Source: Alphaproteobacteria bacterium MedPE-SWcel (GTDB taxonomy: Bacteria > Pseudomonadota > Alphaproteobacteria > Rhodobacterales > Rhodobacteraceae). From it: 64,000 nt of DNA. Positions within the stretch are counted from its first letter, which is position 1. Every line of letters starts with the position of its first letter. The notes under the pieces were generated by a model, which was not told the origin of the DNA, ran no database searches, and saw nothing but the letters and a program-made list of their open reading frames with translations. The stretch is taken from the NCBI GenBank assembly GCA_001874255.1, contig MPDC01000003.1, positions 186,001 to 250,000 on the forward strand, written 5' to 3'. Below are positions 1 to 64,000 of the stretch, piece after piece. A program made the position numbers and the translations under genes.

Positions 1-90
1 AATCTCCCAGGTGGATCCGATGCCTCGACACTAGCGCATCTCCTGCCCAAATCAGCCATCCCATGTTCACGAATGCGTGGGGCGCAGGGC

Positions 91-141
91 TTCATCTTTT
101 CCCAAATACCTCCGCCGGAGGCCACGCCCCGCCAGGGGCGT
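91..141. repeat. Dispersed intergenic repeat, copy A
   Basis: The stretch starts with TTCATCTTTTCCCAAATACC and continues into a small palindrome CCTCCGCCGGAGG (109-121) and a second hairpin with arms ACGCCCC/GGGGCGT (124-141). A second copy of the AT-rich core lies at 16921-16940 in another intergenic space, again followed by a short GC-rich inverted repeat. Elements of this kind are scattered between genes in Rhodobacteraceae. The function is unknown; hairpin formation suggests transcript-end processing or termination. Confidence 0.55.
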
Positions 142-210
142 CACAGGATGCCCGCTAAACTGGACAATTGCGCGCCGCTGTGACAGAGCAAAGCCAACAG
201 GAGAATTGCG

Positions 211-1536
211 ATGACCACCACCCGTTTCGCGCCGTCGCCCACCGGCTATATCCACGTGGGCAACCTGCGCACTGCACTGATGAACTATCTGATCGCCCGC
301 AAGGCCGGCGGCAGCTTCATCCTGCGTATCGACGACACCGACCAGGCGCGCTCAAAGCAGGAATACGTCGACGCGATCCAATATGATATGGAATGGCTCG
401 GCCTGACCTGGGACCGGCTGGAACGCCAGTCGGACCGGCTCGATCGATATGCCGACGCGGCGGACAAGCTGCGCGACATCGGCCGCTTCTACGAAGCCTT
501 CGAGACCCCCACCGAACTGGATCTCAAGCGCAAGAAACAACTCAATATGGGCAAGCCGCCGGTCTATGACCGGGCCGCACTGACCCTGAGCGCTGACGAA
601 CAGGCTGCCTTGCGCGCGGAGCGGGGCAATGGCGTCTGGCGGTTCAAGCTCGAACACGAACGGATAGAATGGACCGATGGCATCCTCGGCGAAATCTCCA
701 TCGATGCAGCCTCGGTGTCCGACCCGGTGCTGATCCGCGGCGATGGTCAGGTGCTCTACACCATCGCCTCGGTGGTGGACGATACCGAGATGGGCGTGAC
801 CCATGTGGTGCGGGGCTCTGATCACGTGACCAACACGGCGACGCAGATCCAGATCATCGAGGCGCTGGGCGGCACCTGTCCCGAATTCGCCCACCACTCG
901 CTGCTGACGGGCCCCCAGGGCGAGGCCTTGTCGAAACGTCTCGGCACGCTTGCCCTGCGCGACCTGCGCGAGGCGGGGGTACAGCCGATGGCCCTCTTGT
1001 CGCTGCTGGCACGCCTGGGCTCATCCGATCCGATCGAGCTGCGCAGCGAGATGGCCGAGTTGATCGACGGTTTCGACATTGGACGCTTCGGCTCCGCACC
1101 GACCAAACTCGACAGCCAGGATCTCTATCCGCTGACAGCGCGCTACCTGCAGACCCTGACGCATACGGCGGTGAAATCCGATCTGGATGCGGCCGGAGTG
1201 CCCGAAGACAAGCAGCAGGCGTTCTGGGCGGTGGCAAAGGAAAACATCACCACGCTCAAGGATCTTGAGGGCTGGTGGGCGCTGTGCCGTGACGGGGCGG
1301 AGCCTATGATCGCCGAGGAAGACGCGGAGTTCATCGCCGAAGCCATGGCGCTGTTGCCCGAGGGGCCTTACGACAGCGAGACATGGGGCAAATGGACCGC
1401 TGAGGTGAAGGAAAAGACCGGCCGCAAGGGCAAGGGGCTGTTCATGCCGCTGCGCAAGGCCGTCACCGGCATGGAGCGCGGTCCCGACATGTCGGCGCTG
1501 CTGGCGTTGATGCAGGTCGTGCGCGCGCGCGGCTAG
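211..1536 (+). CDS. gltX: Glutamyl-tRNA synthetase
   Basis: Class I aminoacyl-tRNA synthetase of 441 residues, charging tRNA-Glu (and possibly tRNA-Gln before amidation) in the cytoplasm. The N-terminus carries FAPSPTGYIHVGN, in which HVGN replaces the HIGH signature (residues 15-18). The KMSKS-equivalent is LSKRLG at about residue 238. Length fits the shorter of the two GltX types usual in alphaproteobacteria. The ATG at 211 has an AGGAG ribosome site about 7 nt upstream. It stands alone, with a DUF2254 gene convergent downstream. Whether it is the discriminating enzyme or the tRNA-Gln-specific paralogue cannot be told here. Confidence 0.95.
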   Translation: MTTTRFAPSPTGYIHVGNLRTALMNYLIARKAGGSFILRIDDTDQARSKQEYVDAIQYDMEWLGLTWDRLERQSDRLDRYADAADKLRDIGRFYEAFETPTELDLKRKKQLNMGKPPVYDRAALTLSADEQAALRAERGNGVWRFKLEHERIEWTDGILGEISIDAASVSDPVLIRGDGQVLYTIASVVDDTEMGVTHVVRGSDHVTNTATQIQIIEALGGTCPEFAHHSLLTGPQGEALSKRLGTLALRDLREAGVQPMALLSLLARLGSSDPIELRSEMAELIDGFDIGRFGSAPTKLDSQDLYPLTARYLQTLTHTAVKSDLDAAGVPEDKQQAFWAVAKENITTLKDLEGWWALCRDGAEPMIAEEDAEFIAEAMALLPEGPYDSETWGKWTAEVKEKTGRKGKGLFMPLRKAVTGMERGPDMSALLALMQVVRARG

Positions 1537-1608
1537 CGGCGCCGTCCCGGCCGAGGGACACAGGACGGGCAGGCCGGATCGGTCTACCCGTTTTCATGCG
1601 CGCTTTTG

Positions 1609-1725
1609 TCGGGTCGCTTTTGACGGGTCGCTTTTGACTGGGCGCTTTGGCCGACCTCCCGTCGGCTCTTCTCTTTCGAGTGCCCTGTCGGCTGTGTCCT
1701 GTCGGCTGTGTCCTGTCGGCTGCGT
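1609..1725. repeat. Two short imperfect tandem repeats
   Basis: Between gltX and the convergent DUF2254 gene there are two tandem arrays. One is built on a 14-bp unit GGGTCGCTTTTGAC (about 2.5 copies, 1612-1646). The other is built on a 14-bp unit CTGTCGGCTGTGTC (three copies, 1684-1725). Neither is coding. They match a window-wide pattern of short duplications at gene ends. Confidence 0.7.
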
Positions 1726-1736
1726 CCCGTGGGATC

Positions 1737-2978
1737 TCAGTCGAACAGGGACCGGCGCATCTCGCGCGCGGCCGTGCTCATGGCTGCGTTCGGGTGATCC
1801 TCCAGCGCTTTCAAGGCCTTTGCCAGCCATTCCATGACCTCCGGCGCGTCACCGCCGTTGCGGGCAATGGGGGGAAAGCTGGCCTTCAGCAGTTCTTTGG
1901 CCGTGACCGGCGCCAGATGGACCCGCTGGAAGCGGATGTCGTCGCGGCCTGCCTCCGTGTCTTCTGGCAGGTTCTCCCACAGCAGACGCTCGATGCGGCC
2001 GAGAACCTCGATCGCGGTGCCGGGATCATTGACGCCGGGAGAGAGCGCGCGCTGCGCCGTTTCCGCCAGCAGGGTCAGGCCAAAGGACGGGTCCTGTTCG
2101 AAACTCCGCACATCGCCAATGTCGATCAAGCCAGAGGCCGCCTTGCAGAATGTCTGATCTGCCCCTTTCGACCCATCCGTCCCTTTTGACCCGTCCGCCC
2201 CGCTAGTCCCGTCCGTCCTGTTCAATCCGCCCGCCACGGCAACCGGGCGGCCCCGCAGCACATATTCGCCGGGCAGACGCAGCAGATGCACCTCCACACC
2301 GGCTTTGTCGGCGAGCGTGTTCAGCGCGGCCATGTCGGCAAAGCGGACAAACCCGCTGCGGGCGGCGGGGATTGGGGTGGCGTTCTGCGGGGGCGGGGCG
2401 TGATTGCACTGCCCGCCGAGGCAGGGGGTATTCTTGCGCGCCTGCAGGCTGTCGCGACTTCGGGTTTCGATCAGGCGCAAGGTGTGATCCATGCTGCCGA
2501 GATCCGACAGGTGATCGATCCAGCGCAGAATGGCGACCACGATCAGGGCCACGACCAAGACGGTGATCCCGAACACGATGATCGCCGCCTGCGGGGTATA
2601 GATCTGGGCGCGAAACAGGATAATCGCGCTCAGGGCATAGACAAATCCGCCGGTGAAGGTCGCAAGCACGCTCTGGGTCACTGTGTCTTCCAGCAGCAGG
2701 CGGTAGACACGTGGCGTCGCCATGGAGGACGCTGTGCGGTAGGCGCTGACCATGACGTTCAGGGAAAACGTTGTGACCGCGAGCATGCCGGAGGCGAGGA
2801 TCGTCAGCACCGGCAGCACCGCCTCGCGGCCAAACCGGTCAGACAGGTTTTCCGGCAGCACCGGTGTCAGAAGCGGCGCTACGGCCAGTGCCAGCAGCGA
2901 GAACAGCGACAGCGCCACCACCCTGAACCACAGCTGGCGGGTGATCCGCCGCAACAACAACAGGCTGCGCGAGATCAT
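1737..2978 (-). CDS. DUF2254 family membrane protein
   Basis: 413-residue inner-membrane protein of the DUF2254 family; no biochemical role is established. Four hydrophobic segments are visible in the N-terminal half (about residues 17-39, 57-80, 103-125 and 130-152), followed by a cytoplasmic C-terminal domain ending in a basic stretch. Residues around 255-275 are a low-complexity insertion in which DGSKGTDGSKGAD repeats. In DNA this is an imperfect tandem duplication (2164-2214) interrupting an otherwise conserved domain. The start overlaps the stop of the upstream gamma-glutamylcyclotransferase-like gene by 4 bp, so the two are probably co-transcribed. Confidence 0.85.
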   Translation of the reverse strand: MISRSLLLLRRITRQLWFRVVALSLFSLLALAVAPLLTPVLPENLSDRFGREAVLPVLTILASGMLAVTTFSLNVMVSAYRTASSMATPRVYRLLLEDTVTQSVLATFTGGFVYALSAIILFRAQIYTPQAAIIVFGITVLVVALIVVAILRWIDHLSDLGSMDHTLRLIETRSRDSLQARKNTPCLGGQCNHAPPPQNATPIPAARSGFVRFADMAALNTLADKAGVEVHLLRLPGEYVLRGRPVAVAGGLNRTDGTSGADGSKGTDGSKGADQTFCKAASGLIDIGDVRSFEQDPSFGLTLLAETAQRALSPGVNDPGTAIEVLGRIERLLWENLPEDTEAGRDDIRFQRVHLAPVTAKELLKASFPPIARNGGDAPEVMEWLAKALKALEDHPNAAMSTAAREMRRSLFD

Positions 2979-3544
2979 GTGCCCACCGCCATGACAGATG
3001 CGCCCACATCGGCGATCAGCCTGTCGTGGAAGGCGCGCTCCGGTGTGGCGATGTCCTGATGGCGGGGATAGCGTGGCGCCGCGCGATCATCCAGGATCGG
3101 CGTGTCCCATCCGTCGGTACTCGTCATGAAGGCCTGCGCCCCGGCCTCGCCAAAGACCTGAGTGTAGCCCCGCAGGACCACATCGAGATAGCTCAGCAGG
3201 ATCGGATGGGCGGAGGAACCTGCCGCCTGATCTGACTCCGGCACCTGATACAGCGAGACCTGCGGAGGCGGGGTCAGATCATGGCCGACCTGTGCGGTGA
3301 CATCAACGCGCACATAGGCGAACTCCCGTTCGTCAAGCGCCGCCCAATCGCCGTTCGGCACCGCCGCCAGCAACCCGTCTATGGCGTGCCCGTCGGCGGG
3401 GGTGGCGCTCAGAAAGGCAAGGCTGCGCGCGGGCGTATGAACCCAGGCCCGCCGCCAGCCCTGCAACCGGGCCGGGCGGGTGTTTCCGTAGACATGGGTG
3501 GCGGTATTCACGAGGCTACCGAAGCCGAAGAAATGCGGGGTCAT
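2975..3544 (-). CDS. Gamma-glutamylcyclotransferase family protein
   Basis: 189-residue cytoplasmic protein with the gamma-glutamylcyclotransferase (GGCT/AIG2) fold. The N-terminus reads FFGFGSLVN, equivalent to the YGSLM nucleotide-like loop, and LDEREFAY supplies the expected acidic catalytic residue (Glu about residue 75). Family members cyclise gamma-glutamyl amines or peptides to 5-oxoproline; the substrate here is unknown. The reading frame extends upstream, but the ATG at 3544 is chosen because recognisable homology begins there and a longer start would run through the divergent regulator gene. It overlaps the DUF2254 gene by 4 bp. Confidence 0.8.
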   Translation of the reverse strand: MTPHFFGFGSLVNTATHVYGNTRPARLQGWRRAWVHTPARSLAFLSATPADGHAIDGLLAAVPNGDWAALDEREFAYVRVDVTAQVGHDLTPPPQVSLYQVPESDQAAGSSAHPILLSYLDVVLRGYTQVFGEAGAQAFMTSTDGWDTPILDDRAAPRYPRHQDIATPERAFHDRLIADVGASVMAVGT

Positions 3545-3644
3545 TGGGCCTCTGGGTTTTTCTGTGGTTGCATTGATGTATGTCAAACCGCGTTTTTGCC
3601 GGATTTGCAACTCTGCGGCACCGTCGCCACCGGGAGATCGCCTC

Positions 3645-4145
3645 ATGCGGATCACCAAGAGAACCAATATCGCTGTCCGGCTGTTGATGTATTGCGCCGT
3701 CAATTCCGGCCGTCTTGTCACCAAGGCAGAGATCGCGCAGCGGTGCAATATTTCGGAAAACCACCTCGCGCAGGTGGTGAACCAACTCGGACAGCTCGGG
3801 TTCCTGTCGACCCGGCGCGGCCGCCACGGCGGATTGTGCCTCGGCCGGTCGCCGCGAGAGATCTGCATCGGAGATGTGTTCCGCCAGATCGAGAGCGGTC
3901 TGCCGATGGTGGAGTGTTTTGCCGATGTGGACAATACCTGTCCGCTGGTTGCCGCCTGCCGCCTGCGTCACGCGCTGACCGACGCCTGCGAGGCATTCTA
4001 TGGGGCGCTCGATGGCGTGACGCTCGACAATCTGACCTGCGACAATATTGATCTGCACCGTATCCTTGGCCCGGTCTCCTGTCCTGGCCCGCAATCGGCA
4101 CCCGTTTCGGAGGCCGGAGGGTCCCGGGCCGCCGCAGGTCCCTAG
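3645..4145 (+). CDS. Rrf2 family transcriptional regulator, NsrR-like
   Basis: 166-residue Rrf2 regulator with an N-terminal winged helix (residues 1-75; helix-turn-helix around AEIAQRCNISENHLAQVV). Three cysteines spaced C-X7-C-X5-C (ECFADVDNTCPLVAAC) follow, the arrangement that binds an Fe-S cluster in NsrR. NsrR proteins sense nitric oxide and repress NO-detoxification genes. No flavohemoglobin or norB-type target lies nearby, so the regulon is elsewhere. The ATG at 3645 begins the standard Rrf2 start MRITKRTNIAVRLL. The gene is divergent from the gamma-glutamylcyclotransferase-like gene and convergent with the ybbP-like gene, 4 bp away. IscR is a less likely alternative. Confidence 0.85.
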   Translation: MRITKRTNIAVRLLMYCAVNSGRLVTKAEIAQRCNISENHLAQVVNQLGQLGFLSTRRGRHGGLCLGRSPREICIGDVFRQIESGLPMVECFADVDNTCPLVAACRLRHALTDACEAFYGALDGVTLDNLTCDNIDLHRILGPVSCPGPQSAPVSEAGGSRAAAGP

Positions 4146-4149
4146 TTGG

Positions 4150-6693
4150 TCAGTCGCGGCTGCGCAGCACCTGCGCCGGACGCGCCGCCAGCGGCCGCAG
4201 GGCATAGGCCAGACCCGCGATCAGGGTCACGAGGATGCCGCCGCCGATCACTGCGATGGCGTTGGGCCAGATCACCGCATAGCTGGTTTCAAACACGTAG
4301 CGGCTCACCGACAAGGCGGCCAGGATGCCCGCCAGCAGCGCAACGCTTCCGGCCGCCGCGCCCAGCAGGGCCGAGCGCAGTGCAAAGCTGCGCAGGATCT
4401 GTGCGCGCGGAGCCCCGAGCGTTTTCAGCAAGGCCGCCTCGTAGCGCCGGGCCGGTTCAGTCGCCGCTGCAGTGCCCAGCAGCACCAGAAACCCGGTCAG
4501 TAACGTGGCCGCCGCGCCGTAGGCGGTGGCCGTCGACAGTTGGCCGAGGATCTCTGACACCCGGTCGATGGCATCGCGGACCCGGATGGCGGTGACATTG
4601 GGCATGGCGCGTGCAACGTCGCGCAGGATCGCCGCCTCGGCGTCGGGCCGGGCATAGACGCTGGCGATATAGCTGTGCGGCGCCCCGCGCAGGGCGGCCT
4701 CGTTCATGGTCAGGATGAACCCCATCCCGGCATTGGAAAAATCCACCTCGCGAAAGCTGGTGATGGTGCCGGTGATGTCCCGGCCAAGCACGTTGAGTGT
4801 CATGCTGTCGCCGAGCTTCAGCCCCATTTCTTCGGCCTCTTCGGCGGCAAAGGAGATCTGCGGCGCCCCGCTATAGTCTGCGGGCCACCATTGCCCGGCG
4901 GTGACCGTGGTGGCGGCGGGTTTGGCGGCTGCATAGGTCACACCCCGGTCGCCCCGGATGACCCAATGCTCGCCTGCGACCTCTTTGGCCGGGCGGTCAT
5001 TGATGCGTGTGATGACCCCGCGCAGCATGGGGGCGCTGTCGACCTTGCTGACGGCGGGGTCACCTTCGACGCGGTCCAGAAACACCGGGATTTGATCGCG
5101 CTGGATGTCGACAAAGAAATAGGACGGTGCCACATCCGGCAGATTGCCCGCGATGGCGCGTCGCATGTTGCCGTCGATCTGGCCGATCGCGGCCAGCACG
5201 GTCAGGCCAAGTCCCAGCGCCAGGACCGCAGGTATCGCGCCTTCTCGGGTGGCGCCGATCGACGCAAGGGCCCATCGCAGCGCAGGGCGGCCGCGTGCGG
5301 CTCGGTTGCCCAGCCGGGCGAGCCAGCCGATGGCAGCCCCGGCCAGCAGCAGCACCAGCAAGGCCCCGATCAGGCCACCCGCCGTCCAGAGCGCCAGAGC
5401 GGGCGCTCCGCTGAAGAGCGCCGCCGAGCCCACGAGGACCGCCAGCGTGAGGGCCGTTGCAACGATGTAGCGCGGCGCGGGCCATTGCAGACCGCTGCCC
5501 TGCGCATCCCGGTAAAGGGCTGCCGCACGGATGCGTTCGGCCCGCGCCAAAGGCCACAGGGTGAACAGGACCGCAGTCAATACACCATAGAGCGCGGCCT
5601 CGGAGAGGGCGCCGGGGTAGACCGAGAAGACAGCCGGAAAGGGCAACTGCGTGGCGATCAAGGGACCCAGCAACACAGGCCCGAGCCCGCCGAGGATCAA
5701 TGCGAGGGCGATACCACAGGCGGACAGGACCCCGATCTGCAGGAAGTAGGTCAGAAAGATCACCCGCCGCTCCGCGCCCAGGGTGCGCAGGGTTGCGATG
5801 GTTTCGGTCTTTGTGGCCAGATAGGCCCGGACGGCGGTCGAGACACCGACGCCCCCCACCGCGAGGCCCGATAATCCGACCAGCACCAGAAACGCGCCGA
5901 GACGTTCGACAAAGCGGGCAATGCCGGGCGCGCCGTTGCGGGCATCCCGCCAGCGCATACCGCTGTCCGAAAACAATGTCCGCGCCTCTTGTTCGAGCGC
6001 CTGCAGATCCATGTCCGCAGGCAGGCTGAGGCGGTATTTGGTCGAATAGAGCGTCCCCGCAGCCAGCAGGCCGGATTGCGCCAGCGCCTCGGTGCGGACC
6101 AATGTGCGCGGACCGATGGAAAAGCCGGACCCGGCCGCATCCGGTTCCCAGGCGAGAATGCCGCTCAGGCTGAAATCCTGACTGCCAAGGCGGAATGTAT
6201 CGCCCTCGGTCAGCCCCAGCCTGTCGGCCAGAACCCGTTCCATGACGGCACCGGGCAGCCCCCCGGTTGCTCCCAGGGCCTCATGCAGCGGGCGGCCCGA
6301 GGTCAGCCGGACTTCGCCGCGCAAGGGATAGGCGGCGTCGACTGATTTCACCTGCGTCAGCGCGCGCTCTTCGCCGACCACTGCCATGGAACGGAATTCC
6401 ACCACTTCGGAGCGGCCATTGGACCTCTGCGCCATCCAGTCCTGTTCGTCGTCACTGGCAAAGCGGTAGGTAAAGGTCATTTCCGCCTCGCCCCCAAGCA
6501 GGCCCGCACCTTCGCGCGCCAGGCCCGCCTCGATCGACGCGCGAATGGAGCCGATGGCAGCAATGACGCCGACGCCAAGGGCGAGGCAGGCAAGGAACAG
6601 GCGAAATCCGCGCAGGCCGCCCCGCAGTTCCCGAAGGGTAAAGCGCCATGCCAGCTGGATCTGCGCCCCGCCGCGCCGCGCAGGCGCGCTCAT
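4150..6693 (-). CDS. ybbP: ABC transporter permease, YbbP/FtsX family
   Basis: 847-residue membrane protein with the FtsX/MacB-type permease layout. There is a first transmembrane helix (about residues 28-52), a large periplasmic domain, a block of helices near residues 260-400, a central pair, a second periplasmic domain and three C-terminal helices ending with the conserved LRPLAARPAQVLRSRD. It pairs with the ATPase gene upstream (4-bp overlap), and the tesA gene lies divergent, reproducing the E. coli tesA-ybbA-ybbP order. The E. coli pair is thought to act in lipid or lipoprotein-type extrusion; the substrate is unproven. Confidence 0.88.
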   Translation of the reverse strand: MSAPARRGGAQIQLAWRFTLRELRGGLRGFRLFLACLALGVGVIAAIGSIRASIEAGLAREGAGLLGGEAEMTFTYRFASDDEQDWMAQRSNGRSEVVEFRSMAVVGEERALTQVKSVDAAYPLRGEVRLTSGRPLHEALGATGGLPGAVMERVLADRLGLTEGDTFRLGSQDFSLSGILAWEPDAAGSGFSIGPRTLVRTEALAQSGLLAAGTLYSTKYRLSLPADMDLQALEQEARTLFSDSGMRWRDARNGAPGIARFVERLGAFLVLVGLSGLAVGGVGVSTAVRAYLATKTETIATLRTLGAERRVIFLTYFLQIGVLSACGIALALILGGLGPVLLGPLIATQLPFPAVFSVYPGALSEAALYGVLTAVLFTLWPLARAERIRAAALYRDAQGSGLQWPAPRYIVATALTLAVLVGSAALFSGAPALALWTAGGLIGALLVLLLAGAAIGWLARLGNRAARGRPALRWALASIGATREGAIPAVLALGLGLTVLAAIGQIDGNMRRAIAGNLPDVAPSYFFVDIQRDQIPVFLDRVEGDPAVSKVDSAPMLRGVITRINDRPAKEVAGEHWVIRGDRGVTYAAAKPAATTVTAGQWWPADYSGAPQISFAAEEAEEMGLKLGDSMTLNVLGRDITGTITSFREVDFSNAGMGFILTMNEAALRGAPHSYIASVYARPDAEAAILRDVARAMPNVTAIRVRDAIDRVSEILGQLSTATAYGAAATLLTGFLVLLGTAAATEPARRYEAALLKTLGAPRAQILRSFALRSALLGAAAGSVALLAGILAALSVSRYVFETSYAVIWPNAIAVIGGGILVTLIAGLAYALRPLAARPAQVLRSRD

Positions 6694-7394
6694 TCGGCAG
6701 CCTCGCGCGTGTCCTCGGGTTGGATCAGCCCATCGCGCAGACGGACGGTGCGATCGCAGCGCGCCGCAAGGTCCGGCGCATGGGTCACCATCACGAGTGT
6801 CGAGGCATGTCGGTCCCGCAGATCGAACAGAAGGTCCATCACCTGTGCGCCATTGGCCTGATCAAGGTTGCCGGTGGGCTCGTCCGCCAAAAGGATGTCA
6901 GGCCGGGAGACCACGGCCCGCGCCAGGGCCACGCGCTGCTGTTCGCCGCCGGACATTTGCGCGGGCATGTGGTCGCAGCGATGGCCGAGCCCGACCGCAT
7001 CCAGTTCCGCGCGCGCACGGTCAAAGGCATCGTATTCGCCCGCCAGTTCCAGCGGCGTCGCGACATTTTCCAGCGCCGTCATGGTCGGAATCAGGTGAAA
7101 GCTCTGAAACACCACGCCCATGTGATTGCGCCGAAACTGGGCCAGAGCGTCTTCGTCCAGCCGGGTCAGATCCTCGCCCATCGCGGTGACCCGCCCGCTG
7201 GTGGCCTGCTCAAGCCCCCCCATCACCATCAGAAGGGAGGATTTCCCGGACCCGGACGGCCCGATCAGCGCCAAAGTCTCGCCGCGCTGGACGTCAAGGG
7301 AAATCTCCTGAAGAATCCTCACACGGCCGGTATTGCCATTCAGTGACAAATGCACATCTTGAAGCGAGAGAACGGGGTGGGCATCAGTGCTCAT
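6690..7394 (-). CDS. ybbA: ABC transporter ATP-binding protein, YbbA/LolD type
   Basis: 234-residue ATPase partner of the YbbP-like permease. It shows Walker A GPSGSGKS, signature [14 protein letters not shown], Walker [12 protein letters not shown] and the switch His in VTHAPDL, all typical of the MacB/LolD/YbbA group. An in-frame ATG exists 30 nt upstream (7424), but [14 protein letters not shown] from 7394 matches the normal family start; neither start has a strong ribosome site. It is divergent from tesA with only 53 bp between the two starts, so their promoters must overlap. Confidence 0.9.
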
Positions 7395-7447
7395 GGGAGG
7401 GCAACCTGTCTGTTTGGATCTCATCTGGATATGGAGTGCCGGAGGCT

Positions 7448-8155
7448 ATGCGCAAGTTACTGACGCAAATTGCAGCTACTTTGACGGCGCTTGCGCTCTC
7501 TGCGCCGCTTGTGGCGGCGCAACCCATCCGGCTGACAGCTTTCGGAGACAGTCTCGTTCAGGGCTACGGCCTGCCGCAGGGAGAGGGCTTTGTGCCGCAG
7601 CTCGAGGCCTGGCTGCAAGGGCAGGGGGCGGATGTCACGGTGGTCAATGCCGGCGTCTCGGGCGAGACCACCGCGGGCGGCGCGGCCCGCATTGACTGGA
7701 CCATGGCGGACCGGCCCGATGGGATCATCGTGCTGCTCGGAGGCAACGATATGCTGCGCGGGCTGCCACCGGAGCTGACGCGCGCCAACCTCACCCGCAT
7801 CGTCGAGACGGCCCAGGCGGGCGGCGCCGAAGTGATGTTGATCGGGATGAACGCGCCCCTCAACTATGGCGCGCAGTACAAGGCGGGATTTGACGGGATC
7901 TATTCCGACCTCAGGCGCAGCCATGATGTGTTGCTGCATCCCTCGGCCTTTGCCGGGATCCAGCAGGAAACCGATGGCGACCCGACAGGGTTTGGCCGTT
8001 TCATGCAGAATGACGGTATCCACCCAAATGCCCGCGGGGTCGCGGCCAATATCGAGGCGATGGGCCCTGTTCTGCTCAGGCTTTTGCGCCGAATTGGTGC
8101 CGAAGGGATTGGTGCCGAAGGGGATGAGCAGGAGCTGCGCGGCGACGAGGGGTGA
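7448..8155 (+). CDS. tesA: Arylesterase / acyl-CoA thioesterase I (SGNH hydrolase)
   Basis: 235-residue secreted GDSL/SGNH hydrolase with a signal peptide (residues 1-26, cleavage near VAAQP). Block I is FGDSLVQGYG (nucleophile Ser), block III is LGGNDMLRG (oxyanion Asn) and block V is DGIHPNARG (catalytic Asp and His). It hydrolyses thioesters, aryl esters or lysophospholipids in the periplasm. GGAGG immediately upstream fixes the ATG at 7448. The 3' end contains a 15-bp tandem duplication (8091-8120) that repeats IGAEG in the C-terminal tail. It is divergent from ybbA, as in E. coli. Confidence 0.92.
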   Translation: MRKLLTQIAATLTALALSAPLVAAQPIRLTAFGDSLVQGYGLPQGEGFVPQLEAWLQGQGADVTVVNAGVSGETTAGGAARIDWTMADRPDGIIVLLGGNDMLRGLPPELTRANLTRIVETAQAGGAEVMLIGMNAPLNYGAQYKAGFDGIYSDLRRSHDVLLHPSAFAGIQQETDGDPTGFGRFMQNDGIHPNARGVAANIEAMGPVLLRLLRRIGAEGIGAEGDEQELRGDEG

Positions 8156-8300
8156 GCGACGCTTCGGCGGGCAGGTGGTTTCCCAGTCGGTACTGATGCG
8201 GAAAACGCTGAGGCATGAGGCCGCCCCGACATGTTCGCAGCCATGCTCTGATGCAAGTCATTGATTTTAATGGGGGGATGTGGTGCGAGGCCGAGCACAG

Positions 8301-8378
8301 CCCTGTCTCTGCCTTGGCAGCCTTGTGCCTGCCTTGGCAGGCTTGTGCCTGACTTGGCAGGTTTGTCTCGCTTCGCAG
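8301..8378. repeat. Four-unit 20-bp tandem repeat
   Basis: Four imperfect copies of a 20-bp unit (consensus CCTTGTGCCTGCCTTGGCAG) run head to tail in the space between tesA and the small membrane protein gene. The first three are about 85-90% alike and the fourth is more diverged. The space 8156-8440 has no convincing coding region. Confidence 0.8.
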
Positions 8379-8440
8379 GTGTGGATCGGCCCTGCCTTGG
8401 CCAGTTGATGCCGCCGGTCTATCGGATGGGATTACATCCG

Positions 8441-8668
8441 TCAGGTGGTGCGCACCCAGTCGGGTTCTGCGCGCTCTGCGGTATCGCTCGGTTCAGGTTT
8501 GTCACTTTGCAGGAAATAGACGGTCAGGAAGGCGCATGTCGCACTCAAGGATCCACCAATCGCGTATATCACGATGCAAATCCAAAGGCTGAGGTCGAAC
8601 GTGAAGAAGCCAATGCTGGCCAATGCCAGACCCGCGATGAGGCCAATCAGCATTCCTAATATCGCCAT
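8441..8668 (-). CDS. Small two-helix membrane protein
   Basis: 75-residue predicted inner-membrane protein with two hydrophobic helices (about residues 3-24 and 29-52) and a short acidic C-terminal tail. The start at 8668 is chosen because GGAAGG lies about 9 nt upstream. Its helices resemble those of the neighbouring gene at 8917-9129 (SLWICIVIYAIGGSLSA here, SFWLCGGVYILSGSLTT there), so the two are paralogues. I do not recognise a named family. Confidence 0.6.
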   Translation of the reverse strand: MAILGMLIGLIAGLALASIGFFTFDLSLWICIVIYAIGGSLSATCAFLTVYFLQSDKPEPSDTAERAEPDWVRTT

Positions 8669-8879
8669 TCTCTTGCGACCCTTCCTTTTGATGTCGGTCG
8701 ATTTGAAGTCGACCCATGACTTGGCCAAAGGCTAGACGCAAGTGATTTTGCGAAAACCGTCCCGGACTTTACCATAGGGAGCGCAGTCTAGCAGCCAAAT
8801 TCTTTCCAAAAGGTTAACAGGATTGCCGGAAGATGTTGGATTTTGTTAATCGTCAACCAGTGATTGCGGCGCAGGCCGG

Positions 8880-8921
8880 GTGGCGGGGCGATGTTTCAAA
8901 GTGGCGGGGAGATGTTTCAAA
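8880..8921. repeat. 21-bp direct tandem duplication
   Basis: Two 21-bp copies (GTGGCGGGGCGATGTTTCAAA, second copy with one change) sit back to back. The stop codon of the minus-strand small membrane protein gene (8917-8919) lies inside the second copy, so the duplication touches the gene end. Confidence 0.8.
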
Positions 8922-9129
8922 CATGGGCCAGCGCCGGGTCGCGGCTGTCGTGATCGGCTGTATAGGACTGACACAGCGCGGCAACACAGACCACGAATAT
9001 GGTCGTCAGGCTGCCACTCAGGATATAGACGCCGCCGCAGAGCCAAAACGATGCACCAAAAGCAAGACCAGCCATCGCGGCAGAGATGCCGCCTGTGAAC
9101 ATTGCGATGATAAGAGCTGCCACTATCAT
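8917..9129 (-). CDS. Small two-helix membrane protein, paralogue of 8441-8668
   Basis: 70-residue predicted membrane protein with two hydrophobic helices (about residues 1-25 and 28-52) and an acidic, His/Asp-containing tail. AGGAG six bases upstream fixes the ATG at 9129 although the frame stays open further upstream. The motif SFWLCGGVYILSGSLTT parallels the neighbouring small gene, indicating an old tandem duplication. Function unknown. Confidence 0.6.
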   Translation of the reverse strand: MIVAALIIAMFTGGISAAMAGLAFGASFWLCGGVYILSGSLTTIFVVCVAALCQSYTADHDSRDPALAHV

Positions 9130-9347
9130 TTTTTTCTCCTGATGCATCCTTGCGAAAGGGTGAGTCGTCTCTGTCTCTTCTGTTAACTTCTCCGGCAATT
9201 GTGGTCTGAATAAGGAACCACCGTCCCGAGTTCGGGGCGCCCGGAGCAAAGGCCTTTCGTCCCTCGCCTGTTCAGCAGCGATTGCTCCTGCCTGGCGCAC
9301 AGGGTATCACACCGGCCAACCCGTTTCTCTCATGATGGAGCACCAAA

Positions 9348-11015
9348 ATGGCTTCCTACCAGTACGTTTATCACATGCAGGGTGTCTCCAAGACCTACCC
9401 CGGCGGCAAGAAATGCTTTGAAAACATCCACCTGTCCTTTTTGCCGGGGGTGAAAATCGGTGTTGTCGGCGTCAACGGGTCGGGTAAATCCACCCTGATG
9501 CGGATCATGGCGGGCCTTGACAGCGATTTCACCGGCGAGGCCTGGTCCGCCGAAGGGGCCAAAGTCGGCTATCTGCCGCAGGAGCCGCAGCTCGATGAGA
9601 GCCTCACGGTGCGCGAAAACGTCATGCTGGGGGTGGCCGAGAAAAAGGCCAAGGTTGACCGGTTCAACCAGATCGCCGTCGAGATGGCCGAGAATTACAC
9701 CGATGAGCTGATGGAGGAGATGACGGTTCTGCAGGACGCCATCGATTCCGAAAATCTCTGGGATCTGGACAGCCAGGTCGATGTCTCGATGGAGGCGCTG
9801 CGCTGCCCGCCGGATGATGCGCCGATCAAGGATCTCTCGGGCGGTGAACGGCGCCGGGTCGCGCTGTGCAAACTGCTGCTCGAAGCGCCCGACATGCTGC
9901 TGCTCGATGAACCGACCAACCACCTGGACGCGGAAACCATCGCCTGGCTGCAGCAGCACCTGATCGATTACAAGGGCACCATCCTCTGCGTCACCCACGA
10001 CCGGTATTTCCTGGATGACATCACCGGCTGGATCCTCGAACTCGACCGCGGACGCGGCATTCCATACGAGGGCAACTATTCCAGCTGGCTGGAGCAAAAA
10101 GCCAAGCGCCTGCAGCAGGAAGCCCGCGAGGACAAGGCCAAGCAAAAGACGCTGGAGCGCGAACTGGAATGGATGCAGCAGGGCCAGAAGGCGCGGCAAG
10201 CCAAATCCAAGGCCCGGATTTCGGCCTATAACGAGATGGCCAATACATCCGAGCGTGAAAAGGTCGGCCGCGCCCAGATCGTGATCCCCAACGGCCCGCG
10301 TCTGGGGTCCAAGGTGATCGAGGTCAACGGGCTGAAGAAGGGCTTTGGCGACACGCTGCTGATTGACGGGCTCGACTTTTCGCTGCCGCCGGGTGGCATC
10401 GTCGGGGTGATCGGCCCCAACGGCGCCGGTAAATCGACGCTGTTCCGGATGCTGACCGGGCAGGAGCAGCCCGACGAGGGGACAGTGGAATACGGCGATA
10501 CGGTCAAACTGTCCTATGTGGATCAGTCCCGCGACGATCTGAACGATGGCGATACCGTCTGGGAAGCGATCTCGGGCGGGGCCGAAATCATCGAACTCGG
10601 CGATGCGCAGGTCAATTCGCGCGCCTATTGTTCGTCGTTCAACTTCAAGGGCGGCGATCAGCAGAAGAAGCTCTCGCTCCTGTCCGGTGGTGAGCGCAAC
10701 CGGGTCCATATGGCGCGTTTGCTCAAGGAGGGCGGCAATGTGCTGCTGCTCGATGAACCGACCAACGACCTGGATGTGGAAACCCTGCGGGCGCTCGAAG
10801 ATGCGCTGGTGGATTTCGCGGGCTGCGCCGTGGTGATCTCTCACGACCGCTTCTTCCTAGACCGGATCTGTACCCATATTCTGGCATTTGAGGGCGATGC
10901 CCATGCGGAGTGGTTCGAGGGCAACTTCGAGGACTATGAGGAAGACAAGAAACGCCGCCTCGGTCCCGACGCGCTGGAGCCCAAGCGCCTGAAGCACAAG
11001 AAATTCGTGCGATAG
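9348..11015 (+). CDS. ettA: Energy-dependent translational throttle protein EttA (ABC-F)
   Basis: 555-residue cytoplasmic ABC-F protein with two ATPase domains and no membrane segment. Domain 1 has Walker A GVNGSGKST and signature LSGGERRRVALCKLL followed by LLLDEPTNHLD. Domain 2 has GPNGAGKST and LLSGGERNRVHMARLL followed by LLLDEPTNDLD. Between them is the charged linker (about residues 240-310). EttA binds the ribosomal E site and gates entry into elongation according to the ATP/ADP ratio. Length and the start MASYQYVYHMQGVSKTYP are typical of the family. A clear terminator follows. Confidence 0.96.
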   Translation: MASYQYVYHMQGVSKTYPGGKKCFENIHLSFLPGVKIGVVGVNGSGKSTLMRIMAGLDSDFTGEAWSAEGAKVGYLPQEPQLDESLTVRENVMLGVAEKKAKVDRFNQIAVEMAENYTDELMEEMTVLQDAIDSENLWDLDSQVDVSMEALRCPPDDAPIKDLSGGERRRVALCKLLLEAPDMLLLDEPTNHLDAETIAWLQQHLIDYKGTILCVTHDRYFLDDITGWILELDRGRGIPYEGNYSSWLEQKAKRLQQEAREDKAKQKTLERELEWMQQGQKARQAKSKARISAYNEMANTSEREKVGRAQIVIPNGPRLGSKVIEVNGLKKGFGDTLLIDGLDFSLPPGGIVGVIGPNGAGKSTLFRMLTGQEQPDEGTVEYGDTVKLSYVDQSRDDLNDGDTVWEAISGGAEIIELGDAQVNSRAYCSSFNFKGGDQQKKLSLLSGGERNRVHMARLLKEGGNVLLLDEPTNDLDVETLRALEDALVDFAGCAVVISHDRFFLDRICTHILAFEGDAHAEWFEGNFEDYEEDKKRRLGPDALEPKRLKHKKFVR

Positions 11016-11039
11016 GCAACGCGGCGTGAAAGACCATGG

Positions 11040-11074
11040 TAGACCCGGCGGGATTTCGGCCGGGTCTATTGTTT
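11040..11074 (+). terminator. Rho-independent-type terminator after ettA
   Basis: A perfect stem AGACCCGGC/GCCGGGTCT (11041-11049 with 11059-11067) encloses a 9-nt loop and is followed by a T-rich tract ATTGTTTCTG. It lies 25 bp after the ettA stop. Confidence 0.8.
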
Positions 11075-11235
11075 CTGATACCCTCTTTCGAGGGTCCGTA
11101 TGATGCTTCCACCGCATGGGCCTGGCAGGTTTCCCATGACTTCGGGGCCTTTGCCGACCGCGCGGTATCGTTCCCGGGCGGGTAACCTGCATCCGCCGTT
11201 GCCATCCCATGGCAAATATGCTCATCGTCCTGCCG

Positions 11236-11838
11236 ATGAGAAACGCATATCCCTTCTTGCGCCCCGGCATGACCGTGGGTCTTCTGGGCGGATCCTTTGA
11301 TCCGCCGCATCAGGGGCATGTGCAGATTACCCGCGCCGCGCTGAAGCGATTTGACCTCGATCAGCTCTGGTGGCTGGTCACGCCGGGCAATCCGCTGAAG
11401 GAAAACCCGCCCGCCTCGATGGCGCGGCGGACAGAGGCGGCAGCGCGGATCATGGATCATCCCCGGGTGCGGATTTCCGATATCGAGGCACGGCTCGGGA
11501 CCCGCTATACGGCGCAGACCCTTCGGCATTTGCGCCATGCCTATCCGCATGTGCGCTTTGTCTGGTTGATGGGCGCCGACAATCTGGCGCATTTCCATCG
11601 CTGGAAGGACTGGCGCGATATCCTCAACACGGTGCCGCTCGGCGTATTGGCCCGCCCGGGCGAGCGGATCTCGGCGCGGCTGTCGCCTGCCGCGCGCGCC
11701 TATGGAGGCTACCGGATTCCAGCCAGCGAAAGCCAGCGGCTGGCGCGGGCACAGGCGCCGGCCTGGTGCTTTTTGAACGTTCCGATGGTGAATGCATCGT
11801 CGACCGAGATCCGCAACCGCGGTGACTGGGGCGGCTGA
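11236..11838 (+). CDS. nadD: Nicotinate-nucleotide adenylyltransferase
   Basis: 200-residue enzyme making nicotinic acid adenine dinucleotide from nicotinate mononucleotide and ATP in NAD synthesis. The nucleotidyltransferase signature is [16 protein letters not shown] (GSFDPPHxGH) near the N-terminus. The C-terminal ISATEIR-type loop is seen as [10 protein letters not shown]. Three in-frame ATGs are possible (11209, 11236, 11269). I prefer 11236 ([18 protein letters not shown]) from the family start, as none has a strong ribosome site. The stop is embedded in a 13-bp tandem duplication. No ribosome-silencing factor gene (rsfS) follows, unlike in many bacteria. Confidence 0.9.
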
Positions 11839-11861
11839 CTGGGGCGGCTGACTGGTCGGCT
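11824..11861. repeat. 13-bp tandem duplication at the nadD stop
   Basis: GACTGGGGCGGCT occurs twice perfectly (11824-11836, 11837-11849) and once with a deletion (11850-11861). The first copy contains the last codons and stop of nadD, so the duplication added only 3' untranslated sequence. Confidence 0.85.
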
Positions 11862-11964
11862 CACAGCGCGAATTGCGTGTGGTTTGCCGCGGCCCCAACT
11901 TTTTTGTCTCATTCCGTTCAAAGCATTTGCCGAATTGAAGGGAATTTGATTCAAAATACGCAAC

Positions 11965-13449
11965 ATGATTTCACGCCGCGCTTTCATCTCCTCCGCTCTT
12001 GCTGTGCTTGGCTCCGGCCCTGCATTGGCCAATGCCCCTGCGTCCACGCCGCGCCCGAAAATGCGGGGGAGCAACCCGCTCAGTCCCGGAGGCGACGGGT
12101 TGAAGGCGGTCCTGCAGAGCGCCGACCTCACGGGGGAGGTGGTCTGTGCCGTGGCCGATGTCGGCACCGGTCGGCTGCTTGAGGAGGCGAGCGGCAACAA
12201 GGGGCTGCCGCCGGCCAGCGTCGCCAAGGTCCTGACGGCGCTTTATGCGCTGAATACCCTTGGCGAGGGCTACCGGTTTCGCACCCGGCTGATCGCAACG
12301 GGGCCACTGCGCAACGGGGCTCTGGATGGTGATCTGGTGCTGGTGGGAGGGGGAGACCCGACGCTCAGCACCGATGGGCTGGCCACGCTCGCAGCCCGGC
12401 TGAAGGCGGCGGGCCTGCGCGAGGTCCGGGGGCGGTTTCTGGTCTGGGACGGGGCGTTGCCCTTCGTGCGCTCCATCGATCCGGAGCAACCCGACCATGT
12501 GGGCTATAGTCCTGCGGTCTCGGGCATCGCGCTGAATTTCAACCGGGTGCATTTCGAATGGAAGCGGGCAGGCGGCAGTTGGGCGGTGACGATGGATGCG
12601 CGCACCCAGAAATATCGCCCGGATGTCTTTTCGTCGAAAATGGCAGTCGTGCGCCGGGATCTGCCGGTCTATACCTATCAGGACAAATCCGGGGTCGATC
12701 ACTGGACCGTGGCAAGCGGTGCATTGGGCAAAGGCGGCGCGAGGTGGTTGCCGGTGCGCAACCCGGCGCTCTATGCAGGCGATGTGTTCCAGACGCTGGC
12801 CCGGTCCCATGGCATTGCCCTGCCAAATCCGAAACAGATCGGCCGCCTGCCAGCCGGGGACCCGCTCGCCGAGGTTCAGAGCGCGCCTTTGCCGGTTTTG
12901 CTGAAGGGGATGCTGAAATATTCCAACAATCTGATGGCGGAAATGATCGGAATGGCGGCCAGCGTGCAGCAGGGCGGGCGGCCGTCCTCCCTGCAGGACT
13001 CGGCTCTGCGCATGAGCAACTGGGCCGCACGGACCTATGGCATGCAGCAAACCCGCCTGGTGGACCATTCCGGCCTTGGCGAGAAATCACGCCTGACCGC
13101 GAATGATCTGGTGCGGGCGCTGGTGGTTGCGCGAAAAGAGGGGGCGCTGAAACCGCTTTTGAAACAGATCTATCTGCAGGATACCAAGGGGCGACCGATC
13201 AAGACCCATCCGGTCAAGATCGCGGCCAAGACGGGGACGTTGAATTTCGTGTCCGGTCTGGGCGGTTTTGTCACTGCGGCGGATGGTACGGAACTGGCGT
13301 TTGCCATCTTTTCAGCCGACATGCGGGCCCGGTCCGGGCTGCGCCGCGCTGAGCGGGAACGCCCACCGGGCGCCCGGACATGGAACCGCCGCGCCAAGCG
13401 CCTGCAGCAGTCGCTTTTGCGGCGCTGGGGTCAGGTCTACGGCAGTTGA
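11965..13449 (+). CDS. dacB: D-alanyl-D-alanine carboxypeptidase/endopeptidase (PBP4 family)
   Basis: 494-residue periplasmic penicillin-binding protein of the S13/PBP4 class, trimming and cleaving D-Ala cross-links of peptidoglycan. The N-terminus is a signal peptide with a twin-arginine-like MISRRAFISS and a cleavage site near ALANA. The three active-site motifs are SVAK (in PPASVAKVLTAL, residue ~78), SNN (in LKYSNNLMAEM) and KTG (in AAKTGTLNFVSGLG). The large insert between motifs 1 and 2 is as expected for PBP4. It stands alone between nadD and the tau-type importer. Confidence 0.92.
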   Translation: MISRRAFISSALAVLGSGPALANAPASTPRPKMRGSNPLSPGGDGLKAVLQSADLTGEVVCAVADVGTGRLLEEASGNKGLPPASVAKVLTALYALNTLGEGYRFRTRLIATGPLRNGALDGDLVLVGGGDPTLSTDGLATLAARLKAAGLREVRGRFLVWDGALPFVRSIDPEQPDHVGYSPAVSGIALNFNRVHFEWKRAGGSWAVTMDARTQKYRPDVFSSKMAVVRRDLPVYTYQDKSGVDHWTVASGALGKGGARWLPVRNPALYAGDVFQTLARSHGIALPNPKQIGRLPAGDPLAEVQSAPLPVLLKGMLKYSNNLMAEMIGMAASVQQGGRPSSLQDSALRMSNWAARTYGMQQTRLVDHSGLGEKSRLTANDLVRALVVARKEGALKPLLKQIYLQDTKGRPIKTHPVKIAAKTGTLNFVSGLGGFVTAADGTELAFAIFSADMRARSGLRRAERERPPGARTWNRRAKRLQQSLLRRWGQVYGS

Positions 13450-13697
13450 GGCATCGACAGCCGCCGATTCTACAGCCGGCCGTCACCTTTTAAGACCAGT
13501 TCGCCCCACAAGAGGCAAATTTCGCTTCCGGATAAGCCCAGAATCGAGTTTCCTTGGGGCCAGTAGGGTCGTGACAGTTGTCAGGTCGGGTTCGGTTCGC
13601 GACGATTTGGCAAGGTCGACAAGAATACCCCAAAATGGAACGACCTGAAAAAAACAAGCGATTGATCGCGACACCGGTTCAATACGGAGGAACCCCC

Positions 13698-14690
13698 ATG
13701 TCTTTCAAGACCACACTCTGCGCAACGTCTGCTGCATTGGCCCTCATGACGGGCACTGCGGCTGTGGCCGAAGACCTCACAGTTGGCTATTTTCTCGAAT
13801 GGCCGATGCCGTTCCAATATGCCAAGGCAATGGAAACCTATGAAAAGACGATGGGCGTCGACATCAACTGGGTGGCCTTTGACACCGGTACGGCGATGTC
13901 TGCTGCCATGGCGTCGGGCGATGTGCAGATTTCGGTCAGCCAGGGTCTGCCGCCCTTCGTGGTTGCGGCCTCTGCCGGCCAGGATCTGGTGATCGCCGAC
14001 ATCGCGGTCAGCTATTCCGAGAACGACAACTGCGTTGTGGCTGAAACGCTGGAAATCGACGCATCCTCCGCCAAGGAGCTGGAAGGCAAACGCGTCGGCG
14101 TGCCAATCGGGACGGCGGCACACTTCGGCTTCCTCAAGCAGATGGCGCATTTCGGCGTTGATATCTCGACCATGGAAATCGTCGACATGGCGCCGCCCGA
14201 GGGCGCGGCTGCATTTGCCCAGGGGTCGCTCGACATGGTGTGCGGCTGGGGGGGATCCCTGCGCCGGATGAAGGAGCACGGCAATATCCTGATGAATGGT
14301 GCCGAAAAGGAAGCCGCAGGCATTCTCGTTTTTGACGTGATCTCGGTTCCGTCGAATTTTGCCGCCGAAGAGGGCGACATGCTGACCGCCTTCCTCAAGG
14401 TCACGGCGGAGGCCAATGACATGTGGAACGCGGGCACCGACAAGGCCAAGATGATCGAAGTGATCGCCAAGGACGCAGGCATGGATGTGGCCGATACCGA
14501 AGCCACCATGGCCACCTTCTCCTTCCCCTCCACCGAGGAGGCGCTGAGCGAAAAATGGCTCGGGGGCGGCGTGCAGGACTTTATGGTCGGTGTCGCGGGC
14601 GTCTTTGCCACCGCGGGCTCCATTCCAGAAGCGCTGGACAGCTATGAGACATCTGTGGATGCGAGCTATCTTTCTGCTGTAGCAGAATAA
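13698..14690 (+). CDS. tauA: Taurine/sulfonate-type ABC transporter substrate-binding protein
   Basis: 330-residue periplasmic binding protein of the TauA/SsuA/NrtA group with a signal peptide (residues 1-24, cleavage after VAEDL). The mature start LTVGYFLEWPMPFQYAK and the middle motif VGVPIGTAAHFGFLKQM are typical of taurine-type binding proteins. GGAGG 8 nt upstream fixes the ATG at 13698. It heads the operon tauA-tauB-tauC, separated from tauB by a stem-loop that probably sets the higher level of binding protein. No taurine dioxygenase or transaminase is nearby, so taurine itself is inferred from similarity only. Confidence 0.82.
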   Translation: MSFKTTLCATSAALALMTGTAAVAEDLTVGYFLEWPMPFQYAKAMETYEKTMGVDINWVAFDTGTAMSAAMASGDVQISVSQGLPPFVVAASAGQDLVIADIAVSYSENDNCVVAETLEIDASSAKELEGKRVGVPIGTAAHFGFLKQMAHFGVDISTMEIVDMAPPEGAAAFAQGSLDMVCGWGGSLRRMKEHGNILMNGAEKEAAGILVFDVISVPSNFAAEEGDMLTAFLKVTAEANDMWNAGTDKAKMIEVIAKDAGMDVADTEATMATFSFPSTEEALSEKWLGGGVQDFMVGVAGVFATAGSIPEALDSYETSVDASYLSAVAE

Positions 14691-14712
14691 TTCCCAAATC
14701 CATTTCTCCCGG

Positions 14713-14737
14713 AGTGGCGCCTGTCCTAGGCGCCACT
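14713..14737 (+). promoter_or_regulatory. Intercistronic stem-loop between tauA and tauB
   Basis: A perfect 9-bp stem AGTGGCGCC/GGCGCCACT closes a 7-nt loop 22 bp after the tauA stop. There is no U-tract, so it more likely stabilises the upstream message or attenuates read-through than ends transcription outright. Confidence 0.65.
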
Positions 14738-14775
14738 CGACACATTCATTCCTCATATGAGAGCAGGAGTTGCCC

Positions 14776-15582
14776 ATGGATGGTCTCCATATCGACAGCC
14801 TGTCGATGCGATTTGACTTGCCGAACGGCACGCACATCCAGGCGTTGCAAGATGTTTCTATAGATATCGGCAAGGGCGAGATCATGTCCGTCCTCGGCCC
14901 ATCCGGCTGCGGCAAGACCACGCTTTTGAACATTTGCGCGGGGTTTTTGGCGCCCACCGATGGGGCCGTGCGGATGAACGGCCATGAGGTCAAGGGACCG
15001 GCGCCGGAACGCGGCATGGTGTTTCAAAAGGGCGCGCTGTTCGAATGGATGAGCGTGCGCGACAACGTCGAATTCGGCCCCCGCATGAAGGGGATGCCGG
15101 TGGCAAAGCGACGCGAGATCAGCGATCAGCTGCTGGATACCGTCGGTCTGCAGGATTTCGGCGAAAAGGCGGTCTATGAACTGTCCGGCGGCATGCAGCA
15201 ACGGGTGGCACTGGCCCGCTGTCTGGCCAATGATCCTGACGTGATCTTGATGGATGAACCATTGGGGGCGCTTGATGCGCTCACACGCGAGAAGATGCAG
15301 GCGCTGGTGCTCAAACTCTGGAAAGAGAGCGGCAAGACCGTGATCCTGATCACCCACTCCGTCGAAGAGGCCCTGCTGCTGGGCGAGCGGCTCCTGGTCA
15401 TGGCCCCGCGCCCGGGACGCATCCACAAGGAATACAGGCTGCCCTTTGCGGAACAGGGCGTCAATATGGACCTGCGAGAGGTCAAGAAGCTCGACGGTTT
15501 CGCCCAGACGCGGGATGAAATCCTGTCGATGATCTGGGAAATGGAAGAGGAAATCATGGGCCGGTCGGAGTCGGCAGCATGA
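14776..15582 (+). CDS. tauB: Taurine/sulfonate-type ABC transporter ATP-binding protein
   Basis: 268-residue ATPase of the TauB/SsuB/NrtD group energising the importer. Walker A is GPSGCGKT, the signature is [16 protein letters not shown], Walker B is VILMDEPLGALD and the switch is ITHSVEEA. A TTG two codons upstream is in frame, but AGGAG is well placed for the ATG at 14776. The stop overlaps the permease start by 4 bp (ATGA), showing translational coupling. Confidence 0.88.
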   Translation: MDGLHIDSLSMRFDLPNGTHIQALQDVSIDIGKGEIMSVLGPSGCGKTTLLNICAGFLAPTDGAVRMNGHEVKGPAPERGMVFQKGALFEWMSVRDNVEFGPRMKGMPVAKRREISDQLLDTVGLQDFGEKAVYELSGGMQQRVALARCLANDPDVILMDEPLGALDALTREKMQALVLKLWKESGKTVILITHSVEEALLLGERLLVMAPRPGRIHKEYRLPFAEQGVNMDLREVKKLDGFAQTRDEILSMIWEMEEEIMGRSESAA

Positions 15583-16841
15583 CGGGGCTCCTCATCCTTC
15601 TGGCCTATGTGGCCCTGTTCACCATCGCCTACTTCATCGTCGACGCCATCCAGCAAAGGCGGCGGACGGGCGTGAATTTCACCAGCCTGAAGACAGTCAC
15701 CTTCGGCGACGAAAGCGCGATCACACCGAACCGCGCCGCCTCGGTGATCTCCATTCTGGTGATTTTCCTGATCTGGGGCGCCTTTACCGGATCAAGACTG
15801 GTGCCGGTTCATGTGCCTGGCCCGTTCCGGGGCGACACCAGCTTTACCTATACCGCGACGGCGCCGGATGGCGAAACCGCGCAGGCCCGGGTCCATGTGC
15901 GCGTGCATGCCTTCGGCGACAGCGCGGAGGCACCCGAGACCAGCACGTCGGAAGGCTTCGCTCAGGATGATGCCGAAAAGGTCGCAGCCTGGCGTTCTGT
16001 TCTGATCAAGGCAGCCGACAATGATGGCGACGATGTCGCGGTCACCGCCGTCGAAGGCCAACCTATCGCCCCCGGCGAAACAGTCAGCGTCGCGGACGGT
16101 ACGGTCACCATGTCGCGGCGGGGGGCGCTGAACTTCGAGCCGGACAAGGGCTTTCAGATGGAGCCGATCTGGATGCCGAGCCCCGAAGCGGTGGTTGCAC
16201 GCTTCGCCGAAATTGCATCACAGGGCTATCAGAACTTCACACTCTGGGAGCACCTGGGCTGGTCGCTGCTGCGCGTCCTGGCCGGGTTTGTGTTCGGATC
16301 TCTGATCGGCATCCCGCTGGGCTACGCCATGGGGCTCAGCTCCTGGGTGCGGGGATGGTTCGACCCGATCGTCGAATTCATGCGCCCCGTTCCGCCGCTG
16401 GCCCTGATCCCGCTGGTGATCATCTGGTTCGGTATCTGGGAAACCGGCAAGATCGTGTTGCTGTTCCTCGCCGCCCTGTGGATCATGACCATCGCGGCGC
16501 GGGCAGGGGTCTCGGGCGTCAATATCTCCAAGGTCCACGCGGCCTATTCGCTCGGGGCCTCAAAGGCGCAGATCCTGCGTCATGTGATCGTGCCGAATTC
16601 GCTGCCGGAGATCTTCACCGGGGCGCGCGTGGCCATGGGCGTGTGCTGGGGCACGGTGGTTGCGGCGGAACTCGTCGCTGCCCAGAAGGGGGCAGGGATG
16701 ATGATCATCGCGGCCTCCAAATTCCAGCTCACGGATATCGTCATCATGGGGATCATCCTGATCGGGGTCATTGGCTACGGCATCGACATTCTGATGCGCA
16801 AGGCCGAGGATATTCTGGTCCCCTGGAAAGGTCGCAGCTAG
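15579..16841 (+). CDS. tauC: Taurine-type ABC permease with inserted Ig-like (cadherin/VCBS-type) domain
   Basis: 420 residues; ordinary TauC/SsuC permeases have about 250-290. The C-terminal half (about 200-420) is a canonical permease with the EAA loop YSLGASKAQILRHVIVPNS. The N-terminal half has two extra transmembrane helices (4-22 and 54-70) and then a soluble stretch of about 110 residues (84-192). That stretch reads like bacterial cadherin/VCBS Ig-like repeats: TSFTYTATAPDGETAQARV resembles the closing strand of one unit, and ADNDGDDVAVTAV, APGETVSVADGTVT and GALNFEPDKGF resemble a second unit. The insert should face the periplasm. Base composition is like the neighbours. Transport of taurine or another sulfonate is inferred; the role of the extra domain is unknown. 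Confidence 0.85.
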   Translation: MTGLLILLAYVALFTIAYFIVDAIQQRRRTGVNFTSLKTVTFGDESAITPNRAASVISILVIFLIWGAFTGSRLVPVHVPGPFRGDTSFTYTATAPDGETAQARVHVRVHAFGDSAEAPETSTSEGFAQDDAEKVAAWRSVLIKAADNDGDDVAVTAVEGQPIAPGETVSVADGTVTMSRRGALNFEPDKGFQMEPIWMPSPEAVVARFAEIASQGYQNFTLWEHLGWSLLRVLAGFVFGSLIGIPLGYAMGLSSWVRGWFDPIVEFMRPVPPLALIPLVIIWFGIWETGKIVLLFLAALWIMTIAARAGVSGVNISKVHAAYSLGASKAQILRHVIVPNSLPEIFTGARVAMGVCWGTVVAAELVAAQKGAGMMIIAASKFQLTDIVIMGIILIGVIGYGIDILMRKAEDILVPWKGRS

Positions 16842-16920
16842 GCCGTCCCGTCCGTCAAGCCGGGACCAGGGTCAGGACATGACCGGGATACAGCAAAGGG
16901 CGACCCACCGCGGCCGCCCT

Positions 16921-16970
16921 TTCATCTTTTCAAAAATACCTCGGAGCGCGAGGCAGAGCCTCGCATCCCA
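16921..16970. repeat. Dispersed intergenic repeat, copy B
   Basis: TTCATCTTTTCAAAAATACC is nearly identical to 91-110 (TTCATCTTTTCCCAAATACC) and is again followed by a GC-rich inverted repeat (GCGAGGC...GCCTCGC, 16948-16964). It lies between convergent genes (tauC and the TerB-like gene), which fits a transcript-end role. Confidence 0.55.
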
Positions 16971-17048
16971 CAGCCGAAGGTCCCGTGCCCGGTGTCACAT
17001 TCTCCCCCGTCGCCAGCCTCGCGGGCGACAGCGCCCGCGGCGTGATCC

Positions 17049-17471
17049 TCAGACCATATGCCGCGCGCGCGACCCGCGCTCGATGGCCGCCGCATGCAGG
17101 CGTTCCACGTTCAGCTCGTAGCGGATTTCCTCCAGCAGCCGCAGTTCGTTGTCGTTGAGCGTACCGTCCGCCGCGGCCACATCGCAGGCCAGCGCATAGC
17201 AGGTCTCGTGCAGACGCACCGGCAAAATGTCCCGGACCAGACCAAAGAGCGCATCCAGCCCGTCCTCCTGTTCAAACAGATCAAAGACCGCACGCGACAC
17301 CGTCGCGATCCGGTCGGCGTCATAGTCGGCAAAGACCGGCAGCATGTTGACCGCATTCTGGATCTTGACCAGTTCGGCGGTGCGCATGTCTTCATCGGAT
17401 GCCGACACGGCCACCATCACGGCCACCAGGCAGTCCTGCGGCGTGAGCAGGGGGAGGGTCTCTTCTGTCAT
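17049..17471 (-). CDS. Tellurite-resistance TerB family protein
   Basis: 140-residue all-helical cytoplasmic protein of the TerB/DjlA-N fold. The family's two acidic metal-binding segments appear as AVSASDEDMRTAELVKIQ (residues ~21-38) and DVAAADGTLNDNELRLLEEI (residues ~97-116). Stand-alone TerB proteins are common in alphaproteobacteria and need not confer tellurite resistance; no other ter gene is present. It is divergent from lysK. Confidence 0.85.
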   Translation of the reverse strand: MTEETLPLLTPQDCLVAVMVAVSASDEDMRTAELVKIQNAVNMLPVFADYDADRIATVSRAVFDLFEQEDGLDALFGLVRDILPVRLHETCYALACDVAAADGTLNDNELRLLEEIRYELNVERLHAAAIERGSRARHMV

Positions 17472-17690
17472 ATGTCCGGCGTCCTTTGTGCCCGTGGGGT
17501 CATGTGTTCACGCTGCAGGATATGCCCCGCAGCAGCCCCATTCAACGAAGAAGCGCGGCAAAAAGTAGTTTTGCGCCGGTTCCCGCTGTGCGCTCCGTGT
17601 TGACTCATGCTGCGCAGGCACAATACAGGGGAGCGTCGGTTTGCATGCTGCATCCGATGATCCCGAAAACGACGCTGACTGGAGAACATC

Positions 17691-19346
17691 ATGTCTGATC
17701 TGCGCGAAGAAGCTCTGAAGAGCAAAGCCTGGCCGTTTGAAGAGGCACGTCGTGTCCTCAAACGTTACGCCAAGGGCGCGCCGGAGAAAGGCTATGTGCT
17801 GTTCGAGACCGGCTACGGCCCCTCCGGTCTGCCGCATATCGGCACCTTCGGCGAGGTGGCCCGCACCACCATGATCAAGACCGCCTTCGAGGTGCTGTCC
17901 GACATTCCGACCAAACTCATCTGTTTCTCCGATGACCTCGATGGGATGCGCAAGATCCCCGGCAACGTCCCCAATGCCGACAGCCTTGTGGAGCATCTGC
18001 AAAAGCCGCTGACCAGCGTCCCGGACCCCTTTGGCGAATTCGAGAGCTTCGGCCATCACAACAACGCCATGCTGCGCCGTTTCCTCGATACCTTCGGCTT
18101 CGAGTATGATTTCTACTCCTCGACAGAGTTCTACCGCTCCGGCCAGTTTGACGCGGTGCTGAAGCGCTGCGTCGAACGCTACGACGCGATCATGGAGATC
18201 ATGCTGAAAAGCCTGCGCGAGGAGCGCCGCCAGACCTATTCGATCTTCCTGCCGATCCATCCCGAAACCGGCCGCGTGCTCTATGTGCCGATGAAAAAGG
18301 TCGACGTGGAAACCTATTCGGTCACCTTTGATGACGACGAGGGCCGCGAATGGACCCTGCCGGTCACCGGTGGCAACGTCAAACTGCAGTGGAAACCCGA
18401 CTTCGGCGCGCGCTGGGCCGCGCTCGAGGTGGATTTCGAGATGTACGGCAAGGACCATTCCACCAATACGCCGATCTACGACGGCATCTGCCGGGCGCTG
18501 GGCCAGCGCGCACCGGAGCATTTCACCTATGAGCTGTTCCTCGATGAGAACGGTCAGAAGATTTCCAAGACCTCCGGCAATGGTGTCTCTATCGACGAGT
18601 GGCTGACCTATGCCTCCGCCGAGAGCCTGTCCTACTTCATGTATCAAAAGCCCAAGACCGCCAAGCGGATGCATTTTGACGTGATCCCGAAGGCAGTTGA
18701 TGAATACCACCAGCAGCTGCGGGCCTATCACGGGCAGGATCTGAAGGGGCAGCTCAACAATCCGGTCTGGCACATCCACGGCGGCGACGTGCCGCAATCG
18801 GATATGGTTGTGTCCTTCTCGATGCTGTTGAACCTCGCTTCGGCCTCCAGCGCCGAGGACAAGGCAACCATGTGGGGCTTCATCAACAAATATGCCCCCG
18901 AAGCGACAGCCGCGACCCATCCCGGCATGGATCAGGCGGCGGGTTTTGCCGTGCGCTACTTCCAGGACTTCGTGAAACCCGCAAAGGTCTACCGCCTGCC
19001 CACCGATCAGGAACGGGCGGCGCTTGCCGATCTGGCCAAGGCTCTGTCCAGCCCGGAGGCCGCACTTGCCGCGATCTCGAAGAAAAATCAGCTGGTCGGC
19101 AACGACGATCCTCTGCCCGCGGCAGATTTCACCGATGACGAATTCCTGCAATCCCTGGTCTTTGCCATTGGCAAGGTGCATGGGTTCGAACCGCTGCGGG
19201 CCTGGTTCTCGGCGATCTACGAGGTGCTGCTGGGCGCCAGCCAGGGGCCGCGTTTCGGCGGGTTCATCCAGCTATATGGGGTCGAGGAGACGATTTCGCT
19301 GATTGAGGCTGCACTGGCGGGGGACCTGCTGGGAACCCCGGCCTGA
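17691..19346 (+). CDS. lysK: Lysyl-tRNA synthetase, class I
   Basis: 551-residue class I LysRS, the archaeal-type enzyme that replaces class II LysS in most alphaproteobacteria. The HIGH-type motif is GPSGLPHIGT (residues ~46-55) and the KMSKS-type motif is KISKTSGNG (~287-295). A zinc-less alpha-helix-cage domain makes the C-terminus. The start MSDLREEALKSKAWPFEEA is typical, with GGAG about 9 nt upstream. A strong terminator follows. No class II lysS is visible in the window. Confidence 0.96.
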   Translation: MSDLREEALKSKAWPFEEARRVLKRYAKGAPEKGYVLFETGYGPSGLPHIGTFGEVARTTMIKTAFEVLSDIPTKLICFSDDLDGMRKIPGNVPNADSLVEHLQKPLTSVPDPFGEFESFGHHNNAMLRRFLDTFGFEYDFYSSTEFYRSGQFDAVLKRCVERYDAIMEIMLKSLREERRQTYSIFLPIHPETGRVLYVPMKKVDVETYSVTFDDDEGREWTLPVTGGNVKLQWKPDFGARWAALEVDFEMYGKDHSTNTPIYDGICRALGQRAPEHFTYELFLDENGQKISKTSGNGVSIDEWLTYASAESLSYFMYQKPKTAKRMHFDVIPKAVDEYHQQLRAYHGQDLKGQLNNPVWHIHGGDVPQSDMVVSFSMLLNLASASSAEDKATMWGFINKYAPEATAATHPGMDQAAGFAVRYFQDFVKPAKVYRLPTDQERAALADLAKALSSPEAALAAISKKNQLVGNDDPLPAADFTDDEFLQSLVFAIGKVHGFEPLRAWFSAIYEVLLGASQGPRFGGFIQLYGVEETISLIEAALAGDLLGTPA

Positions 19347-19397
19347 GGTCCGACCTTCCCCTGATGTGAAACCGACCCCTGATGCGACACCGACGGA

Positions 19398-19427
19398 ACG
19401 GGCGCCCGGAAACGGCGCCCGTTTTTG
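19398..19427 (+). terminator. Rho-independent terminator after lysK
   Basis: A perfect stem ACGGGCGCC/GGCGCCCGT with loop CGGAAAC is followed directly by TTTTTG. It lies about 50 bp after the lysK stop. The DNA in between holds an imperfect 18-bp direct repeat (CCCTGATGTGAAACCGAC / CCCTGATGCGACACCGAC). Confidence 0.9.
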
Positions 19428-19528
19428 CTTGCCCGCGCGCCGAATTGAAAAACTTCTGGCGCTCCTCACTTCTTTTTGGCGGCTGAGGTGTTTATCTTGA
19501 GATCAAGGATTTTTTGGAGGATTTTATT

Positions 19529-19831
19529 ATGATGCCAGCGGCGCGTCTGACGGATATGCATCTCTGCCCCATGGTGACGCCCGGCGTCCCCCCCATTCCC
19601 CATGTTGGCGGACCTGTCGCGGGCCCCTGCGTCCCCACCGTGTTGACCTGCGGACTGCCGCAGGCGGTGATGGGGGATATGGCCATTTGTGTCGGCCCTC
19701 CGGATACGCTCGCCAAAGGATCCGCCACCGTGCTGGTCGGCGGGAAACCTGCGGTGCGCATTGTGATGGACACCTGCGCCCATGGCGGCATGGTGACTGT
19801 TGGCGCGCCGACCGTCCTCATCGGCGGCTGA
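19529..19831 (+). CDS. PAAR domain-containing protein
   Basis: 100-residue PAAR-repeat protein, the conical tip that caps VgrG/spike trimers in type VI secretion and related contractile systems and can carry toxins. It opens with MMPAARLTDMHLCPMV and shows glycine-spaced strands ending GGMVTVGAPTVLIGG. Conserved His/Cys positions (HLC, PIPHVGG, MDTCAHGG) fit zinc coordination at the tip. GGAGG 8 nt upstream supports the ATG at 19529. It is followed 11 bp later by a 381-residue gene of unknown family, which suggests a PAAR-partner pair. No vgrG, hcp or tss genes are in the window. Confidence 0.88.
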   Translation: MMPAARLTDMHLCPMVTPGVPPIPHVGGPVAGPCVPTVLTCGLPQAVMGDMAICVGPPDTLAKGSATVLVGGKPAVRIVMDTCAHGGMVTVGAPTVLIGG

Positions 19832-19842
19832 GCGCAGAGCCG

Positions 19843-20988
19843 ATGGTTTGCTTTTGCAAAGACCTGGATCTGGCCTCGGCCTTGCCCTCCACGCAGCGGG
19901 ACAGCCTGCGTGTGGACGCCCCGCCGCCGCAGCTTGCCAACATGCTCAAGCTGATGAAACTGAACGCGAACCTCAGCGCCCGGGCCGACCTGAACCTGGC
20001 GGAGCTGCTGCCGGTCGACCAAAACTGGCTGACCGCCAATATATCGGCCCAAGCCCCGAACGGGACATTGCCGTCGGTGCTGCCGCCGCGCGGCGGCCCC
20101 GTGCTGGCGCTGGCGATGCGGCTGGCCGTTCCTGCGGCGCTTTTTCCGCTCGACGATCTCGCGGCGCTGAAGGACGAGCTGACCCAGGCCATTCTCAGCC
20201 TCGAAGAAAACGTGATGGCGCAGACCCACTCGATTTCGCAAATGCCGTCGCCCAGCTTTCGCAATCTTGCCCTCGGTGCGCATATGACGCTGGCGCTGCG
20301 CACGCAGGGGCTTTGTCCGTTCGAGGTCATGGAGATAGAGCTGGGCGAGGCGATGACCATGGGCGACGCCGGCACCAGCATGGCCCGTCAGGATGCGACG
20401 CTGCAATTTTCCCGGCGGCTGCCGGGCATGCGGTTGCCGGCCTTTGGCCTGCCGCTGCCGCAATTGGCCCTGGCGACGCAATTGGCCGAATTGGCGTCGA
20501 CCACTGCGGCCCTGAACAAACCGCCGCTGACGCCCGAATTCATTGATCAGCTGAAGCGCCAGTTCGCGGCTCTGCAGAATTTTCCCGTGCCGCGGATGAA
20601 GACACCGCTGGCGCTGCTGATGGCCATGGCCGCCGAGATGGCGGATCTGGAGGCGATCCACGAGGCCTTTGGAGAAGACGCGCTGACCCCCTCCGGCCAG
20701 TCACGGATCAACGCCATGTTCACCCATTGGGCGAAAAAACGCATCCCCCTGCCACTGCCCGCGGCCGATCTGCAAAGCCAGTTTGAACTGCTGCCGGAGC
20801 TTCAGGATGTGATCGATGGGGGGCAGACGGCCAATATGGCGGGGCCCGCCCTGATGTCATCAATGTCGGCGCAGATGCCGCCGCCGCCGATCACGCCCTT
20901 TCTCGAGGTGATCGCAGCATTGGGATCGGTGATGACGAAACTGATGGGGCAGAAACCCTTTGGCGCCTGTTCGGCCTGCGAATTCTGA
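19843..20988 (+). CDS. Unknown protein co-encoded with PAAR
   Basis: 381 residues, rich in Ala, Leu, Met and Pro, with no signal peptide and no recognised domain. It is mostly helical by composition (LANMLKLMKLNANLSA, LALATQLAELASTTAALN, ALLMAMAAEMADLEAI). Cysteine pairs sit at both ends: VCFCKD at the N-terminus and ACSACEF at the C-terminus, suggesting metal binding or a disulfide clasp. It starts 11 bp after the PAAR gene with the stop of PAAR just ahead, so they are surely one transcript. It may be a PAAR-delivered effector, a structural partner or an adaptor; the sequence does not decide. Codon use looks like the neighbours. Confidence 0.8.
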   Translation: MVCFCKDLDLASALPSTQRDSLRVDAPPPQLANMLKLMKLNANLSARADLNLAELLPVDQNWLTANISAQAPNGTLPSVLPPRGGPVLALAMRLAVPAALFPLDDLAALKDELTQAILSLEENVMAQTHSISQMPSPSFRNLALGAHMTLALRTQGLCPFEVMEIELGEAMTMGDAGTSMARQDATLQFSRRLPGMRLPAFGLPLPQLALATQLAELASTTAALNKPPLTPEFIDQLKRQFAALQNFPVPRMKTPLALLMAMAAEMADLEAIHEAFGEDALTPSGQSRINAMFTHWAKKRIPLPLPAADLQSQFELLPELQDVIDGGQTANMAGPALMSSMSAQMPPPPITPFLEVIAALGSVMTKLMGQKPFGACSACEF

Positions 20989-21197
20989 ACCCGCAGGCAG
21001 CTCACGCAGCACCCAGCGTGGGCGGGGGCAGGAGCGGTCCCTTTGCGCGCTGTCTTGCGCCATTCACCAGAGCCGGGGGCGCGATCCCGGCCCTCGCCGT
21101 TGCACAGGCGGCGCACGCCCTGCTGAGCCGGACTTAAGCCCGGCCCGATATATCCTGTCCTGATCCCGGTGTGCTGGAACAGGAAAGGGTACTTCTC

Positions 21198-23483
21198 ATG
21201 AACAAGGTCATTACCGACGGACTGCAATTGATGCCACCTGCATTTGCGGATGGGCTGGATGTCTGGTCCAGCGGCGACGGGGTGCCCGGCTCGGATACCT
21301 ATGACGGGGCTGCCAACGCGGCCCTTGTGGCGGGGGATGCGGATTTCGGCGGTTGTCTGGAGCTGCAGAAAACCAGCAGCACCCAGCGTCTGCGCTATAT
21401 GGGGGAAACACCGATCCTGCCGGGCTGCTATCTGCGGGTCACCGCGCGGGTCAAGGCAATGAGCGGCGCATTGCCCACCGTGCGTATCGCGGGCTGGGCC
21501 GGGGCCAGCAATGACAGCCACGTCTCCGGCGTGATCGAAAGCGGGCCGGGCGTCACCCTGTCGTCCTATGGCGAGGTGGTCGAGGTGCAGGCGATTGTCG
21601 GCACCGGCAACCGCAACGGTGTCGATATGGCCTGGGGGCGCCAGGCGGCCTACGGACATCTGGGCCTGAACCTGACCGGCCCGAACGGCGGTGTGGTCCG
21701 CATTGACGACATCATCATCGAAGACATCACCCAGGTCTTTCTGCGCGATATGCTGAGCATCGTCGATGTGGTCGATTTCGGTGCCATCGGCGATGGCAGT
21801 ACCGACTGTCACGCGGCTTTCGAGGCGGCAGACGACGCGGCCGACGGGCGGCGCATTCTGGTGCCCGAGGGGGTGTTTCGGATCAACAGCACATTGTCGC
21901 TGCACCATGACGTGGTGTTCGAAGGGACGCTGACAATGCCGGATGCGGCGATGCTGCTTCTGACCAAGAGCTATTCCTATCCGACCTATGCGGCGGCGTT
22001 CGGAAACGAGGAACTGGCCTTCAGGAAAGCGTTTCAGGCGCTCCTGAACAGTGTCGATCACGAGAGCCTGGATCTGGGCGGGCGCAATATCTCGGTGTCG
22101 CAGCCCATCGACATGCAGGCTGCGGTGCCGAACCGCACCAGCTATGCCACCCGCCGCTATATCCGCAATGGCCAGTTTTCGGCGCAATCCGGCTCGGCCT
22201 GGGATCATGACGTGGTCACGTCGCAGGCAAGCTACAGCAGTTCCGACAACAGGAAGCTCACCAATGTTGCCAATATCTCGGCGATTGCGGTGGGCTCGCT
22301 GGTCGAGGGCGCCGGGGTTGGCCGTGAGGTCTATGTCAATGCCAAGAATACCGGGGCCAATGAGCTGACGCTGAGCCAGCCGCTGTTTGATGCCGAGGGA
22401 ACCCAGACCTTCACCTTCACCCAGTTCAAATACATGCTGGATTTTTCCGGCTTTTCGGCCCTGAAGAAATTCGGTGTCTCGGGGGTGGAGTTCCAGTGCA
22501 ACGGCGCCGCAAGCGGCCTGCGGCTGGCGCCCGCAGGGACGGTTTTTGCATTGCACGACTGCCATTTCACCAAACCGAAGGCGCGCGGCATCACCTCGAT
22601 CGGCAATGGCTGCCAGGGCATGCTGGTGGACAATTGCCAGTTCCTGTCCAACGAGGACGCGGAGGATGTGTCGGACCGGACGAGCATTGCCCTCAACGTC
22701 AATTCCAACGATGTGAAACTGCGCCATAACCGGGCCACCCGTTTCCTGCATTGGGCGGTCATGGCCGGGTCCAACCACACGATTACGGGAAACCATTTCT
22801 TCCAGGGAGACAGCGTCGCAGGCGGCGTCCGGACGGCGGGGATCGTGGTGACGGATACCTATGCCTCGCATACGATCTCCGAGAATTACATCGACAATTG
22901 CTCGATTGAATGGACCAACGAATATGACGCCACTCCCGATTTCTCCACCGGGTTTTCGTTTTCCGCCATGTCGATCACGAACAATGTCTTTCTCAGCGGC
23001 GACGTGGCGAGCTGGTTCAGCTACATCGTGATCAAGCCCTATGGCAGCGGGCATTTTCTGAATGGTGTCTCCGTCACCGGGAACAAATTCCGGTCGATCA
23101 ACGGCACCATCGACCGGGCGGAACGGGTGGACACCAGCTTTTCCAGCCTCGACTTCACCCGATCCAAGGACGTGTTCTTTGACGGCAATACGTTTCACAA
23201 CGTCAACACCCAGTCCCGCAATCCGCTGCGGGTGGATCGCGCTCTGGGCAGCGTGGCGGGGACCTGGACGGTGGCGACCGATGGCCGGTTGCCCTTCAAT
23301 GGCCACAGCCGCGGGGTGGACAGCGTTGTGATCGAAGGGTCGTTGCGCAATTCCGGCGGGTCGGTGGTCTACCCGTCACACTATGTGCGCACCAATGAGG
23401 GCAGCAACCGCAACGAGATCGATCTGGTCTGGCCGGAGGCTGTGCGCGGCTCGGTCCGGGTCCTGGTTCGCATGGACCGCTGA
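21198..23483 (+). CDS. Right-handed beta-helix (pectate-lyase/GH28-like) protein
   Basis: 761 residues. After an N-terminal beta-sandwich-like region (1-180), residues 190-235 match the Pectate_lyase_3 entry segment (VVDFGAIGDGSTDCHAAFEAA...). A long run of beta-helix coils then follows, with repeated Asn/His turns (HNRATRFLHWAVMAGSNHTI, NHFFQGD, ISENYIDN, ITNNVFLSG, VTGNKF). There is no signal peptide. Such proteins occur as polysaccharide-acting enzymes and as phage or tailocin tail spikes. AGGAAAGG upstream supports the ATG at 21198 over an upstream GTG at 21171. No other phage gene is near; the PAAR gene is 1.4 kb upstream. Confidence 0.8.
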   Translation: MNKVITDGLQLMPPAFADGLDVWSSGDGVPGSDTYDGAANAALVAGDADFGGCLELQKTSSTQRLRYMGETPILPGCYLRVTARVKAMSGALPTVRIAGWAGASNDSHVSGVIESGPGVTLSSYGEVVEVQAIVGTGNRNGVDMAWGRQAAYGHLGLNLTGPNGGVVRIDDIIIEDITQVFLRDMLSIVDVVDFGAIGDGSTDCHAAFEAADDAADGRRILVPEGVFRINSTLSLHHDVVFEGTLTMPDAAMLLLTKSYSYPTYAAAFGNEELAFRKAFQALLNSVDHESLDLGGRNISVSQPIDMQAAVPNRTSYATRRYIRNGQFSAQSGSAWDHDVVTSQASYSSSDNRKLTNVANISAIAVGSLVEGAGVGREVYVNAKNTGANELTLSQPLFDAEGTQTFTFTQFKYMLDFSGFSALKKFGVSGVEFQCNGAASGLRLAPAGTVFALHDCHFTKPKARGITSIGNGCQGMLVDNCQFLSNEDAEDVSDRTSIALNVNSNDVKLRHNRATRFLHWAVMAGSNHTITGNHFFQGDSVAGGVRTAGIVVTDTYASHTISENYIDNCSIEWTNEYDATPDFSTGFSFSAMSITNNVFLSGDVASWFSYIVIKPYGSGHFLNGVSVTGNKFRSINGTIDRAERVDTSFSSLDFTRSKDVFFDGNTFHNVNTQSRNPLRVDRALGSVAGTWTVATDGRLPFNGHSRGVDSVVIEGSLRNSGGSVVYPSHYVRTNEGSNRNEIDLVWPEAVRGSVRVLVRMDR

Positions 23484-23616
23484 CCGCCCTTTTGATCGCT
23501 CTGTTGATCGTCCCATCGACTGCCCCGTCGGCGGCGACGGTTGCGGCTCGCAGGCAGCGCTGACACGCTTGGCGCGCGATCGAGATAGATTGAGACAGAT
23601 TGAGACACAAGTGGGG

Positions 23617-23647
23617 TGGCCGTGCCGGTTCGGCACGGCCATCTTGT
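23617..23647 (+). terminator. Terminator-like hairpin after the beta-helix gene
   Basis: A 10-bp GC-rich stem (GGCCGTGCCG/CGGCACGGCC) with a 3-nt loop is followed by TCTTGT. Just upstream is a 10-bp tandem duplication AGATTGAGAC (x2). It lies between the convergent beta-helix gene and the outer-membrane-type gene and could serve both strands. Confidence 0.65.
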
Positions 23648-23700
23648 CGTATGTCGTGTCGGCGGGCGTGGACACGATGGACACTGTGGAGACGGTGGTC

Positions 23701-24381
23701 TCAAAACCGGTGCCACAGCTCCATGCGCAGACCATATCGCGCGTCACCAAAGGATCGTATCTCCAGCCCGGTGATCAATTCCCGCTGAGGCGAAAGTTGA
23801 AACCGCACTCCGGGCAACAGTTTCCAGAGCAACTCGCCGTTGCGGGGTTGGTACAGCTCCACCTGCAGGAGCGGCGAGGGGCCGGAGGTGGCATTCAGCC
23901 CCAGCGTGCCATCCAGTTTCCAGGCCCGGCTCGTCCCGGCAGTCTTCCATTCGGCAGCGAGGTCAAAGGCCGCCCAGCCGTCGCGCCCGGCGAGGCGCAG
24001 ACCACGCCCGGCTGAGACAGTGATCCGCTGCATGGGCGCCCACTTCGCCGTGCTGGAGTCCCGACTGGCGCCGACGGCCATTTCAACGGCGAGGCGCCAG
24101 CCGGTGTCGCGCTGGCGCAGGGGCAGCCGGGCAAAGACCAGCGCATGGGCGGATTGCCCGCCGCTGTCGTCTGCCTGATTGATGTCGACCCCGAGGGTCA
24201 GGCGCGGGCCGATGCCATAGGCACCATAGGCGCTGAGCTCCTGGCCGGAGGGCCGCAGGCGAAAGCTTGACGACAGGAAGCCCGCGCCGTCCTGTTCCAT
24301 CCAGGCCCCGGCCATCGCGGTCCTGCCCCCGATCAGCAATAGGATGCAGATGAGAAGAAACTGGGCCATGGGTTTCGGCAA
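23701..24381 (-). CDS. Exported beta-strand-rich (outer-membrane-like) protein
   Basis: 226 residues with a signal peptide (hydrophobic core FLLICILLLIGG, cleavage near AMAGA). Alternating amphipathic strands follow (LSAYGAYGIGPRLTLGVDI, WRLAVEMAVGAS, ITVSAGRGLRL, WAAFDLAAEWKT, LKLDG-type), and the protein ends in an aromatic residue (MELWHRF), as outer-membrane barrels do. I do not recognise the family. The start may be either of two Met codons four residues apart (24381 or 24369). It is divergent from the monooxygenase-fold gene. Confidence 0.65.
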   Translation of the reverse strand: MPKPMAQFLLICILLLIGGRTAMAGAWMEQDGAGFLSSSFRLRPSGQELSAYGAYGIGPRLTLGVDINQADDSGGQSAHALVFARLPLRQRDTGWRLAVEMAVGASRDSSTAKWAPMQRITVSAGRGLRLAGRDGWAAFDLAAEWKTAGTSRAWKLDGTLGLNATSGPSPLLQVELYQPRNGELLWKLLPGVRFQLSPQRELITGLEIRSFGDARYGLRMELWHRF

Positions 24382-24489
24382 CCGCTGACCTCCCGATGCC
24401 CTGCTGGTTTCCTCCTTCGTAATTCAGATCAGCATCGACTTTCAAGCGGGACGGGATACTCTCGGGGACAGGATGAGAAGGAGGACTTC

Positions 24490-24810
24490 ATGCCGACAAT
24501 TACTCAATCCAGCGATGTGCAGACCGTGATAACCACATTCGAGGTGACACCGGGCACCTGTCAGGATCTGATGGATGCACTGCAAGAGGCGTATGACGGC
24601 TTTATTTCGCGGCAACCCGGCTTTGTGGCGGCGGGGTTGCATGTGAACGATGCGCAGACCCGAATTGCGAATTATTCGCAGTGGCGGCGGCGGGAGGATT
24701 TCATGGATATGCTGCGCACAGATGAAATGCGGCGGCGCAACCGGGACCTGAACGCCCTGTGCCGCAGTTTCGAGCCGGTCATGTATGACGTCGTGGCGAC
24801 CTTCGGCTAG
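24490..24810 (+). CDS. Antibiotic biosynthesis monooxygenase (ABM) domain protein
   Basis: 106-residue cytoplasmic protein with the dimeric alpha-beta ABM fold. It has a strand VITTFEVTPGTCQDLMDAL, the helix AYDGFISRQPGFVAAGLHV and the paired-strand YSQWRRREDF. Members are cofactor-independent quinone-forming monooxygenases or heme-binding proteins; the substrate here is unknown. GGAGG upstream supports the start. The following convergent space holds a CTGCCC/GGGCAG hairpin (24818-24844). Confidence 0.8.
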   Translation: MPTITQSSDVQTVITTFEVTPGTCQDLMDALQEAYDGFISRQPGFVAAGLHVNDAQTRIANYSQWRRREDFMDMLRTDEMRRRNRDLNALCRSFEPVMYDVVATFG

Positions 24811-24955
24811 CTGTATGGCTGCCCCGGGACGACAGGCCGGGCAGGGAGCGCAGGGCCCGCTCGCGCCGGTATTGGATATATCCATGCGCGATATCTGTCG
24901 GCCCCCCGGCCAGCGTATCAGGCCTAGCGCACCCGGCCTAGCCTAACCGGCGGCG

Positions 24956-25549
24956 CTAGCCGAAGCGGCCGCCCGAGAGGGCCTGTGCCAATCGGAACAG
25001 AGTCATATGAGGCCGCAGCAAGGCTGACCGGATCAGCACCTTGTGGGAGTCGATCACCGCGGCGATCCTTTGGAAATGGGGCTTCTGATGCGGGGCGGGA
25101 GAGCGCAACAGGATGGTTTTTGCGTCCTCCAGGGCGCGTATGGTTTCTTTTTCGATCCTTGGCAGCGCTGCGGGCTTCACCGCGCTGTAGCGTTGCAAGC
25201 CTTTTCGGATCCGCCCGGCATCCGGGTCAAGATTGGCCTCCACGGCGGCGCTGATACGCTGCTCCACCAGCTTCAGGGCCTCGTAGGCGGGGAGATAGTC
25301 TATGCTGCCTTTGATCCTGTTGGCGGCGAAGCGATAGGTCTTGCGGTGGCAATCGTAGCGATAGGCCTCAAACAACTGCATACAGGCGCGGGTGTCATTC
25401 GACAGTTGCCGCAGCAGGGCATCGGTGGTGCGATTGTTGATGGTGTTGCTGGCCCCGGCGTCCCCCTTGGAGCCATCACGCTCGCCCGCATGGGCCAAAG
25501 GCACGGCCAGAATGGTGAAAATCGCGACAATCGAGAACAGAAAACGCAT
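24956..25549 (-). CDS. Periplasmic protein, twin of 25749-26342 (copy 1)
   Basis: 197 residues with a signal peptide (MRFLFSIVAIFTILAVPLAHA). The mature part is helical and highly charged, and shares a pattern with the neighbouring 197-residue protein: two cysteines (CMQLFEAYRYDCHRKTYR), LVEQRISAAVEANLDPDAG, a AVKPAA hinge, then AKTILLRSP...HFQRIAAVIDSHKVLIRSALL. The two are tandem paralogues. I recognise no named family. The ATG at 25549 is chosen because the signal peptide begins there. Confidence 0.7.
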   Translation of the reverse strand: MRFLFSIVAIFTILAVPLAHAGERDGSKGDAGASNTINNRTTDALLRQLSNDTRACMQLFEAYRYDCHRKTYRFAANRIKGSIDYLPAYEALKLVEQRISAAVEANLDPDAGRIRKGLQRYSAVKPAALPRIEKETIRALEDAKTILLRSPAPHQKPHFQRIAAVIDSHKVLIRSALLRPHMTLFRLAQALSGGRFG

Positions 25550-25677
25550 CGAACAAAACCTTTTGTGACATAGCCACGAACACTCTAGCACAGCGGGCGC
25601 CGTTTTGCCCGGGAAACGCCCCGCAGATCCGGCAGAGCAGCAATGGGTCGTCGCTGTCAGATCACCGAGGCGTCAGC

Positions 25678-25744
25678 CTGATGTTGGCCTGATGTTGGCC
25701 CGATGTCAGCCCTGTGGCAGCCCGGTGTCTGCCCGGCACCGGCC
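25678..25744. repeat. Six-unit 11-bp imperfect tandem repeat
   Basis: Two perfect copies of CTGATGTTGGC are followed by four diverging 11-bp units (CCGATGTCAGC, CCTGTGGCAGC, CCGGTGTCTGC, CCGGCACCGGC). The array ends just before the stop codon of the downstream minus-strand gene, between the twin paralogues. Confidence 0.75.
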
Positions 25745-25748
25745 GGAC

Positions 25749-26342
25749 CTATCCGTGTCCGATGGATGGACCCAGCAGCCGGGCAAGCCGGATCACCGTT
25801 TGCGGCAGGGACAGAAGGGCAGAGCGCAACAGCACCTTGTTGGACTGAATGACCGCTGCAATCTGCTGAAAATGCTTTTTCTTTTCGTTGTCCGGGGTGC
25901 GCAGCAGAATGGTGGTGGCCTCTTCCATTGCGGCAATCGTCGCCTCTTTGATCAGGGGAACCGCTGCGGGTTTCACCGCCCGGTGCTGCACAAACAAGTT
26001 CTCGCGCAGGTTGGGCTGGTCCGGGTCCAGGTTGGCCGTGACAGCGGCACCGATCCGGTTCTCGATCAACTGCAGCGCCTTGGCGATCGGGGCATAGGCC
26101 CGGCTGCCGTTCAGGGACTGTGCTCCGGTGCGATAGCTGCGGCGATAACAATCATAGCGGTAGATCTTTGGGGCGGCCTGACAATGGCGAAAGTCGGTTT
26201 TCAGCTGCTCCACGATAGATTGGGTGGTGGCGTCGTTCAGCTGCACATTCCAGGCGCTGCGGCCACTGAAGCCGCGGTCGGCCATGGCGAAGGTGGGCAG
26301 CAGAAGCAGCGCGAGCGTGGTGGTCAGGGCCAGGCGGGTCAT
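25749..26342 (-). CDS. Periplasmic protein, twin of 24956-25549 (copy 2)
   Basis: 197 residues, the same length as its twin, with a signal peptide (MTRLALTTTLALLLLPTFAMA). It shares the twin's layout: paired cysteines (CQAAPKIYRYDCYRRSYR), LIENRIGAAVTANLDPDQ, the AVKPAA hinge and ATTILLRTP...HFQQIAAVIQSNKVLLRSALLS. Together with the lipoprotein gene just upstream (26398-26790, same strand, 55 bp apart) it may form an envelope-protein operon. Function unknown. Confidence 0.7.
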   Translation of the reverse strand: MTRLALTTTLALLLLPTFAMADRGFSGRSAWNVQLNDATTQSIVEQLKTDFRHCQAAPKIYRYDCYRRSYRTGAQSLNGSRAYAPIAKALQLIENRIGAAVTANLDPDQPNLRENLFVQHRAVKPAAVPLIKEATIAAMEEATTILLRTPDNEKKKHFQQIAAVIQSNKVLLRSALLSLPQTVIRLARLLGPSIGHG

Positions 26343-26397
26343 GATGGAAATCCTCGGTGATCTGCGTGTCTCGGGACCGGATGGACGTCGCCGGGCC

Positions 26398-26790
26398 CTA
26401 TTCGGGGTAGTGAAGGCGGCACTGGGCGGCTGCCTCTGCGGCGCGATCCTGCGCACCGGGCAGAGCATCCTTCAGGCCACGCAGCTTTTTGCGCTCTTCG
26501 GCCACATCGATGGGGACGGGGGTTTCAATGGTTCGATAGATCGTTTCGGGGCAAGGATAATAGCCGACGACCTTGCCATCGTGGATGCGACGACAGCGGT
26601 AGAATACCGTTTCCGGCAGGGTCTGGCGGTGGATCGCATACCCGCGCGCAATATTGCCCTCGGTCACCTTGATTTCGCCCAACAACCGGGTCTGCTCTGT
26701 GGCGCCCTGCCGGATGCAGCGTTCCTGAGGCGTGGCGCAGGCGGCAAGAAGGGCCAGAGCGGGAAGAAGGGGCAGTATGAAGCGGGACAT
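26398..26790 (-). CDS. Small lipoprotein
   Basis: 130 residues with a lipoprotein signal peptide (MSRFILPLLPALALLAAC; lipobox LLAAC, lipidated Cys18). The mature part carries several more cysteines (ERC, FYRCRR, GYYPCPE, QCRLHYPE), enough for two disulfides, and a C-terminal coiled-coil-like segment (AEERKKLRGLKDALPG). It sits between uvrB and the twin periplasmic proteins on the same strand. No family recognised. Confidence 0.7.
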   Translation of the reverse strand: MSRFILPLLPALALLAACATPQERCIRQGATEQTRLLGEIKVTEGNIARGYAIHRQTLPETVFYRCRRIHDGKVVGYYPCPETIYRTIETPVPIDVAEERKKLRGLKDALPGAQDRAAEAAAQCRLHYPE

Positions 26791-26988
26791 ATATGGCGTC
26801 CTTTGGGTCAGGGCTACTGAAATGGCGGATATGGGAATAACACGTCAAAGCCCGATGTTATTCGATATCGGTCGCGTTTGCCTATAGGGCGGCGCAGGCC
26901 TTTGTCTGAAACGGCGAGGGAGCGCAGCCGGGATCCGCCAGCCGACCGCGTCCGTGCTGCCGGGCCGCCCCGCCGCCCCGGTGCGGTC

Positions 26989-29181
26989 CTATCGCCCGCG
27001 GCGCTTGACATTGCCGCCGCGTTGTCCCGCGCGCCCCGCTGTGGACCGGCCCCGCGACTTGGTGGCCTGCTCGGCGGCGGCCTCGACGGCGGATTGCCGG
27101 GCCAGCGGGTCGTCGGAGATCGCCAGATCCACCGCCTCCAGCCGCTTGACCTCGTCGCGCAATCGGGCTGCCTCTTCGAACTCGAGGTTCTCGGCCGCCT
27201 TGCGCATATCCTCGCGCAGCCCCGCCAGATGGGCCTCCAGATTGGCGCCATGCAGCGGCTTGTCGATCGTGGCCGTCACCCGCGACATGTCGGTGTCGCC
27301 CTGATAGAGGCCCGCCAGCACATCATCGACGTTCTTGCGCACGGTGGCGGGTGTGATGCCATGTTCCTCGTTGTAGGCGACCTGTTTTTCCCGGCGGCGG
27401 TTGGTCTCGCCAATGGCGCGCTCCATCGAGCCGGTGATCTTGTCGGCATACATGATCACCCGGCCGTCGGCATTGCGGGCGGCGCGGCCGATGGTCTGGA
27501 TCAGCGAGGTTTCCGAGCGCAGAAAACCCTCCTTGTCGGCGTCGAGAATGGCCACCAGACCGCATTCGGGAATATCCAGACCCTCGCGTAGCAGGTTGAT
27601 CCCGACCAGCACGTCAAAGGCCCCCAGACGCAGATCGCGCAGGATTTCGATCCGTTCCAGCGTGTCGATGTCGCTGTGCATGTAGCGGATCTTGATCCCC
27701 TGTTCATGCAGGTATTCGGTCAGATCCTCGGCCATGCGTTTGGTCAGCACGGTGGCGAGCGTCCGGTAGCCCTGGGCCGTCACCCGACGGATTTCGTCCA
27801 GCAGATCATCCACCTGCATCTCGACCGGGCGGATCTCGACCGGCGGGTCCAGAAGGCCGGTGGGGCGGATCACCTGTTCCGCGAAAACGCCGCCCGCCTG
27901 TTCCAGCTCCCAGGCCGAGGGGGTGGCGGAGACAAAGACCGACTGCGGCCGCATGGCGTCCCATTCCTCGAACTTCAGCGGGCGGTTGTCCATGCAGGAC
28001 GGCAAGCGAAAGCCATGTTCCGCCAGCGTCATCTTGCGCCTGTGGTCGCCCCGGTACATGCCGCCGATCTGCGGCACCGAGACGTGGCTTTCATCGGCAA
28101 AGACGATGGCATTGTCGGGAATGAACTCGAACAGGGTCGGGGGCGGCTCGCCGGGGGCGCGGCCGGTCAGATAGCGCGAGTAGTTCTCGATGCCGTTGCA
28201 ATGGCCGGTGGCCTCCAGCATCTCGATGTCGAAATTGGTCCGTTGCTCCAGCCGCTGCGCTTCCAGCAGCTTGCCCTCGCCGACCAGCTGGTCCAGCCGC
28301 AGACGCAGCTCGGCCTTGATCGAGATCACCGCCTGGTTGAGCGTCGGCTTCGGCGTCACGTAGTGGGAATTCGCATAGATCCGGATCTTCTCGAAACTGC
28401 CGGTGCGCTCGCCGGTCAAGGGATCGAATTCGGTGATCGCCTCCAGTTCCTCGCCAAAGAACGACAGCTTCCAGGCGCGGTCTTCGAGGTGGGCGGGAAA
28501 GACCTCGAGCGTGTCACCGCGCACCCGGAAAGAGCCGCGCTGAAACGCCTGATCATTGCGTTTGTACTGCTGCGCCACCAGATCGGCCATGATCTGGCGC
28601 TGGTCGTAGTCCTTGCCCACATGCAGATCCTGGGTCATCGCGGAATAGGTCTCGACGCTGCCGATGCCGTAGATGCAAGAGACCGAGGCGATGATGATGA
28701 CATCGTCGCGTTCCAGCAGCGACCGGGTGGCCGAGTGCCGCATCCGGTCGATCTGCTCGTTGATCTGGCTTTCCTTCTCGATATAGGTGTCCGAGCGCGG
28801 CACATAGGCCTCGGGCTGGTAGTAGTCGTAGAAGGAGACGAAATACTCGACCGAGTTCTCCGGGAAAAATCCCTTGAATTCGCCATAAAGCTGGGCGGCC
28901 AGCGTCTTGTTCGGGGCGAGAATGATCGCAGGACGCTGGGTTTCCTCGATGATCTTCGCCATGGTGAAGGTCTTGCCGGTGCCGGTGGCGCCCAGCAGCA
29001 CCTGATCGCGCTCGCCGTCCCTGACCCCCTGTGCGAGCTCTGCTATCGCTGTGGGCTGGTCCCCGGCGGGCGAAAATTCCGTTTGCATGACAAAGCGTTT
29101 GCCGCCTTCGAGCTTGGTCCGTCGCTCGGGCGCCCGCTCTGCCATCATCGGCAGGGACTTGTCTGAATTGGCGTATGGCAT
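26989..29181 (-). CDS. uvrB: Excinuclease ABC subunit B
   Basis: 730-residue helicase-like DNA damage-recognition subunit of UvrABC nucleotide excision repair. It has Walker [11 protein letters not shown], the damage-probing beta-hairpin region ([22 protein letters not shown]), DESHVS of motif II, motif [11 protein letters not shown] and a C-terminal UVR domain that binds UvrC ([17 protein letters not shown]), then a basic Gly/Arg-rich tail. An upstream ATG (29253) is in frame, but AAGGAG lies 7 nt before 29181 and [11 protein letters not shown] matches relatives. It is divergent from the NDUFS4-like gene. Confidence 0.96.
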
Positions 29182-29376
29182 CTGCGACTCCTTGTCGGCA
29201 CGCACAGAGAGTTTGGTCCGTTTTTGTTCCACTTCAAGGGGCGAGTCAAACATTGCGATGGAGCGGCGGCAGGTTGCAGGGCTGCAACCTCTGTCGCATG
29301 CATGATATTTGCGATCTTGCCGATGGCGCCCATCCGGCGCATATATGACGCTGGGAATCTACTCGAGGAGACAGCC

Positions 29377-29688
29377 ATGCGCGCGCGGATTTACCGGCCA
29401 GCACGAAACGCCATGACCTCTGGCATGGCCAAGACGAAGAAATGGGTGCTGGATTTCGCGCCTGAAACCGCCCGTGAAGTGGACCCGCTGATGGGCTGGA
29501 CCTCTTCCTCTGACACGCAGAGCCAGGTTCGCCTGCGGTTCGACAGCAAGGAAGACGCGCTGGAATACGCGCGCGATCACGGCATCGACGCCGAGGTCCA
29601 GGATCCCAAGACCCGCAAGCCCAACCTGCGCGCGGGCGGTTACGGCGAAAACTTTGCCACCAACCGGCGCGGTCCGTGGACGCATTGA
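29377..29688 (+). CDS. NADH dehydrogenase (complex I) NDUFS4-like accessory protein
   Basis: 103-residue protein of the ETC complex I subunit family (mitochondrial NDUFS4/AQDQ, 18 kDa). It has the opening [21 protein letters not shown], the core WVLDFAPE...[12 protein letters not shown] and [20 protein letters not shown], and the end [16 protein letters not shown]. It is an accessory subunit of complex I found in alphaproteobacteria and mitochondria. GAGGAG about 9 nt upstream fixes the ATG at 29377. Confidence 0.93.
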
Positions 29689-30594
29689 GGGTGTTGTAAA
29701 TCGGGATCAAGTTGCGGCCGAATGGGCGACAAGATCCGGCCGAGGTCTATTTTGAAGGGCGCGGATGCACCCGATTTCAGTCGGCTTCGCAGTTATTCCT
29801 TTCGGCAACTGGTCCAGTGCGACGCTTGGACCGACCATACGCTCTCGGATGGACTCGCTTGGACAATGCGCATGCTGCGCTTGTCGAAGCCACTGAACTG
29901 AGAGGCCGATCGCTTCGGCGAGGAGTAGTCAGAGAAAGCAGATGAATGCGCAATCGAAAGCATAAGTCTGCGCAAAGGGTGTCAAGGGCGAAACGTATCG
30001 CCTGGTGCCGCTGGGCTGCTCTCTGAAAGACGGTGGTAGAGGCGCCGGGGCAGATGCTCCGGCGCCTTTCGCGTATGGAGGGGAGCGCGGTTCGTGGCAT
30101 GAAGGCGCGGATCTGGCGGAGGGCGCTATGCCGTCGCGATATGGGCCTGAGCGTGGCGCAGTGTGGCTGGCTCGCGATGGAGAGACCCTGGACACGAGGT
30201 TGCTCTGAAACGGTGGAAGCTCTGACGAAGACTATGAAGCAGGCACAAGCTGTCGCTACGATCCTGAACCGATATCAGCGTCGGAGAAATTGTCAGGTGC
30301 CCGTCACAGCAACCGATGTCTACGCCGACACCATTGCTCGCGTCTGTGGAGACGACGTTGGCCTCGACCCGTTCGAACGGGGTCTTATCCATTTCAAGCG
30401 CCAGAAGGTGATTTTTGGCCGAAGGCTGGTCACCCTTTTTGCCCGCCACCAGCGTGCGCTGAGGCCTGAGTGACGCGTCGCGATGGCTTCCTGGGCTCGT
30501 GTGCTCAACGCTACCTACGAAGACACGAAGCGTCACCGCTCTGGGGGAGGAATGGATGGGCTTCAAGCGGTCCATGAATACCGTTCACGTCCGG
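29689..30594. other. 906-bp region without a supported gene
   Basis: Open frames on both strands are short, overlap one another, lack ribosome sites and show no family resemblance. The region begins directly after the NDUFS4-like gene and ends at the terminal repeat of an IS remnant, so it is probably degraded accessory DNA. Confidence 0.5.
30040..30069 (+). terminator. Strong GC hairpin, possible terminator
   Basis: The 9-bp stem AGGCGCCGG/CCGGCGCCT encloses a 10-nt loop and is followed by TTCG. It is the only structured element in the gene-poor stretch 29689-30594. It could be the terminator of a lost gene or of the upstream NDUFS4-like gene, although that is 350 bp away. Confidence 0.45.
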
Positions 30595-30998
30595 TGACCT
30601 GCCCCCCACTGATCCCTCATTCATAACGAGCGTCTGCAGGTTGGATTTGGGTATTCCGGTTCCCCGTCTGACGCAAGCGCGCCGGGCGTGGGGCCCTCAA
30701 ATTGCTCAAGCGCTCGGCGCGCTTGCTGCGGTGAGCTTGGCGTTCTCATCCTCGAGCGCCTTCAGCCTGGCCGCCTCAGACACTTCCATACCGCCATACT
30801 TGGACTTGAGTTTGTAGAACGTCGCCGTGCTCAGCCCATGCCTGCGGCACACCTCGGCCGGTCGGCATGCCCGCCTCTTGCTCCTTGATCATCCCGATGA
30901 TTTGCGCCTCGGTGAAACGGCTCTTTCGCATTCGTCTGCTCCTTCAGTGTTGGCGCAGGCTCTACATTACGATGAGGGATTTCGCGGGGGGCAGGTCA
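30595..30998 (-). mobile_element. Internally deleted IS3-family element (inner, about 404 bp)
   Basis: Both ends carry matching inverted repeats: TGACCTGCCCCCC at 30595 (plus strand) and the same sequence on the minus strand ending at 30998, each followed by a ATCCCTCAT-type stretch. Between them lies only the OrfA part of an IS3-type transposase; the whole OrfB is missing. The element sits inside another IS3 element (30999-31400), interrupting its OrfB. No clear target duplication is seen (CGG on the left, GGC on the right). Confidence 0.75.
30707..30931 (-). pseudogene. IS3-family transposase OrfA, frameshifted
   Basis: Starting at 30931 the frame reads MRKSRFTEAQIIGMIKEQEA, the classic IS3-group OrfA start. 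After GMPT one extra base shifts the frame, and the reading resumes as AEVCRRHGLSTATFYKLKSK...YGGMEVSEAARLKALEDENAKL. A stop follows shortly after, so the leucine zipper and OrfB junction are lost. It is not functional. Confidence 0.8.
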
Positions 30999-31400
30999 GG
31001 CGCGACGCTCTGAAATGTGGAATTGGCTTCGCACATGGTCAATGCAGGCGCGACGACGCGAAGGGCTCAGTCGTTTCCCCGTGCGGCCTCCGACAGGATC
31101 AGCTTGTCCAGCGTCAGGTCCGAAACGGCCCGGCGCAGCCGATCATTCTCTTTCTGAAGCCGCTTTCGCTCCTTCAGCTGGTCGGTTCCCATCCCGCCAT
31201 ATTGCTTACGCCAGCGATAAAATGTCTGTTCCGTTATCTGCACCTTCCTGATCGCATCGACGCGCGGCATCCCTTGGCCGCAAAGCACCTCAACCTGCCG
31301 TAACTTGCTAACAATCTCTTCCGGCTTGTGTCGCTTGTTTCCCATCTTTGATCCTCCGTTTCCTAACTATAAGGCCGGACCAATTCAGTGGGGGGGATCA
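30999..31400 (-). mobile_element. IS3-family element remnant (outer) inserted in the dppF-like gene end
   Basis: The right end is the terminal repeat beginning TGATCCCCCCCACTGAATTG on the minus strand at 31400. It contains a complete OrfA (31067-31345) and the first codons of OrfB (LSPSRRRACIDHV frame, about 30999-31060), where the inner element interrupts it. The remainder of OrfB and the other terminal repeat are not found to the left, so the element is truncated. Confidence 0.8.
31067..31345 (-). CDS. IS3-family transposase OrfA
   Basis: 92 residues: the helix-turn-helix domain (HKPEEIVSKLRQVEVLCGQG...ITEQTFYRWRKQYGGM) and the leucine-zipper region (LKERKRLQKENDRLRRAVSDLTLDKLIL). It ends AARGND as usual, before the programmed frameshift into OrfB. 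The frame is intact, but OrfB is destroyed, so the protein alone could at most repress transposition. Confidence 0.88.
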   Translation of the reverse strand: MGNKRHKPEEIVSKLRQVEVLCGQGMPRVDAIRKVQITEQTFYRWRKQYGGMGTDQLKERKRLQKENDRLRRAVSDLTLDKLILSEAARGND

Positions 31401-32403
31401 TTATGTCGAGCGCCGAGCGGCCCGTGGTGTCGCGTTCCCGGACGTGGCAGGCCAGCCGGTGACCGGGGGCGACCTCGACCGGCGCGGGCCGGAGGCTCTC
31501 GCAACCCGGCTCGCGCAGGGGGCAGCGGGTGACGAAAGGACAGCCCTTCGGCATGTCCATCGGGTTCGGAACGTCGCCCTGTAGCGGCCGTGCGGTCTTG
31601 CTGCGTTCGGCCCCTGGGTCGGGGATCGGCACCGCGCTCAGCAGCGCCTCGGTATAGGGGTGCAGCGGGCGGGCGAAGAGCGTGTCGGTCGGGGCCTCCT
31701 CGACCACGGTGCCAAGGTAGAGCACCGCGATCCGGTCGGCAATGTGGCGGATCACGCTCAGGTCGTGGCTGATGAAAAGATAGGAGAGGCCGAGCTCGCG
31801 TTGCAGCTTCAGCAGCAGGTTCAGCACCTGACTCTGGATCGACACGTCGAGGGCCGAGACCGCCTCATCGCAGATCACCACGCGAGGCTCCAGCGCCAGC
31901 GCGCGGGCGATGACGACGCGCTGGCGCTGGCCGCCGGACAGCTCGTTCGGGTAGCGGTCGTGCTGGCCGGGGCGCAGCCCCACAAGCGCCATCAGATCGT
32001 CGACGCGTTGGCGGCGCTCCGCCTTGGCAACCCCGTGGATCGCCAGGGGTTCGGCAATGGACTGGCCGATGGTCCGCTTGGGGTTGAGGGCCGAGACCGG
32101 ATCCTGGAACACCACCTGCAGGTCGCGCCAGAGTGACTGGCGTTCGCGACCCGTCAGCGCCGCGACATCGCGCCCGTCAAAGAGGATCTCTCCCTCGGTC
32201 ACCGGCGCGAGGCCGAGGATTGCGTTGCCGGTGGTGGATTTGCCGCAGCCGGACTCGCCCACGATGCCCAGAGTCTCGCCCGCGTGGAGGGTGAAATCGA
32301 CTCCGTCAACGGCGCGGACCACGGGTTTCTCGCCAAAGAGCTTGCCGTTGGCGACGGGGAAATGGACCTTGAGGCCCTTCACGGAAAGAAGCGGGTCACT
32401 CAC
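31363..32403 (-). CDS. dppF: Dipeptide/oligopeptide ABC transporter ATPase (DppF/OppF), 3' end replaced by IS
   Basis: 346-residue second ATPase of the importer: Walker A GESGCGKST, signature LSGGQRQRVVIARALAL, Walker B VVICDEAVSALD and the C-terminal oligopeptide-transporter Cys region (GCPFVTRCPLREPGCES). The GTG start at 32403 overlaps the stop of dppD by 4 bp. The last about 12 residues (IPPTELVRPYS) and the stop codon come from the inserted IS end at 31400. The normal C-terminus is nearly complete at that point (HRLACHVRERDTTGRSALDI), so the protein may still work. Any gene that followed has been cut away. Confidence 0.88.
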   Translation of the reverse strand: MSDPLLSVKGLKVHFPVANGKLFGEKPVVRAVDGVDFTLHAGETLGIVGESGCGKSTTGNAILGLAPVTEGEILFDGRDVAALTGRERQSLWRDLQVVFQDPVSALNPKRTIGQSIAEPLAIHGVAKAERRQRVDDLMALVGLRPGQHDRYPNELSGGQRQRVVIARALALEPRVVICDEAVSALDVSIQSQVLNLLLKLQRELGLSYLFISHDLSVIRHIADRIAVLYLGTVVEEAPTDTLFARPLHPYTEALLSAVPIPDPGAERSKTARPLQGDVPNPMDMPKGCPFVTRCPLREPGCESLRPAPVEVAPGHRLACHVRERDTTGRSALDIMIPPTELVRPYS

Positions 32404-33380
32404 ACCAGATCCTCCACCCTGTCGGAATGCCAGCAGGCGGTGACATGACCCTCGCCGCCCGCGACCGGCCCGAGCGGCGGTCGCGTGGCGCATTGGTCCG
32501 ACGCCAGCGGGCAGCGGGTCCGGAACCTGCAGCCTTCGGGCCATGCGGAGAGATCGGGCACCGTCCCGCTGATCGAGAACAGCTCGGTCTTGCGGGCACC
32601 GTCCAAGCGCGGGATCGTCGCCAGCAGCAGTTTGGTATAGGGATGCCGGGGGGCTGCGAAAAGCGCGTGCACCTCGGCCTGTTCCACGATACGGCCCCCG
32701 TACATCACACAGACCCGGTCCGCGATCGAGGCGACAACCCCCATGTCATGGGTGATGATCAGAACGGATGTCTTCGTCTCGTCCCGGAGCCGCCGCATCA
32801 GGTCCAGGATCTGCGCCTGGATCGTCACGTCGAGCGCGGTGGTGGGCTCGTCCGCGATCAGCAGACGCGGCGCGGCGATCAGGGCAGAGGCGATCATCAC
32901 CCGCTGGCACATGCCTCCGGACAGCTCTGACGGCAATTGCCGCGCGCGCTGTTCCGGCGCGGGGATGCCCAGATCACGCAGCATCTCCACCGCGCGATCC
33001 CAGGCCTCCCGGCGGGTGGCGCGGCCATGAACGATCAGGCTTTCGGCCACCTGCGCCCCGACGCTGAGCAGCGGGTTGAGGGAGGCCACCGGTTCCTGAA
33101 AGATCATCGACAGCGAGGTGCCGCGCAGCTTTTGCATGGCGGCGTCGTTGCCCAGATCCAGCACCTCCCCCTCGAGCGTCGCGGTTCCGCCGGTCTGGTG
33201 GACCGAGCCGGACAGCAGCCCCATGATCGCCAGCGCGGTCAGGCTCTTGCCGGAGCCGCTTTCGCCCACAAGGGCGACGATCTCGCCCCGGCCGATGCTG
33301 AAATCCACCCCGTCCACCACCGAATGCTGCCCGACGCCGATGCCGAGATCGCGGATCTCCAGCGTTTGTGCATCAGCCAT
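32400..33380 (-). CDS. dppD: Dipeptide/oligopeptide ABC transporter ATPase (DppD/OppD)
   Basis: 326-residue ATPase: Walker A GESGSGKS, signature [16 protein letters not shown], Walker [15 protein letters not shown], switch ITHDMGVV, and the C-terminal cysteines that may bind an Fe-S cluster in this family ([17 protein letters not shown]). It overlaps the stop of the gamma-glutamyltransferase gene by 8 bp and pairs with dppF. Confidence 0.92.
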
Positions 33381-34947
33381 TGCGCCCCCCTTCCGCCGCG
33401 CAGGCGGTCCAGGGGTTGACCGGATGTGCCATGCCCGAATTGAGACCGTCCTTGCGGCTCACTGCGGAGGGGATGGCGAAAAGCACCGGATGCAGGGAGT
33501 TCGCGCGGATCTCGACCGGAAAGGAGCGGCTGACTGCTGCCGCCACATCCGCCGCAGCGGCCTGATCGACGACGATGGTCGGGCCCGACCCATCAATGCG
33601 CGGCGCATGAAACGCCTCTTCCAGCGACATGCCACGGTCCAGCACGTAGCTGATGATCTGCGCGATACAGGGAAAAATCTGACGCCCCCCGGCCGCGCCA
33701 ATCGCCAGCGTGGGCTGCCCGCCGCGGCTGAGGATTGCGGGGCTCATATTGGCCAGCGGCCGCGCTGCGGGGGCGATTGCGTTGGGCACGCCCTCGCGCG
33801 GGTCGAACCACATCATGCCATTGTTCATCAGCACGCCGGTGCGGGGCAGGGTGACTTTGGACCCGAATCGCGACAGCAGCGTGTTTGTCAGCGAGACCAT
33901 GTTGCCCTGCGCATCGACGACCGAGACATGGCTGGTGCAATCGCCCTGCGCGCCCGCATGTCCCATGGTCTTCAGCCGGTCCTCATAGGTGCTGCGGATG
34001 GCATTGGCGTAGACCGCTGCCGCCTGGGCCTCGGAGGGGGCGACGGGCAATCCAGCCTCGATGCGGGACAGTGTTTCGAGCAGACTGGGTCCGCCGCAGA
34101 GACCGGGCACCACAGAGACCGTGGTGTCGCGGTAGCTTCCGGTGCGTGCTTCGGCCCAGCGGGGCTGGACTCCGGCAAGGTCCTCGGCATCAATCACGGA
34201 GCCGCCGTCCTGCAGGTCAGCGACAAGATCGCGGGCCACTTCGCCTTCGTAGAAATCCCGCGCCCCCGCGCGGGCCAGCCGCCGCAGCATCGCGGCCTTG
34301 GTGGTCATCGGCAGGTAGTCGACCTGTTTGCCATTCGGCACCCGCCGGGGGCGGCCATCGTCGAGAAACAGCCTGGCGCTCTCCGGGTCCCGCGCCAGCC
34401 CCTGTGCATCCACCGCCAGGCAGAGCGAGGTGAACCAGTCAATCCGCATCCCGCGCTCGGCGATCTCGATCGCGGGGGCGAGGGCGTCTTGCCATGACAG
34501 CGTGCCGTATTTCTCGAGCGCGGCGGCAAAGCCCGCGACGGCGCCAGGCACGCAGATCGAAGGGTAGCCGATCAGGTTGCGGTCATCCTTGACCGAAGGC
34601 CAGTCGAACCAGTCACCGTCCCGGCCCCCCGCCAGCGGATATTGCGACCGGTCCGTGTTGCGGCTGGCCCGCACGTTGAAGTCGAGCGTATCGACGGGGC
34701 CGCCATCGCCGGGCCCCCAGAGCAACAGCCCGCCGCCGCCGACTCCGCTGAGCCAGGGCTCCACAATCGACAGCACCAGTGCCGCGACGACGGCGGCGTC
34801 CATGGCGTTGCCGCCGTTCTCCAGGACCGCCGCGCCCGCCTCGGCGGCCTCGAAATGCTGCGAGGCGACCACCCCGCGCGGGCTCTCAAGTTGCGTCTTG
34901 CTCACCGTCCAGGTCTCTTCGGCGCGGTCGCTCACGTCCTGGTCCAT
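33373..34947 (-). CDS. Gamma-glutamyltransferase family protein, cytoplasmic type
   Basis: 524 residues of the GGT/cephalosporin acylase (Ntn hydrolase) family, self-cleaved before a catalytic Thr. The predicted cleavage site is DCTSHVSVVDAQGNMVSLTNT, where CTSH stands for the usual NTTH, so the nucleophile Thr is kept. Substrate-loop features such as GGNAMDAAVVAAL and SGVGGGGLLL are present. There is no signal peptide, unlike the periplasmic E. coli Ggt, so it should act after uptake. It lies inside the peptide-importer operon between the deacetylase-like gene and dppD, suggesting that gamma-glutamyl compounds are imported and hydrolysed. A Ntn amidase with another substrate is possible. Confidence 0.85.
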   Translation of the reverse strand: MDQDVSDRAEETWTVSKTQLESPRGVVASQHFEAAEAGAAVLENGGNAMDAAVVAALVLSIVEPWLSGVGGGGLLLWGPGDGGPVDTLDFNVRASRNTDRSQYPLAGGRDGDWFDWPSVKDDRNLIGYPSICVPGAVAGFAAALEKYGTLSWQDALAPAIEIAERGMRIDWFTSLCLAVDAQGLARDPESARLFLDDGRPRRVPNGKQVDYLPMTTKAAMLRRLARAGARDFYEGEVARDLVADLQDGGSVIDAEDLAGVQPRWAEARTGSYRDTTVSVVPGLCGGPSLLETLSRIEAGLPVAPSEAQAAAVYANAIRSTYEDRLKTMGHAGAQGDCTSHVSVVDAQGNMVSLTNTLLSRFGSKVTLPRTGVLMNNGMMWFDPREGVPNAIAPAARPLANMSPAILSRGGQPTLAIGAAGGRQIFPCIAQIISYVLDRGMSLEEAFHAPRIDGSGPTIVVDQAAAADVAAAVSRSFPVEIRANSLHPVLFAIPSAVSRKDGLNSGMAHPVNPWTACAAEGGRNG

Positions 34948-35816
34948 ACCGGGTGCTCCAACAGGGTTTGGGGGATGTCGGGATTGATCGGGTTGCGATC
35001 CATCCCGTTGGCCGCGTGATGGGCGGCGACCTCTGCCACGGTGGCGACCCAGACGTCGCTTTCGGCGAGAACCTTCTCCAGCAGGCTTTCCAGCATCACC
35101 GGGCGCGCCCCACGGCCCGAGATCCAGTCATGCACGGTCAGCATGAAAAGCGCGCCGAAGCGTCGGCTGGCCTCGAATTCATCACGCCACATGCCGAGGA
35201 TTTCGCTGGGGCTGCGCGGGGCGGGATCGCCGCCGCCGAGGAACTTGAAGAAGATCGCGTCATCCGTGCCCCAGTTCACCGGCACCTCGACCACGCCATC
35301 GACGGTATGCGGCGTGTCGAACCCCATCAGAGAGCTGTCATAGAACCCATGCCGCTTCACCTCGGCCAGCATATGCGGCGTCATTTCCCAGGCCGGGGAG
35401 CGGAAGCCCTTGGGCGTCTCGCCGGTTTGCTTGCGGAAAATCTCGATGGAGGCCTCCAGCACGCGGGTGAATTCCGCGTCAGAGACCTCGGTGACCAGCT
35501 CATGGAAATAGCCATGCAGCCCGACCTCGTGACCGGCGTCGAGCAGCGCGGGCAGCATCCAGGGATGTGCCTCTGCCACCGCACCGGGGACGAAGAAGCT
35601 GCCCTTCACGCCGAGGTCCTTCAGGATCGACGCGATCCTCTGGATCCCGACGCGCGGGCCAAAGTTGCGCTGTTCGAGGTGGCTGAGAAGCTGCGGCACC
35701 TCGTGGCGGTTGTTCCACATCCACGGCGAATGGGCATCCACGTCCATGCTGAAGCAGAAGGCCGATGCCTTGCCGTCGGGCCAGGGGTAGGGGGGGGGCA
35801 GGTCGAGCGTGCTCAT
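34932..35816 (-). CDS. Polysaccharide deacetylase family hydrolase (PuuE/imidase-like)
   Basis: 294 residues of the NodB/polysaccharide-deacetylase fold. The metal-binding and catalytic segments are FSMDVDAHSP (Asp), GHEVGLHGYFHE (His-x3-His) and FRSPAWEMTP (Arg). Cytoplasmic relatives without signal peptides include allantoinase-like PuuE and cyclic imide hydrolases, which open C-N bonds in small rings rather than deacetylate polysaccharide. That role fits an importer and a gamma-glutamyltransferase operon better. It overlaps the SDR gene by 4 bp upstream and the gamma-glutamyltransferase gene by 16 bp downstream. The substrate is not shown by sequence. Confidence 0.82.
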   Translation of the reverse strand: MSTLDLPPPYPWPDGKASAFCFSMDVDAHSPWMWNNRHEVPQLLSHLEQRNFGPRVGIQRIASILKDLGVKGSFFVPGAVAEAHPWMLPALLDAGHEVGLHGYFHELVTEVSDAEFTRVLEASIEIFRKQTGETPKGFRSPAWEMTPHMLAEVKRHGFYDSSLMGFDTPHTVDGVVEVPVNWGTDDAIFFKFLGGGDPAPRSPSEILGMWRDEFEASRRFGALFMLTVHDWISGRGARPVMLESLLEKVLAESDVWVATVAEVAAHHAANGMDRNPINPDIPQTLLEHPVWTRT

Positions 35817-36601
35817 AGCGGGGCCTTCTTGTCCTGATACACATCCATCGAACCGATGGAATTGCCGCCATCCACCGTCAGCGTGGCGCCGGTGACGAAA
35901 CTGGCGGCCTCGCTCGTGAGGTACATCGCGGCCGCGACCACATCTTCGGCGGAGGAGGCCCGGCCCAGCGGCATGGCGGCGGTGACCCGTTTGACATGTT
36001 CGTCGGGCAGCGGGCTGGCGGTGGAGCCTGCGGCAAATCCGGGCTCCAGCGCGTTCACGCGAATGCCGTAGCGTGCCAGTTCCAGACCGTAGCCCTTGGT
36101 CAGCCGGTCGAGCGCGGTTTTGGACAGGCTATAGGGGGCCGCCGTCAGACGCATCTTGCGCGCGGCTCCGGAGGAGATGTTGACAACGCTGCCCTTGCGG
36201 TCGGCCCGGATCATCTGGGTGGCGATCCCGCGGGTCATCAGGTGGACGGCGCGCAGGTTGATGTCGAGGATACGGTCCCAGTCCTCGGCATCTGTATCGA
36301 GGAGGAACCCCGAGGGGTAGACGCCCGCATTGTTGATGAGAACATCCGCAGCCCCCCAGCGCTGGCCGACCTCGGCGACCAGGGCGTCGATGGCCGTTGC
36401 ATCGCGCAGGTCACAGGCGACGCCGAAGCTCCCCTCTGCGCCCAGCTCCGCCGCGAGCGCTTCGAGCGCGCGCTCGTCCGTGTCGGTCAGGCAGAGTTTG
36501 GCGCCCGCCTTGCCAAAACCTTCGGCCAGCCATCGCCCGACCACGCCGAGCGCGCCGGTGACGATGACATGTGTGCCTTCAAATTCGTTTCCAAAATCCA
36601 T
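35813..36601 (-). CDS. Short-chain dehydrogenase/reductase
   Basis: 262-residue NAD(P)-dependent SDR. The cofactor motif is VTGALGVVGRWL (GxxxGxG variant with Val), followed by INNAG, the catalytic Ser in NISSGAA and YSLSK (Tyr and Lys). The C-terminal TGATLTVDGGNS is standard. An Asp after strand 2 (CLTDTDE) suggests NAD rather than NADP. It lies in the importer operon, 3 bp after dppC. Probably it oxidises or reduces a catabolic intermediate. Confidence 0.88.
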   Translation of the reverse strand: MDFGNEFEGTHVIVTGALGVVGRWLAEGFGKAGAKLCLTDTDERALEALAAELGAEGSFGVACDLRDATAIDALVAEVGQRWGAADVLINNAGVYPSGFLLDTDAEDWDRILDINLRAVHLMTRGIATQMIRADRKGSVVNISSGAARKMRLTAAPYSLSKTALDRLTKGYGLELARYGIRVNALEPGFAAGSTASPLPDEHVKRVTAAMPLGRASSAEDVVAAAMYLTSEAASFVTGATLTVDGGNSIGSMDVYQDKKAPL

Positions 36602-36604
36602 GAC

Positions 36605-37471
36605 TTACCGTGACTTAGGGTTGAGGTATGCGCTGAGACGGTCACCGATGAGGTTCACCGACAGCACGAGAAGGAAGAGGCAGAGGCCTGGGAAGGTTGC
36701 GATCCACCAGGCGGTCGAGACATAGTTCCGCCCGACGCTGAGCATCGCGCCCCAGCTGGCCGTGGGGGGCTGCACGCCGAGGCCCAGAAACGACAGCCCG
36801 GCCTCAAAGAGCACCATCAGGCCGAACTCCAGGGTCGCCACCACCGCGAGCGGGGCGAGGATGTTCGGCAGGATGTGCAGGAACAGCACCCGAAGTGGCC
36901 CGGCGCCCATCGCCTTGGCCAGCCGCACATAGGGCTGGTTCGAGACCGCCAGCGTCTGGCCATAGGCCACGCGGGCATAGCGCGGCCAGCGGGTCAGGGC
37001 GAGGACGAGAACCACATTGGCGAAACCGGGCCCCAGGACCGACACCATAATGATCGCCAGCAGGATCGCCGGGATCGACAGGAAGATATCGACGAGGCGC
37101 ATGACCACCATCTCGACCCAGCCGCCCCGGTAGCCCGCCAGCATGCCCAGCGTGATGCCGACGGCACCGGACAGGACCACCGACAGAAAGGCGACCGACA
37201 GTGAGACCCGCGCGCCGTAGATGACCCGGCTCAGAAGATCGCGGCCGAGCTCGTCCGAGCCGAGCAGGTAGTAGGTGCCCCGTGCTTCGGTTCCCGGTGG
37301 CTTCAGCCGGCCCATCAGGTTTTGCGAGTCGGGGTTGTAGGGCGCGATCAACGGCGCGAAAATCGCGATGATGACCAGCGCCGCGAGGATCGCCACGAAG
37401 ACGCCCACGGGAACCCCGCCGCTGGCCTGTGGCCAGAACAGGCGCCGCCATGTTGTGGTGAGTGCGCTCAT
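36605..37471 (-). CDS. dppC: Dipeptide-type ABC transporter permease (DppC)
   Basis: 288 residues with about six transmembrane helices, the N-terminal OppC-type segment, SDELGRDLLSRVIYGARVSL and the EAA loop YVRLAKAMGAGPLRVLFLHILPN. It forms the channel with DppB. The start overlaps the dppB stop by 4 bp. Confidence 0.92.
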   Translation of the reverse strand: MSALTTTWRRLFWPQASGGVPVGVFVAILAALVIIAIFAPLIAPYNPDSQNLMGRLKPPGTEARGTYYLLGSDELGRDLLSRVIYGARVSLSVAFLSVVLSGAVGITLGMLAGYRGGWVEMVVMRLVDIFLSIPAILLAIIMVSVLGPGFANVVLVLALTRWPRYARVAYGQTLAVSNQPYVRLAKAMGAGPLRVLFLHILPNILAPLAVVATLEFGLMVLFEAGLSFLGLGVQPPTASWGAMLSVGRNYVSTAWWIATFPGLCLFLLVLSVNLIGDRLSAYLNPKSR

Positions 37472-38394
37472 GCCCCGCCTCCCTTGCGGATGCGCGGGTC
37501 GACCACGCTATAGAGGATATCGGCCAGCAGGTTGACGCTGATCGTGACAAAGGCGCCCAGCAGGACGATGCCCTGAACCACGACGAAATCGCGCGCCTGT
37601 ACCGATTGCACGGTGAGCTGGCCCAGGCCGGGCCATGCGAAGACAGTTTCGACGATCACCGCGCCGGCAAGAAGCTGCGAGATCTCCAGCGCGCTGATCG
37701 AGATGACGGGGATCAGGGAGTTGCGGATCAAGTGCTTGCCGACCAGCCGCCCCGTCGTGACGCCGCGTGCGCGGGCCGAGCGGACATAGTCTTTGGACAT
37801 CTCGTCGAGGATCGAACTGCGGGCAATCCGCGCGTAAGTCGCCATCGACAACAGTCCCAGCGCGATCGACGGCATAATGAGGTGGCTAAAACTGCCCGAC
37901 CCCGAGGGCGGGAGCCAACGCAGCCAGACACCGAAGACCATGATCATGAGGATGCCGCTCCAGAAGGTCGGCATGCTCTGGGCGCCCAGCACGATCCCCA
38001 TCAGCAGGTTCGTGGCGCGGTGCTTGCGCCAGATCGCCATGGCAAGCCCCACCGGCAGCCCGATCACGAAGGCCACAAAAAGCGCCCCGCCGGCCAGTTG
38101 CAGCGTATAGGGAAGCCGCGATGCGATGATGTCGCTGACCGCGACGTTCTGCACATAGGAGGTTCCGAAATCAAGCCGCAGCATGTCCCAGAGGTACGTC
38201 ACGTATTGGACGACCAGCGGCTGGTCGAGGCCGAGCGACCGGCGCATGGCCTCGATATCCGCCTGCGTTGCCGTCTCGGGCACCAGCAGGTAGGTGGGAT
38301 CCCCGGTCAGGCGCTGGATGAAGAACACCAGCGTCATCACGCCGAAGATCGCCACCAACGCCTGACCCAGTCTTTGCAGAAGGAAGACTGACAT
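37468..38394 (-). CDS. dppB: Dipeptide-type ABC transporter permease (DppB)
   Basis: 308-residue permease with six transmembrane helices, the periplasmic loop LGLDQPLVVQYVTYLWDMLRL and the EAA loop DYVRSARARGVTTGRLVGKHL; the end YSVVDPRIRKGG is typical. It lies 7 bp after the second binding-protein gene. Confidence 0.92.
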   Translation of the reverse strand: MSVFLLQRLGQALVAIFGVMTLVFFIQRLTGDPTYLLVPETATQADIEAMRRSLGLDQPLVVQYVTYLWDMLRLDFGTSYVQNVAVSDIIASRLPYTLQLAGGALFVAFVIGLPVGLAMAIWRKHRATNLLMGIVLGAQSMPTFWSGILMIMVFGVWLRWLPPSGSGSFSHLIMPSIALGLLSMATYARIARSSILDEMSKDYVRSARARGVTTGRLVGKHLIRNSLIPVISISALEISQLLAGAVIVETVFAWPGLGQLTVQSVQARDFVVVQGIVLLGAFVTISVNLLADILYSVVDPRIRKGGGA

Positions 38395-38401
38395 GGTCTG
38401 G

Positions 38402-39892
38402 TTATTCGCTCCAGCTCATGCGGTTCAGGAACAGGCCCTCATTCGCCGTCGGGGTCCATTCGAGCTGATCCGAGGCGCCATAGAGTGCGACCGCCTGATA
38501 GAGCGGCAGGATATAGGCATTGTCCTGAACGATCTGCTGCACCTCGGTATAGGCCGCCATGCGGGTCGCCTCATCCAGCGCCGTGCGGCCTTTCTCCAGC
38601 AGGCCGTCGAGCGTCACGTCGGCCACCCGGCTCCAGCTTGAAGAGGAGTGCAAAAGCGGGAACTGGACCCCGTCGACGTCCTGACAGGCGCAGGACCAGC
38701 GGCCAAAGCTGAGATAGGGCCGGTCGGTCTGTTCCGGTGCCCGCGCGGCTTGCAGGTAGGTGCTCATGTCGGTCATCGAGATCTCGACGTCGAAGCCCGC
38801 GTCGGTGAGCATCTGCTGGATCGCCTGCACGATGCGCTGGTCGTAAACCGGCGAGGTTGCGAATCGCATCGGCATGTCGCCTGCGCCGGTTTCCTCGACG
38901 ATGCGCTTGGCTTCCGCCAGGTCATAGGGGATCGCCTCGCGGCCTTCGACGTAGCCGAAATGCGACGGCGTCGCCATCTGGTGGACCACCGTTTCACCAC
39001 CGGCCAGGATCCCCTGCACGATGCCCTCGCGGTCGATCGCCATGGTGGCAGCCTTGCGCACCATCGGGTCGTCAAACGGCGGGCGCAGGGTGTTCATGCC
39101 CATAAAGGCCACCCGCTCGGTCGGGGCGCTCAGGACCTGCACGCCGGACTGACCGTCAAGCTGCCGTGCGACGTCGCTGTCGATGGAGACGATCAGGTCC
39201 GCGGTGCCCGCCCGCAGGTTCGCGACCCGGGTCGAGGCGTCGGGCACGGCGACAAAGGCGGCCGTCTCGAACGGGCCGGTGTCGCCCCAGTAGCTTTCGT
39301 TCCGGCTCAGGGTCACGTCCACGCCGCGGTTCCACGTTTCAAAAGTGAACGGACCGGAGCCGACGGGGGCCGCGTTGAACGCCTCGTCGCCGACCTCTTC
39401 AAGCACGTGCTTCGGCACCACCGAGAGTTTCACAAGCTGGGCCAGCAGCACCGGATAGGCGCCCTTGGTGGTCAGTGTGACCTCGTAGTCGCCGGTCGCC
39501 TCGGCGCCGGTGATCTGGTTGAACTGGCCCAATTGGGGGGAGCCGAAATCCGGGTTCGTGATGCGCTGAATGGAATAGGCGACATCCTCCGCCGTCAGCG
39601 GCTCGCCGTCGTGGAAGGTGACATCGTCGCGGATCTTCAGCACCATCTCGATGTCCGAGACCTGCGTCCATTCGGTCGCGATCTGCGGCACGATCTTGCC
39701 CGCGTTGTCCCGGGTGACCAGGTTGTCAAAGATGTTGCGATAGACGTAGTAGCTGTCGGGGTTCCACTGTTGGTGCGGATCCAGCGTGGAGGGCTCGTTC
39801 ACCAGATTGACGGTGATGTCCTGCGCCAGCAAAGCCTGCGCGGACAACAGCGTGACGGCGGTGACGATGCCATGGGTGATTGCACGTATCAT
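38402..39892 (-). CDS. Dipeptide-type substrate-binding protein 1
   Basis: 496-residue family 5 binding protein (DppA/OppA type) with a signal peptide (cleavage near ALLAQD). The mature start LVNEPSTLDPHQQWN, the VTFHDGEPLTAEDVAYSIQRI motif and the end GLFLNRMSWSE are shared almost unchanged with the next gene. The ATG at 39892 is preceded by a GAAAGAG ribosome site. The tandem copy suggests two substrate specificities for one transporter. A cysteine pair near the C-terminus (WSCACQD) is present in both. Confidence 0.88.
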   Translation of the reverse strand: MIRAITHGIVTAVTLLSAQALLAQDITVNLVNEPSTLDPHQQWNPDSYYVYRNIFDNLVTRDNAGKIVPQIATEWTQVSDIEMVLKIRDDVTFHDGEPLTAEDVAYSIQRITNPDFGSPQLGQFNQITGAEATGDYEVTLTTKGAYPVLLAQLVKLSVVPKHVLEEVGDEAFNAAPVGSGPFTFETWNRGVDVTLSRNESYWGDTGPFETAAFVAVPDASTRVANLRAGTADLIVSIDSDVARQLDGQSGVQVLSAPTERVAFMGMNTLRPPFDDPMVRKAATMAIDREGIVQGILAGGETVVHQMATPSHFGYVEGREAIPYDLAEAKRIVEETGAGDMPMRFATSPVYDQRIVQAIQQMLTDAGFDVEISMTDMSTYLQAARAPEQTDRPYLSFGRWSCACQDVDGVQFPLLHSSSSWSRVADVTLDGLLEKGRTALDEATRMAAYTEVQQIVQDNAYILPLYQAVALYGASDQLEWTPTANEGLFLNRMSWSE

Positions 39893-39960
39893 GGTCTGAT
39901 CTCTTTCCTTCAAACTCGGGGGAATGCGGGGCCCCGCCTTGCGCGCGGCCCCACGGCCGC

Positions 39961-41475
39961 TCACTCGGTCCAGCTCATACGGTTGAGGAACAGGCTCTCA
40001 TTGGAGGTCGGCTGCCAGTCCAGATTGTCAGCCGCGCCATAGATGATCGCGGCCTGATAGAGCGGCAGGATATCCGCATCCGCAAGCGCCATGCGGTTGA
40101 TCCGGGCGTAGAGTTCGGCGCGTTTGACCTCGTCCAGCTCGCCGCGGGCCTCATCCAGCAGGGCGGCAATTTCGGGATCCTTCACCCGGCTCCAATTCGA
40201 CGAGGAATGCAGCAGGGGATACATGATCCCGTCCGGATCCTGGCAGGCGCAGGACCAGCGCGAGAAGGTCAGCATCGGGGCCTGCTCCGGCGCGGCCTGC
40301 TGGTCTTTCAGCCATGTGGCCATGTCGTTCGTCTCGATCGAGACCTTCAGCCCCACATCCGTCAGCATCTGCTGGATCGCCTGAACAACCCGTTGGTCAA
40401 AGACAGGTGACGTCGCGAGTTCGATCTCGCTGTCGGGCGCGGTCGCCAGCCCGGCGATCAGTGCGCGGGCCTTTTCGGGATCGTAGTCGAACCCCTCGAT
40501 GCCTTCGGTCCAGCCGAAATGTGCCGGAGACAGCATCTGGTCCACGATCTGCGGATAGCCGCCCAGCAGCCCTTCGACGATGGCCTCGCGGTCGATGGCA
40601 TGGCCGATGGCGCGGCGCAGGTCCGGCTGGTCGAGCGGCGCCAGCGCGCTGTTCATCGCGAAATAGGCCACCCGTTCGGTGTTGACCGTCAGGATCTTGC
40701 CCTGTCCGCCGTTTTCAACCTGCTGTGCAAGGTCGGTGTTCAGCGTCACCACAAGGTCCGCCGCGCCGGCCTGAAGGTCCGCCACACGGGTCGCCGCATC
40801 CGGCACGCCGCGGAAGGTGACGGTTTCGAACGGGCCCTTGTCGCCCCAGTAGTCGGCGTTCTTCGTCACGGTGACCGATACTCCGCGGTCCCAGCTTTCG
40901 AAAGCATAGGGGCCGGAGCCGACGGGGGCTTCGTTGAACTCCGCCGAGGTCATGGTCGAGGCGATATGCTTCGGCACGATCGATAGCTTCACCAGTTGCG
41001 CCAGCAGCGCCGGATAGGCGCCATCGGTGGTCAGGGTGACCTCGTTGTCGCCGGTGGCTTCGGCCTTGATGATCTTGTTGAACTGGCCCAGCTGCGGCGA
41101 TCCGAACTCCGGATCGGTGATCCGCTCGACTGTATATACCACATCGGCGGGCGTCAGCGGCGTGCCGTCGTGGAAGGTGACGTCATCACGGATGGTGAAC
41201 ACGGTCTCCGTGTCGCTCGTGCGGTTCCAGTCGGTCGCGATCTGCGGCACGATCTCGCCTGCGTCATCGCGGGTGACCATATTGTCGAAAATATTGCGGT
41301 AGACGTAGTAGCTGTCGGGGTTCCACTGCTGGTGCGGGTCGAGCGAAGACGGCTCGTTCACCAGATCGACGGTCAGCATATCCTTTGCGGAGGCGGGGGT
41401 GAGCGCGGATATCGCGATCCCCAGAGACAGGGCAATTGGCAGCGCGAAATGCGCGGCCCTCTTTGTGGCTTTCAT
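39961..41475 (-). CDS. Dipeptide-type substrate-binding protein 2
   Basis: 504-residue family 5 binding protein with a signal peptide (cleavage near TPASAKD), paralogous to the downstream gene along its full length (LVNEPSSLDPHQQWN, VTFHDGTPLTPADVVYTVERI, LFLNRMSWTE). The stop is 68 bp from the next start. Its own start overlaps the regulator's stop by 4 bp, so the regulator is translated with the transporter it probably controls. It most likely binds a peptide or a gamma-glutamyl or imide compound. Confidence 0.88.
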   Translation of the reverse strand: MKATKRAAHFALPIALSLGIAISALTPASAKDMLTVDLVNEPSSLDPHQQWNPDSYYVYRNIFDNMVTRDDAGEIVPQIATDWNRTSDTETVFTIRDDVTFHDGTPLTPADVVYTVERITDPEFGSPQLGQFNKIIKAEATGDNEVTLTTDGAYPALLAQLVKLSIVPKHIASTMTSAEFNEAPVGSGPYAFESWDRGVSVTVTKNADYWGDKGPFETVTFRGVPDAATRVADLQAGAADLVVTLNTDLAQQVENGGQGKILTVNTERVAYFAMNSALAPLDQPDLRRAIGHAIDREAIVEGLLGGYPQIVDQMLSPAHFGWTEGIEGFDYDPEKARALIAGLATAPDSEIELATSPVFDQRVVQAIQQMLTDVGLKVSIETNDMATWLKDQQAAPEQAPMLTFSRWSCACQDPDGIMYPLLHSSSNWSRVKDPEIAALLDEARGELDEVKRAELYARINRMALADADILPLYQAAIIYGAADNLDWQPTSNESLFLNRMSWTE

Positions 41476-42293
41476 GAGGTCACTCCTTTGTTGGACACGA
41501 TCCCGGTCTCGTCTGTGTCTGTCGTCCCGGGTGTTGCGCCTGTATCCGACCTTGAGTGGCCGTTGTTGGACGAGGCGTCTTGGGCGTCTGCTCCGACGCC
41601 AAGCTCGGTGCGGTTCTGCATGAGGCCCGCAACGGCGAATTCCTGAAAGGCAGCAATATCGGCCATCCGCAATGCTTCGATCCGCGCGCCGTCACCGGCC
41701 GCGGCAGCCGCCGCCAGATCCCGCGCCTTGCAGGCGGCGAAGGGGGGCGAAGCAGGCGTTTCAAGGAAGCGCAGGATGCGTTCGGAATGGTCCCATAACC
41801 CGGTGAGGAAATGCGCCATCAGATGGTTCCCGACAGTCCCCGCGAGGATGTCGAGCAACTCGCGTTCATAGCCGCGCCGCGTTACGAGGCCGGCAGGCTC
41901 GCGCTGGTCCGCCAGCACGTCAATCATTTCGGCCAACTCGGTGATACGGCCCAATGCGGTCGCGTCGGGGCGCGCATTGGCAAGGCAGGACTCGACCTGC
42001 CGCCGCGCCGAGATCACATCGCCGATCAGCGCGCCGGTGACCGGAAGCACCTTCCAGCCCGCCCGCCGAATGGGCTGTACCAGACCCTGGGCAGACAGCC
42101 TCGCCAGCGCGACACGCACGCCTGCGCGGCCCAACCCGAACCGCTCCGAGAGCTGCGCCTCGGTCGCAATCGACCCGGGCAGCAATTCGCAGGACTGGAC
42201 GGCGACCTTCAGTCGGTCCTCGGCAAAGCTGGTTTTCTGCGCGGGCACAAGCGGGTTGTTTGTGCCCATGAAAGGCGATGCTGGATCAAACAT
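41472..42293 (-). CDS. GntR family (FadR-type) transcriptional regulator
   Basis: 273 residues: an N-terminal winged helix (ATEAQLSERFGLGRAGVRVALARLSAQGLVQ, about residues 43-73), then an all-helical FCD-type effector domain with RRQVESCLAN and the metal-binding His region (HLMAHFLTGLWDHSERI). A disordered tail of about 45 residues follows, rich in Asp, Ser, Thr and Gly (DASSNNGHSRSDTGATP). It is first in the importer operon (4-bp overlap with binding protein 2). A perfect palindrome 48 bp upstream is the likely operator, implying autoregulation. Confidence 0.85.
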   Translation of the reverse strand: MFDPASPFMGTNNPLVPAQKTSFAEDRLKVAVQSCELLPGSIATEAQLSERFGLGRAGVRVALARLSAQGLVQPIRRAGWKVLPVTGALIGDVISARRQVESCLANARPDATALGRITELAEMIDVLADQREPAGLVTRRGYERELLDILAGTVGNHLMAHFLTGLWDHSERILRFLETPASPPFAACKARDLAAAAAAGDGARIEALRMADIAAFQEFAVAGLMQNRTELGVGADAQDASSNNGHSRSDTGATPGTTDTDETGIVSNKGVTS

Positions 42294-42340
42294 GCGGTCT
42301 TCCTTTGAATTTCTTTTAAAGATGCTAGTGGTGAGTCGTG

Positions 42341-42356
42341 AACATTTTCAAATGTT
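42341..42356. promoter_or_regulatory. Palindromic operator candidate for the GntR regulator
   Basis: AACATTT-TC-AAATGTT is a perfect 7-bp inverted repeat with a 2-bp spacer. A further half-site GAACATTT follows 3 bp away (about 42360-42367). It lies just upstream of the GntR gene and stands out as AT-rich in GC-rich DNA. Confidence 0.6.
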
Positions 42357-42470
42357 ATTTTGAACATTTCCAAAAATGGCGTCGCCGAGAACCCGTTCCA
42401 GCAATGGAAACGCCCGGTTCTTAGGCGGTTCCTGTGGGGCAGTGTGGGGGGGCATACTGCCTGCAGCTGC

Positions 42471-42522
42471 CGATGCGATCCAAGGATGCGATCCAGGGAT
42501 GCGAACAGGGATGCGAACAGGG
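42471..42522. repeat. Four-unit 12-13-bp tandem repeat
   Basis: CGATGCGATCCAA, GGATGCGATCCA, GGGATGCGAACA and GGGATGCGAACA run head to tail. The rest of the space between the GntR gene and the alpha/beta hydrolase gene (42294-42804, 511 bp) shows no supported gene. Confidence 0.8.
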
Positions 42523-42804
42523 TTGGATATAGGCGGTGCGAAGCAGCTATCCCGATGCAGCACGGAATGTGGCACAGCCCGTGGTCTCGGGCGGAAGGCA
42601 ATCCGGTCTTGCAGGCGAGCGTTGGACAACCAAGTGATCTCCCTGCTTGGGAATGGCTTGTCTTTGCCGCGAGCAAGGCGTTGTCATGCGGGCGATCACG
42701 GCCTGCCTGACAGGAATGAACCTGCTGTCCAGGCTTCGGGCATGATCCGCGTCTGGGGGAAAGGCCGCGCTGCCGGGGCTGAGCTGCGCTCTGGCCCGAG
42801 GTTG

Positions 42805-43662
42805 TCAGGGTTTGTCGAACTGGACCTGAAGAAAGTCGACGGCCTTCGGCACCATCGGGGCAAAGAGGTCTCCTCCGTGGCCTGCGCCTTCGACGCGGGT
42901 CAGGCTGACATCGGCGCCACGCGTCCAGAGTGTCTCATACAGGCGGTCACTTTGCAGTGGCGAAACCACCACGTCTGCGGTGCCATGCATCAGCAGGAAA
43001 GGTGAAAGCGGCATTCCCTCCGGCAGGGCGGCGATCACCGCTTCGGGACTGGCAGCATCGGCCAGGGCCGGGGTCTCGGCCACGGGTGCGCCGATCAGCT
43101 GCGCCTCGGGCGTCGGGCCTGTGCCCATGTCGCGGTCGGGCACGTCGTCATTCACCCGATCCGCCGCAATCTCGGACAGGTTTGATGGTGCGTACCACGA
43201 CACCACGCCTTTCAGGTCGATATCAGGGTCTTCAGCGGCGAGAATTCCGGCCCAGAGCGCCAGATGTGCGCCGGAACTCTGGCCCCAGACCGCGATCTTC
43301 TGGGCATTATAACCATATTGCGCGCCCTGCATCGCAAGGAACCGAAGGGCAGCAGCGACATCGTCCCTCTGTGCGGGCCAGATGGCGTCGGCCGAGTAGG
43401 TGTAATTCATCGAGGCCACTGCAATGCCTGCGTCCATCAGCGCATCGGCACGGTCATGCACATGGATCTGGTCCTTGTCGTTCCTGAACCAGCGCCCGCC
43501 ATGAATAAAGAGCACCACGGGCGGCGCATCCACCCCATCGGGAAGGTAGAGATCCAGCTGGTTGCGCGCACCTTCGCCATAGGCAATATTGCGGATCACC
43601 TCGGCGTGCGACAGGCTTGCGACAAGGCTCGCCGCTGCGGACAACAGGATTGCGGTCTTCAT
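42805..43662 (-). CDS. Exported alpha/beta hydrolase (carboxylesterase-like)
   Basis: 285 residues with a signal peptide (MKTAILLSAAASLVASLSHAEV). The hormone-sensitive-lipase/kynurenine-formamidase type fold is shown by the oxyanion motif LFIHGGRWF, the nucleophile elbow WGQSSGAH (GxSxG) and the charge relay Asp/His near HGTADVVV and EGAGHGGD. AAGGAG precedes the ATG at 43662. It probably cleaves small esters in the periplasm. It is on the same strand as the qorB-like gene but 127 bp downstream. Confidence 0.85.
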   Translation of the reverse strand: MKTAILLSAAASLVASLSHAEVIRNIAYGEGARNQLDLYLPDGVDAPPVVLFIHGGRWFRNDKDQIHVHDRADALMDAGIAVASMNYTYSADAIWPAQRDDVAAALRFLAMQGAQYGYNAQKIAVWGQSSGAHLALWAGILAAEDPDIDLKGVVSWYAPSNLSEIAADRVNDDVPDRDMGTGPTPEAQLIGAPVAETPALADAASPEAVIAALPEGMPLSPFLLMHGTADVVVSPLQSDRLYETLWTRGADVSLTRVEGAGHGGDLFAPMVPKAVDFLQVQFDKP

Positions 43663-43789
43663 CTGGATCTCCTTCGGGTCGGACTGCGCGGATGCCGCGC
43701 CTCTGCAGAACAGCTCAACGCATGCAGGGGGCGATTCCGTCGGAAGACGTATCCTGCGGGGGGCCATCAGTCACCCCCGCAGGCCCGAC

Positions 43790-44635
43790 TTAGCCAATGG
43801 CAGCGGCGACTGCAATGGGGAGCGGTGTTGTCGGGCGGCCGATCAGGGCTGACAGCTGCGTTCCACCGTCATATAGCGCGCCCTTCGCCGCTTCCACATC
43901 GCAATGGGCGAGGAAGCCGGCAAGATCGGCGGGCAGGCCCGCGCCGGTCAGCGCGGCTGCGTAGTCGGGTTCGGGCATATCGACATAGGGGATGTCCTTG
44001 CCGGCTTGCCTGGACAGCTCCGCCGCCAAATCCGTCAGCGTGTAGCTGTCATCTCCGGACAGCTCGTAGGTCTTTCCCTGAAGCGCCCTGTCCAGTAGCA
44101 CGGCGGCGGCGGCTTCGGCGTAGTCCTGCCGTGTCGCAGAGGAAATCCGGCCATCCTTTGCCGCGCCAATCAGGGCGTTGTGGTCCAATGCGGCGGGCAG
44201 GGCCATCGTGTAGTTCTCCGTATACCAGCCGTTGCGCAGCACGCTGTGGTCGATGCCGGACGCGGCCAGCAGCTTTTCGGTCTCGACATGTTCGGGTGCA
44301 AGGCCAAGCGTGCTTTGAGGCGCATTCAGCAGGCTGGTGTAGACGATATGCCGGACGCCCGCGGCCTTGGCGGCTTCGATCACGGCGGCATGTTGCGGCA
44401 CGCGGCGGCCGACCTCGCTGCCTGAGATCAACAGCAGCGTGTCGATGCCATCAAGTGCCGACACCAATGTTTCGGGCGCATCATAGTCGAAGGTTCGCGC
44501 CGTTACGCCAAGATCGGCGGCCTTCTCGGTATTGCGGGCCAGCGCGACGATGCCGTCGGGCGCTGTCTTGGACTTCAGGGTTTGGATGACGAGGCGGCCA
44601 AGCTGGCCGGTGGCGCCGGTAATTGCGAGTGTCAT
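43790..44635 (-). CDS. NmrA-like NAD(P)H:quinone oxidoreductase (QorB type)
   Basis: 281 residues with the extended-SDR cofactor motif ITGATGQLGRLV and the NmrA/QOR2 features ARNTEKA, HIVYTSLLNAP and LRNGWYTENY. Relatives reduce quinones or sense NAD(P). It is divergent from an HxlR regulator, the usual qorB/qorR pairing, with a palindrome in the shared promoter. Confidence 0.85.
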   Translation of the reverse strand: MTLAITGATGQLGRLVIQTLKSKTAPDGIVALARNTEKAADLGVTARTFDYDAPETLVSALDGIDTLLLISGSEVGRRVPQHAAVIEAAKAAGVRHIVYTSLLNAPQSTLGLAPEHVETEKLLAASGIDHSVLRNGWYTENYTMALPAALDHNALIGAAKDGRISSATRQDYAEAAAAVLLDRALQGKTYELSGDDSYTLTDLAAELSRQAGKDIPYVDMPEPDYAAALTGAGLPADLAGFLAHCDVEAAKGALYDGGTQLSALIGRPTTPLPIAVAAAIG

Positions 44636-44684
44636 TGGGTGTCTCTCCGCTTCGGATGTTGATGCGGCAGAGGTAGACCCTTTA

Positions 44685-44699
44685 CTTACGAAAAGTAAG
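44685..44699. promoter_or_regulatory. HxlR operator candidate
   Basis: CTTAC-GAAAA-GTAAG is a perfect inverted repeat in the 102-bp space between the divergent qorB-like and HxlR genes, a position suited to repress both. AT-rich promoter-like sequence surrounds it. Confidence 0.65.
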
Positions 44700-44737
44700 A
44701 ACGTACATTTTTGTTAGTATCAACTTTCGAGGTTTCC

Positions 44738-45127
44738 ATGCCCAAACTCAGTGACGCCGTACGCTCGGGAAAGCTTGTGGGCAACCTGCAGGCGCAGGAA
44801 TGCCCGTCGCGTGACATCCTGAAACATGTCACCGGCCGTTGGGCGGTGTTGACGCTGATTGCGCTTCAGGGGCGGACCATCCGCTTTGCCGCACTCAGGC
44901 GCACGATCGGCGGGGTCAGCGACCGGATGCTGACGCAAACGCTTCAGACCCTTGAGGCAGACGGATTTGTCCATCGGCAAGCCTTCAAGGTCGTGCCACC
45001 CCATGTGGAGTACAGCCTGACCCCGATGGGCGAAAAGGTGGCGCAGCATGTGCGGGAGCTGGCCGACTGGATCGAGGACAACACCGGCGAGATCCTGTCG
45101 GCCCGGCAGGAGATCGCGTCGCGCTAG
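44738..45127 (+). CDS. HxlR family transcriptional regulator
   Basis: 129-residue winged-helix regulator of the HxlR class. It has the redox-type N-terminal cysteine in QECPSRDILKHVTGRWAVLTL, the recognition region FAALRRTIGGVSDRMLTQTLQTLE and the wing VVPPHVEYSLTPMG. QorR/YodB-type members sense quinones or electrophiles through this cysteine. A TTG codon 27 nt upstream is in frame, but MPKLSDAVRSG from 44738 is preferred. It probably controls the divergent NmrA-like gene. Confidence 0.88.
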   Translation: MPKLSDAVRSGKLVGNLQAQECPSRDILKHVTGRWAVLTLIALQGRTIRFAALRRTIGGVSDRMLTQTLQTLEADGFVHRQAFKVVPPHVEYSLTPMGEKVAQHVRELADWIEDNTGEILSARQEIASR

Positions 45128-45138
45128 CAGGCTGGAAG

Positions 45139-45429
45139 TCAGGGTGCCAGCAGGTCGAGGTAGGCCCGCAGCCTGAGGGCAAGGAAAGGTTGCGGCGGGT
45201 CAATCAGGCAAGCGGACATGGGGGCCGCGATTTGATCCGGTAGCACGCGGCCGAATGGTGCTGCCTCCGGTGGCCCTTCGACCGTGGAACGGGGCAGCAG
45301 GCCGCCCCCCACGTCCCGCGCTATCATTGCCCGGATGGTCGAAGAAACCGCCGCCGCGATGCGCCCCTGTGTCGTCAGCAGAGGGCTGGGCCACGGGATG
45401 GCCGCTCTGGTTCCGGCAGTGGCGACCAA
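45139..45429 (-). pseudogene. LysR-type regulator remnant (C-terminal end)
   Basis: The frame from about 45370 to the stop at 45139 reads like the end of a LysR effector domain: AVSSTIRAMIARDVGGGLLP, FGRVLPDQIAAP and PQPFLALRLRAYLDLLAP. The DNA-binding half and most of the effector domain are missing upstream, where the guanidine riboswitch begins. It is therefore a truncated gene. Confidence 0.5.
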
Positions 45430-45612
45430 CTGTTGTGGGGGCTCGGTTTGGCAATAAGGGCCTCTGTTTGCCCCTCACGGCGGCACAGTTGTGCCCGCCA
45501 AAAAGGCGGCGCCCCTCCAAAACTGCTGCTTTTCCGCGCAATTCAGACACCTCCACACATTCAATGTTTCAACAGCTTGCGCGCTACCGGCACTTCGGTC
45601 TGTCCTAGAGCT

Positions 45613-45731
45613 GCAGGGCGCTTAGGGTTCCGTTGTCTGATTTGACAAGCCTGGTCCAAGAAGCGCCACCTGCCTGGCAAAATCCGGGCGGGCACACGGC
45701 GGGGCAAAATCCCGGGAGGTTACTGCGCTGG
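45613..45731 (+). ncRNA. Guanidine-I riboswitch (ykkC class)
   Basis: The diagnostic conserved blocks are all present in order: CTTAGGGTTCCG (45621-45632), a TTGTC/GACAA stem, CTGGTCCAAGAAG (45651-45663), and then ACACGGCGGGGCAAAATCCC followed by GGGAGG (45694-45719). Flanking GCGC segments (45618-45621 and 45725-45728) close the basal stem. Guanidine-I riboswitches turn on downstream genes when guanidinium binds. A second stem (GTCCGC/GCGGAC, about 45736-45769) follows and may be the expression platform. It directly precedes the importer and guanidine hydrolase operon. Confidence 0.93.
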
Positions 45732-45815
45732 TTTTGTCCGCGCCTGATCTCATTGTTCCGCCAGCGGACCCAAAGCCAACCTTGACTTCGGCGGGACGCA
45801 ACAACGGGGAATGAC

Positions 45816-46883
45816 ATGCAGCTGAAACAGATTTTGTCGGCAACAGCCATCTCTTTGGGTGTCTTGGGCGCGCTATCCGCACCACTCGCCGCCCAGGAAA
45901 AGACCGAGTTCAAATTGGCATGGTCCATCTATGTGGGCTGGATGCCTTGGGGCTATCTCGAAGACAGCGGCATAATGGACAAATGGGCCGAGAAATACGG
46001 CATCGATATCGAGATCGTGCAGTTCAACGACTACGTCGAATCCATCAACCAATACACAGCCGGCGCCTTTGATGGCGTTTCCGCCACCAATATGGACACC
46101 TTGTCGATCCCGTCCGGCGGCGGCGTTGACACCACCGCGCTGATCATTGGCGACTATTCCAACGGCAACGACGCGGTGATTGCCAAAGGCGCAAGCAGCC
46201 TTGAAGATCTCAAAGGCAAGCCAGTCAATCTGGTGGAGCTGTCTGTCTCCCATTATCTGCTGGCCCGAGGGTTGGACGCCGTGGGCCTTGAAGAGGCGGA
46301 CCTGGCCTCTGTGATAAACACCTCTGATGCGGACATGATTGCCGCATTCGCGACGCCAGACGTCGAAGCCGTGGTCACCTGGAACCCGTTGGTCTCTGAG
46401 ATCCTTGGCTCCTACCCCGATGCGGTGAACCTCTTTGACAGCTCCAAGATCCCTGGCGAAATACTCGATCTGATGGTCGTGAACACCGAAACCCTGGAGG
46501 CGAACCCGAACTTCGGCAAAGCCGTGGTGGGCGCATGGTATGAGGTGATGGGGTTGATGGCCGCGGGTGACGAAGCCGCGCTGACCGCAATGGCCGAAGC
46601 GTCGGGCACCGATCTGGATGGCTACAAGGCGCAGATGGCGGCGACCGAGATGTTCTTTGAACCGGCTGCTGCGGTGGCGCAGGCCAGCGCGGAGGCTCTG
46701 CCGACGACAATGACCGGCGTGGCAGAATTCCTCTTTGACAAGGGCATCCTGGGCGAAGGCGCACCAAGTGCGGATTTTGTCGGCGTTGCCTATCCGGATG
46801 GCACCGTCACCGGGGATGCGGGCAACGTGAAGTTCCGCTTTGACACCACCTACATGCAAATGGCTGCGGACGGCGCCCTGTAA
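45816..46883 (+). CDS. ABC transporter substrate-binding protein (probable guanidine binding)
   Basis: 355-residue periplasmic binding protein of the nitrate/taurine-like group, close to the type associated with urea-carboxylase clusters. It has a signal peptide (residues 1-26, cleavage near LAAQE), the mature start FKLAWSIYVGWMPWGYLED and the motifs GVSATNMDTLSIPSGGGVDT and FATPDVEAVVTWNPLVSEI. GGGGA precedes the ATG. The riboswitch ends 85 bp upstream, so expression is expected to respond to guanidine, which is therefore the likely ligand. Older annotations would call it a urea or taurine binding protein. Confidence 0.87.
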   Translation: MQLKQILSATAISLGVLGALSAPLAAQEKTEFKLAWSIYVGWMPWGYLEDSGIMDKWAEKYGIDIEIVQFNDYVESINQYTAGAFDGVSATNMDTLSIPSGGGVDTTALIIGDYSNGNDAVIAKGASSLEDLKGKPVNLVELSVSHYLLARGLDAVGLEEADLASVINTSDADMIAAFATPDVEAVVTWNPLVSEILGSYPDAVNLFDSSKIPGEILDLMVVNTETLEANPNFGKAVVGAWYEVMGLMAAGDEAALTAMAEASGTDLDGYKAQMAATEMFFEPAAAVAQASAEALPTTMTGVAEFLFDKGILGEGAPSADFVGVAYPDGTVTGDAGNVKFRFDTTYMQMAADGAL

Positions 46884-46959
46884 CGCCTCGCCACACGAAA
46901 CCGGCTTTGGCAGATGTTGGGTTTGCCAAAGCCGCGCCCAGACACGAGGACGCCCTGCC

Positions 46960-47772
46960 ATGCGCTTGATCAATCACAGACCCGCTCGCCCCGGCGCAGT
47001 CCTGCTTGCAGCGGTGCCGTTTGTGGTGCTGATTGTCGCCTATAGCATCGCGTCTGACATGCGCCTTGCCGCCAACCCGCAAGACAAGCTCCTGCCCGCC
47101 CTGTCGACCATCTCGGACACCGCGCAGCGGTTGTTCACGGTGCCAGACAAACGCTCCAAAGAGATCCTGCTGTGGAAGGATACAGTCGCCAGCCTCGCGC
47201 GGCTCATGGGGGGCGTTGGCATATCCGCGGCCCTGTCGCTGACTTTTGGACTGGCGATTGGTTTGCTGCCCTACGCACGCTCCGCGCTGTCGAGCTTTGT
47301 CGCGGTGGTGTCGATGGTGCCCGCACTTGCCCTGCTGCCGATCCTGTTCATTGTCTTTGGTCTGGGCGAATTGTCCAAAGTGGTGCTCATCGTGGTCGGG
47401 ATCACCCCTTTCATGACCCGCGATCTGGCCCAAAAGGTGATGGACATTCCCAAAGAGCAAATCGTGAAAGCCCAGACCCTTGGGGCCTCCAGTTGGGTGA
47501 TCACAGCACGGGTGGCGCTGCCGCAGATCCTGCCCCGCCTGATCGCAAATATGCGTCTGTCGCTCGGCTCTGCCTGGCTGTTTCTGATCGCGGCGGAGGC
47601 CGTGGCCTCGAACGTTGGTCTGGGCTACCGCATCTTCCTTGTGCGCCGCTATCTCGCGATGGATGTGATCCTGACCTACGTGATCTGGATCACGCTCCTG
47701 GCCTATGTGATTGACTGGTTGCTGAAAACGGTTTCGCGGCGGGCCTTCCCCTGGATGGAGGCGGGCCTGTGA
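46960..47772 (+). CDS. ABC transporter permease (probable guanidine importer)
   Basis: 270-residue permease of the TauC/SsuC/NrtB family with six hydrophobic helices and the EAA loop KAQTLGASSWVITARVALPQ. The frame is open upstream, but MRLINHRPARPG at 46960 starts after the binding-protein stop and has GAGGA nearby. It overlaps the ATPase gene by 4 bp. Confidence 0.88.
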   Translation: MRLINHRPARPGAVLLAAVPFVVLIVAYSIASDMRLAANPQDKLLPALSTISDTAQRLFTVPDKRSKEILLWKDTVASLARLMGGVGISAALSLTFGLAIGLLPYARSALSSFVAVVSMVPALALLPILFIVFGLGELSKVVLIVVGITPFMTRDLAQKVMDIPKEQIVKAQTLGASSWVITARVALPQILPRLIANMRLSLGSAWLFLIAAEAVASNVGLGYRIFLVRRYLAMDVILTYVIWITLLAYVIDWLLKTVSRRAFPWMEAGL

Positions 47773-48536
47773 GCTTTGTCAGTGTCCGCAACGTCTGGCA
47801 GCGCTACGGCGATCGTTCGATCCTCGAGCGCGTGTCTGTTAGCGTCGAGAAAGGCGAATTCATCTCCATTGTAGGGGCTTCGGGCTGTGGCAAGTCCACC
47901 TTCCTGCGCATGCTCCTGGCCGAAGAACGCCCCTACAAAGGGGAGATCCGCATCGAGGGTGGCGAGACCGCGGTGGAGCCCAACCGAGAGCGCGGCGTGG
48001 TGTTCCAGAAATACTCGGTGTTTCCGCATATGACGGTGCAGGAAAACCTGATTGCGGCGGAGGGGTTTCGAACCACCTTTGGCCGCCTGCATGGCGCGGC
48101 GCGAAAAGAGGCGGCACAGAGAGCGGATCAGATGCTGGAGCGCATCGGGCTCAGCCATGTGGCGCAGCACTATCCGGCGTCTCTGTCGGGCGGCATGCAA
48201 CAGCGCCTTGCCATCGGCCAGGCGATGGCTGCCAAACCCCGGATCCTGCTTCTGGACGAACCCTTTGGCGCATTGGACCCCGGTACGCGCCTGCAAATGC
48301 ATGATTTCCTGATGGAACTGCGAGACGAGACCCAAATGACCGTTTTCATGGTGACCCATGATCTTGAAGAAGCCTTCAAGCTGGGGGACCGGGTGTTGGT
48401 CTTTGACAAGCCACGCTGGGACCCTCAGGATCCCAACTTGATTGGCGCGACGATCACCTATGATTTTGACGTGCGCCACGGCGGCATTCCCCATCAGGAT
48501 ATTCTCGATCAATTTCCATCACTTGCGATGGGATAA
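47769..48536 (+). CDS. ABC transporter ATP-binding protein (probable guanidine importer)
   Basis: 255-residue ATPase of the nitrate/taurine group: Walker A GASGCGKST, signature LSGGMQQRLAIGQAMA, Walker B LLLDEPFGALD and switch VTHDLEEA. The GTG start overlaps the permease stop by 4 bp. It belongs to the riboswitch-controlled operon. Confidence 0.9.
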   Translation: MSFVSVRNVWQRYGDRSILERVSVSVEKGEFISIVGASGCGKSTFLRMLLAEERPYKGEIRIEGGETAVEPNRERGVVFQKYSVFPHMTVQENLIAAEGFRTTFGRLHGAARKEAAQRADQMLERIGLSHVAQHYPASLSGGMQQRLAIGQAMAAKPRILLLDEPFGALDPGTRLQMHDFLMELRDETQMTVFMVTHDLEEAFKLGDRVLVFDKPRWDPQDPNLIGATITYDFDVRHGGIPHQDILDQFPSLAMG

Positions 48537-48632
48537 CCTACACGTCCCATGCGCCCCCGGGCTCCGCATGGGATGGTCACCAAGGCTCGGAGATATCTGC
48601 CACACGGCAGGCAATGATTTGGGAGACATCTC

Positions 48633-49904
48633 ATGTTTTCACCTCCAGAACGTACGCGGTCACATCATCCACGTGACCTGCAATCCATCATCACCCGTCG
48701 CGAAAAGCGACAGCATCACCCGGATTTGACCAAGCTGGCAGGCTGGAAAGCCATGCAGAAAGAGGCCGACCTGCCCGAAGGCCGCTGGGACGAGGAACGC
48801 CGCTGGGCCCTGCGCATGGGGCTCACCGGTGCGGACAGTATCGAGGACAAGTCCATCCCCACATTTGCGCGCGGTGAGTTGCCCCATTTCGCCGGGATCA
48901 ATACCTTTCTGAAGGCCCCCTACGCGGAGGACGTACTGCAGGTCGCCAACTACGACGCCACCGTCCTTGGCATCCCCTTTGACGGCGGCACCACCTACCG
49001 CCCCGGCACACGGTTCGGACCACAGGGCCTGCGCAAGATCTCGGCACTTTACACGCCCTACAACTACGAAATCGGCGTCGACCTGCGCGAGCAGATGACG
49101 CTCTGTGATGCGGGCGATGTCTTCACCATCCCCGCCAATATCGAAAAGAGCTTTGATCAGATCTCGCGCGCGGTGAGCCATGTGTTCTCCTCCGGCTCGC
49201 TGCCGATCATGATCGGCGGAGACCATTCGATCGGCTTTCCCTGCGTGCGCGGGATTGCGGAATGCACCTCGAAAAAGATCGGCATCGTCCATTTTGACCG
49301 CCACGCGGACATCCAGGAAAAGGACCTCGACGAACGGATGCACACCACCCCCTGGTTCCATTCGACGAACCTGCCCAATGTGCCCGCCAAGAACCTTGTG
49401 CAGGTCGGTATCGGCGGTTGGCAGGTCCCGCGCGAGGCGGTCAAGGTCGCCCGCGAGCGCGAAACCAATATCATCACCATGGGCGATATGGAGAAGATGG
49501 GCATCGACAAGACCATCGAAATGGCACTGGAGATGGCGTGGGACGGGGTCGACATGGTCTATATGTCCTTTGACATCGACAGTATCGATTGCGGTTTTGT
49601 GCCCGGCACCGGCTGGCCAGAGCCGGGCGGTTTCCTCCCGCGTGAGGCGCTGGCGCTGGCCTCTGGCATCGCCGCCGAAGGCATCTGCGGCATGGAGCTG
49701 GTCGAGGTTTCGCCGCCCTATGACACCTCCGACATCACCGCCCTGATGGGCACCCGAGTGATTGTGGATGTGCTCGGTGCCTTGGTTTCCAACGGCAAGA
49801 TGGGCGCTCATAAGAAGTTCATCGACAAGCCGGTCACCACACCCCATGGCGACTTCGAAGGCCAGCGCTGGTCCAACGCTGCCCCGCATAAGGTAGGTCC
49901 ATAA
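48633..49904 (+). CDS. gdmH: Ni-dependent guanidine hydrolase, GdmH-like (agmatinase/ureohydrolase family)
   Basis: 423-residue ureohydrolase, longer than agmatinase (about 310-350) because of an N-terminal extension of about 100 residues (LAGWKAMQKEADLPEGRW...), as in Synechocystis GdmH (Sll1077). The binuclear metal ligands are visible: GGDHSIGFP (His), HFDRHADIQ (Asp, His, Asp) and MSFDIDSIDCGFVPG (Asp, Asp), followed by TGWPEPGGF. GdmH hydrolyses free guanidine to urea and ammonia with nickel. The guanidine-I riboswitch, the importer and the His-rich protein downstream all agree. Its stop overlaps the next start by 1 bp. Agmatinase or guanidinobutyrase is possible from family membership alone but less likely in this context. 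Confidence 0.9.
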   Translation: MFSPPERTRSHHPRDLQSIITRREKRQHHPDLTKLAGWKAMQKEADLPEGRWDEERRWALRMGLTGADSIEDKSIPTFARGELPHFAGINTFLKAPYAEDVLQVANYDATVLGIPFDGGTTYRPGTRFGPQGLRKISALYTPYNYEIGVDLREQMTLCDAGDVFTIPANIEKSFDQISRAVSHVFSSGSLPIMIGGDHSIGFPCVRGIAECTSKKIGIVHFDRHADIQEKDLDERMHTTPWFHSTNLPNVPAKNLVQVGIGGWQVPREAVKVARERETNIITMGDMEKMGIDKTIEMALEMAWDGVDMVYMSFDIDSIDCGFVPGTGWPEPGGFLPREALALASGIAAEGICGMELVEVSPPYDTSDITALMGTRVIVDVLGALVSNGKMGAHKKFIDKPVTTPHGDFEGQRWSNAAPHKVGP

Positions 49905-50365
49905 TGCCCCACGATCATCCACATCATCATGACCATGACCATACGCACAGCCATGCCCATCACGGGCATGGTCACAATCACCCCCATGGCGACCATCTGC
50001 ACAGCCATATGCATCACGAAGATGAGGCCGCAGATCTGCAGGTTCTGGCCACCCAGTTCATCGAGGGTTTTTTGCAGGCGACAGATAAGACCAGCTATCT
50101 GAAGCTCGCAGGGCTCCCGTTTGAGCGTCCTTCAAAAGACGGCGCCAAGGCGCTGAAGCTGATTGATGTCGAGCTGAAGACCGACTGGCAGGTCGGCACG
50201 GCGTCGCCCTCCTTCGGCTCTCGTGAACTCAGCTACCTCCCGTTCCCCGGCCAGATGGTGCAAGAGCGCACCAACATGTCGCTGATCTATGTGTCGATGG
50301 ATGAAAGATCCACGCTCGACATCCGCGACTTCCTCTATCAACGCAAACAGGAAATAGAAAAATGA
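49904..50365 (+). CDS. His-rich protein, probable nickel-delivery partner of GdmH
   Basis: 153 residues. The first about 37 are nearly all His, Asp, Gly and Pro (PHDHPHHHDHDHTHSHAHH and so on, about 18 His), a metal-storage tail like those of HypB, UreE or SlyD. The remaining 115 residues form a compact domain (LQVLATQFIEGFLQATDKTS, TASPSFGSRELSYLPFPGQM, TNMSLIYVSMDERSTLDIRD) that I cannot place in a family. GdmH elsewhere needs HypA/HypB-like nickel chaperones. None is present here, so this protein may do that job. It overlaps gdmH by 1 bp and the next small gene by 4 bp. Confidence 0.85.
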   Translation: MPHDHPHHHDHDHTHSHAHHGHGHNHPHGDHLHSHMHHEDEAADLQVLATQFIEGFLQATDKTSYLKLAGLPFERPSKDGAKALKLIDVELKTDWQVGTASPSFGSRELSYLPFPGQMVQERTNMSLIYVSMDERSTLDIRDFLYQRKQEIEK

Positions 50366-50517
50366 AACGCGCCCTTTTGACGATCTTGCCTCTTGTTGCT
50401 GCCACCCCTGCGCTGGCCCATGCAGACGGCAGCTTTCACAGCCACGGAGCAGAGCTTTTCCTGTGTCTCGCCGCGATCGGAGGGATCGCCGCAATCGCAT
50501 ATAGAAATATGAAATAG
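50362..50517 (+). CDS. 51-residue membrane peptide of the guanidine operon
   Basis: This short gene starts at the ATGA overlapping the stop of the His-rich protein gene. It has a signal-peptide-like start (MKRALLTILPLVAATPALAH), a short His-containing stretch (HADGSFHSHGAE) and one hydrophobic helix (LFLCLAAIGGIAAIAY) ending RNMK. The layout resembles a minimal HupE/UreJ-type end (His-rich mouth plus helix) and suggests metal handling at the membrane. The tight coupling argues that it is real despite its length. Confidence 0.7.
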   Translation: MKRALLTILPLVAATPALAHADGSFHSHGAELFLCLAAIGGIAAIAYRNMK

Positions 50518-50869
50518 AGTACTCTTGGCCGCCTTTGTTGAGGCTCGCGCCTGCGCAACCTCATCGTCTGGCCTGCCTCCTGGTGGGCAGGTCAGGACCT
50601 CGCGTGCCCCGGTGGGCTCCCGGCTACGACAGGGACGCCTCAGGACACAGGCCTACGACCCCGGTTCTGTCAAAATTGCGCGAATATCCGATCAGGCCTG
50701 CCCCTTACGGGTGGTCCCGGTCAAGCGTTGCTGATGGAGGCGATGTCCTCCGCCGAACGGCATCGTAATCTGGCAAAGTGGTGTGTTGCACGGTATCACT
50801 TCGACCAAGGAACCATCCCCATACCGCAAGGCCCAAGATAGGCGAAGACCGTGTAACGGTTTCGCGTGT
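50518..50869. other. Gene-poor stretch after the guanidine operon
   Basis: No supported reading frame. A modest hairpin CCTGCC/GGCAGG with an 8-nt loop (50572-50591) is the only terminator candidate and lacks a T tract. The stretch leads into an IS110 remnant. Confidence 0.5.
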
Positions 50870-50941
50870 CAGCGTCTTTCGAAGTACAACATTCTCGTCG
50901 TAGTCGACGGCGTGCACTTCAAGAACGTATTGTCCGTCCCC
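50870..50941 (-). pseudogene. IS110-family transposase fragment
   Basis: About 24 codons on the minus strand read GQYVLEVHAVDYDENVVLRK followed by TLTRETV, matching the N-terminal RuvC-like start of IS110/IS1111 transposases (VFQVHGVD...VVLRK). The flanking frame is unrelated on both sides. It is a relic marking past insertion. Confidence 0.5.
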
Positions 50942-51126
50942 AAAGCTCGACACACGCGCGCCTGGCGAATGTAGCGGTGGCTGCCCACAATTTACGCGCT
51001 ACATCCGTTTTTCCAGTGCTTCTATCGGTTGAGTCGCCCTCTGTTGGCGCGCGAAATGGCGCGGAGTGCATTTTTCCGGTAGCATCCAAGAGAGACGGCG
51101 TTCTGAATCTTCAGGAGGACTTGGCG

Positions 51127-52143
51127 ATGGTACATTGGCTCAGAGTTGCAGGTGCCTGCGTCTTTCTCCCCAGTTTTTCCGCCGCAGAGCCGTTACCCGT
51201 CCTGAACCTCGAACCCGAAGCGACAACCGTGTCCGGTCTGTCGAGCGGGGCATTCATGGCGGTGCAGCTGCAGGTGGCGTTCTCAAGTGCCATCTCGGGC
51301 GCGGGCGTTGTTGCGGGTGGGCCCTATGACTGCGCGGATCATTCGCTATGGCGCGCACTCAATGTGTGCATGGATCCGCTTTGGATCGCAGCCGATCCCG
51401 AGACGTCCTTTGATGCCATGCAAGCCCTGGCCGCAGAGAACCGCATAGACCCGCTTCAGGATGTGTCGCCCGACAGGCTCTATCTGTTTCATGGTCAATC
51501 CGATGACACCGTGGCGCGATCGACAATGGACGCTTTGCGCCAAACATATGAGTTGCTGGGCGTGTCTGCAGGCAACCTGAGCTACGTGACGGAGGTCGAT
51601 GCGGGGCACGGGTTTGTCACTGAGCAGGGGCCGGTGACCTGCGATGCAACCCGACCCGATTTCCTGATCGATTGTGATTTCGATCAGGCCGGTGACATTC
51701 TGAACCAGCTGTACGAAGACCTGTCGCCTCCGGTCGAGCCCAGAGACGAAGGGTTCCTGACCTTTGACCAGGCTCAATATACCAACGGCGCAGCGGGCAT
51801 GGACGATATTGCTTTTGCCTATGTTCCGGCTGACTGCGCCGCGGGCGAAGCCTGCCGTCTGCACATCGCGTTGCATGGTTGCAAGCAAGGGCGTCAGGTT
51901 ATCGATGAGGACTATGCGCGGCTGACGGGCTATAATCAATGGGCCGAGGCCAACCGGATCGTCGTGCTCTATCCGCAGGCCATCAGGATAGCTTCGCCCT
52001 GGTACAACTGGTTTGCGGGAAACCCGAATGGATGCTGGGACTGGTGGGGGTATTCAGGGCCGGATTATTTGAGCCGAACGGCGCCACAGCTGTCTGCGGT
52101 GGCCCGGATGGCAGACGCATTTGGCGCGCCTTTGCAGCAATGA
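51127..52143 (+). CDS. Secreted PHB-depolymerase-like hydrolase
   Basis: 338 residues with a signal peptide (residues 1-20, cleavage near SAAEP). The nucleophile elbow is GLSSGAFMA (GxSxG, Ser39), close to the N-terminus as in circularly arranged extracellular poly(3-hydroxybutyrate) depolymerases. The C-terminal half has the HIALHGCKQGRQ and NRIVVLYPQAI motifs and NPNGCWDWWGYSG, which is strongly conserved in that family. Eight or more cysteines suggest disulfides. AGGAG about 10 nt upstream supports the start at 51127. It probably attacks polyhydroxyalkanoate or a related polyester outside the cell. Confidence 0.85.
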   Translation: MVHWLRVAGACVFLPSFSAAEPLPVLNLEPEATTVSGLSSGAFMAVQLQVAFSSAISGAGVVAGGPYDCADHSLWRALNVCMDPLWIAADPETSFDAMQALAAENRIDPLQDVSPDRLYLFHGQSDDTVARSTMDALRQTYELLGVSAGNLSYVTEVDAGHGFVTEQGPVTCDATRPDFLIDCDFDQAGDILNQLYEDLSPPVEPRDEGFLTFDQAQYTNGAAGMDDIAFAYVPADCAAGEACRLHIALHGCKQGRQVIDEDYARLTGYNQWAEANRIVVLYPQAIRIASPWYNWFAGNPNGCWDWWGYSGPDYLSRTAPQLSAVARMADAFGAPLQQ

Positions 52144-52628
52144 AGCGTTTCGCCTTTTGACCGACGGTGTTGAGCGCAAAGGACGTGTCACTTGGCCTGC
52201 AGCCCGCGTCCTCGCGCCTTGAAATATTGCGCGAGCGGAGCGGTGTGAACTTGGGCTTGTCATCATTGGAAAGATGACGAGTGCCGCAGGCCACCGCACG
52301 ACGCTGCGTCCTACACTGCGCCCTGGCCTGCGGTTTCGGCCAGGTGAACCTCTTCCCGTCCAGGCGCTGAATGATCAGGACAAGGCCGGAGCCATCCCAT
52401 CCAGCATCTCCACCTCTTTGCATCGGGTCGCGCCAGCATAGCAAACCCCTCAATTTATCGAGGAATGGGGCCTTTGCACCGCCTACATTTTCTCGCGATA
52501 CTTGCTCCTTCGCTATCTCAACTATAGGGGCGGACCACTGCAAAAGCGGAGGTGTCCGCCCGGAGCGTTGCGCGGCCGTTGCAATGCTCCTGTCAACTCT
52601 TCATAAATCAAACCCGAAAGGACCCATC
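52144..52628. other. Gene-poor stretch with IS66 relic
   Basis: 485 bp between the depolymerase gene and zrgA. Apart from the IS66 relic described separately, open frames on both strands lack ribosome sites and family resemblance. A direct/inverted GC motif (GGGGCGGACC, GGTGTCCGCC) at about 52528-52560 may be an IS end. Confidence 0.4.
52334..52396 (-). pseudogene. IS66 TnpB (Orf2) fragment
   Basis: About 21 codons on the minus strand read DGSGLVLIIQRLDGKRFTWP, the hallmark C-terminal segment of IS66 Orf2 proteins. The flanking frame does not continue the family, so only a scrap remains. Confidence 0.5.
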
Positions 52629-53276
52629 ATGAAACATATCCTTCTGGCTTTGGCTGCAACCTCTGTCGGCGTGCCTGCAATGGCGCAGGACGCGCGCGAG
52701 ATGGACGCGCATGTCCATGGCGTCTCCACTGCGGAAATCGCCATCGAACACGGCAAGGTCGAGATCACGATCCTCTCACCGGGCATCGATGTCGTCGGCT
52801 TTGAATACGCAGCGACCTCGGCAGCGGACAAGGATGCGGTCGAGGCTGCCATCCGCAGCATGCTCACGCCCGAAAACATCGTGACCCTGCCCGCCGCCGC
52901 CGGTTGCCGCCTGACCGAGGTCCTCGTGCATCTGGAGGGGGGCGAGCCTGATCATGGCGACGCGGATGCGCATATGGAAGAGGATCAGGACCACGACACC
53001 CATGCCGGAGATGATGATCATGATCATGATCACGGTCATGAGGAGCACGCACAGGATCAGCGCGACCACGAGGACCAAATGAGCGAAGGGCAGCATAGCG
53101 AGTTCCACCTGAGCTATGCTTTTGCCTGCGAGGACGAAGACGCGCTGACCTCGGTCGGTTTCCCCTTCTTCGACCGGTTCGAAAATGCGCAGGAGATTGA
53201 GGCGCAATATATCACCGAGACCGCAGCAGGCCAGGCCGAGATCGGCCGCGATGCGCCGGAACTGACGCTGGAGTGA
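52629..53276 (+). CDS. Zinc-binding periplasmic protein ZrgA-like (DUF2796)
   Basis: 215 residues with a signal peptide (MKHILLALAATSVGVPAMAQ) and the DUF2796/ZrgA opening MDAHVHGVSTAEIAIEHGKVEITILSP. An acidic, His-rich loop at about residues 118-150 (DDDHDHDHGHEEHAQDQRDH) and the C-terminal EFHLSYAFACED...VGFPFFDRF complete the family pattern. In Vibrio, ZrgA is the periplasmic part of a zinc uptake system with an FtsX-type permease and ATPase, the same partners found here. GAAAGGA precedes the ATG. A Zur box was not found by eye. Confidence 0.86.
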   Translation: MKHILLALAATSVGVPAMAQDAREMDAHVHGVSTAEIAIEHGKVEITILSPGIDVVGFEYAATSAADKDAVEAAIRSMLTPENIVTLPAAAGCRLTEVLVHLEGGEPDHGDADAHMEEDQDHDTHAGDDDHDHDHGHEEHAQDQRDHEDQMSEGQHSEFHLSYAFACEDEDALTSVGFPFFDRFENAQEIEAQYITETAAGQAEIGRDAPELTLE

Positions 53277-53278
53277 CC

Positions 53279-53968
53279 ATGCAGGAGCCCGCATTGATGC
53301 TGCAGGACCTGCGCTTCACCTGGCCGGGGCGGGCATCGTTCGGACTGTCGGTGCCGGAGTTCTGGATCGGGCAGGGCCAGTCGGTCCTGTTGCTGGGCGA
53401 AAGCGGATCGGGAAAATCGACCCTGCTGTCGCTGATCTGCGGGATCGTCACGGCCGACCGCGGCCGGGTGGAGGTCGGCGGCTGCGACCTCTCGACCCTG
53501 GGGGCCGGGGCGCGGGACCGCTTTCGGGCGGAACGGATCGGGGTGATCTTCCAGCAGTTCAACCTGCTGCCCTATGCCAGTGTTGCGGATAATATCCAGC
53601 TGCCGCTGCGGTTTGCGCCTGAACGCCGCAACCGGGCCGCGCCGGAGGAGGCGGCGGCGCTCTGCGCTGCGCTCGGCCTGCCCGAGGGGATCACCGGCAC
53701 GACGGCCGGGCGCCTCTCTGTCGGTCAGCAACAGCGCGTTGCCGTCGCCCGCGCCCTGATCGGCCAGCCGCCCCTGATCGTCGCGGACGAGCCGACCTCT
53801 GCGCTGGATGCGGCGGCGCAGGACAGTTTTCTTGGCCTCCTCTTCGACCAGATCGCGGCGACGGGGGCCTCGCTTTTGATGGTCAGCCATGACGAACGGC
53901 TGGGCGCGCGATTTGACCGGGTGCTGCGGCTTGCGGATATCGCATCGACCGAGAGGGCTGTGGCATGA
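53279..53968 (+). CDS. ABC transporter ATP-binding protein of the ZrgA system
   Basis: 229-residue ATPase of the LolD/MacB type: Walker [10 protein letters not shown], signature LSVGQQQRVAVARALI (Val replaces the first Gly of SGGQ), Walker B LIVADEPTSALD and switch VSHDERLG. A GTG at 53273 overlapping the zrgA stop is an alternative start; the ATG at 53279 has GGAG 5 nt upstream. It overlaps the permease gene by 4 bp. Confidence 0.87.
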   Translation: MQEPALMLQDLRFTWPGRASFGLSVPEFWIGQGQSVLLLGESGSGKSTLLSLICGIVTADRGRVEVGGCDLSTLGAGARDRFRAERIGVIFQQFNLLPYASVADNIQLPLRFAPERRNRAAPEEAAALCAALGLPEGITGTTAGRLSVGQQQRVAVARALIGQPPLIVADEPTSALDAAAQDSFLGLLFDQIAATGASLLMVSHDERLGARFDRVLRLADIASTERAVA

Positions 53969-55215
53969 TCCTGCGTCTCGCCCTCGGTTCGCTTCTGGCG
54001 CGGGCGCTGACGGTCGGAATGACGATCCTCGCCATCGCCCTGTCCGTTGCCCTTTTCCTGAGCGTTGAAAAGATACGCACCGGTGCGCGGGCCAGCTTTG
54101 CCGATACGATTTCGGGCACCGATCTGATCCTGGGGGCGCGGTCCGGCTCGGTTCAGCTGCTGCTCTACTCCGTATTCCGGATCGGCAATGCGACAAACAA
54201 CGTGACCTGGCAAAGCTATCAGGACATCGCCAGCCGCAAGGAAGTCGACTGGATCGTGCCGATCTCGCTCGGGGACAGCCATCGGCAGTTCCGGGTGATG
54301 GGGACAACGCAGGCCTTCTTTGAACATTACAGATACCGGGGCGGGCGCCCGCTGGAGATCGGGCAGGGGCACGGGCTGAAGGATCTCTACGATGCGGTGA
54401 TCGGCGCCGAGGTCGCGGCCACGCTCGGCTACGCGGTCGGCGACCCGATTGTCGTGTCGCACGGCCTTGCCTCCTTCAGCGAACATGACGACCAGCCCTT
54501 CCGGGTCGCCGGGATCATCGGCCGCACCGGCACGCCGGTGGACCGCACGGTGATCGTCAGCCTCGCGGCGATCGAGGCGGTGCATGTCGACTGGCGCTCG
54601 GGTGCGCAGATTCCGGGCCAGGCAACCCCGGTCGACCGTATCCGGCAGATGGATCTGACACCGACGGCGATCACAGCCGCGCTGGTCGGGGTGAAGTCCC
54701 GGCTTCAGATCTTTGGCCTGCAGCGCTGGATCAATGAATACCCCGAGGAGCCGCTGCTGGCGATCCTGCCCGGCGTCGCCCTGCAGGAACTCTGGCAGAT
54801 CGTCGGCGTGGCCGAATCCGCGCTGGTCGCGGTGTCCGCCATGGTCGTGGTGACTGCGCTGCTGGGTCTGATGGCGATGATCTTCTCCTCGCTGAACGAA
54901 CGCCGCCGGGAAATGGCGATCTGGCGGGCCATGGGCGCGCGCCCCGCGACAATCCTCGGCCTGCTGGTGCTGGAGGCTGCGCTGATGGCGGCCATCGGGG
55001 CGGTGCTGGGGCTGGCATTGCTCTATGCCGGGCTGGTGATCGCGCGGCCGCTGGTTGACAGTGCGTTCGGTCTCTGGCTGCCGATCGGGCTGCCCACCGC
55101 GCGCGAGCTGTCCGTGCTGGCAGCCGTGATCGGCGCAGCGGCGATTTCGAGCCTTCTGCCCGCGCTCAGGGCCTACCGCCTGTCGCTTGCGGATGGCATG
55201 ATGGTGCGGATCTGA
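53965..55215 (+). CDS. FtsX-type ABC permease of the ZrgA system
   Basis: 416 residues: one N-terminal helix (about 12-34), a periplasmic MacB-like domain (40-280), and three C-terminal helices (about 288-312, 338-366, 379-400). The FtsX loop is LNERRREMAIWRAMGARPATI. With the ATPase and ZrgA it forms a zinc-responsive transport cassette. The mechanism of import by an FtsX-type permease is not settled. Confidence 0.87.
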   Translation: MILRLALGSLLARALTVGMTILAIALSVALFLSVEKIRTGARASFADTISGTDLILGARSGSVQLLLYSVFRIGNATNNVTWQSYQDIASRKEVDWIVPISLGDSHRQFRVMGTTQAFFEHYRYRGGRPLEIGQGHGLKDLYDAVIGAEVAATLGYAVGDPIVVSHGLASFSEHDDQPFRVAGIIGRTGTPVDRTVIVSLAAIEAVHVDWRSGAQIPGQATPVDRIRQMDLTPTAITAALVGVKSRLQIFGLQRWINEYPEEPLLAILPGVALQELWQIVGVAESALVAVSAMVVVTALLGLMAMIFSSLNERRREMAIWRAMGARPATILGLLVLEAALMAAIGAVLGLALLYAGLVIARPLVDSAFGLWLPIGLPTARELSVLAAVIGAAAISSLLPALRAYRLSLADGMMVRI

Positions 55216-55616
55216 CAGCTGCAATAGGGCACTGGACCCGCGCGGTTCCGCGCGGCAAATACGCGTCCGAGGGGTGGTTGTCCTCGGCAGAAACTGTCAC
55301 GGGTGCCGCGCAAACGGTGGCGTAACTTGCGTGGTCTGATCTACCTCATTGCCATGCGCGCGGCACAGACCGGCGGCCGGCAGACCGCCCGCCATATGCC
55401 GCAGCACGCCCATGATCCGGGCTTTTGTGTAGCGTGTCGTCTTCATCGAAATCTCCTCCGTCAAAGCTCCAAGGCGGACAGAGGCAAGCCCGCCATTCAG
55501 ATTCCGGATGAAAGCGTACAAAGTGCATTGCGCCCTGATATCCATAGTCTTTTCGATCCGCGATGGTGCATCAAAGGCTACGGTTGGGGGGAGGGCGCCG
55601 GTCACGGGCCCCACCT
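55216..55616. other. Gene-poor stretch with IS3 relic
   Basis: 401 bp between the zinc cassette and the convergent FAD oxidoreductase gene. It contains a GC hairpin CCGCGCGG-TT-CCGCGCGG (55238-55255) and the start of an IS3-type OrfA on the minus strand. Nothing else is supported. Confidence 0.5.
55346..55446 (-). pseudogene. IS3-family OrfA N-terminal fragment
   Basis: On the minus strand, GGAGG precedes an ATG at 55446 that reads MKTTRYTKARIMGVLRHMAG and then LPAAGLCRAHGN, the typical IS3 OrfA helix-turn-helix start. The family match ends after about 34 residues. The upstream TCCGCCTTGGAGCTTTGACG looks like IS leader sequence. It is a third, separate IS3-type relic in the window. Confidence 0.65.
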
Positions 55617-56996
55617 CTATGGTCGGCGGTCCGGCACCTTGGCGCGGCCAGACAGGTACCCAAGGGTGAGCGCAGAGAGCAATCCGTTGCCGGACAGGTA
55701 GCCGCTGTCGCCCGTCCCGGAGACGCCACACGCCGCGCCGCCGACGGCGAACAGGTTGGCGAAAACCGTCCCGTCGCTGCGCTGCACCGCGCCGGTCGCG
55801 TCGGTGACAAGCCCCCCTTGGGTGTGGAACAATGCGCCCGTCACACGCACTGCGCAGAAGGGCGGCTCCAGTTGAACGCCTTGCGGCCAGGCCCGGCCAA
55901 AGTCATCAACTCCGGTCCGGAGCTCCGCGACGGTCTGCTGCAAAGAGCCGGCGGGCACGCCGATCTCCTGTTCGAGCGCGCTCAGGCTGTGGGCGCTGCG
56001 GATGGCGCCCTGGCTTTCGGCCTGGCGGAAGTCCTCGAACTGGCGGGCGATATCCGCGATCCGAGCATCGAAGATCGTGAAAGCCTCGCCTCCGGGCTGC
56101 GAGAGGATGACGCGCGCCGCCTCCGAATAGCCCTGCGCTTCGTTCCAGAACCGGCGGCCGTGTCGGTTGACCTGAAACCCGCCCTCGGTAACGGTAGCCC
56201 AGGTAATCAGGATGCCATGGGGATGCGCGACGTTGCCGTGGCCCTGATAGGCGCCGAGGTGGCGGGTTGCGGCGCCCAGAGCTTCGCCCCATTGGACGGC
56301 CTCGCCCCTGTTTCCATCGTGTCCGAACCAGACCGCTTGATCGATCTCGGGCATATGCCGGGAGACCATTGCGCGGTTGCCGCCAAACCCGTTGCAGGCC
56401 AGGATGAGTTTCTCGCAGCCCACCGTCTGTACCGCGCCGTCCGGCCCGCGGACAGCCACACCGGTGATGTGTCCGGCCTCGTGAAATAGCGTTTCGGCGC
56501 GTAAACCACACATGAGATCAATGTCTTGCGCTTCTGCGGTGGCGCGCAGACGGTCAATCAGCTCGGCACCGGAGCGCGTCGGAAGCCCATGCATCCGCCG
56601 GGCCGAATGGCCGGGATAGTCGAAGTTGTCCACCACTGAAAACGGCAGGCCAAAGCGGTCGGTCAGCCAGTCGATGGTCGGAGCGGCTTGCATTGTCAAA
56701 GCCTCGACAAAGGCGGGGTCGTTTTCGTGATGCGCTTTGGTCTGGATGTCGTTGGCAAAGGCGGCGGGACTGTCGGCGATGCCCGCGGCCCGCTGAAGTT
56801 TGGTGCCAGCGGCAGGGATCAGGCCCGCGGACAGCGCGGTAGAGCCCTGCGGCACGGCGTCGGCCTCAATCAGCAGGACGTTCTGGCCAGCCTCATGCGC
56901 GGCAAGGGCGGCGGTCAGCCCGCCGGCGCCGGCCCCGATGATCAGGGTTTCGATCTCGATGTCGAAGGCTGCGGGGGAGGGCGCGACATTAGCCAT
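55617..56996 (-). CDS. FAD-dependent oxidoreductase (fumarate reductase/3-ketosteroid dehydrogenase-like)
   Basis: 459-residue flavoprotein of the fumarate reductase/succinate dehydrogenase flavoprotein family. It has the dinucleotide motif LIIGAGAGGLTAALAAHEAG, the STALSAGLIPAAGTKLQ region, a capping domain and the C-terminal FAD motif NLFAVGGAACGVSGTGDSGYLSGNG cut at the usual YLSGNGL. There is no signal peptide or heme motif, so it is cytoplasmic and probably reduces or desaturates an organic acid or ring. It overlaps the lyase gene by 8 bp and is the last gene of the operon. Confidence 0.85.
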   Translation of the reverse strand: MANVAPSPAAFDIEIETLIIGAGAGGLTAALAAHEAGQNVLLIEADAVPQGSTALSAGLIPAAGTKLQRAAGIADSPAAFANDIQTKAHHENDPAFVEALTMQAAPTIDWLTDRFGLPFSVVDNFDYPGHSARRMHGLPTRSGAELIDRLRATAEAQDIDLMCGLRAETLFHEAGHITGVAVRGPDGAVQTVGCEKLILACNGFGGNRAMVSRHMPEIDQAVWFGHDGNRGEAVQWGEALGAATRHLGAYQGHGNVAHPHGILITWATVTEGGFQVNRHGRRFWNEAQGYSEAARVILSQPGGEAFTIFDARIADIARQFEDFRQAESQGAIRSAHSLSALEQEIGVPAGSLQQTVAELRTGVDDFGRAWPQGVQLEPPFCAVRVTGALFHTQGGLVTDATGAVQRSDGTVFANLFAVGGAACGVSGTGDSGYLSGNGLLSALTLGYLSGRAKVPDRRP

Positions 56997-57855
56997 CGGG
57001 GTTTCCCCACTTTTGCCCGTCTTCCAGCATTTCCGGCGTGCCGATGACGCTGTTCAACCCGTCGAAATCAAACATGCGATCAGCAAATGGACGGTTGGAG
57101 CCGTGGGCATGCAGGGAGGCGTAGTAATCTTGCGCGGTTTTTGCCAACGCGCGCACGATGCCGCCGGGGAAGATCGCGATGGAGAACCCCATCGCCTGCA
57201 GGTCCCGGGCGCCGGAAATCGGGGTGGCGCCGCCTTCAACCATATTGGCAAGCAGCGGGATCCGGTGACCGAATGTGCGCCCCAGCATTTCCAGTTCCGC
57301 GCCGGAGCGCGGCGCCTCGATGAACAAGGCATCCGCACCTGCCGCGATGTAGCTTTCCGCGCGGGTCATGGCGGCATCAATCCCCTCCACCGCGATGGCA
57401 TCGGTGCGCGCAATGATGAGTGTGTCCTCCGAGGCGCGCGCATCCGCCATGGCCGCGATCTTGCCTGCCATCTCGGCCCGCGGGATCAGGGATTTGTCCT
57501 TCAGATGGCCGCAGCGTTTGGGATAGGTCTGGTCTTCGACCTGCAGGGCGGATGCGCCGGCGCGTTCATAGGCGCGCATGGTGCGTTGGGCATTCAGCGC
57601 GTTGCCAAAGCCGGTGTCTGCATCGATAATCACCGGCACATCGACGCGGTCCGCGATCAGCGCCATCGTGTCGGCCATCTCGGAGGCCGTGGTCAGACCG
57701 ATGTCAGGCCGCCCGAGCCGGGTATAGGCGACGGCCGCGCCTGACAGGTAAAGGGCCTCGAACCCGGCGGCTTGGGCCAGGGCGGCTGTGATCCCGTCAT
57801 AGACCCCCGGTGCGACGAGGATCTGCGATTGCGACAGACGAAGACGCAGGCTCAT
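56989..57855 (-). CDS. Isocitrate lyase/PEP mutase family lyase
   Basis: 288-residue TIM-barrel lyase of the methylisocitrate lyase, 2,3-dimethylmalate lyase and oxaloacetate decarboxylase group. It has IIDADTGFGN (Asp78, Asp80 metal region), LQVEDQ (Glu107, Asp108) and the active-site loop KRCGH (113-117; KKCGH in PrpB). LFIEAPRSGAELEM and MVEGGATPI are family features. It should cleave a C-C bond of a (substituted) malate to give pyruvate or propionate-type products, or decarboxylate oxaloacetate. Together with the LeuC-like hydratase subunit across the regulator it suggests a hydration-then-cleavage pathway. Confidence 0.86.
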   Translation of the reverse strand: MSLRLRLSQSQILVAPGVYDGITAALAQAAGFEALYLSGAAVAYTRLGRPDIGLTTASEMADTMALIADRVDVPVIIDADTGFGNALNAQRTMRAYERAGASALQVEDQTYPKRCGHLKDKSLIPRAEMAGKIAAMADARASEDTLIIARTDAIAVEGIDAAMTRAESYIAAGADALFIEAPRSGAELEMLGRTFGHRIPLLANMVEGGATPISGARDLQAMGFSIAIFPGGIVRALAKTAQDYYASLHAHGSNRPFADRMFDFDGLNSVIGTPEMLEDGQKWGNPDG

Positions 57856-58466
57856 GTCGTGCCCTCCAGTTCCGCGATCATGTCAGCACAGCTCGCCTGC
57901 CGCCCCAGCGAGGACAGCGACAGCAGCGTCGCGTCATGGACGTCGGTCCTGAAGGCGGCACAGCCGTCCGTCAGAAGCACGGTGTCGATATTGCGCAAAT
58001 GGGCATCCCGCAATGTGGAGGCCACGCCGCCATTGGTGACGATGCCGCCCAGAATGAGTGTGTCGAGATCCAGAGCCCGCATGATATATTCCAGCCGGGT
58101 CTGGTAGAACGCCGAATAGGCGACTTTTTCGACGGTGTAATCCGCCGGGGCCAGGGGCTCGACGAGGCTGTGGCCAAAGGCGCCGGGGGCAAAGTCGCCC
58201 TTGCCGAGAAAGGGGCGCAGCGCCTTGAGGTGCGGCGCGATCAGCGGCTCGCCGCCGGGACCGGGAACCAGCGTGAACTGCGCCGAGATATAGGTGCCAC
58301 CGCGCGCGCGCAGGGCATTGCGCAGGGGCGCAATGCGGTCCGGCAGCGCCGGAACGGTCTCGGCGCTTTGGCCCGCCCGCCCATAGGCCCCCTCGGGGTG
58401 CAGAAAGTCGTTTTGCAGATCAATGGTCAGGAGCGCGCATCGCGTCGGATCGAGTGTGTGTCCCAT
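57852..58466 (-). CDS. Isochorismatase-fold hydrolase lacking the catalytic cysteine
   Basis: 204 residues of the isochorismatase-like (cysteine hydrolase) fold. The N-terminal Asp is in LLTIDLQNDFLHP (Asp16) and the Lys in TVEKVAYSAF (Lys114). At the nucleophile site the usual TNxCV is TNGGV, with Gly147 in place of Cys. Without it, amidase chemistry of the nicotinamidase/maleamate type is unlikely; true isochorismatases such as PhzD also lack the Cys. It overlaps the lyase gene by 4 bp and lies 3 bp after hyuA. Confidence 0.83.
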   Translation of the reverse strand: MGHTLDPTRCALLTIDLQNDFLHPEGAYGRAGQSAETVPALPDRIAPLRNALRARGGTYISAQFTLVPGPGGEPLIAPHLKALRPFLGKGDFAPGAFGHSLVEPLAPADYTVEKVAYSAFYQTRLEYIMRALDLDTLILGGIVTNGGVASTLRDAHLRNIDTVLLTDGCAAFRTDVHDATLLSLSSLGRQASCADMIAELEGTT

Positions 58467-58469
58467 GGC

Positions 58470-60530
58470 CTAGTCCCTCGTGATGATGGTGTTGCCAAAG
58501 CTGTCGACCCGTCCGGTCAGGCCGGGATCGATCAGCACTGTGGTATCCGCTTGTTCCAGGATCGCCGGTCCATTGACAACCGCGCCCACGGGCAGGGCCA
58601 GCCGGTCATAGATCGTCGTGTCATACCAGCGGTCGCCGAAATGGACCTGACGTGCGCCCTTGGTCGCGGCTTCGACGCTGCCCCCCTGCGGAGCGAGTGT
58701 GGCCAGGTCGAATTTGGGTCGCCTGCCGATGACCGCACTGCGCAGGTTCATCACACGCATCACCCCGCCGGGCAAGGTCCGGCCATAGGCGGCGTGATAG
58801 GCGGCCTCGAAGGCCTGCGCGATCTGGTCCGCGGTCGGAGGTATGACCTTGCCGCCGGTGATCACCACATCCAGTGCCACCGGAACCGTATGCGTCTGGC
58901 CAAGATAGGCCATATCCAGCTCGAACCGCGTGTCGCGGGCCTCAAACCGGGTGGCGGCACTGTCGAGCATGGCTGCACCCTGATCCGCATGCGCCTGCAT
59001 GAACTGCCCGAGCGTGTCGCGGTCAACTGTGTCGACCGTCACATTGAGCGTCTGGACAAAATCATGGCGCATATCGGCGATCACACAGCCCATGGCAGAG
59101 GTGACACCGGGATACCGTGGCACGATGGCGCTGCCCAATCCGACATCACCGAGCATCGCCCCGGTGTGCAGCGCGCCGCCGCCACCAAATGGCATGAAGG
59201 CAAAGCGTTTGGGGTCAAAGCCGCGCTCGATCGACACCAGCCGGATGGCCCCGGCCATACGGGCATTGGCGACTGTCAGGATGGCTTCGGCGGCTTCGGT
59301 GGTCGACAGGCCAAGCGGCGTGCCGACATGTTCATCAATCGCCTTTGCCGCCGCGTCGACATCCAGACGGGTCAGTTTGCCGCCGATGGGATTGTCGGGA
59401 TCGATCCGCCCCAGCACCACATTCGCATCCGTCACGGTGGGGCGGGTGTTGCCCTGCCCATAGGCAACGGGTCCCGGGGTCGATCCGGCGCTTTCCGGGC
59501 CAATGTTCAGCAGGCCCCCCTTGTCGACCCAGGCGATAGAGCCGCCCCCGGCGCCAATCGTCGTAATCTCGATCATCGGGGCGCGCACGGTCATGCCAAA
59601 ATCGACAGAGGTTTCCGGCGCCAGCATGCTTTGCCCGTCTGCAATCAGCGACACATCAAAAGAGGTGCCGCCCATATCGCCGGTGATCACATCGGGAAAA
59701 CCCGCCTCGGTGGCGATATGGGCCGCAGCAATGACACCTGCCGCAGGGCCGGACAGGGCGGTGCGCACCGGCAGGCGGCAGGCCGTGGCCACATCCATCA
59801 CGCCGCCATTTGACTGCACGATCAGGAATTCCGAGGCAAATCCGCCCCCGCGCAAAGCTGTATCCAGCCGGTCAAGATAGCCCGAGACTTCGGGTTGCAG
59901 ATAGGCATTGAGCGCGGTGGTGGAAAACCGTTCATACTCGCGGATTTCGGGCAGGATTTCGGAGGAGGCCGAGACATGCGCATTGGGCCAGAGGTCGCGC
60001 AGAACCTCTGCGGCGGCGGCCTCGTTTTGCGGGTTGGCGTAGCTGTTGGCGAAGAGGACAGCCACCGCCTGGCAGCCCGCGTCGATCAATTGCTGACCGG
60101 CAATGCGCACGGCCTCCAGATCCACCTTGGTGCGGATGGTGCCATCGGCCAGCGTGCGTTCCGGCACCTCAAGGCGCAATTCGCGCGGCACAACCGGGTC
60201 AAAATCACCGCGCAGCCCCCAGGTGCGGGGTCGGTCGCGGCGGCGCATCTCCAGCACATCCCGCAGCCCTTCGGTCGTCACAACCCCGATGCGCGCGCCC
60301 TTGCGCTCCAGCAGCGCATTGGTTCCGGCGGTTGTGCCGTGAATGACGGCCTGTACGTCGCCCAACGTGCTGACCTGCTGGCCGATCCCGTCCAGAAAAC
60401 CGCCGGATTGGTCCGGCCGAGTGGTGGGAACCTTGGCAACCTGTGCGGTGCCGGTTGCCTCATCCACGACAAAAACATCCGTAAACGTGCCGCCTACATC
60501 GACGCCGATGACTTTGGATCTGTCCGTCAC
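58470..60530 (-). CDS. hyuA: Hydantoinase/oxoprolinase subunit A (HyuA family)
   Basis: 686 residues with the N-terminal actin-like ATP site VIGVDVGGTFTDVFVVDE, a second phosphate motif TGDMGGTSFDVSLI and the family hallmarks HGTTAGTNALLERKG, TIGAGGGSIAWVDKGG and MPFGGGGALHTG. With HyuB it forms an ATP-dependent enzyme that opens hydantoins or 5-oxoproline or carboxylates ketones, depending on the subfamily. The start overlaps the hyuB stop by 4 bp. The substrate here is unknown. Confidence 0.92.
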   Translation of the reverse strand: MTDRSKVIGVDVGGTFTDVFVVDEATGTAQVAKVPTTRPDQSGGFLDGIGQQVSTLGDVQAVIHGTTAGTNALLERKGARIGVVTTEGLRDVLEMRRRDRPRTWGLRGDFDPVVPRELRLEVPERTLADGTIRTKVDLEAVRIAGQQLIDAGCQAVAVLFANSYANPQNEAAAAEVLRDLWPNAHVSASSEILPEIREYERFSTTALNAYLQPEVSGYLDRLDTALRGGGFASEFLIVQSNGGVMDVATACRLPVRTALSGPAAGVIAAAHIATEAGFPDVITGDMGGTSFDVSLIADGQSMLAPETSVDFGMTVRAPMIEITTIGAGGGSIAWVDKGGLLNIGPESAGSTPGPVAYGQGNTRPTVTDANVVLGRIDPDNPIGGKLTRLDVDAAAKAIDEHVGTPLGLSTTEAAEAILTVANARMAGAIRLVSIERGFDPKRFAFMPFGGGGALHTGAMLGDVGLGSAIVPRYPGVTSAMGCVIADMRHDFVQTLNVTVDTVDRDTLGQFMQAHADQGAAMLDSAATRFEARDTRFELDMAYLGQTHTVPVALDVVITGGKVIPPTADQIAQAFEAAYHAAYGRTLPGGVMRVMNLRSAVIGRRPKFDLATLAPQGGSVEAATKGARQVHFGDRWYDTTIYDRLALPVGAVVNGPAILEQADTTVLIDPGLTGRVDSFGNTIITRD

Positions 60531-62221
60531 GCGCGGCTCTCCTTCCAGTTCGTTCCATATAGCCGCGTGGCTTCTGCTTCGCTCAGGAAGCCGCGCGCCA
60601 CGTCTTGTGCCACTTTCGCGGGGGCGCGGTCCTGCGGCGCGCCATATCCGCCGCCGCCGGGGGTCTCCAGCTTGACCGATTGGCCCTTGGTCAACTGAAT
60701 GCCGCGCATTTTCGATGCCAGAGGCGGCGTCGCCCAGCCCTCGCTGGTCTCATATGCAAATCGGTTGAGCGCCGCCGCGCCGCCGCCGTTCACGCCCTGC
60801 GGCGCATAGCGGCCGCGTTCTCCGAACAGGAAGACTTCGGCGCCGTTGTCCTCCAGCACCTCGATTTCATAGATCGCCCCCAGGCCGCCGCGATGCGCCC
60901 CGGCGCCGGCGCTATCCGGGCGCAGAGCCCATTGTTTGAACATGACGGGATAGGCCGCTTCGAGGATTTCCAGCGGCGGGATCGTAGCGGTCGAGATCGG
61001 CGCATTGCCGTGGTTCAGCCCGTCGCTTTCCGGCGAGCCGCCGTGCCCGCCGCCGTAGAATGAAAACATCACCCAGGGACTGCCGTTGGCGCGTCGGCCG
61101 GCGATGGCCAGCGCATTGATGGTGCCATAGGCATTGGCGACAACACGATCCGGTGCGGCCTGTGATGCGGCGGAAAAGATCGCGTCGATCATCCGCATGA
61201 TGGTTTCCGTATAGCCCCCGACCGGCGCGGGAAACGGCGCCGACAAGAGCGAGCCATCGGGAATGCGCACGTCGATCGGGCGCATCACCCCTGCATTGGC
61301 CGGAACGTCCGGAAAGATATGCTTGATCGCGACATAGGCGGTGGCAACGGCGGTCGGCAGCGCGATATTCACCGGCCCCTGGCAACGCGGCGCCGTGCCG
61401 GTGAAATCCAGCACCATCCGGTCGCCGCTGATTTCCAATGCCACCCGGATCGGCAGCGGCGTGTCGGTGATGCCATCGTTGTCGAGGAAATCCTCTGCCT
61501 CCCAACGGCCATCGGGAAGGGCGGCCAGCTCGGCCCGCATCAGGGTTTCGGCCCGGTCCGACAGCGCCGACAGACCCGCCTGAACCGTGGAGCCGCCGTA
61601 TTCGCCCAGCAATTCGCCCATGCGTTTGACCCCAAGGTCCAGCGCGCCAAGCTGGCCGTTCAGGTCCCCCTCTGCCGACTGCGGCAGCCGCGTGTTGCGC
61701 ATCAGAATGTCGATGATGTCCTGATTGATGGCGCCTTTGCGGGCGAGCCGCACGGGCGGCAGGATAAAGGCCTCCTGAAAGGCGTCCTTGGCCGCCGGGT
61801 TGTAATTCCCCGGAGCGCCGCCCCCCAGATCGTGCCAGTGGCCGACGGAGGCCAGCCAGCAGAACAGCTCACCGTCATGATAATAGGGCCGGATCACCCG
61901 CATATCGTTGAGATGGGTGCCGCCCAGATGCGCATCATTGAAGATAAAGATATCGCCCTCTTCGACCGTATCGCCAAACTTGTCGATCACCGCCTTCACC
62001 GCAAAGGACATGACCCCCACAAAGATCGGCAGACCGGATTTCCCCTGCACCAGAGTGTCGCCGCTGGTGGCGTGATAGAGACCATGGCTGGCATCATGGG
62101 CTTCGGCGATGATCGGGTTGAAAGCCGAGCGGAACAGCGTCGCATCCATCTCGTCTGCGATCTGTTCCATCCGGCCGGCCAGCACCGCCAGCGTGATCGG
62201 ATCGATTTCGGGGGTGGGCAT
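60527..62221 (-). CDS. hyuB: Hydantoinase/oxoprolinase subunit B (HyuB family)
   Basis: 564 residues with the HyuB features DPITLAVLAGRMEQIADEMD, FIFNDAHLGGTHLNDMRVIRP, VGHWHDLGGGAPGNYNPAAK and the C-terminal VKLETPGGGGYGAPQDR. It is the catalytic partner of HyuA. The start lies 2 bp after the tautomerase-SnoaL gene. It belongs to the catabolic operon with the lyase and the flavoprotein. Confidence 0.92.
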   Translation of the reverse strand: MPTPEIDPITLAVLAGRMEQIADEMDATLFRSAFNPIIAEAHDASHGLYHATSGDTLVQGKSGLPIFVGVMSFAVKAVIDKFGDTVEEGDIFIFNDAHLGGTHLNDMRVIRPYYHDGELFCWLASVGHWHDLGGGAPGNYNPAAKDAFQEAFILPPVRLARKGAINQDIIDILMRNTRLPQSAEGDLNGQLGALDLGVKRMGELLGEYGGSTVQAGLSALSDRAETLMRAELAALPDGRWEAEDFLDNDGITDTPLPIRVALEISGDRMVLDFTGTAPRCQGPVNIALPTAVATAYVAIKHIFPDVPANAGVMRPIDVRIPDGSLLSAPFPAPVGGYTETIMRMIDAIFSAASQAAPDRVVANAYGTINALAIAGRRANGSPWVMFSFYGGGHGGSPESDGLNHGNAPISTATIPPLEILEAAYPVMFKQWALRPDSAGAGAHRGGLGAIYEIEVLEDNGAEVFLFGERGRYAPQGVNGGGAAALNRFAYETSEGWATPPLASKMRGIQLTKGQSVKLETPGGGGYGAPQDRAPAKVAQDVARGFLSEAEATRLYGTNWKESRA

Positions 62222-62223
62222 GG

Positions 62224-62781
62224 TCAGGGGCGCTCCTCTGCGATGTCGTTCCAGACGTCTTGTCGGGTGATGAGACCGTTTGTCAGTTCAAACCGGTCAA
62301 TGAATCGGATGCCGTCAAAGGCGGTGCCGTCGTGCCATTCCCCGTACAGGGTGCCGCTGACGTAGACGACGCAGGGCCCGGCGGTGGGCGCCAGATCCAA
62401 GGTGTCGATGGTCTTCTTGACGGACCTGTAGCGCGGGGCAGCCCAGTCGATCAGCTCCTCCAGCGTGGTCATGGCGGCCGCACCGGGAAAGCGCATGATG
62501 AACCCCGCGCCCAGCAGGCAGCGCGCGGACGCGAGATCGCGGTCTTCCATATGTGCCAGATACTGGCGCACGACCTCATGCGGGTCGGGCAGGGCCGGGG
62601 CAGGGACGCGCGCTGTCCCGCCGCGCATGAAGTTGTCCGCCGTGTGCTCGGTCAGCGTGACCATGATACCCGCCGCGGAGGCGGGCACGACCACGCGGGT
62701 GGCATCGGTCAACAGGCGGGACAGGCGCTGTTTCGTGGCGCTGGCATATCCTTCGATCAGATGGACGTGCAGGATCGGCAT
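62224..62781 (-). CDS. Tautomerase-SnoaL fusion protein
   Basis: 185 residues made of two small folds. Residues 1-60 are a 4-oxalocrotonate-tautomerase-like unit with the N-terminal catalytic proline exposed (MPILHVHLIEGYASATKQRL) and GIMVTLTEHTADNFMRGG. Residues 68-182 are a SnoaL/NTF2-like cone (EVVRQYLAHMEDRDLASARC, RYRSVKKTIDTLD, FDGIRFIDRFELTNGLI). Both folds act on small organic acids or enols, so the fusion may couple keto-enol tautomerisation with a second isomerisation or hydration. It is the first gene of the minus-strand operon, 2 bp from hyuB. Confidence 0.8.
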   Translation of the reverse strand: MPILHVHLIEGYASATKQRLSRLLTDATRVVVPASAAGIMVTLTEHTADNFMRGGTARVPAPALPDPHEVVRQYLAHMEDRDLASARCLLGAGFIMRFPGAAAMTTLEELIDWAAPRYRSVKKTIDTLDLAPTAGPCVVYVSGTLYGEWHDGTAFDGIRFIDRFELTNGLITRQDVWNDIAEERP

Positions 62782-62799
62782 GTCGACTGCCCTTTCTTT

Positions 62800-62825
62800 A
62801 ATCTGTATCTTTTGTAATACCGATT
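62800..62825. promoter_or_regulatory. Inverted-repeat operator candidate for the HutC-type regulator
   Basis: AATCTGTAT and ATACCGATT form an inverted repeat (8 of 9 positions) with an 8-bp spacer, located in the 117-bp AT-rich space between the divergent catabolic operon and the GntR gene. The TGTAT...ATAC core suits GntR-type proteins. Confidence 0.5.
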
Positions 62826-62898
62826 TGATCGTTCAGAAAAGACAAATTTCTTGATTTCGTAGATTCTGGGGGTAGGCTCTGGTCAAACGGAGTAAAAA

Positions 62899-63693
62899 AT
62901 GACCGATAAGCATCACCAGACATTGCCGGAAGGGGGCAAGGCCCGCAGGGTCTATCTTTTGCTGCGCGATGACATCCTGTCTGGTGAGCACGCGGCCGGC
63001 TCTTTGCTGGTCGCCGAGCAACGTCTGGCCGAGCTCCATGGCGTCAGCCGGGTCACGATTCGCCGTGCGCTGGACGCATTGGAGGCGGACGGTCTCGTGG
63101 AGCGGCGCGCAGGCAGCGGGACGCGGGTGCGCGAGGTGGCGCACAGTCAAACAATGGCCGCCGATATGGCGACATTGATCCCCCAGATCGTCAAGATGGG
63201 CGAGCACAGCGCCCGGCTGTTGTCCTTTTCCTATGGGGCCGCGCCGGATCATATCGCCGAGGCAATGGGTCTTGGCAGTCAGGACAAGGTGCAGCGCGCC
63301 GTCCGTGTCCGCTTTGCAGGCGAGCAGGCGTTTTCCCATCTGACCACTTTCGTCCCCGAGGATATTGCAGCCCATTATTCGGAAACCGATCTTGCGAATG
63401 CGCCGCTGTATCAATTGCTCGAGCGGTCCGGTGTGCGTGTCTCCGAGGCCTCCCAACGGGTCAGCGCGACCCTCGCCGGCCCCGACGTTGCCGAGGCCTT
63501 GGGCATTTCCGTTGGTTCGGCGCTTTTGTCTCTGCGGCGCGTGGTGCGCGACGCGGACGGCCGGGCGGTGGAATATCTGTCGGCGCTGTATCGCCCCGAC
63601 CTGTTCGAATTGGAAATGTCGCTGTCCCGTGTCGGGGACCCGGCGGGACGTCATTGGGAACCGGTGATTGCACCGTCCCGGGGGCCGGGCTGA
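62899..63693 (+). CDS. GntR family regulator, HutC type (UTRA domain)
   Basis: 264 residues: an N-terminal winged helix (LLRDDILSGEHAAGSLLVAE, VSRVTIRRALDALEADGLVERRAGSGTRV) and a UTRA effector domain (about 95-250; VQRAVRVRFAGEQAFSHLTTFVPED, LLERSGVRVSEASQRVSATLA, RRVVRDADGRAVEYLSALYRPD). UTRA regulators sense small metabolites of the pathway they control. It is divergent from the HyuAB operon and overlaps the LeuC-like gene by 1 bp (TGATG), so it probably controls both. Confidence 0.9.
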   Translation: MTDKHHQTLPEGGKARRVYLLLRDDILSGEHAAGSLLVAEQRLAELHGVSRVTIRRALDALEADGLVERRAGSGTRVREVAHSQTMAADMATLIPQIVKMGEHSARLLSFSYGAAPDHIAEAMGLGSQDKVQRAVRVRFAGEQAFSHLTTFVPEDIAAHYSETDLANAPLYQLLERSGVRVSEASQRVSATLAGPDVAEALGISVGSALLSLRRVVRDADGRAVEYLSALYRPDLFELEMSLSRVGDPAGRHWEPVIAPSRGPG

Positions 63694-64000
63694 TGCAGAC
63701 TCTTCTGGACAAGCTCTGGGCGGCGCATGAAATCCGCGCCGAGAACGGACAGTCGCTGTTGTGGGTGGACCGGCATCTTGTGCATGAGGGGTCGCATCAC
63801 GCCTTCGCCAGGCTCGCCGACCGCAAGATGGCCGTGGCGCAGCCGGAACTGACTTTTGGCGTGGCGGATCACTACGCGCCCACGCGCCAGCGCGACAGCA
63901 TTGCCGACCCCAAGGTGCAGGTGATGCTGGACCGGCTGGACGCCAACTGCAGGCGCCACGGGATACGTTTGTTCGGTCTGGGTGACCCGCGTCAGGGCAT
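63693..64000 (+). CDS. Aconitase/LeuC-family large subunit (partial, runs off the window)
   Basis: The first 102 codons are visible. The start MQTLLDKLWAAHEI is followed by LLWVDRHLVHEGSHHAFARL and LTFGVADHYAPT, which match the N-terminus of LeuC-type (de)hydratase large subunits; the Fe-S ligand cysteines lie beyond the edge. Besides isopropylmalate isomerase, the family includes dimethylmaleate, citraconate and homoaconitate hydratases. Linkage to the GntR regulator (1-bp overlap) and to a lyase of the dimethylmalate/methylisocitrate type makes a catabolic hydratase more likely than leucine synthesis. Confidence 0.85.
   Translation, partial: MQTLLDKLWAAHEIRAENGQSLLWVDRHLVHEGSHHAFARLADRKMAVAQPELTFGVADHYAPTRQRDSIADPKVQVMLDRLDANCRRHGIRLFGLGDPRQG

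What the first reader, a model, noticed from the sequence alone, without database searches (positions are those of the whole stretch)
45613..50517. Complete riboswitch-controlled guanidine import and hydrolysis operon
All conserved blocks of the guanidine-I (ykkC) riboswitch are visible in order just upstream of a six-gene run. These genes are a binding protein, permease, ATPase, a GdmH-like ureohydrolase with the N-terminal extension, a His-rich protein and a 51-residue peptide. By family alone the genes would be labelled taurine/urea transporter and agmatinase. The riboswitch argues that the real substrate is guanidine. The product urea would need a urease or urea amidolyase elsewhere.
Basis: partly seen in the sequence, partly recalled or inferred. 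Interest (0 to 1): 0.85.

Follow-up and report, generated by a model that had tools for sequence, protein, structure and literature searches.

The report
Guanidine operon with putative nickel helper
A marine bacterium carries a guanidine-sensing RNA switch in front of genes that import guanidine and split it to urea, and the set ends in an uncharacterised histidine-rich protein that may feed nickel to the enzyme in place of the known helper proteins.

Summary
A guanidine-I riboswitch (RF00442, 83.8 bits, gathering score 63; 45611-45720, the only one found in the genome) precedes a binding protein, permease, ATPase, ureohydrolase, His-rich protein and 51-residue peptide. The ureohydrolase is a guanidine hydrolase by sequence: 65% identical to Synechocystis GdmH over 354 residues, with its metal ligands and specificity residues Thr97/Trp305 (here T121/W328). 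A urease lies on the same contig.

Riboswitch, transporter and GdmH are a known kind. The newer part is the tail. The His-rich protein (49904-50365; 'HisR' here) has 20 His in its first 38 residues and a core without His or Cys that has no significant match in Pfam, NCBIfam or PDB sequences. It lies near GdmH in 30 of 30 GdmH genomes from three draws, and in 79 of 79 fetched loci with downstream sequence; 23 of those 30 genomes lack HypB over its cut-off. In S. fredii NGR234 a HupE nickel-permease gene follows it. The 51-residue peptide is a real gene with a relative between ureA and ureB in this genome. Best reading: HisR is a nickel store or donor for GdmH in Alphaproteobacteria, standing in for HypA/HypB. 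The nickel role is inferred from context only; no structure could be obtained.

The parts
45611..45720 (+). guanidine-I (ykkC) riboswitch aptamer
   Evidence: RF00442 83.8 bits, full model; only hit found in the genome
45721..45815 (+). leader between aptamer and first gene; candidate expression platform with an 8-bp hairpin GUUCCGCC/GGCGGGAC before a Shine-Dalgarno-like CGGGGA
   Evidence: hairpin complete in 8 of 13 aligned leaders, 7 of 8 pairs in one, 2-4 of 8 in four; no two-sided standard change, so no covariation support; no intrinsic terminator found there
45816..46883 (+). periplasmic substrate-binding protein, likely guanidine-binding
   Evidence: TIGR03427 509 bits, cut-off 334, named 'putative urea ABC transporter substrate-binding protein'; first gene after the riboswitch
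46960..47772 (+). ABC transporter permease (ATG chosen from homologues)
   Evidence: PF00528 78 bits; homologues align from residue 1 or 2
47769..48536 (+). ABC transporter ATPase, GTG start overlapping the permease stop
   Evidence: PF00005; same order in relatives
48633..49904 (+). guanidine hydrolase GdmH with N-terminal extension
   Evidence: PF00491; 65% to 7esr/7oi1; H198 D222 H224 D226 D314 D316 and specificity residues T121 and W328 identical
49904..50365 (+). HisR: His-rich N-tract (20 His in 38 residues) plus 115-residue core without His or Cys; proposed nickel store or donor for GdmH
   Evidence: no significant Pfam/NCBIfam/PDB match
50362..50517 (+). P51: signal-peptide-like start ending ALA, then HADGSFHSHGAE and one hydrophobic stretch; proposed periplasmic metal-capture peptide
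   Evidence: relatives after HisR in 47 of 79 loci, 43 with the same ATGA overlap (six of the 47 by eye); a relative in the own urease cluster and more upstream of ureC elsewhere

Best explanation
This is a guanidine-assimilation operon. Guanidine binds the guanidine-I aptamer and allows expression of the genes behind it. The ABC transporter imports guanidine. GdmH, a nickel ureohydrolase, hydrolyses it to urea and ammonium. The urease elsewhere on the contig splits the urea. HisR, translated in step with GdmH, gathers Ni2+ on its His tract and, through its core, docks on GdmH and helps load nickel; it stands in for the chaperones GhaA/GhaB of Synechocystis (HypA/HypB type; this typing recalled). 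P51 is a membrane-anchored periplasmic peptide with an N-terminal His that captures metal for uptake, in the slot that HupE holds in S. fredii. Shown here: sequence, gene order, family membership, co-occurrence, urease presence. Inferred: guanidine as ligand and substrate (by homology to tested members), nickel as the metal, and the roles of HisR and P51.
For: Riboswitch. GdmH; T97/W305 specificity from PMC11410670 section 5. HisR in 15 of 15, 11 of 11 and 7 of 7 GdmH genomes in draws of 148, 385 and 398 genomes, 30 distinct; in 79 of the 80 fetched loci, the other ending at the GdmH stop. HypB over cut-off in 7 of 30 of these genomes; in 108 fetched guanidine stretches a HypB query gave one weak hit, which coincides with UreG. 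HupE (PF04955, 153 bits) directly after HisR in NGR234. The P51 profile scores 9 of 10 urease-locus peptides at E 7e-8 or better, above all 200 shuffles (the ten were picked by a motif, see report). Urease alpha in 30 of 30 GdmH genomes, 21 of 70 in a class draw. Activation of Synechocystis GdmH requires GhaAB, as stated in PMC11271267 (passage).
Against: No direct metal evidence and no structure. Comammox guanidinase genes have no nickel chaperone nearby, yet N. inopinata grows on guanidine (PMC11410670). Two Rubrobacter GdmH loci list neither HisR nor HypA/HypB beside GdmH (that gene table is incomplete). So a dedicated helper is not universal. One HisR (L091) has almost no His. 7 of 30 genomes do have HypB. 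The P51 profile scores the HupE N-terminus only 1.4 bits above the best of 200 shuffles, so common descent of P51 and HupE is not supported. P51 was found in 47 of 79 loci. The HisR-GdmH link could reflect joint inheritance of an operon.
Confidence: 0.6

Rival explanations
1. HisR is a general metal buffer or detoxifier that protects the cell when the operon is induced, not a GdmH-specific donor; GdmH takes nickel by itself or through urease chaperones.
For: Comammox guanidinase lacks neighbouring chaperones (PMC11410670). Coexpressing chaperones MetAB had no significant effect on metformin hydrolase activity in extracts (PMC11271267), although the metAB knockout did not grow on metformin there and PMC11399263 reports that activation depended on HypA/HypB. 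A UreE-like protein with a long His tail and a UreG-like one are encoded in this genome (read by eye).
Against: HisR is tied to GdmH: all 30 GdmH genomes have it, and the four HisR matches without GdmH are a false hit or fragments.
Confidence: 0.25
2. The riboswitch and GdmH reading is right, but HisR and P51 are co-transcribed passengers without a metal role.
For: No metal assay exists; the His tract varies greatly in length; P51 not found in 32 of 79 loci.
Against: 76 of 79 HisR tracts hold at least 8 His; in L053 the tract is at the C-terminus; HupE in the same slot in S. fredii; P51 relatives in urease loci.
Confidence: 0.1
3. The operon imports and hydrolyses agmatine, guanidinobutyrate or urea rather than guanidine.
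For: NCBIfam and Pfam labels.
Against: Guanidine-I riboswitch; 546 bits to GdmH against 173 to guanidinobutyrase and 128 to the best agmatinase-named chain apart from the two guanidinases; guanidine-specificity Thr and Trp conserved; agmatinase models score below their cut-offs.
Confidence: 0.03

Closest known systems
Synechocystis sp. PCC 6803 guanidine operon (Sll1077 GdmH, GhaA/GhaB, ABC transporter)
   Same: guanidine-I riboswitch, ABC importer, Ni-dependent GdmH, urease (PMC12186494 passages; PMC8390497 passages)
   Different: has two nickel-loading accessory proteins in the operon (HypA/HypB type, recalled); here no HypB is near and HisR plus P51 stand there
Nitrospira inopinata (comammox) guanidinase locus
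   Same: guanidine-I riboswitch and GdmH-clade enzyme; PDB chain 9fek aligns at 536 bits
   Different: APC permease instead of an ABC transporter, no nickel chaperone nearby
Metformin/dimethylguanidine hydrolase operons of Aminobacter and Pseudomonas
   Same: Ni-dependent ureohydrolases with nickel chaperones HypA/HypB and, in the metformin-degrading strains, a HupE homologue (PMC11399263 passages)
   Different: heteromeric enzymes with other substrates; HypA/HypB rather than HisR
HupE/UreJ nickel permeases and N-terminal-His 'anglerase' domains (PMC12537917 passages)
   Same: signal peptide followed at once by a metal-binding His; membrane-linked; HupE occupies the P51 slot in S. fredii
   Different: P51 has about 30 mature residues and one hydrophobic stretch, no permease domain; sequence link to HupE not significant
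UreE and HypB His-rich tails (recalled)
   Same: flexible His tract of variable length on a small nickel-delivery protein
   Different: HisR matches neither family in Pfam or NCBIfam

Membership tests
Guanidine-I riboswitch (RF00442) | covariance model above gathering score | tested here: met
   83.8 vs 63 bits, full model
Guanidine-I riboswitch (RF00442) | binds guanidine and switches expression | not testable with these tools
   needs in-line probing and a reporter; expression platform not resolved
GdmH guanidine hydrolase | closest to characterised guanidinases, far from agmatinases | tested here: met
   545.6 and 536.4 bits to 7esr and 9fek; next best 172.9
GdmH guanidine hydrolase | Thr97 and Trp305 specificity residues | tested here: met
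   T121 and W328; role from PMC11410670
GdmH guanidine hydrolase | six metal-ligand residues of the ureohydrolase site (which residues: recalled) | tested here: met
   H198, D222, H224, D226, D314, D316 identical to 7esr
GdmH guanidine hydrolase | nickel-dependent activity on guanidine | not testable with these tools
   enzyme assay needed
HypA/HypB nickel chaperones | HypB at the locus or in the genome | tested here: not met
   own genome best 70 bits, cut-off 121; that place is in the urease cluster and reads as UreG
HypA/HypB nickel chaperones | HypA at the locus or in the genome | not tested
   no genome search for HypA was made
HypA/HypB nickel chaperones | HisR belongs to HypA, HypB or another named family | tested here: not met
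   no match in Pfam or NCBIfam, one chance-level PDB hit at E 6.7; remote fold similarity untested
HupE/UreJ permease | P51 matches PF04955/PF13795 | tested here: not met
   only DUF6732 at E 0.018, below its cut-off
Guanidine assimilation operon | route for urea in the genome | tested here: met
   ureC at C23:85592-87316, 963 bits; other urease genes beside it read by eye in L057

The most novel reading that the evidence does not exclude
HisR founds a new class of nickel metallochaperone: a His-tract store on a protein-docking core, dedicated to guanidine hydrolase and evolved in Alphaproteobacteria in place of HypA/HypB. It works with P51, a minimal periplasmic nickel-capture peptide with N-terminal His that also serves urease.
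Probability: 0.5. Interest if true: 0.65.

Novelty: new variant of a known kind. Interest (0 to 1): 0.5.

Why it matters
If true, it shows a second way to mature nickel guanidine hydrolase and names a function for a His-rich family that stays with GdmH in the Alphaproteobacteria sampled, including roseobacters. In two annotated relatives HisR is 'hypothetical protein' and GdmH 'agmatinase family protein', and in one the importer is 'putative urea ABC transporter'; correct labels would turn this into guanidine use. P51 links guanidine and urease operons through one tiny peptide family and offers a simple test of periplasmic nickel capture.

Tried and rejected
So the fold of HisR is unknown.

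P51 as a shrunken HupE: the P51 profile gives the NGR234 HupE N-terminus 9.3 bits, the best of 200 shuffles 7.9; not supported.

Riboswitch mechanism: no terminator after the aptamer; the leader hairpin has no two-sided change. Left open.

HisR matches without GdmH: G101 is a CobW-like protein (naming recalled) with a His run; G454 is a fragment of the binding-protein gene running into HisR; G215 is a HisR piece with an in-frame stop; G682 is a 22-bit fragment. I read them as a false hit and decayed operons.

In-frame TGA flags on GdmH in five genomes: where positions were compared (G197, G022), the match runs past the gene's own stop. I take this as no recoding; the other three were not compared.

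In print: full-text searches and what I saw of eight papers (passages; one section of PMC11410670; outline of PMC12186494) show no such His-rich protein with GdmH. Funck et al. 2022, where neighbourhoods may be shown, is not held, so novelty is not certain.
Full report
What is there. The window (contig C23:186001-250000 of a 4.08 Mb, 99.7% complete genome) holds one guanidine-I riboswitch, RF00442, 83.8 bits, at 45611-45720. Six genes follow on the same strand. Overlaps suggest translational coupling: the ATPase GTG overlaps the permease stop, the HisR ATG shares one base with the GdmH stop, and the peptide ATG overlaps the HisR stop (ATGA). Genomes called 'same genus' include contigs whose lengths equal those of Epibacterium ulvae U95, Tritonibacter aquimaris SM1969 and T. 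litoralis SM1979, so the organism is probably of that roseobacter group (inference).

The enzyme. Best solved relatives are 7esr/7oi1 (546 bits, 'Probable agmatinase 2'; taken as the Synechocystis GdmH, entry identity recalled) and 9fek (536 bits, 'Putative agmatinase 2'; taken as the N. inopinata guanidinase, also recalled). The next match is a guanidinobutyrase at 173 bits. Identity to 7esr is 231 of 354 (65.3%), and metal ligands and the Thr/Trp pair are kept. PMC11410670 section 5 says guanidine specificity in Synechocystis depends on Thr97 and Trp305; with a chain offset of two, which fits both residues, these are T121 and W328 here. The N-terminal extension also aligns.

The importer. 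The binding protein is TIGR03427 (509 bits), which NCBI names a putative urea binding protein. Given the riboswitch and GdmH I take it as a guanidine importer; this is inference.

Urea. A urease cluster lies on the same contig: ureC by model (C23:85592-87316), with ureD, A, B, E, F and G read by eye beside it in L057. Urease alpha is present in 30 of 30 GdmH genomes against 21 of 70 genomes in a class-wide draw that includes this genome. Family make-up differs between the two sets, so this is supportive, not a matched control. In G186 (L085) UreC and UreG lie just upstream of the guanidine genes on the same strand, and no RF00442 match is found there at E up to 0.5.

Riboswitch in relatives. 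By Rfam at gathering score, 24 of 27 operons with upstream sequence have it (window, L034-L037, L042-L053, L055, L082-L086, L089-L092). L086 scores 41 bits, below the cut; L085 and L090 have none; L054 and L088 could not be judged because sequence ends there. A strict two-motif test on the 80 genome-contig loci finds it in 75 of 76 with a binding-protein hit and enough upstream sequence; the one miss (L178) shows the aptamer with small differences. The only other place in 1.27 Mb is L136, where no binding-protein gene was found but riboswitch motif, permease, ATPase and GdmH are kept.

HisR. It starts MPHDH, has 20 His in residues 1-38, and a 115-residue core with neither His nor Cys. Across 79 homologues the tract holds 5 to 27 His, 76 of 79 have at least 8, and 78 of 79 begin MPHD, though starts were picked with a motif that favours this. 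In L053 the His tract is at the C-terminus; in L091 it is nearly gone. Eleven core positions (F, G, D, L, P and Y residues) are invariant in 25 sequences. No Pfam or NCBIfam model matches it at the limits used; the PDB search gave one chance-level hit (E 6.7).

HisR and GdmH travel together. Relatives (148 genomes): GdmH (E up to 1e-100) in 15, all 15 with HisR. Class draw (385): GdmH (E up to 1e-120) in 11, HisR in 13, all 11 shared. Phylum draw (398): GdmH (E up to 1e-100) in 7, HisR in 8, all 7 shared, and every genome with either is in the window's own class. That is 30 distinct GdmH genomes; by the coordinates, HisR lies within about 0.6 kb of GdmH in each. HisR matches without GdmH: four, a false hit (G101) and three fragments (G215, G454, G682). 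Outside Alphaproteobacteria, two annotated Rubrobacter GdmH loci list no HisR or HypA/HypB neighbour in an incomplete gene table; two other actinobacterial records are unannotated there and were not read.

Why nickel. GdmH of Synechocystis is nickel-dependent and its activation requires the chaperones GhaAB (PMC11271267 passages; PMC12186494 passages). The window's genome has no HypB over cut-off; its best hit, 70 bits, lies in the urease cluster and reads as UreG. 7 of 30 GdmH genomes have HypB over cut-off. In 108 fetched guanidine stretches, some cut short by contig ends, a HypB query gave one weak hit, which coincides with UreG. HypA was not searched for. In S. fredii NGR234 (L036) the order is riboswitch, binding protein, permease, ATPase, GdmH, HisR, HupE (HupE by PF04955); SMH12 (L037) has a similar ORF in that place.

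P51. It has a signal-peptide-like start, ALA then HADGSFHSHGAE, then one hydrophobic stretch. A relative follows HisR in 47 of 79 loci: 41 true hits of the automatic test (42 minus the false L153) plus six that its motif missed and that I saw in the same output (L110, L115, L128, L161, L172, L174); 43 of 47 start at the same ATGA overlap. All 47 have His right after the supposed cleavage site, but the test asked for His or Gln there. Among 44 peptides pN is below pS in 923 of 946 pairs, which are not independent. A relative sits between ureA and ureB in the window's own genome. In 30 urease loci a motif search for a signal-like start and AH or AQ, sorted by eye, gave ten candidates upstream of ureC on its strand; whether the other nine lie between ureA and ureB was not checked. 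A profile of the guanidine-operon peptides scores 9 of the 10 at E 7e-8 or better, above all 200 shuffles; because the ten were picked by that motif and the shuffles lack it, this overstates the contrast. PMC12537917 (passages) reports N-terminal-His metal sites joined to HupE/UreJ-2 permeases, a precedent for the idea, not a test of it. PMC4771312 (passages) says 90% of the Roseobacter genomes it studied carry hupE/ureJ homologues, so a separate permease could serve here; I did not look for one in this genome.

How it likely works. Guanidine opens expression; the transporter imports it; GdmH makes urea and ammonium; urease finishes. HisR collects nickel on the tract and its core docks on GdmH; P51 captures metal in the periplasm. 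The last two steps are hypotheses from context. The expression platform is unsettled: no terminator is seen, and an 8-bp hairpin before the ribosome-binding site is complete in 8 of 13 leaders, with no two-sided change.

Verdict. New variant of a known kind.

Noticed in passing
L057:9956-10120 (own genome, outside the window): A 55-residue paralogue of P51 lies between ureA and ureB of the urease cluster; candidate relatives lie upstream of ureC in 10 of 30 urease loci counting this one.
   Followed up: partly
window 52629-55215: A ZrgA-family zinc uptake protein with a His-rich stretch (NF047873, 208 bits) is followed at once by ORFs that read by eye as an ABC ATPase and a permease: perhaps a zinc system 2 kb downstream.
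   Followed up: no
window 50866-52143: Extracellular short-chain polyhydroxyalkanoate depolymerase, type 2 (NF050059, 372 bits), just after the operon.
   Followed up: no
L085 (G186:C17:33600-47600): UreC and UreG lie directly upstream of the guanidine genes on the same strand, and no guanidine-I riboswitch match was found there.
   Followed up: partly
L093 and L087 (G454, G215): Fragments of the operon: a binding-protein piece running into HisR, and a HisR piece with an in-frame stop, both without a GdmH match.
   Followed up: partly
L053:3433-3915: HisR homologue whose main His-rich tract lies at the C-terminus instead of the N-terminus.
   Followed up: no
L136 and L182: L136 keeps the riboswitch motif, permease, ATPase and GdmH but no binding-protein gene was found; L182 (Rhodobacteraceae AG-470-P20) has GdmH and HisR next to a divergent ABC set of another type, read by eye.
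   Followed up: partly
G069 and G286: Two distinct urease alpha genes per genome, the second only just over the family cut-off (695 and 694.5 bits vs 680).
   Followed up: no
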